Notes under the pieces: model-generated
The model's database searches: none
Told to the model about the DNA's origin: nothing
What the model saw: the letters and a program-made list of their open reading frames with translations, nothing else
Position numbers and translations under genes: made by a program
Part shown: positions 1-11,311 of the stretch, in pieces
How the letters are laid out: every line of letters begins with the position of its first letter
How positions within the stretch are numbered: the stretch's first letter is position 1
From: Ruminococcus sp.
Lineage (GTDB): Bacteria > Bacillota > Clostridia > Oscillospirales > Ruminococcaceae
Direction of reading: 5' to 3'
Assembly: GCA_017544125.1 (NCBI GenBank)
Contig: JAFYET010000038.1
Span: 1 to 11,311, forward strand
DNA length: 11,311 bases

Positions 1-80
1 AGGAAGAGGCTAAAGAGACTGCCGAGGAAACAACCGAAGAGACTAAGGAAGACGCTAAGGAAGACAAAGAGGCAGCCTAA
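1..80 (+). CDS. 3' end of an unrecognised gene with an acidic tail
   Basis: An open frame enters from the left edge and stops with TAA at 78-80. The 25 visible residues are almost only Glu, Lys, Ala, Thr and Asp (EEAKETAEET... ending KEDKEAA). Low-complexity charged tails like this occur at the C-terminus of several abundant cytosolic or ribosome-associated proteins, but nothing here identifies the family. Its transcript would run into the IS200-like element starting about 20 bases downstream. The terminator at 855-888 is on the same strand and may originally have served this gene. The reading frame itself is well supported because no other frame stays open with such biased composition. Confidence 0.6.
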   Translation, partial: EEAKETAEETTEETKEDAKEDKEAA

Positions 81-98
81 AGCCTTATAACACAATCA

Positions 99-261
99 AA
101 ACCACCACTAAAGTGGTGGTTTGCTCTGCCCCTAAAAGGGGCTATTACTGGCTTGACCCCTCAAGGGGTACCGAAAGTTTAGCACCGCATTACATTCACA
201 GGCAGCCGCTAAAGCGGCTGTTCTTTTTTTGCCTACTTGGTCTTACTACCCGTAAACGGGT
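99..261. repeat. Five TAAA-type hairpins at the tnpA-distal end
   Basis: Five perfect short hairpins follow each other: stem 99-108/113-122 with loop TAAA; 128-132/138-142 with loop TAAAA; 156-160/165-169 with loop TCAA; 203-209/214-220 with loop TAAA; and 248-252/257-261 with loop TAAA. Stem sequences differ while size and loop are kept, which suggests selection on structure. IS200/IS605 ends are normally recognised through one such hairpin per end, so five is unusual. The hairpin at 203-220 is followed by a T-rich run (221-230) and could terminate plus-strand transcription entering the element. Confidence 0.8.
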
Positions 262-700
262 CCATGAATTCTTTCAAACTCATCTGATCCTGCATATAAT
301 CTTCTTCGGTCTGATTCTTTATGTACTCTCGTATGACTTTTTCATTGCGTCCAACAGTGTCAACATAATATCCTCTGCACCAAAAATGTCGGCTTCCATA
401 CTTATATTTCAAATTTGCGTGCCTATCAAATATCATCAGTGTACTTTTGCCCTTGATATATCCCATAAACTGTGCTATACTAATATACGGTGGAATACTC
501 ACCAACATATGTATATGGTCAGGCATTGCATTTGCCTCCAGTATTTCTACGCCTTTTTGTTCACATAGCTTTCTAAGTATTTGTCCTATATCTGCTTTCA
601 GCTGTCCATATATAACCTTTCTACGGTATTTTGGTGCAAACACTATGTGATACTGACACCTATATGTCGAATGTGATAAATGCTTTATTTCGTTTTTCAT
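233..700 (-). CDS. tnpA: IS200/IS605-family Y1 HUH transposase TnpA
   Basis: The 155-residue product is a full-length small tyrosine transposase that cuts and joins single-stranded ends of its own element. The metal-binding HUH motif is visible as H62-I-H64 within PDHIHMLV. The probable catalytic tyrosine is Y126 in REYIKNQ, with the usual Gln four residues later. The N-terminal YHIVFAPKYRR stretch is also typical of the family. The start is ATG at 698-700, preceded by GGAGG (710-714) at 9-base spacing. The last ~10 codons overlap one of the TAAA-loop hairpins (248-261). The gene appears intact, so the element could be active. Its ribosome binding site may be masked by a leader sequence (706-777). 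Confidence 0.95.
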   Translation of the reverse strand: MKNEIKHLSHSTYRCQYHIVFAPKYRRKVIYGQLKADIGQILRKLCEQKGVEILEANAMPDHIHMLVSIPPYISIAQFMGYIKGKSTLMIFDRHANLKYKYGSRHFWCRGYYVDTVGRNEKVIREYIKNQTEEDYMQDQMSLKEFMDPFTGSKTK

Positions 701-705
701 TGTTT

Positions 706-777
706 ATAACCTCCGTTTGTTTTAATTTAGTAATGCGGTCGCCAAACCACTACTATTTTATCAAATTCGGAGGTTAT
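706..777 (-). promoter_or_regulatory. Ribosome-binding site of tnpA with an upstream complementary sequence
   Basis: The minus-strand sequence containing the tnpA Shine-Dalgarno (CGGAGGTTAT, 715 down to 706) has a perfect 10-base complement 52 bases upstream (777 down to 768). A transcript starting beyond 777 could fold so that the ribosome binding site is paired. Enterobacterial IS200 is known to silence tnpA with a leader inverted repeat of this kind. A possible TATAAT-like box (TAAAAT, around 753-758) would give a shorter RNA without the complement, so the structure may act mainly against read-through transcripts. Confidence 0.5.
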
Positions 778-807
778 TTTAAAGCGCTCGCTGAAGCTTT
801 TTTATGT

Positions 808-845
808 CCCCCGGTAAAACCGGGGGTTTATTTGTGCTAAAGCGC
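808..845. repeat. Hairpins at the tnpA-proximal end of the IS
   Basis: An 8-bp perfect stem (808-815/819-826) encloses AAA, or TAAAA if the inner pair is left open. A second, weaker stem with one G-T pair (834-837/842-845) encloses TAAA. They match the design of the hairpins at the other end of the element and probably form its left-end recognition structure, since tnpA reads away from them. Confidence 0.65.
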
Positions 846-854
846 CCAAACAAT

Positions 855-888
855 AAGAGGCATCACCGGTTCGGTGATACCTCTTTTT
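855..888 (+). terminator. Intrinsic terminator, plus strand
   Basis: Stem AAGAGG-x-ATCACC pairs with GGTGAT-x-CCTCTT (855-867/873-885, one internal mismatch), followed by a T run on the plus strand. No plus-strand gene ends between it and position 80, so it most plausibly belongs to the gene ending at 80, from which the IS element now separates it. Read in reverse it has only a weak T tail but might also serve the AraC gene. Confidence 0.75.
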
Positions 889-918
889 AATATGTGCGCT
901 ATGTAGATCAAGAAATTG

Positions 919-966
919 CCTTCCCTGCCAAGTGGAGGTGCCACGAAGTGGCGGAGGGGTTCTGCG
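919..966. repeat. Short GC-rich hairpin repeat of the gut-clostridial intergenic type
   Basis: The sequence contains GCCAC-GAA-GTGGC (940-952) flanked by GGAGG and GGAGGGG blocks, next to the 3' end of the AraC gene. I recall very similar GTGGCACCTCC/GTGGCGGAGGGG units scattered between genes in Ruminococcus and relatives. That is memory of the pattern, not a search. No coding role is apparent. Confidence 0.45.
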
Positions 967-983
967 CCAACAGGCGATGCGCA

Positions 984-1736
984 TCACGGCGTTTGGTGCA
1001 TACTCTTCCAGTTGACCCTGAAGTATTCCTCCCTGTACTGCTTGGGGGTAAAGCCCGTGTGCTTGCGGAAAGCCGAGATAAAATGGCTGTGGGAGCTGAA
1101 ATTGAGATAGTTGCCTATGTCAATAGAGGAATAATCGCTGTATTTGAGCATATTCTCCGCCGCCTGTATCCTGCGGGACATGATGAAGTCAGAGATAGTG
1201 ACCCCCACCTCCTGCCGGAACAGCTTTGAGAGATACTGCGCCGAAAGCCCCAGCTTGTCAGCCAGCTCAGATACCCTTATGCCGCTGTATATGTTGTCGT
1301 ATATAAGGTCAAGGCACATGAGTATGTGCTTTGAATAAGCCTCGCCCGAAGCGACCGTCTGCATACGCTTTGCGTATTCAAGAAAGACCTCCTGGTGTAT
1401 CTGCTTAAGCTCATCTTCGGTCTCACTGACATCAAGACGGTTGATGTAAATATCACTTATCGTGTATGAAGTCTCGGTGGGCATACCAGCCTCAATGCAG
1501 AAGCGTGCAATGAGCGCAATGGTAATGATAAGGTGGTATTTGATGTTTCTTATCTTGTCTTCACTGAGCTTGCCGTAGCCCTCGACCGCAAGGGGCGTGT
1601 ACAGGGCTTTAACCCGCTCGATATCACCCGCCGCAACAGCACCGTAGAATTCAAGCTCCTTCTCATACGGCGAATGGAGCTTGCCGTACTCTCTCTGTAT
1701 AAACTCACGCTGAGCCAGCTCTTTATTGATACTCAA
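984..1736 (-). CDS. AraC-family transcriptional regulator
   Basis: The 250-residue protein ends in a typical AraC/XylS DNA-binding domain. The first helix-turn-helix is near residues 154-174 (RVSELADKLGLSAQYLSKLF). The second is near 204-230 (IDIGNYLNFSSHSHFISAFRKHTG), followed by the family signature FTPKQYR. The N-terminal ~140 residues are helical and lack a recognisable cupin sugar-binding fold, as in many Firmicute AraC regulators beside sugar transporters. The start must be TTG at 1734-1736, because a TGA lies three codons upstream in frame and the next Met is residue 85; GGGAAGGG lies just upstream. It has its own promoter (1804-1832) and lies on the same strand as, and downstream of, the solute-binding protein operon, a plausible target. 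Confidence 0.92.
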   Translation of the reverse strand: MSINKELAQREFIQREYGKLHSPYEKELEFYGAVAAGDIERVKALYTPLAVEGYGKLSEDKIRNIKYHLIITIALIARFCIEAGMPTETSYTISDIYINRLDVSETEDELKQIHQEVFLEYAKRMQTVASGEAYSKHILMCLDLIYDNIYSGIRVSELADKLGLSAQYLSKLFRQEVGVTISDFIMSRRIQAAENMLKYSDYSSIDIGNYLNFSSHSHFISAFRKHTGFTPKQYREEYFRVNWKSMHQTP

Positions 1737-1803
1737 AGCATCTCACCCTTCCCGTCATTATGACTGTTTCTTTATTTTCCATAATTTAGTATGCTTTTAT
1801 GTA

Positions 1804-1832
1804 ATTATATCACATTTTAAACAATTTGTAAA
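1804..1832 (-). promoter_or_regulatory. Promoter of the AraC-family gene
   Basis: On the minus strand a -35 TTTACA (1832-1827) and a -10 TATAAT (1809-1804) are separated by 17 bases. TGA immediately before the -10 makes it an extended -10. Transcription would start near 1797, giving a leader of about 60 bases. Confidence 0.75.
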
Positions 1833-1856
1833 TATCATTTATCATATCATAATAAC

Positions 1857-1935
1857 ATTTTTGAAATATCAAACGTTTGATTTAAAAATTTCACTTATAT
1901 TTTTGATATGAAATGACACATTTTTGATATTAAAC
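1857..1935. promoter_or_regulatory. Three phased TTTTTGAWAT elements, candidate AraC-type operator
   Basis: ATTTTTGAAAT (1857-1867), TATTTTTGATAT (1899-1909, preceded by TA rather than CA) and ATTTTTGATAT (1920-1930) are direct repeats. Their TTTTTG cores start at 1858, 1900 and 1921, so the intervals are 42 and 21 bases, whole multiples of two helical turns. A 14-bp perfect palindrome, ATCAAACGTTTGAT, overlaps the first copy (1868-1881). The block lies directly upstream of the AraC promoter's -35 box. AraC-family proteins bind direct repeats about 21 bp apart, so autoregulation is a reasonable inference. The surrounding AT-richness lowers confidence. Confidence 0.45.
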
Positions 1936-1951
1936 AGACTCGAAAAGGGGC

Positions 1952-1976
1952 TTTGGGGGAGCATCGCTCCCCCAAA
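1952..1976. repeat. Perfect 11-bp hairpin with ATC loop
   Basis: TTTGGGGGAGC (1952-1962), loop ATC, then the exact complement (1966-1976). Neither side has a T run long enough for a clear terminator. The 3-base loop and strong stem match the hairpins found in the other intergenic blocks of this window. Confidence 0.7.
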
Positions 1977-2018
1977 AATCTCTTACCTCTTATATCTGAT
2001 CTCTTCCCACTAAAAGGA

Positions 2019-2054
2019 TACCGCACAGCCTGCCGGAAGGTAGACTGTGCGGTA
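2019..2054 (-). terminator. Probable terminator of the solute-binding protein operon
   Basis: TACCGCACAG (2019-2028) pairs with CTGTGCGGTA (2045-2054), and an inner stem closes a four-base loop. On the minus strand the stem is followed by a short T stretch (CCTTTT). It lies about 75 bases after the stop codon at 2129. Plus-strand sequence also has a short T run, so direction is not certain. Confidence 0.6.
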
Positions 2055-2128
2055 CCATGCTTTTGCCGTGACCGGCTAATTGAAGGAAGCTTTATGAAGT
2101 CTCTAAAAGCAAATTTAATAATATAGAA

Positions 2129-3550
2129 TTACTTCTTGATAGATTCCTGCTCCTTGTTGATGTAGTAGTCAAGAGCCTTCTCGTTCTCCTCTACCAGCTC
2201 TGTCCATGTGTGGGTAGCTGCGGGGTTCATTGTGCCCTTGATTATGTTGTCTGTCAGGTTGGAGATATCCTGTGAAACGCCCTGAGCGAACTCGAATACG
2301 GGAGCCTCAGCTGCCATCTTGTATATCTCGTCTCTCATGTCGAGCATTTCCTGTGTCCAGCCATAGTCCTCAGCGAGCTGATCAAGAGTTATCTGATGAG
2401 CTGCCTCGTCGATCTCTGCATATCTTGTGCAGTCGAGCCAAGCTGCAACGCCCTCGGGGTTCGAGCAGCCCTTAGCAAGACAGAATGCGTGTATTCTCGA
2501 AGGAATATACTGCTTGTCAGAATCAGCTGCGCAGGGAACGGGAACGAACATGACCTCACCGTCAGCGATGTTGCCGTAAGGCTCAGTTGTGGAAGGTGCA
2601 TCCTCAATGCCCCAGAAACCGATAGGATAGAAGAGTGTCAGACCAGATGCAAGACCTGTACCGAATACATCGCCTCTTACCTTCCAGTCATGCTGATCCT
2701 TCGGGTAAACTACCTCGTTCTTCTGAAGCTCATACATCATGTCCTCAGCCTTTGCAAGCTCGGGAGCCTTGATGTTGTTAACTATCTTACCGTCCTGCAT
2801 ATCGATGAGCGGCATACCTGTTGACTCGAGAAGTGCATTCTCGTAGTACCAGCCGTCGAGTGCATACTTGTCTTCCTCAGCGTTTGTGAAGTCTATGCAC
2901 ATCTCAGACATTGTATCCCAGTTCCACTTGCCCTCTTTCCAGAGCTGTGCGGGATCGTCCATACCGATATCTTCGATTATCTTCTTGTTGTATACCCAGA
3001 TGTAGCTGGGGTCAACTCTTACAACGCCCACATAGTGCTTGCCGTCGAAGATGAACTTGTCAGAAGCGGTCTTCATATCAGACCAGAGGGGTGTTGAGAA
3101 GTCGATGTAATCCTCGATAGGCTCTATCATTTCCTTGATAGCGCACTTGGGGAATACGTTCATGTCATCAGCGCCGATAAAGTCGGGCGATGAGTTTGCC
3201 ATTACGTTCTTTGCAAGGTCATCAAAGTAGTTTTCCCATGTTGTCTGCATCCACTCGATCTTGCCGTTGTACTTTGTCTGGAAAAGTGCAAGGTCAACAC
3301 CGATGTCCTTGTCAGCACTTGCTGTGGGGTTGATATCCCAGTGGGAGAACCACTTGATCGTTGTGTTATCGAGCTTTCTGGGCTCAGTTATGCTGTCGGC
3401 AAGACGCTGAACTATCTGCTGCTGATCTTCCTTGAGCTCCTTCTCGGGCATTGAGGAAGAATCGCTTGAACCGGAATTGCCGCAGGCTGCTATGCTCAGT
3501 GCAGAGCTGAGAGCTACCGCACCGGCAAGAACTCTTTTAAATGCTTTCAT
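2129..3550 (-). CDS. ABC transporter solute-binding lipoprotein (sugar-type, family 1)
   Basis: The 473-residue protein begins with a lipoprotein signal: basic MKAFKR, a hydrophobic run, and lipobox SIAAC with Cys23 as the lipidated residue. A Ser-rich linker follows. The rest matches the extracellular solute-binding type 1 pattern of carbohydrate transporters in length and in segments such as FQTKYNGKIEW near the start and IPSRIHAFCLAKG near the hinge. It would sit on the outside of the membrane and deliver ligand to a permease. No permease or ATPase gene lies in the window, so the transporter partner must be elsewhere. The start ATG has GGAGG at 7-base spacing. It is 15 bases behind the gene at 3566-4450, so the two are almost certainly co-transcribed. 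The substrate cannot be read from the sequence. Confidence 0.88.
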   Translation of the reverse strand: MKAFKRVLAGAVALSSALSIAACGNSGSSDSSSMPEKELKEDQQQIVQRLADSITEPRKLDNTTIKWFSHWDINPTASADKDIGVDLALFQTKYNGKIEWMQTTWENYFDDLAKNVMANSSPDFIGADDMNVFPKCAIKEMIEPIEDYIDFSTPLWSDMKTASDKFIFDGKHYVGVVRVDPSYIWVYNKKIIEDIGMDDPAQLWKEGKWNWDTMSEMCIDFTNAEEDKYALDGWYYENALLESTGMPLIDMQDGKIVNNIKAPELAKAEDMMYELQKNEVVYPKDQHDWKVRGDVFGTGLASGLTLFYPIGFWGIEDAPSTTEPYGNIADGEVMFVPVPCAADSDKQYIPSRIHAFCLAKGCSNPEGVAAWLDCTRYAEIDEAAHQITLDQLAEDYGWTQEMLDMRDEIYKMAAEAPVFEFAQGVSQDISNLTDNIIKGTMNPAATHTWTELVEENEKALDYYINKEQESIKK

Positions 3551-3565
3551 CTATGTTCCTCCGAA

Positions 3566-4450
3566 TTACTTTCTCTTCTTGCTTGCGACCACGCCTGCAG
3601 CTGCCATAGCCATAGCTGCGAGTATAGCGTTGGAAGCAACACCTGTCTGAGTATTGGTCTGTGCAGCACCTGTTGTAGTTGTTGTGCCCGAGCCAGTACT
3701 TGTTGTGTTGGTGTCAGTTGTTGTATCGCCGGCATTCTTAGTATCGTCGTCGGTCTTCTTATCTTCCTTCTTATCTTCCTTCTTGTCTTCCTTCTTGTCA
3801 TCCTTCTTCTCGTCGTCCTTGCTGTCTTCAGCGGGAGCTTCACCTGCAAGCACGCCGTTGGGGTCAAGGTCGATAGTCATGGAGAGAACGCCGCCGTTGA
3901 ATGCGCCTTCCTCTTCCCAGCCAGCAACCTCAGGACGAGCTGCTTTCTTAACTTCGCCTGTCTTCTCATCTACCTCGTCCTGGGGACGGATATGGATCCT
4001 GAAGCCGCCCTCGGGGTCCTCAGTAGCCTCTGTGATAGCATTAACAGAGTCAAGAACTGTCTCTGTGCCGTCTTCTGCAACAAACTTAGCGTCTGTGATC
4101 TTTACGTTGTAGGGATAGCCGTCCTTAGGCATGTTGAGTACCATAACGCCCATATCGCCGAGTGTACCCTTGCCCTCGAGCTTTGTGTCAGCCATAGGTG
4201 CGCCGATAGAGAACTCAACGTTGATCTTGCCCTCTTCGTTGATGCCTATCCACTCACTCTGGTTCCACTGCCAGGTCTGGTTCATGAAGAAGGCCATAGC
4301 GCCTACGCTGTAGTAGGTCTTGTTCATGGCCTCATCGTTCTCATCAGGGTGTGCGACCGTAGCAAGATCAGTTGCTGCTGCTGCGCTCATGATCATTGTC
4401 ATTGAGAGAGCTGCTGCTGCCATACCGGCAAAAATTTTCCTCATTTTCAT
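3566..4450 (-). CDS. Secreted, probably cell-wall-anchored protein of unknown function
   Basis: I do not recognise the family. The 294-residue product has a signal peptide (KMRK, then an Ala/Met-rich hydrophobic run, probable cleavage after AAAA around residue 26) and a Trp-containing globular region to about residue 205. A charged linker of Lys/Asp repeats (about 211-235) and a Thr/Gly-rich stretch (241-262) follow. The C-terminus has NTQTG (266-270), a ~20-residue hydrophobic segment and KKRK, the layout of a sortase sorting signal, though NTQTG is not the canonical LPXTG. The start is ATG at 4450, because GGAGG (4463-4459) is 8 bases upstream; the longer frame from TTG at 4465 would place the start inside that site. 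It is the first gene of a two-gene operon with the solute-binding lipoprotein. Confidence 0.8.
   Translation of the reverse strand: MKMRKIFAGMAAAALSMTMIMSAAAATDLATVAHPDENDEAMNKTYYSVGAMAFFMNQTWQWNQSEWIGINEEGKINVEFSIGAPMADTKLEGKGTLGDMGVMVLNMPKDGYPYNVKITDAKFVAEDGTETVLDSVNAITEATEDPEGGFRIHIRPQDEVDEKTGEVKKAARPEVAGWEEEGAFNGGVLSMTIDLDPNGVLAGEAPAEDSKDDEKKDDKKEDKKEDKKEDKKTDDDTKNAGDTTTDTNTTSTGSGTTTTTGAAQTNTQTGVASNAILAAMAMAAAGVVASKKRK
3755..3814. repeat. 12-bp tandem repeat coding the Lys/Asp linker
   Basis: About five imperfect copies of a 12-base unit (CTTCTTATCTTC and variants) encode the KEDK repeats of the secreted protein. Differences between copies are mostly synonymous or swap acidic residues. 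Copy number could vary between strains and change the length of the wall-spanning linker. Confidence 0.8.
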
Positions 4451-4477
4451 TGTTTTTTCCTCCAATTATCATTTATT

Positions 4478-4523
4478 CTCCGCCAGCATAAGCGGAGTAG
4501 CCGTTGTTAACGATTACATTATA
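4478..4523 (-). promoter_or_regulatory. Leader hairpin and possible -10 of the secreted-protein operon
   Basis: A TATAAT box is present on the minus strand (4523-4518), but no good -35 lies 17 bases upstream, so the promoter call is weak and may need an activator. The leader contains CTCCGC/GCGGAG (4478-4483/4492-4497), a hairpin ending about 15 bases before the ribosome binding site. The rest of 4524-4713 is AT-rich and holds no gene I can support. Confidence 0.35.
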
Positions 4524-4713
4524 CATCAAACCATCACGTTAGTATATAAAAAATATGACAACCGTATCACTAATTTAATCATACAATGATATAAATTTGT
4601 ATTAAGATTTTAACATACCTAATTATTTGTATACATTTACAGTTTTTGACATCTGCTTTTGTGCATATTTATACCTCGTCAACAATTATCCGTTCTACCG
4701 CCTGCGCCCGCTC

Positions 4714-4742
4714 TTGACTTATGTTCTTTTATATAGTATAAT
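4714..4742 (+). promoter_or_regulatory. Strong promoter of a candidate non-coding RNA
   Basis: TTGACT (4714-4719), a 17-base spacer and TATAAT (4737-4742) form a near-consensus housekeeping promoter on the plus strand. The expected start is near 4749. A weaker second candidate, TTGACA at 4646-4651 with TATACC at 4670-4675 (18-base spacer), lies upstream. No protein-coding frame follows. Confidence 0.8.
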
Positions 4743-4840
4743 ATGGTCAGACAAGCGTTTGCGCACCCTTTGTGATAACATACTTTTATCTTTTGGAATA
4801 AGCGTCTCCGAAAGGGGACCTTATTATTGATATGGTGCTG

Positions 4841-4863
4841 CAAGCCTGTTTTCAGATAGCTTG
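4841..4863 (+). repeat. RNA hairpin motif, copy 1
   Basis: CAAGC-CTG-TTTT-CAG-ATA-GCTTG: two stacked helices with an asymmetric ATA bulge. It matches the copy at 5199-5219 except mainly in the terminal loop and the outermost pair, which is what a conserved structural element would show. Confidence 0.65.
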
Positions 4864-5198
4864 TCAAAAACGGTACACATAGCGTTTGCTGCACTTTATG
4901 ACAGCCTCCTTTTAAAACACTTCCTATGTTTTTGTGCAGCCAAGTCCGCTGTCAGTCTGCTTATGTGTATCGGTGAACTTCGACAGGCGTAGCTCTTCTC
5001 GGGTTGGGAAAACTGCTAAATCACGGCTTACTTTTATCGCTTTCCGGCAAGCCCCGGCTTGCACCTGATGTAAGGGCTGTATGCCGTAAAATAGTACCTG
5101 TCGGCACCCTCGGTAAGCGTTTTAAGTGTATGTATTATCTGCCCCTGATAGGGCGATGACTTACTTTTAAATCACCATGTTATTTATTGCTGCACTTA

Positions 5199-5219
5199 AA
5201 GCCTGTCATCAGATAGCTT
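5199..5219 (+). repeat. RNA hairpin motif, copy 2
   Basis: AAGC-CTG-TCAT-CAG-ATA-GCTT, the same fold as at 4841-4863 and 357 bases downstream. The preceding TTGCTGCACTT (5187-5197) also repeats a segment at 4886-4896. Confidence 0.65.
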
Positions 5220-5238
5220 ATCGAACCTAACTACCCTG

Positions 5239-5268
5239 CCGCTGCGGTTTCGCAGCGGTTTACTTTTA
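5239..5268 (+). terminator. Intrinsic terminator of the candidate ncRNA
   Basis: A perfect 8-bp GC-rich stem, CCGCTGCG/CGCAGCGG (5239-5246/5251-5258), with loop GTTT is followed by TTTACTTTT on the plus strand. No plus-strand protein gene ends nearby. Confidence 0.85.
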
Positions 5269-5270
5269 GA

Positions 5271-5305
5271 TGTAAGATGTAAGAGTTAAGAGATAAGAAG
5301 CAAGA
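5271..5305. repeat. Five tandem heptamers between convergent terminators
   Basis: TGTAAGA, TGTAAGA, GTTAAGA, GATAAGA and AGCAAGA follow without gaps; all end in AAGA. They fill the space between the ncRNA terminator and the toxin-gene terminator. On the minus strand they supply the T-rich tail of the latter. Confidence 0.75.
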
Positions 5306-5331
5306 AGCCCTCGTCGCAATTGACGGGGGCT
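5306..5331 (-). terminator. Terminator of the toxin-antitoxin operon
   Basis: A 10-bp stem (5306-5315/5322-5331, one G-T pair) with loop GCAATT begins 8 bases after the toxin stop codon on the minus strand. It is followed there by the T-rich stretch TCTTGCTTCTT. Confidence 0.65.
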
Positions 5332-5338
5332 ATCGTTA

Positions 5339-5746
5339 TTATAGTTTTTCTATCAGCTGTGAGGGTGTCAGCACGCTGACGGTGCTGTTTTCAAAATGGC
5401 GTACATTTCTTGTGATCATGTGGTCTGCCCTTATCCTTTTTGCCTGCGATATGTGCAGCGCATCTTCATAATCATCGGAGAATGAATCGGCAGCGTCTTT
5501 AAGGTCACTCTCTCTGAGATCAACCACCTTGAAGATCATCGTTATCTGCTCTACCAGCTGCTGTATCCTCTGCGGGTCAAGCTCCTTTCGCATGATGTAT
5601 ACAATGTTCGGGATAGACAAAGCTGAGATATAGCCGTCTGCCTTACCCGTCTGGCAAATATCCCATACAGCCGACGAGTCATCGAAAAAGCCCTCTCTGT
5701 CATATAATACATCAAGTATCACATTGGTATCAATCAGGATCTTCAT
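5339..5746 (-). CDS. PIN-domain toxin (VapC-like, PIN_3 type)
   Basis: The 135-residue protein is a complete PIN domain, the metal-dependent RNase fold of VapC-type toxins. Acidic and polar active-site positions are visible: D6 in ILIDTNVILDVL, probably E55, D95 in DYEDALHISQA, and N114 in ITRNVRHF. The EDALH and TRN segments match the PIN_3 subgroup. The start ATG lies inside the 3' end of the antitoxin gene (17-base overlap), the usual arrangement for coupled translation. It is expected to cleave RNA in the cytosol when the antitoxin is degraded; the target RNA is unknown. The closest alternative is a house-cleaning PIN nuclease, but the paired antitoxin argues against that. Confidence 0.9.
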   Translation of the reverse strand: MKILIDTNVILDVLYDREGFFDDSSAVWDICQTGKADGYISALSIPNIVYIMRKELDPQRIQQLVEQITMIFKVVDLRESDLKDAADSFSDDYEDALHISQAKRIRADHMITRNVRHFENSTVSVLTPSQLIEKL

Positions 5747-5963
5747 ACTTTTTCAGCCTTTCCGCACGCATTTCATCAAGGTCATAATCATTTTTCAGAA
5801 CACCCCGCAGCTTTTGAGAAAGAAGCTCCACATTCTTTTCTTTCGATATAAGCCTTGCCGCTTCCTTGCCGTTCTTTAATATGATTATCTCCTCGCCCTC
5901 CTGCACTGCTTGCAGATAGCGCCCGAAATTGTTCTGAAACTCTGTTGCATTTGCTATCATCAT
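5730..5963 (-). CDS. Phd/YefM-family antitoxin
   Basis: The 77-residue protein has the Phd/YefM N-terminal DNA-binding fold: NATEFQNNFGRYLQAVQEGEEIIILKNGK followed by EAARLIS. The charged C-terminal part (about 45-77) would wrap the toxin. It should neutralise the adjacent PIN toxin and repress its own promoter. The first of two adjacent ATGs (5963-5961) is preferred because AGGAGG lies 9 bases upstream. The promoter contains palindromes that suit binding of such a dimeric repressor. Phd-type antitoxins are commonly paired with PIN or Doc toxins, which supports the assignment. Confidence 0.92.
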   Translation of the reverse strand: MMIANATEFQNNFGRYLQAVQEGEEIIILKNGKEAARLISKEKNVELLSQKLRGVLKNDYDLDEMRAERLKKYEDPD

Positions 5964-5982
5964 AATAATGCACCTCCTGCTA

Positions 5983-6025
5983 TTTTAGCTAATTTCATTA
6001 TACCACATTTTAGCTAAAATGTCAA
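5983..6025 (-). promoter_or_regulatory. Toxin-antitoxin promoter with operator palindromes
   Basis: On the minus strand TTGACA (6025-6020) and TATAAT (6002-5997) are exactly 17 bases apart. The spacer is largely occupied by an 18-bp perfect palindrome, ACATTTTAGCTAAAATGT (6005-6022), and a second TTTTAGCTAA site lies just after the -10 (5983-5992). Binding by the antitoxin there would block RNA polymerase, the usual autorepression of such operons. Confidence 0.85.
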
Positions 6026-6070
6026 GCCGACTCCAGTATTATTCTTTATTCATTTTTTCTCCTCTCCCCC

Positions 6071-6099
6071 TTGACATATAGAAAAAAACATGGTATAAT
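6071..6099 (+). promoter_or_regulatory. Consensus promoter of the metal-export operon
   Basis: TTGACA (6071-6076), 17 bases, TATAAT (6094-6099). A perfect consensus promoter normally needs tight repression, which fits the operator-like palindrome immediately downstream. Confidence 0.85.
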
Positions 6100-6111
6100 T
6101 AAATCAAACAA

Positions 6112-6127
6112 ATGAACAACTATTCAT
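6112..6127. promoter_or_regulatory. Candidate ArsR/SmtB-family metal-sensor operator
   Basis: ATGAACA-AC-TATTCAT is an imperfect inverted repeat (one mismatch) about 13 bases after the -10. It resembles the ATGAACA-nn-TGTTCAT operators of SmtB/CzrA-type zinc and cadmium sensors. No ArsR-family gene is in the window, so the repressor would be encoded elsewhere. Confidence 0.6.
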
Positions 6128-6154
6128 ATGTTCGTCAGAAAAGGAGAATGTTCA

Positions 6155-6373
6155 ATGAAAAAGACATATGCTATCGAGGTAGACTGCGCAAACTGTGCAA
6201 ACAAAATGCAGGAGGCTGCAAAGAAGACCGAAGGCGTAAAAGACGCTGTCGTTAACTTTATGGCGCTCAAAATGAAGGTCGAGTTTGAAGAGGGCGCTGA
6301 CGAAAAGGCTGTCATGAAAAACGTGCTAAAAGCCTGCCGCAAGGTCGAGCCCGACTGCGAGATAGAATTCTGA
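6155..6373 (+). CDS. Free-standing HMA-domain metal-binding protein
   Basis: The 72-residue protein is one heavy-metal-associated domain. The metal-binding motif is C11-A-N-C14 within EVDCANCANK, the DCANCA form typical of N-terminal domains of Zn/Cd-exporting ATPases. The alternating hydrophobic pattern fits the ferredoxin-like fold. The start is ATG at 6155, with AAGGAG (6141-6146) 8 bases upstream; an in-frame ATG at 6128 has no ribosome binding site and overlaps the operator. It probably captures metal in the cytosol and passes it to the ATPase encoded 362 bp downstream, which lacks this domain. A copper chaperone is the alternative, but the motif context favours zinc or cadmium. Confidence 0.88.
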   Translation: MKKTYAIEVDCANCANKMQEAAKKTEGVKDAVVNFMALKMKVEFEEGADEKAVMKNVLKACRKVEPDCEIEF

Positions 6374-6397
6374 ACGCAGGCTGTTTAGTCCGCATCG

Positions 6398-6660
6398 TCT
6401 GCTTCGCAGAGGTATCGCCTCGCATCGCTCGGCTCTTGCCGCCTGTCGGCGGCAGCCGCAAAGCGGTCTCAGCGGCTGCGCCGCCTCGACATTTGCGGCG
6501 GGGCGGCGAACAATTCGTTCTTTAGAGGGCTGTTGCAATCAAAACATTGGGTTGTTTTTATTACTTGTTCGCCGCCTTGCGCCTACGGCGTTGGAGCTCT
6601 GCTCCAAACCTCGCTGGGGCTCTGCCCCCGTCCCCGCAAGCCCTTTTTGAGGAAAAGGGC
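6398..6660. repeat. Array of short GC-rich hairpins between the HMA and ATPase genes
   Basis: Eight short perfect hairpins occupy this 362-bp gap, mostly with 3-base loops: TCTGC-TTC (6398-6410), TGCCGCC-TGTC (6437-6454), CCGC-AAA (6456-6466), GCGGC-TGC (6472-6484), CGCC-TAC (6580-6590), TTGGAGC-TCT (6591-6607), GGGGC-TCT (6616-6628) and GCCCTTTT-TGAGG (6640-6660). One frame stays open across part of it into the ATPase, but composition and lack of a start signal argue against coding. It looks like several interspersed intergenic repeats inserted next to each other. Confidence 0.75.
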
Positions 6661-6735
6661 CCCTCCCAAAACCTTCTTGTGTTTTTATTCCCCCACAAAT
6701 CCCAATTACCCATTCATCTCAAAGGAAGTACCACC

Positions 6736-8616
6736 ATGACCCGAAAACAGAAAAAAGTCCTTACACGAATAATAATCGCCCTTGTGCTGCTTGTAGCGGT
6801 GTCGGTCGTTGACCGTATCGCAGAGCCTGCGTGGTATGTGCAGCTTTGCCTGTATCTGCTGCCATATTTCGTCATAGGGTATGATATACTGCTCAAAGCG
6901 CTTAAAGGCATACTCAACGGGCAGGTGCTCGATGAGAATTTCCTTATGGCGGTGGCTACCGTGGGGGCAATGGCTCTCGGTGAATACAGAGAGGGCTCGG
7001 CGGTAATGCTCTTTTACCAGATAGGCGAGCTTTTTCAGAGCATAGCCGTGGGCAAGAGCCGCAAAAACATCGCCGCCCTTATGGATATACGCCCCGACTG
7101 TGCCTTTGTCGAAACGGAAAACGGCGTTGAAGAAGCCGACCCCGATGATGTGGAGGTCGGCAGTATAATCGTCATAAAGCCCGGCGAGAAGATACCCATC
7201 GACGGCGTTATCATCGAGGGCGATACTACACTCAACACCGCAGCCCTTACAGGCGAGAGTATGCCTGCTGATGCAGTGTGCGGCGACAGCGTGCAGAGCG
7301 GCAGCATAAACCTTACCGCCCTTATCAGAGTGCGCACGACAAAGCCCTTCGGCGAATCGACCGTGTCAAAGATACTCGAGCTTGTCGAAAACGCAAGCGA
7401 GCGCAAGTCACGTTCTGAAAACTTCATAACCAAATTCGCCCGCTACTATACCCCCGCTGTGTGCATATCAGCACTTTTGCTCGGCGTGGGCGTGCCGCTT
7501 GTAAGGCTTGCCATGGGCAGCAGTGCAATGTTTTCCGTGTGGGTGTCAAGGGCGCTTACCTTTCTTGTTATCAGCTGCCCCTGTGCGCTGGTGATAAGCA
7601 TACCCCTCGGGTTCTTTGCAGCTATCGGCGGTGCGGGCAGTCAGGGCATACTCATCAAGGGCTCAAATTATATCGAGACGCTTTCAAAAACAAAATGCGT
7701 GGTCTTTGACAAAACAGGCACAATGACAAAGGGCGTGTTCGAGGTTGTCGGTATCCACCACAGCGCTATCGAAGAAGAAAAGCTCTTAGAGCTTGCAGCA
7801 CTTGCCGAGCAGAGCTCTAACCACCCCATAGCCAAGAGCATAGTCAAGGCGTGCAAGTCACTCCCCGACAGTAAAAGGCTCGGTGCAGTGACGGAGTTTG
7901 CGGGCGAGGGTGTCTGCGCCGTTATCGACGGGCGTGAGACGTTCGTGGGCAACGATAAGCTCATGAAGCGTGCGGGCGCTGACTTTACCGAATGCCACAG
8001 CGCAGGCACGGTGATACACATAGCCCGTGGCAGCGAATATATGGGGCATATAGTTGTTGCCGATGTGCTAAAGCCCTCATCAAAGCAGGCAATAGAAAAG
8101 CTCAAAGCCGCAGGCGTTACCCAGACGGTGATGCTCACAGGCGACGGCGAGCGTGCAGCCGAGGCAGCCGCCAAGGAGCTTGGCATAGATAAGCTCTATT
8201 CCCGCCTTATGCCCGCCGACAAGGTAGCAAGGGTAGAGGAGCTGCTGAAAGATAAGCGCAGCGGCACGTCACTTGCCTTTGTGGGCGACGGCATAAACGA
8301 TGCCCCCGTGCTCACCCGTGCCGATATAGGTATAGCAATGGGCGCTCTCGGCTCAGATGCGGCGATAGAGGCAGCCGATGTTGTGCTCATGGACGATGAC
8401 CCGCTCAAGATCGCCGGTGCGATATCCCTTTCAAAGCGCTGTATGCGTATTGTCTACGAAAACATCGTCTTCGCCATAGGCGTAAAGCTCATATGCCTGC
8501 TGCTCGGCGCTTTGGGTATAGCAAATATGTGGATAGCCATTTTCGCCGATGTCGGCGTTATGGTGATAGCTGTATTAAACGCAATACGGCTGCTCAGGCG
8601 TGCTTCGCACGCATAA
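6736..8616 (+). CDS. P1B-2-type heavy-metal-exporting ATPase (ZntA/CadA-like)
   Basis: The 626-residue protein has the P1B ATPase landmarks in order: actuator TGES (172-175), membrane CPC (281-283), phosphorylation DKTGT (325-329), the HP of the nucleotide domain (363-364), TGD (468-470) and hinge GDGIND (517-522). Lys584 and Asp605 (FADVGV) in the last two membrane segments match the Zn2+/Cd2+/Pb2+ subgroup; copper ATPases have different residues there. It exports metal from the cytosol at the cost of ATP. The N-terminus goes straight into the first membrane helix, so no HMA domain is fused; the separate 72-aa protein upstream probably replaces it. The ATG at 6736 is chosen because AAAGGAAG (6721-6728) precedes it; the 63 extra upstream codons are repeat sequence. 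Confidence 0.95.
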   Translation: MTRKQKKVLTRIIIALVLLVAVSVVDRIAEPAWYVQLCLYLLPYFVIGYDILLKALKGILNGQVLDENFLMAVATVGAMALGEYREGSAVMLFYQIGELFQSIAVGKSRKNIAALMDIRPDCAFVETENGVEEADPDDVEVGSIIVIKPGEKIPIDGVIIEGDTTLNTAALTGESMPADAVCGDSVQSGSINLTALIRVRTTKPFGESTVSKILELVENASERKSRSENFITKFARYYTPAVCISALLLGVGVPLVRLAMGSSAMFSVWVSRALTFLVISCPCALVISIPLGFFAAIGGAGSQGILIKGSNYIETLSKTKCVVFDKTGTMTKGVFEVVGIHHSAIEEEKLLELAALAEQSSNHPIAKSIVKACKSLPDSKRLGAVTEFAGEGVCAVIDGRETFVGNDKLMKRAGADFTECHSAGTVIHIARGSEYMGHIVVADVLKPSSKQAIEKLKAAGVTQTVMLTGDGERAAEAAAKELGIDKLYSRLMPADKVARVEELLKDKRSGTSLAFVGDGINDAPVLTRADIGIAMGALGSDAAIEAADVVLMDDDPLKIAGAISLSKRCMRIVYENIVFAIGVKLICLLLGALGIANMWIAIFADVGVMVIAVLNAIRLLRRASHA

Positions 8617-8677
8617 TGCATAATTATGGTGTCTGCTTGCAGCGGACGGATGCCCTTTCGGGCTTATGATCTTACGA

Positions 8678-8688
8678 TTTTAGCTAAA
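8678..8688. promoter_or_regulatory. Stray copy of the toxin-antitoxin operator core
   Basis: TTTTAGCTAAA repeats the centre of the antitoxin operator at 6005-6022. It lies downstream of the ATPase with no promoter in reach, so any role is unclear. Confidence 0.35.
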
Positions 8689-8724
8689 GAAAGCATTTAA
8701 GCAAACGCTCCATTTGAAAATGAT

Positions 8725-8766
8725 TGACCCCGAGGGAATTCAGAATTCCCCCGGGGTCAGCTTTTT
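8725..8766 (+). terminator. Intrinsic terminator of the metal-export operon
   Basis: A 16-pair stem with a single mismatch (8725-8740/8744-8759) and loop CAG is followed by GCTTTTTA on the plus strand. It lies between convergent genes, and the short T stretch on its other side may let it also stop transcription of the 8812-10515 gene. Confidence 0.85.
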
Positions 8767-8811
8767 ATGATCCATGCGGCGAAGCCGCATACCTCAATTA
8801 TGCATTATAGA

Positions 8812-10515
8812 TCATTTCGCCTTCAGGCTCTTCACCGCACTGTATGAGCTGTAATACTTCGTGCCGCCAACTACCTTGTAGCAGCGTATCTTCACATAAT
8901 AGGTCTTGCCCGATGTCAGCTTTGAAAGTTTCTTGCTGACTGTCGCCGTGCCTGTTACCGTGGCGCTCTTCTTTGTGGCAAAGGTCTTGTCCGTCGAGTA
9001 AACGAGCTGGTAGCCCTCAGCCGATGCGCTCTTACCCCACTTGACATTTATGACTTTAGCCTTGGTGCTTGTAAGGCTGCTTATCTTGGTCTTTTTGGGA
9101 ACTATGCCGAAGGTTATTTTCTTGCTGCCCTTGAAGTTGCCTGTGCCCTTGACGGTAACGGTCGCCTTGCCAACTGCCTTGTTTGATGAGAAGCTGACAG
9201 TGTACTCGCTGCCGAGCCCCAGCGTTCTTGAAAGCATCGTTACCTTAACGGCAGGGGTTATGCCCTTGCCTGTGTATTCGTAGCTGCCCTTTACGCCCGA
9301 GAGGGTAGCACCGCTCAGGTCGGCAGGGGTTATGGTGAATGCCACCTTAACGCCGCCCGTGTATGCGCCCTTGCCCCTTACTACGGCGTAGGCTGTTCCT
9401 GCATTGACGTTGCCCGTGTAGGTAACTGTGTAGTCTGTTCCCTTTGTCAGCACCTTTGTGCCGTCCTTTACCGTGACAGTGGGTGTCTTGCCCTTGCCGT
9501 CGTAGACAAAGCTCTTTGTGCCGAGGGTTATCCTCAGCTTTGTTGCGTCTTTGAGCTTTGGTATTTCCTGTATCAGCACCCTGCCGCAGAGGGTGCAGGT
9601 GTATGACATACGCCCCTTCTCTTCAAGGGTCGCCGCCTTTATCACCTTGCCGCTGCCGAACTTGTGCACAGCGCTCTTTGGCACTACCGTGTCTACCTCC
9701 AGCCCGCAGCCCGAGCAGGTGTAGTGCTTTAGCCCCGCATGGGTGCAGTCAGCTTCCTTTATCACCTCGCCCCTGCCGAAGTAGTGGTTGTCGGTGGCAG
9801 GCACTTCCTCTGTCCTTGTGCCTGAGCAGACCTCGCAGGTGTATGTCTTTACACCCACCTTGCCGCAGGTAGGCTGGGTCGTTATCCTGCCCTCGTCCCA
9901 TACGTGGTCGTTTGTGCGGTCGATCTCTTCCTCCTTGGTGGTGCCGCAGAGGGTGCAGGTGTATGTGGTTATGCCCTTGTCCTTGCAGTCGGGCGCTTTT
10001 GTCACCACGCCCTCGCCCCACTCGTGGGCATCGGGGTCTATCGCCTTTTCAACATCAAAGGTCGAGCCGCAGAGGGTGCAGGTATAAGTGGTTATACCCT
10101 TGCTCATGCAGGTGGGCTCAAGTGTCACTACCCCCTCATCGAGCTGGTGTGAAAGCGCAGGTATCGTCTCGGAATATGAGCGCCCGCATATCTTGCAGGT
10201 ATATACCACCTTGCCCTCAACGCCGCAGGCAGCCTGCGTCACAACCTCGCCCACACCGTATTTGTGCGATGTGGTCATGGGTATCGTTTCGGTGTAGCTT
10301 ACACCGCACTCGCAGGTGTATGTACGCACGCCCGTCTCTGAGCAGTTGGCTTCCTTTGTCACAACGCCTATGAACGAGTGGTAATGCTCCTGCTCTGAAT
10401 CGCCGCCCTCGCCAACGGGCAGTGAGTCATCATCAAGCGCAGCCGCACCCATCACCTGTGTAAGCGCAAGCGCCAAAGCGCAGGCAAGCGCCGGTATTTT
10501 CCTTTTCAGTTTCAA
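8812..10515 (-). CDS. Secreted multidomain protein: His/Cys repeats, Ig-like (MBG) and Fn3-like domains
   Basis: The 567-residue protein starts with a signal peptide (KLKRK, hydrophobic run, cleavage near residue 26). Seven ~40-residue repeats follow (about 46-320), each with a His, then Cys, YTC and CG. Next come two Ig-like domains of the MBG kind (about 326-398 and 399-473, with YDGKGKTP and YEYTGKGITP) and a C-terminal Fn3-like domain (about 476-567, GYQLVYSTDK...YYVKIRCY). Such assemblies are common in surface or secreted proteins of gut clostridia and are thought to mediate adhesion or polysaccharide contact. No catalytic domain or wall anchor is visible. The start is TTG at 10515: GGAAGGTGA lies 7 bases upstream, and the in-frame TGA within that site excludes a longer protein. 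It is the second gene of an operon with the membrane protein at 10545-10922. Confidence 0.88.
   Translation of the reverse strand: MKLKRKIPALACALALALTQVMGAAALDDDSLPVGEGGDSEQEHYHSFIGVVTKEANCSETGVRTYTCECGVSYTETIPMTTSHKYGVGEVVTQAACGVEGKVVYTCKICGRSYSETIPALSHQLDEGVVTLEPTCMSKGITTYTCTLCGSTFDVEKAIDPDAHEWGEGVVTKAPDCKDKGITTYTCTLCGTTKEEEIDRTNDHVWDEGRITTQPTCGKVGVKTYTCEVCSGTRTEEVPATDNHYFGRGEVIKEADCTHAGLKHYTCSGCGLEVDTVVPKSAVHKFGSGKVIKAATLEEKGRMSYTCTLCGRVLIQEIPKLKDATKLRITLGTKSFVYDGKGKTPTVTVKDGTKVLTKGTDYTVTYTGNVNAGTAYAVVRGKGAYTGGVKVAFTITPADLSGATLSGVKGSYEYTGKGITPAVKVTMLSRTLGLGSEYTVSFSSNKAVGKATVTVKGTGNFKGSKKITFGIVPKKTKISSLTSTKAKVINVKWGKSASAEGYQLVYSTDKTFATKKSATVTGTATVSKKLSKLTSGKTYYVKIRCYKVVGGTKYYSSYSAVKSLKAK
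9559..10380 (-). repeat. Seven tandem coding repeats with an H-x12-C-x9-C-x2-C pattern
   Basis: His residues at 46, 84, 123, 164, 204, 244 and 284 begin the units. In units 2-6 the spacing to the three Cys residues is exactly 13, 10 and 3. Unit 1 is shorter (CEC, and one residue less before the first Cys). Unit 7 has Leu instead of the first Cys. The DNA period is about 120 bases. Confidence 0.9.
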
Positions 10516-10544
10516 TTTATATCACCTTCCAAACTATTACACGT

Positions 10545-10922
10545 TTATTCGGGGCTTTCGCCCTCGCTGCTTTTCTTCTTTTGTGTGTAAGCCGCCTCGA
10601 TGCCCTTTACCACCGCTATTACCATCAGTTCGATGAAGCAGTAGCCCGCCGTAACGACAATGACCGCCACTTCCCCAAGACCGCCATGCATATCGGTATT
10701 GTAATGCCACACAGCACAAAGAGCAATAAGCCCCCAGGCTATGAGCCAGAACATCTCATCACGCTTTATCAAAAGCGCCGCTATCGCAAATATCATAATA
10801 CTCGCCGCTGCGTGAGCAATGCTGCCGATGGGCATAGCGCTTTGCTGCGTCGAGGGCGAATATATCAGCACATACCAAAAGAAAACTATTGCGGTATGCA
10901 CTGCCTTTCGCAGAATATCCAT
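10545..10922 (-). CDS. Small membrane protein, function unknown
   Basis: I do not recognise this 125-residue protein. It has four hydrophobic segments, at about residues 7-22, 33-52, 56-73 and 83-105, and a charged, Glu/Ser/Lys-rich cytosolic tail (QKKKSSEGESPE). No catalytic or metal-binding motif stands out. The start ATG follows GGAGA at a suitable distance. It is the promoter-proximal gene of a pair: its stop codon is 29 bases before the start of the secreted His/Cys-repeat protein, so the two are probably made together. A role in localising that protein is possible but unsupported by sequence. Confidence 0.75.
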   Translation of the reverse strand: MDILRKAVHTAIVFFWYVLIYSPSTQQSAMPIGSIAHAAASIMIFAIAALLIKRDEMFWLIAWGLIALCAVWHYNTDMHGGLGEVAVIVVTAGYCFIELMVIAVVKGIEAAYTQKKKSSEGESPE

Positions 10923-10936
10923 AAGGTAATCTCCCT

Positions 10937-10983
10937 ATATAAGCTGTAACTTATATTATACCCCTTTTCACGCCCCCTGTCAA
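10937..10983 (-). promoter_or_regulatory. Consensus promoter with an inverted repeat over the -10
   Basis: On the minus strand TTGACA (10983-10978), a G-rich 17-base spacer and TATAAT (10960-10955) precede the membrane-protein gene by 33 bases. ATATAAG (10937-10943) and CTTATAT (10950-10956) form a 7-6-7 inverted repeat that overlaps the -10 and could be a repressor site. Confidence 0.8.
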
Positions 10984-11015
10984 TCGGCACTTTAGCCATA
11001 AATCGCCCTGCCCGT

Positions 11016-11045
11016 TTGACATCGCACGCCCTCATATGCTATACT
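11016..11045 (+). promoter_or_regulatory. Promoter of the HAD hydrolase gene
   Basis: TTGACA (11016-11021) and TATACT (11040-11045) with an 18-base spacer, 29 bases before the start codon. It is divergent from the promoter at 10955-10983, with 32 bases between the two -35 boxes. Confidence 0.7.
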
Positions 11046-11074
11046 GATACTATCACCAAACCAAGGAGATAGCT

Positions 11075-11311
11075 ATGGATATAACAAAGATAAAAGCCGC
11101 CATTTTCGACCTTGACGGCACGCTGCTCGACTCGGCTTATGTGTGGGCGGAGGTTGACAGGCAGTTCCTCGGCAGGCGGGGGCTTGATATACCCGATGAT
11201 TACTGCAAGAGCATCTGCACTATGAACTTAGAGCAGGCAGCAGTCTACACCAAAAAGCGCTTCTCGCTGCCTGACAGCACAGATGAGATAATCGAGGAAT
11301 GGAAGTCGGGC
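11075..11311 (+). CDS. HAD-superfamily hydrolase, beta-phosphoglucomutase-like, 5' part
   Basis: Only the first 79 residues are in the window. FDLDGTLLDS (11-20) is HAD motif I; Asp12 would be the nucleophile and Asp14 the general acid/base. The following helical region (AYVWAEVDRQFL... and EQAAVYTKKRF) fits the small alpha-helical cap inserted after motif I in phosphoglucomutase- and phosphatase-like members. The enzyme would hydrolyse or transfer a phosphate on a small cytosolic metabolite; the substrate cannot be told from this part. The ATG at 11075 follows AAGGAG at 6-base spacing. Confidence 0.9.
   Translation, partial: MDITKIKAAIFDLDGTLLDSAYVWAEVDRQFLGRRGLDIPDDYCKSICTMNLEQAAVYTKKRFSLPDSTDEIIEEWKSG

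Follow-up and report, generated by a model that had tools for sequence, protein, structure and literature searches.

What is encoded by some 520 bases that are framed by a promoter and a terminator and hold no usable reading frame? The question is raised by positions 4714-5268 of an 11,311-nucleotide stretch of Ruminococcus DNA (the window), where the original prediction had placed a possible undescribed structured RNA. By comparison with diverged homologues, the segment looks like a real and apparently undescribed bacterial structured-RNA gene, made of four copies of one pseudoknotted module. The four-repeat modularity, the pseudoknots, the one-module forms and the tie to one protein family all go beyond that prediction.

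A predicted RNA gene in the window

The predicted RNA (4750..5268, plus strand, ~520 nt) comprises four tandem modules and a terminator, an assignment that draws on homologues and covariation. A sigma-70 promoter, TTGACT-17-TATAAT, is present at 4714..4742 on the plus strand, just as had been predicted, and matches the consensus at 11 of 12 positions; the first base of the closing stem P1 lies 7 nt past the end of its -10 element. The window copy is free-standing and has its own promoter, from which it would be expressed. As to the intrinsic terminator proposed on the same strand, a 9-bp stem-loop is found at 5238-5259, followed by TTTACTTTTA (whole element 5238..5268, plus strand), but the T-run is interrupted and the terminator is therefore not ideal. 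Among reading frames of at least 40 aa none spans the RNA, which agrees with the claim that it has no usable one. The longest to overlap it are one of 67 aa on the plus strand, whose start lies upstream at 4627, and one of 71 aa on the minus strand. Module lengths vary freely among homologues. The plus strand folds at -165.3 kcal/mol (z -4.3, better than 100 of 100 shuffles), and the minus strand folds likewise well (z -3.9), so that folding energy alone is weak evidence and cannot assign the strand; the homologues assign it.

Four copies of one module

The repeat unit was recognised by comparing diverged copies side by side. The window RNA consists of four such modules of ~100-125 nt in tandem, each built from a closing stem P1, usually an inner stem P2, a 6-bp pseudoknot and a near-invariant loop, C-NU-(A/C)CUUUUA. 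P1 closes the module, with a consensus of ...AGCGUU on its 5' strand and AGAUAGCUU... on its 3' strand. The pseudoknot forms between a 6-nt strand inside P2, followed directly by NU-(A/C)CUUUUA, and a strand between P2 and P1. Fifteen modules were cut by hand, and twelve of these built a covariance model, R1, from P1 and P2 only; W_M3, L2_M3 and L4_M2 were left out as divergent or over-long.

All four modules lie on the plus strand. Module 1 (4750..4865; R1, 71.8 bits) has P1 at 4750-4756/4859-4865, a P2 core at 4763-4767/4834-4838, a pseudoknot at 4774-4779/4848-4853 (5 of 6 pairs) and the loop motif AUACUUUUA at 4780-4788. The GAAA-capped 12-bp hairpin of the original prediction (4797..4825) is an ornament of this module, with 6+6 pairs and a bulged C, and it recurs in homologues with a changed stem sequence (L002 module 1 and L003 modules 1-2). 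Module 2 (4873..4971; R1, 67.9 bits) pairs P1 at 4873-4883/4959-4970 around a bulged base, P2 at 4888-4894/4934-4940 and the pseudoknot at 4900-4905/4948-4953, with CUCCUUUUA at 4906-4914. The divergent module 3 (4981..5103) matches R1 weakly (10.8 bits, E 0.93) and was excluded from building it; its P1, 4981-4987/5097-5103, is the long-range pairing originally drawn (CGACAGG/CCTGTCG), which proves exact. Its pseudoknot lies at 5022-5027/5083-5088 (5 of 6 pairs) and its loop motif, UUACUUUUA, at 5028-5036. Module 4 (5111..5223; R1, 84.8 bits) has P1 at 5111-5118/5216-5223, P2 at 5122-5128/5193-5199, a pseudoknot at 5155-5160/5205-5210 and UUACUUUUA at 5161-5169.

Homologues and genomic surroundings

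When 149 related genomes were searched at the DNA level, diverged copies turned up in three besides the window's own, and the helices of the homologues covary, so that both comparative expectations of the original prediction are borne out. The closest homologue, L036, shares 66.7% identity. R1 modules occur in 9 of 297 genomes of the family. In the first thirteen sources they range from 79 to 194 nt and are diverged; the minimal one-module form measures ~105 nt, and two Solobacterium loci (L088, L093) carry, as judged by eye, small modules without P2.

Convergent to the window RNA lie a PIN-domain protein gene (5339-5746, minus strand) and a Phd/YefM antitoxin gene (5730-5963, minus strand), likely a type II toxin-antitoxin pair. 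They were rejected as partners of the RNA because L036 has other neighbours, the pair not being seen among its ORFs. The opposite-strand neighbour at 3566-4465 (minus) encodes an NPXTG-anchored surface protein (NF033846). A putative IS200-type transposase gene lies at 233-700 (minus), next to a weak match to STnc490 (711-828, E 0.03).

Covariation of the pseudoknot

The initial set of 12 modules has a pseudoknot that is 98.6% paired, with both-sided changes in five of the six pairs. R1, built afterwards, holds none of the pseudoknot pairs and so cannot force them to form. Among the 112 R1 matches at loci from named genomes, 108 are distinct modules, and 99 of these keep all six pairs. The pseudoknot occurs in about twenty sequences, among them GAUGAC/GUCAUC, GAUAAC/GUUAUC, UGUGAC/GUCACA and GGCAGC/GCUGCC. 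At the named loci P1 is 96.1% paired, P2 92.4% and the pseudoknot 98.4%, the first two being fitted by the model and the last not. Over the structure as a whole, pairing reaches 95.7%, where shuffles give 68.3% and slid partners 29.5-49.3%, and two-sided changes number 660 against 184.5. Because the rows share ancestry and some of them (in L044 and L074) are R1's own building modules, they do not count as independent events. To two decimals, C, U, C, U, U and U do not vary in the loop with its left neighbour.

Comparison with known RNAs

The RNA is not YrlA, ROOL, GOLLD or OLE by Rfam. No family matches positions 4700-5300 at E up to 10, the search by which the original prediction had proposed to be judged, and none matches the RNA in a search of the whole window at E up to 5. 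ARAGORN and Rfam find no tRNA, tmRNA or tRNA-like part in the window. Two sub-threshold matches elsewhere were taken as chance: suhB (21.1 bits, E 0.96), overlapping the 3' end and terminator of the L004 RNA, and Fluoride, in a coding region in the search of L002-L004. The RNA has no blastn match in 50,697 phage records, and one exact pattern gave 0 matches in IMG/VR. No description of it was found in the library titles and abstracts searched or in Rfam 15, the sources to which 'undescribed' refers; the main-text portions consulted of PMC11109978, PMC8632094 and PMC2864571 carry no Ruminococc-, tellur-, TerD or TROVE wording.

Could the RNA be a large, ornate, self-assembling particle of the ROOL, GOLLD and OLE kind? 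Like these, it is a long structured RNA of similar size from rumen and gut sources (the rumen kin by record titles); its pseudoknots are repeated, and its GNRA-capped hairpin might form tertiary contacts. Unlike them, it matches no Rfam family, consists of modular repeats that shrink to ~105-nt one-module forms, and co-occurs with one protein. An RNA-only particle is a very improbable account.

Linkage to a single protein gene

Beside most homologues stands a gene for a protein of ~670 aa. It lies directly upstream of the RNA on the same strand in eight loci (L032, L033, L034, L035, L037, L041, L042, L043), the last of which was picked up among viral contigs by a protein search and yielded its modules to R1 afterwards, and directly downstream in L038 and L039. 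The L040 RNA lies about 150 nt from a contig end, and the stretches examined around the window RNA, L036, L138 and L142 hold no such gene. A scan of named genomes with a protein alignment gave 80 gene loci (of 83) in Ruminococcus, other Oscillospiraceae, Lachnospiraceae, Erysipelotrichaceae/Solobacterium and others, including Sarcina sp. DSM 11001. At E 0.05, 59 of these 80 loci yield R1 matches, 112 modules in total, all gene-adjacent and on the gene's strand, none beyond 700 nt 5' or 900 nt 3' of the gene.

With a pattern descriptor independent of R1, 102 sense matches fall beside the gene and 4 elsewhere, and 7 matches are antisense. A relaxed form of the descriptor matches 70 of the 80 loci in sense and 6 in antisense, and recovers 12 of the 21 loci missed by R1; both descriptors demand a perfect pseudoknot and are therefore uninformative on covariation. 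Among further R1-negative loci with full flanks, L080 shows no more than a weak match to the first descriptor; judged by eye, L079 carries a small element of similar kind upstream, and a variant module is present in L112. The Sarcina locus, L108, has one module (35.4 bits); a search of its genome gave no R1 match at E 0.01, though the locus matches in the smaller search. Certain named records and loci of the genome set are one and the same contig (L044 and L042, for example), and other rows are near-identical (L064/L097, L063/L065), so the counts do not represent independent events. Beside four distant homologues of the protein, R1 finds no modules at E up to 2.

RNA and protein are also inherited together. 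A protein search of the same 297 genomes returns the same nine RNA-bearing genomes (E below 1e-190) and one further weak fragment with stops, and each of the 10 RNA-bearing genomes examined has exactly one gene for the protein. In the window's own genome the gene lies at G000:C303, where four modules adjoin it. A trans-acting RNA would be expected elsewhere in the genome wherever a gene locus lacks it, and this was found in both genomes tested: L050 and L068, full-flank loci negative with R1 and both descriptors, have the RNA on other contigs. Their free copies carry TTGACA-17-TATAAT or TTGACG-17-TATAAT just upstream, in a stretch without the protein gene. This search covered eight genomes reached through loci, those of L050 and L068 among them, and the L108 genome was the one that yielded no match.

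An extra single module, L144 (G660:C30:12642-12745), lies on a contig separate from the gene-linked cluster of its genome, in a stretch without the protein gene. By eye, L053 and L040 share an intergenic repeat, which comes after the protein gene in the former and before the RNA in the latter; as the L040 genome has RNA and gene on different contigs, an insertion may separate them. The RNA, its module structure, and its linkage and co-inheritance with the protein are shown by sequence comparison.

Position, promoters and the leader model

The gene order bears on a rival account, in which the module is a cis-acting leader or attenuator of the protein gene (autoregulation or a riboswitch) and multi-module or free copies serve as decoys or titrators. 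A module lies upstream of the gene in 28 of the 59 loci, singly in 25 of these, as a leader should. In several Lachnospiraceae a T-run begins within about two nt after P1 and the matched coding region follows 37-130 nt further on, so that P1 itself may terminate a ~105-nt RNA. In the other 31 loci, however, one to five modules lie downstream, where no leader belongs, and 24 of these 31 clusters have their own promoter (at least 9 of 12 matches, ending 5-12 nt, in most cases 5-8 nt, ahead of P1), a signal seen at 1.1% of random positions and in 7 of the 28 upstream-type loci. The nine family genomes pair RNA and protein in either order, and the window, L036, L138 and L142 stretches hold RNA and no gene to lead. 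Pairing with one protein from either side or in trans, separate promoters and one to five modules argue for a ribonucleoprotein, and a leader is accordingly rather unlikely.

Tandem pseudoknots adjoining one gene also recall ToxIN and other type III toxin-antitoxin systems. In ToxIN, a tandem pseudoknot RNA stands next to one gene with a terminator-like element between them, and some one-module loci likewise have such an element between RNA and gene. An antitoxin RNA whose pseudoknots neutralise the protein would, however, be hard to reconcile with modules of 79-194 nt that are diverged where short near-identical repeats are the rule, with free-standing copies away from the gene, or with a ~670-aa partner of quite different size and predicted fold, a TerD and helical protein that belongs to no known type III toxin family by Pfam (seven proteins) or PADLOC (two). 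We consider this account very improbable.

A predicted Ro60-like and TerD protein

No Pfam family matches the partner over its cut-off in seven family proteins, and PADLOC has no match for the two tested. By Pfam it is not a TROVE protein: PF05731 gives no match up to E 1, and no vWA model matches, in the same seven. A structure model (pLDDT 92.5) places a TerD domain, at 457-619, on a helical domain that, compared over its full extent, finds its best structural matches among Ro60/TROVE proteins; Foldseek rows for alpha-toxin (TM-scores 0.10-0.20) are meaningless and were set aside. In its predicted fold, this uncharacterised protein thus resembles the RNA-binding Ro60. Sequence profiles do not confirm the likeness, and there is no significant sequence similarity to Ro60. 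Of 148 family genomes, 2 contain canonical TROVE proteins (PF05731), and the window's genome is not one of them. The MXAN_6230/SCO0854 family (NF041916) matches the TerD part alone, with the partner far below the family cut-off, and no paper was found under these locus tags. Protein alignment A4 comprises 56 sequences, of which nine derive from loci and 47 were taken from a set of 120 out of 459 homologues; A7 omits L052, which has a stop in the chosen range.

Distant homologues occur on a Niallia plasmid and in a Xanthomonas phage, where no Rfam RNA adjoins them up to E 0.1. In phage RcXuper (L132), a permuted tmRNA (1888-2190, plus strand; RF04321, 108 bits; tmRNA* by ARAGORN) lies upstream of another. 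YrlA-like RNA candidates below the Rfam cut-off, at L132 2315-2378 and L133 4373-4440, adjoin uncharacterised phage genes (PHROG 33734) in these two distant phage relatives.

A probable Y RNA-like partner

Ro60 and Y RNA genes are neighbours, and Y RNAs cover or tether the Ro60 ring. The present pair resembles bacterial Ro60 (Rsr) and YrlA in that an RNA gene stands beside or near a single-copy protein gene, in that P1 is formed from each module's ends, and in that the predicted helical domain of the partner comes closest to Ro60/TROVE structures. It differs in its pseudoknot core, in having one to five tandem modules and no tRNA-like part found, and in a predicted TerD domain where Ro60 has vWA; the YrlA model (RF02553) gives no match in 4700-5300 at E up to 10. 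The linkage to one protein family is clear; a Ro60-type identity of the protein is suggested by structure prediction.

The RNA is probably a trans-acting, multi-site partner of the Ro60-like/TerD protein that works much as a Y RNA does, a mode of working suggested by the structure prediction and gene order. Each module would offer one predicted binding site for the ~670-aa protein, and the four of the window up to four per RNA. The RNA would dock on the helical, putatively ring-like domain as Y RNA would and, by covering or tethering the ring, may set which RNAs the protein handles as cargo. A small ligand may be sensed by way of the TerD domain; two papers propose that such domains respond to nucleotide-like or similar signals (PMC7824862; PMC7159879). 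More tentatively, the pair could form a new class of ribonucleoprotein, neither homologous to Y RNA nor limited to its roles, in which a pseudoknot array of one to five modules, by lineage, would act as a multivalent scaffold that strings together TROVE-like/TerD proteins, with free copies in trans and TerD coupling a nucleotide-like signal.

Implications

To our knowledge, few large bacterial RNAs combine strong covariation with the lack of a known function. A single co-inherited protein partner, a ~105-nt one-module form and a strain-collection organism (Sarcina) make the function of this one directly testable. That it travels with a protein resembling Ro60 suggests that bacteria of the gut and rumen possess an RNA-protein machine that has gone unrecognised. 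If the protein is indeed Ro60-like, the world of Ro60 and Y RNAs would gain a pseudoknotted, multi-site RNA, and with it a simple bacterial model of how RNAs gate a ring protein.
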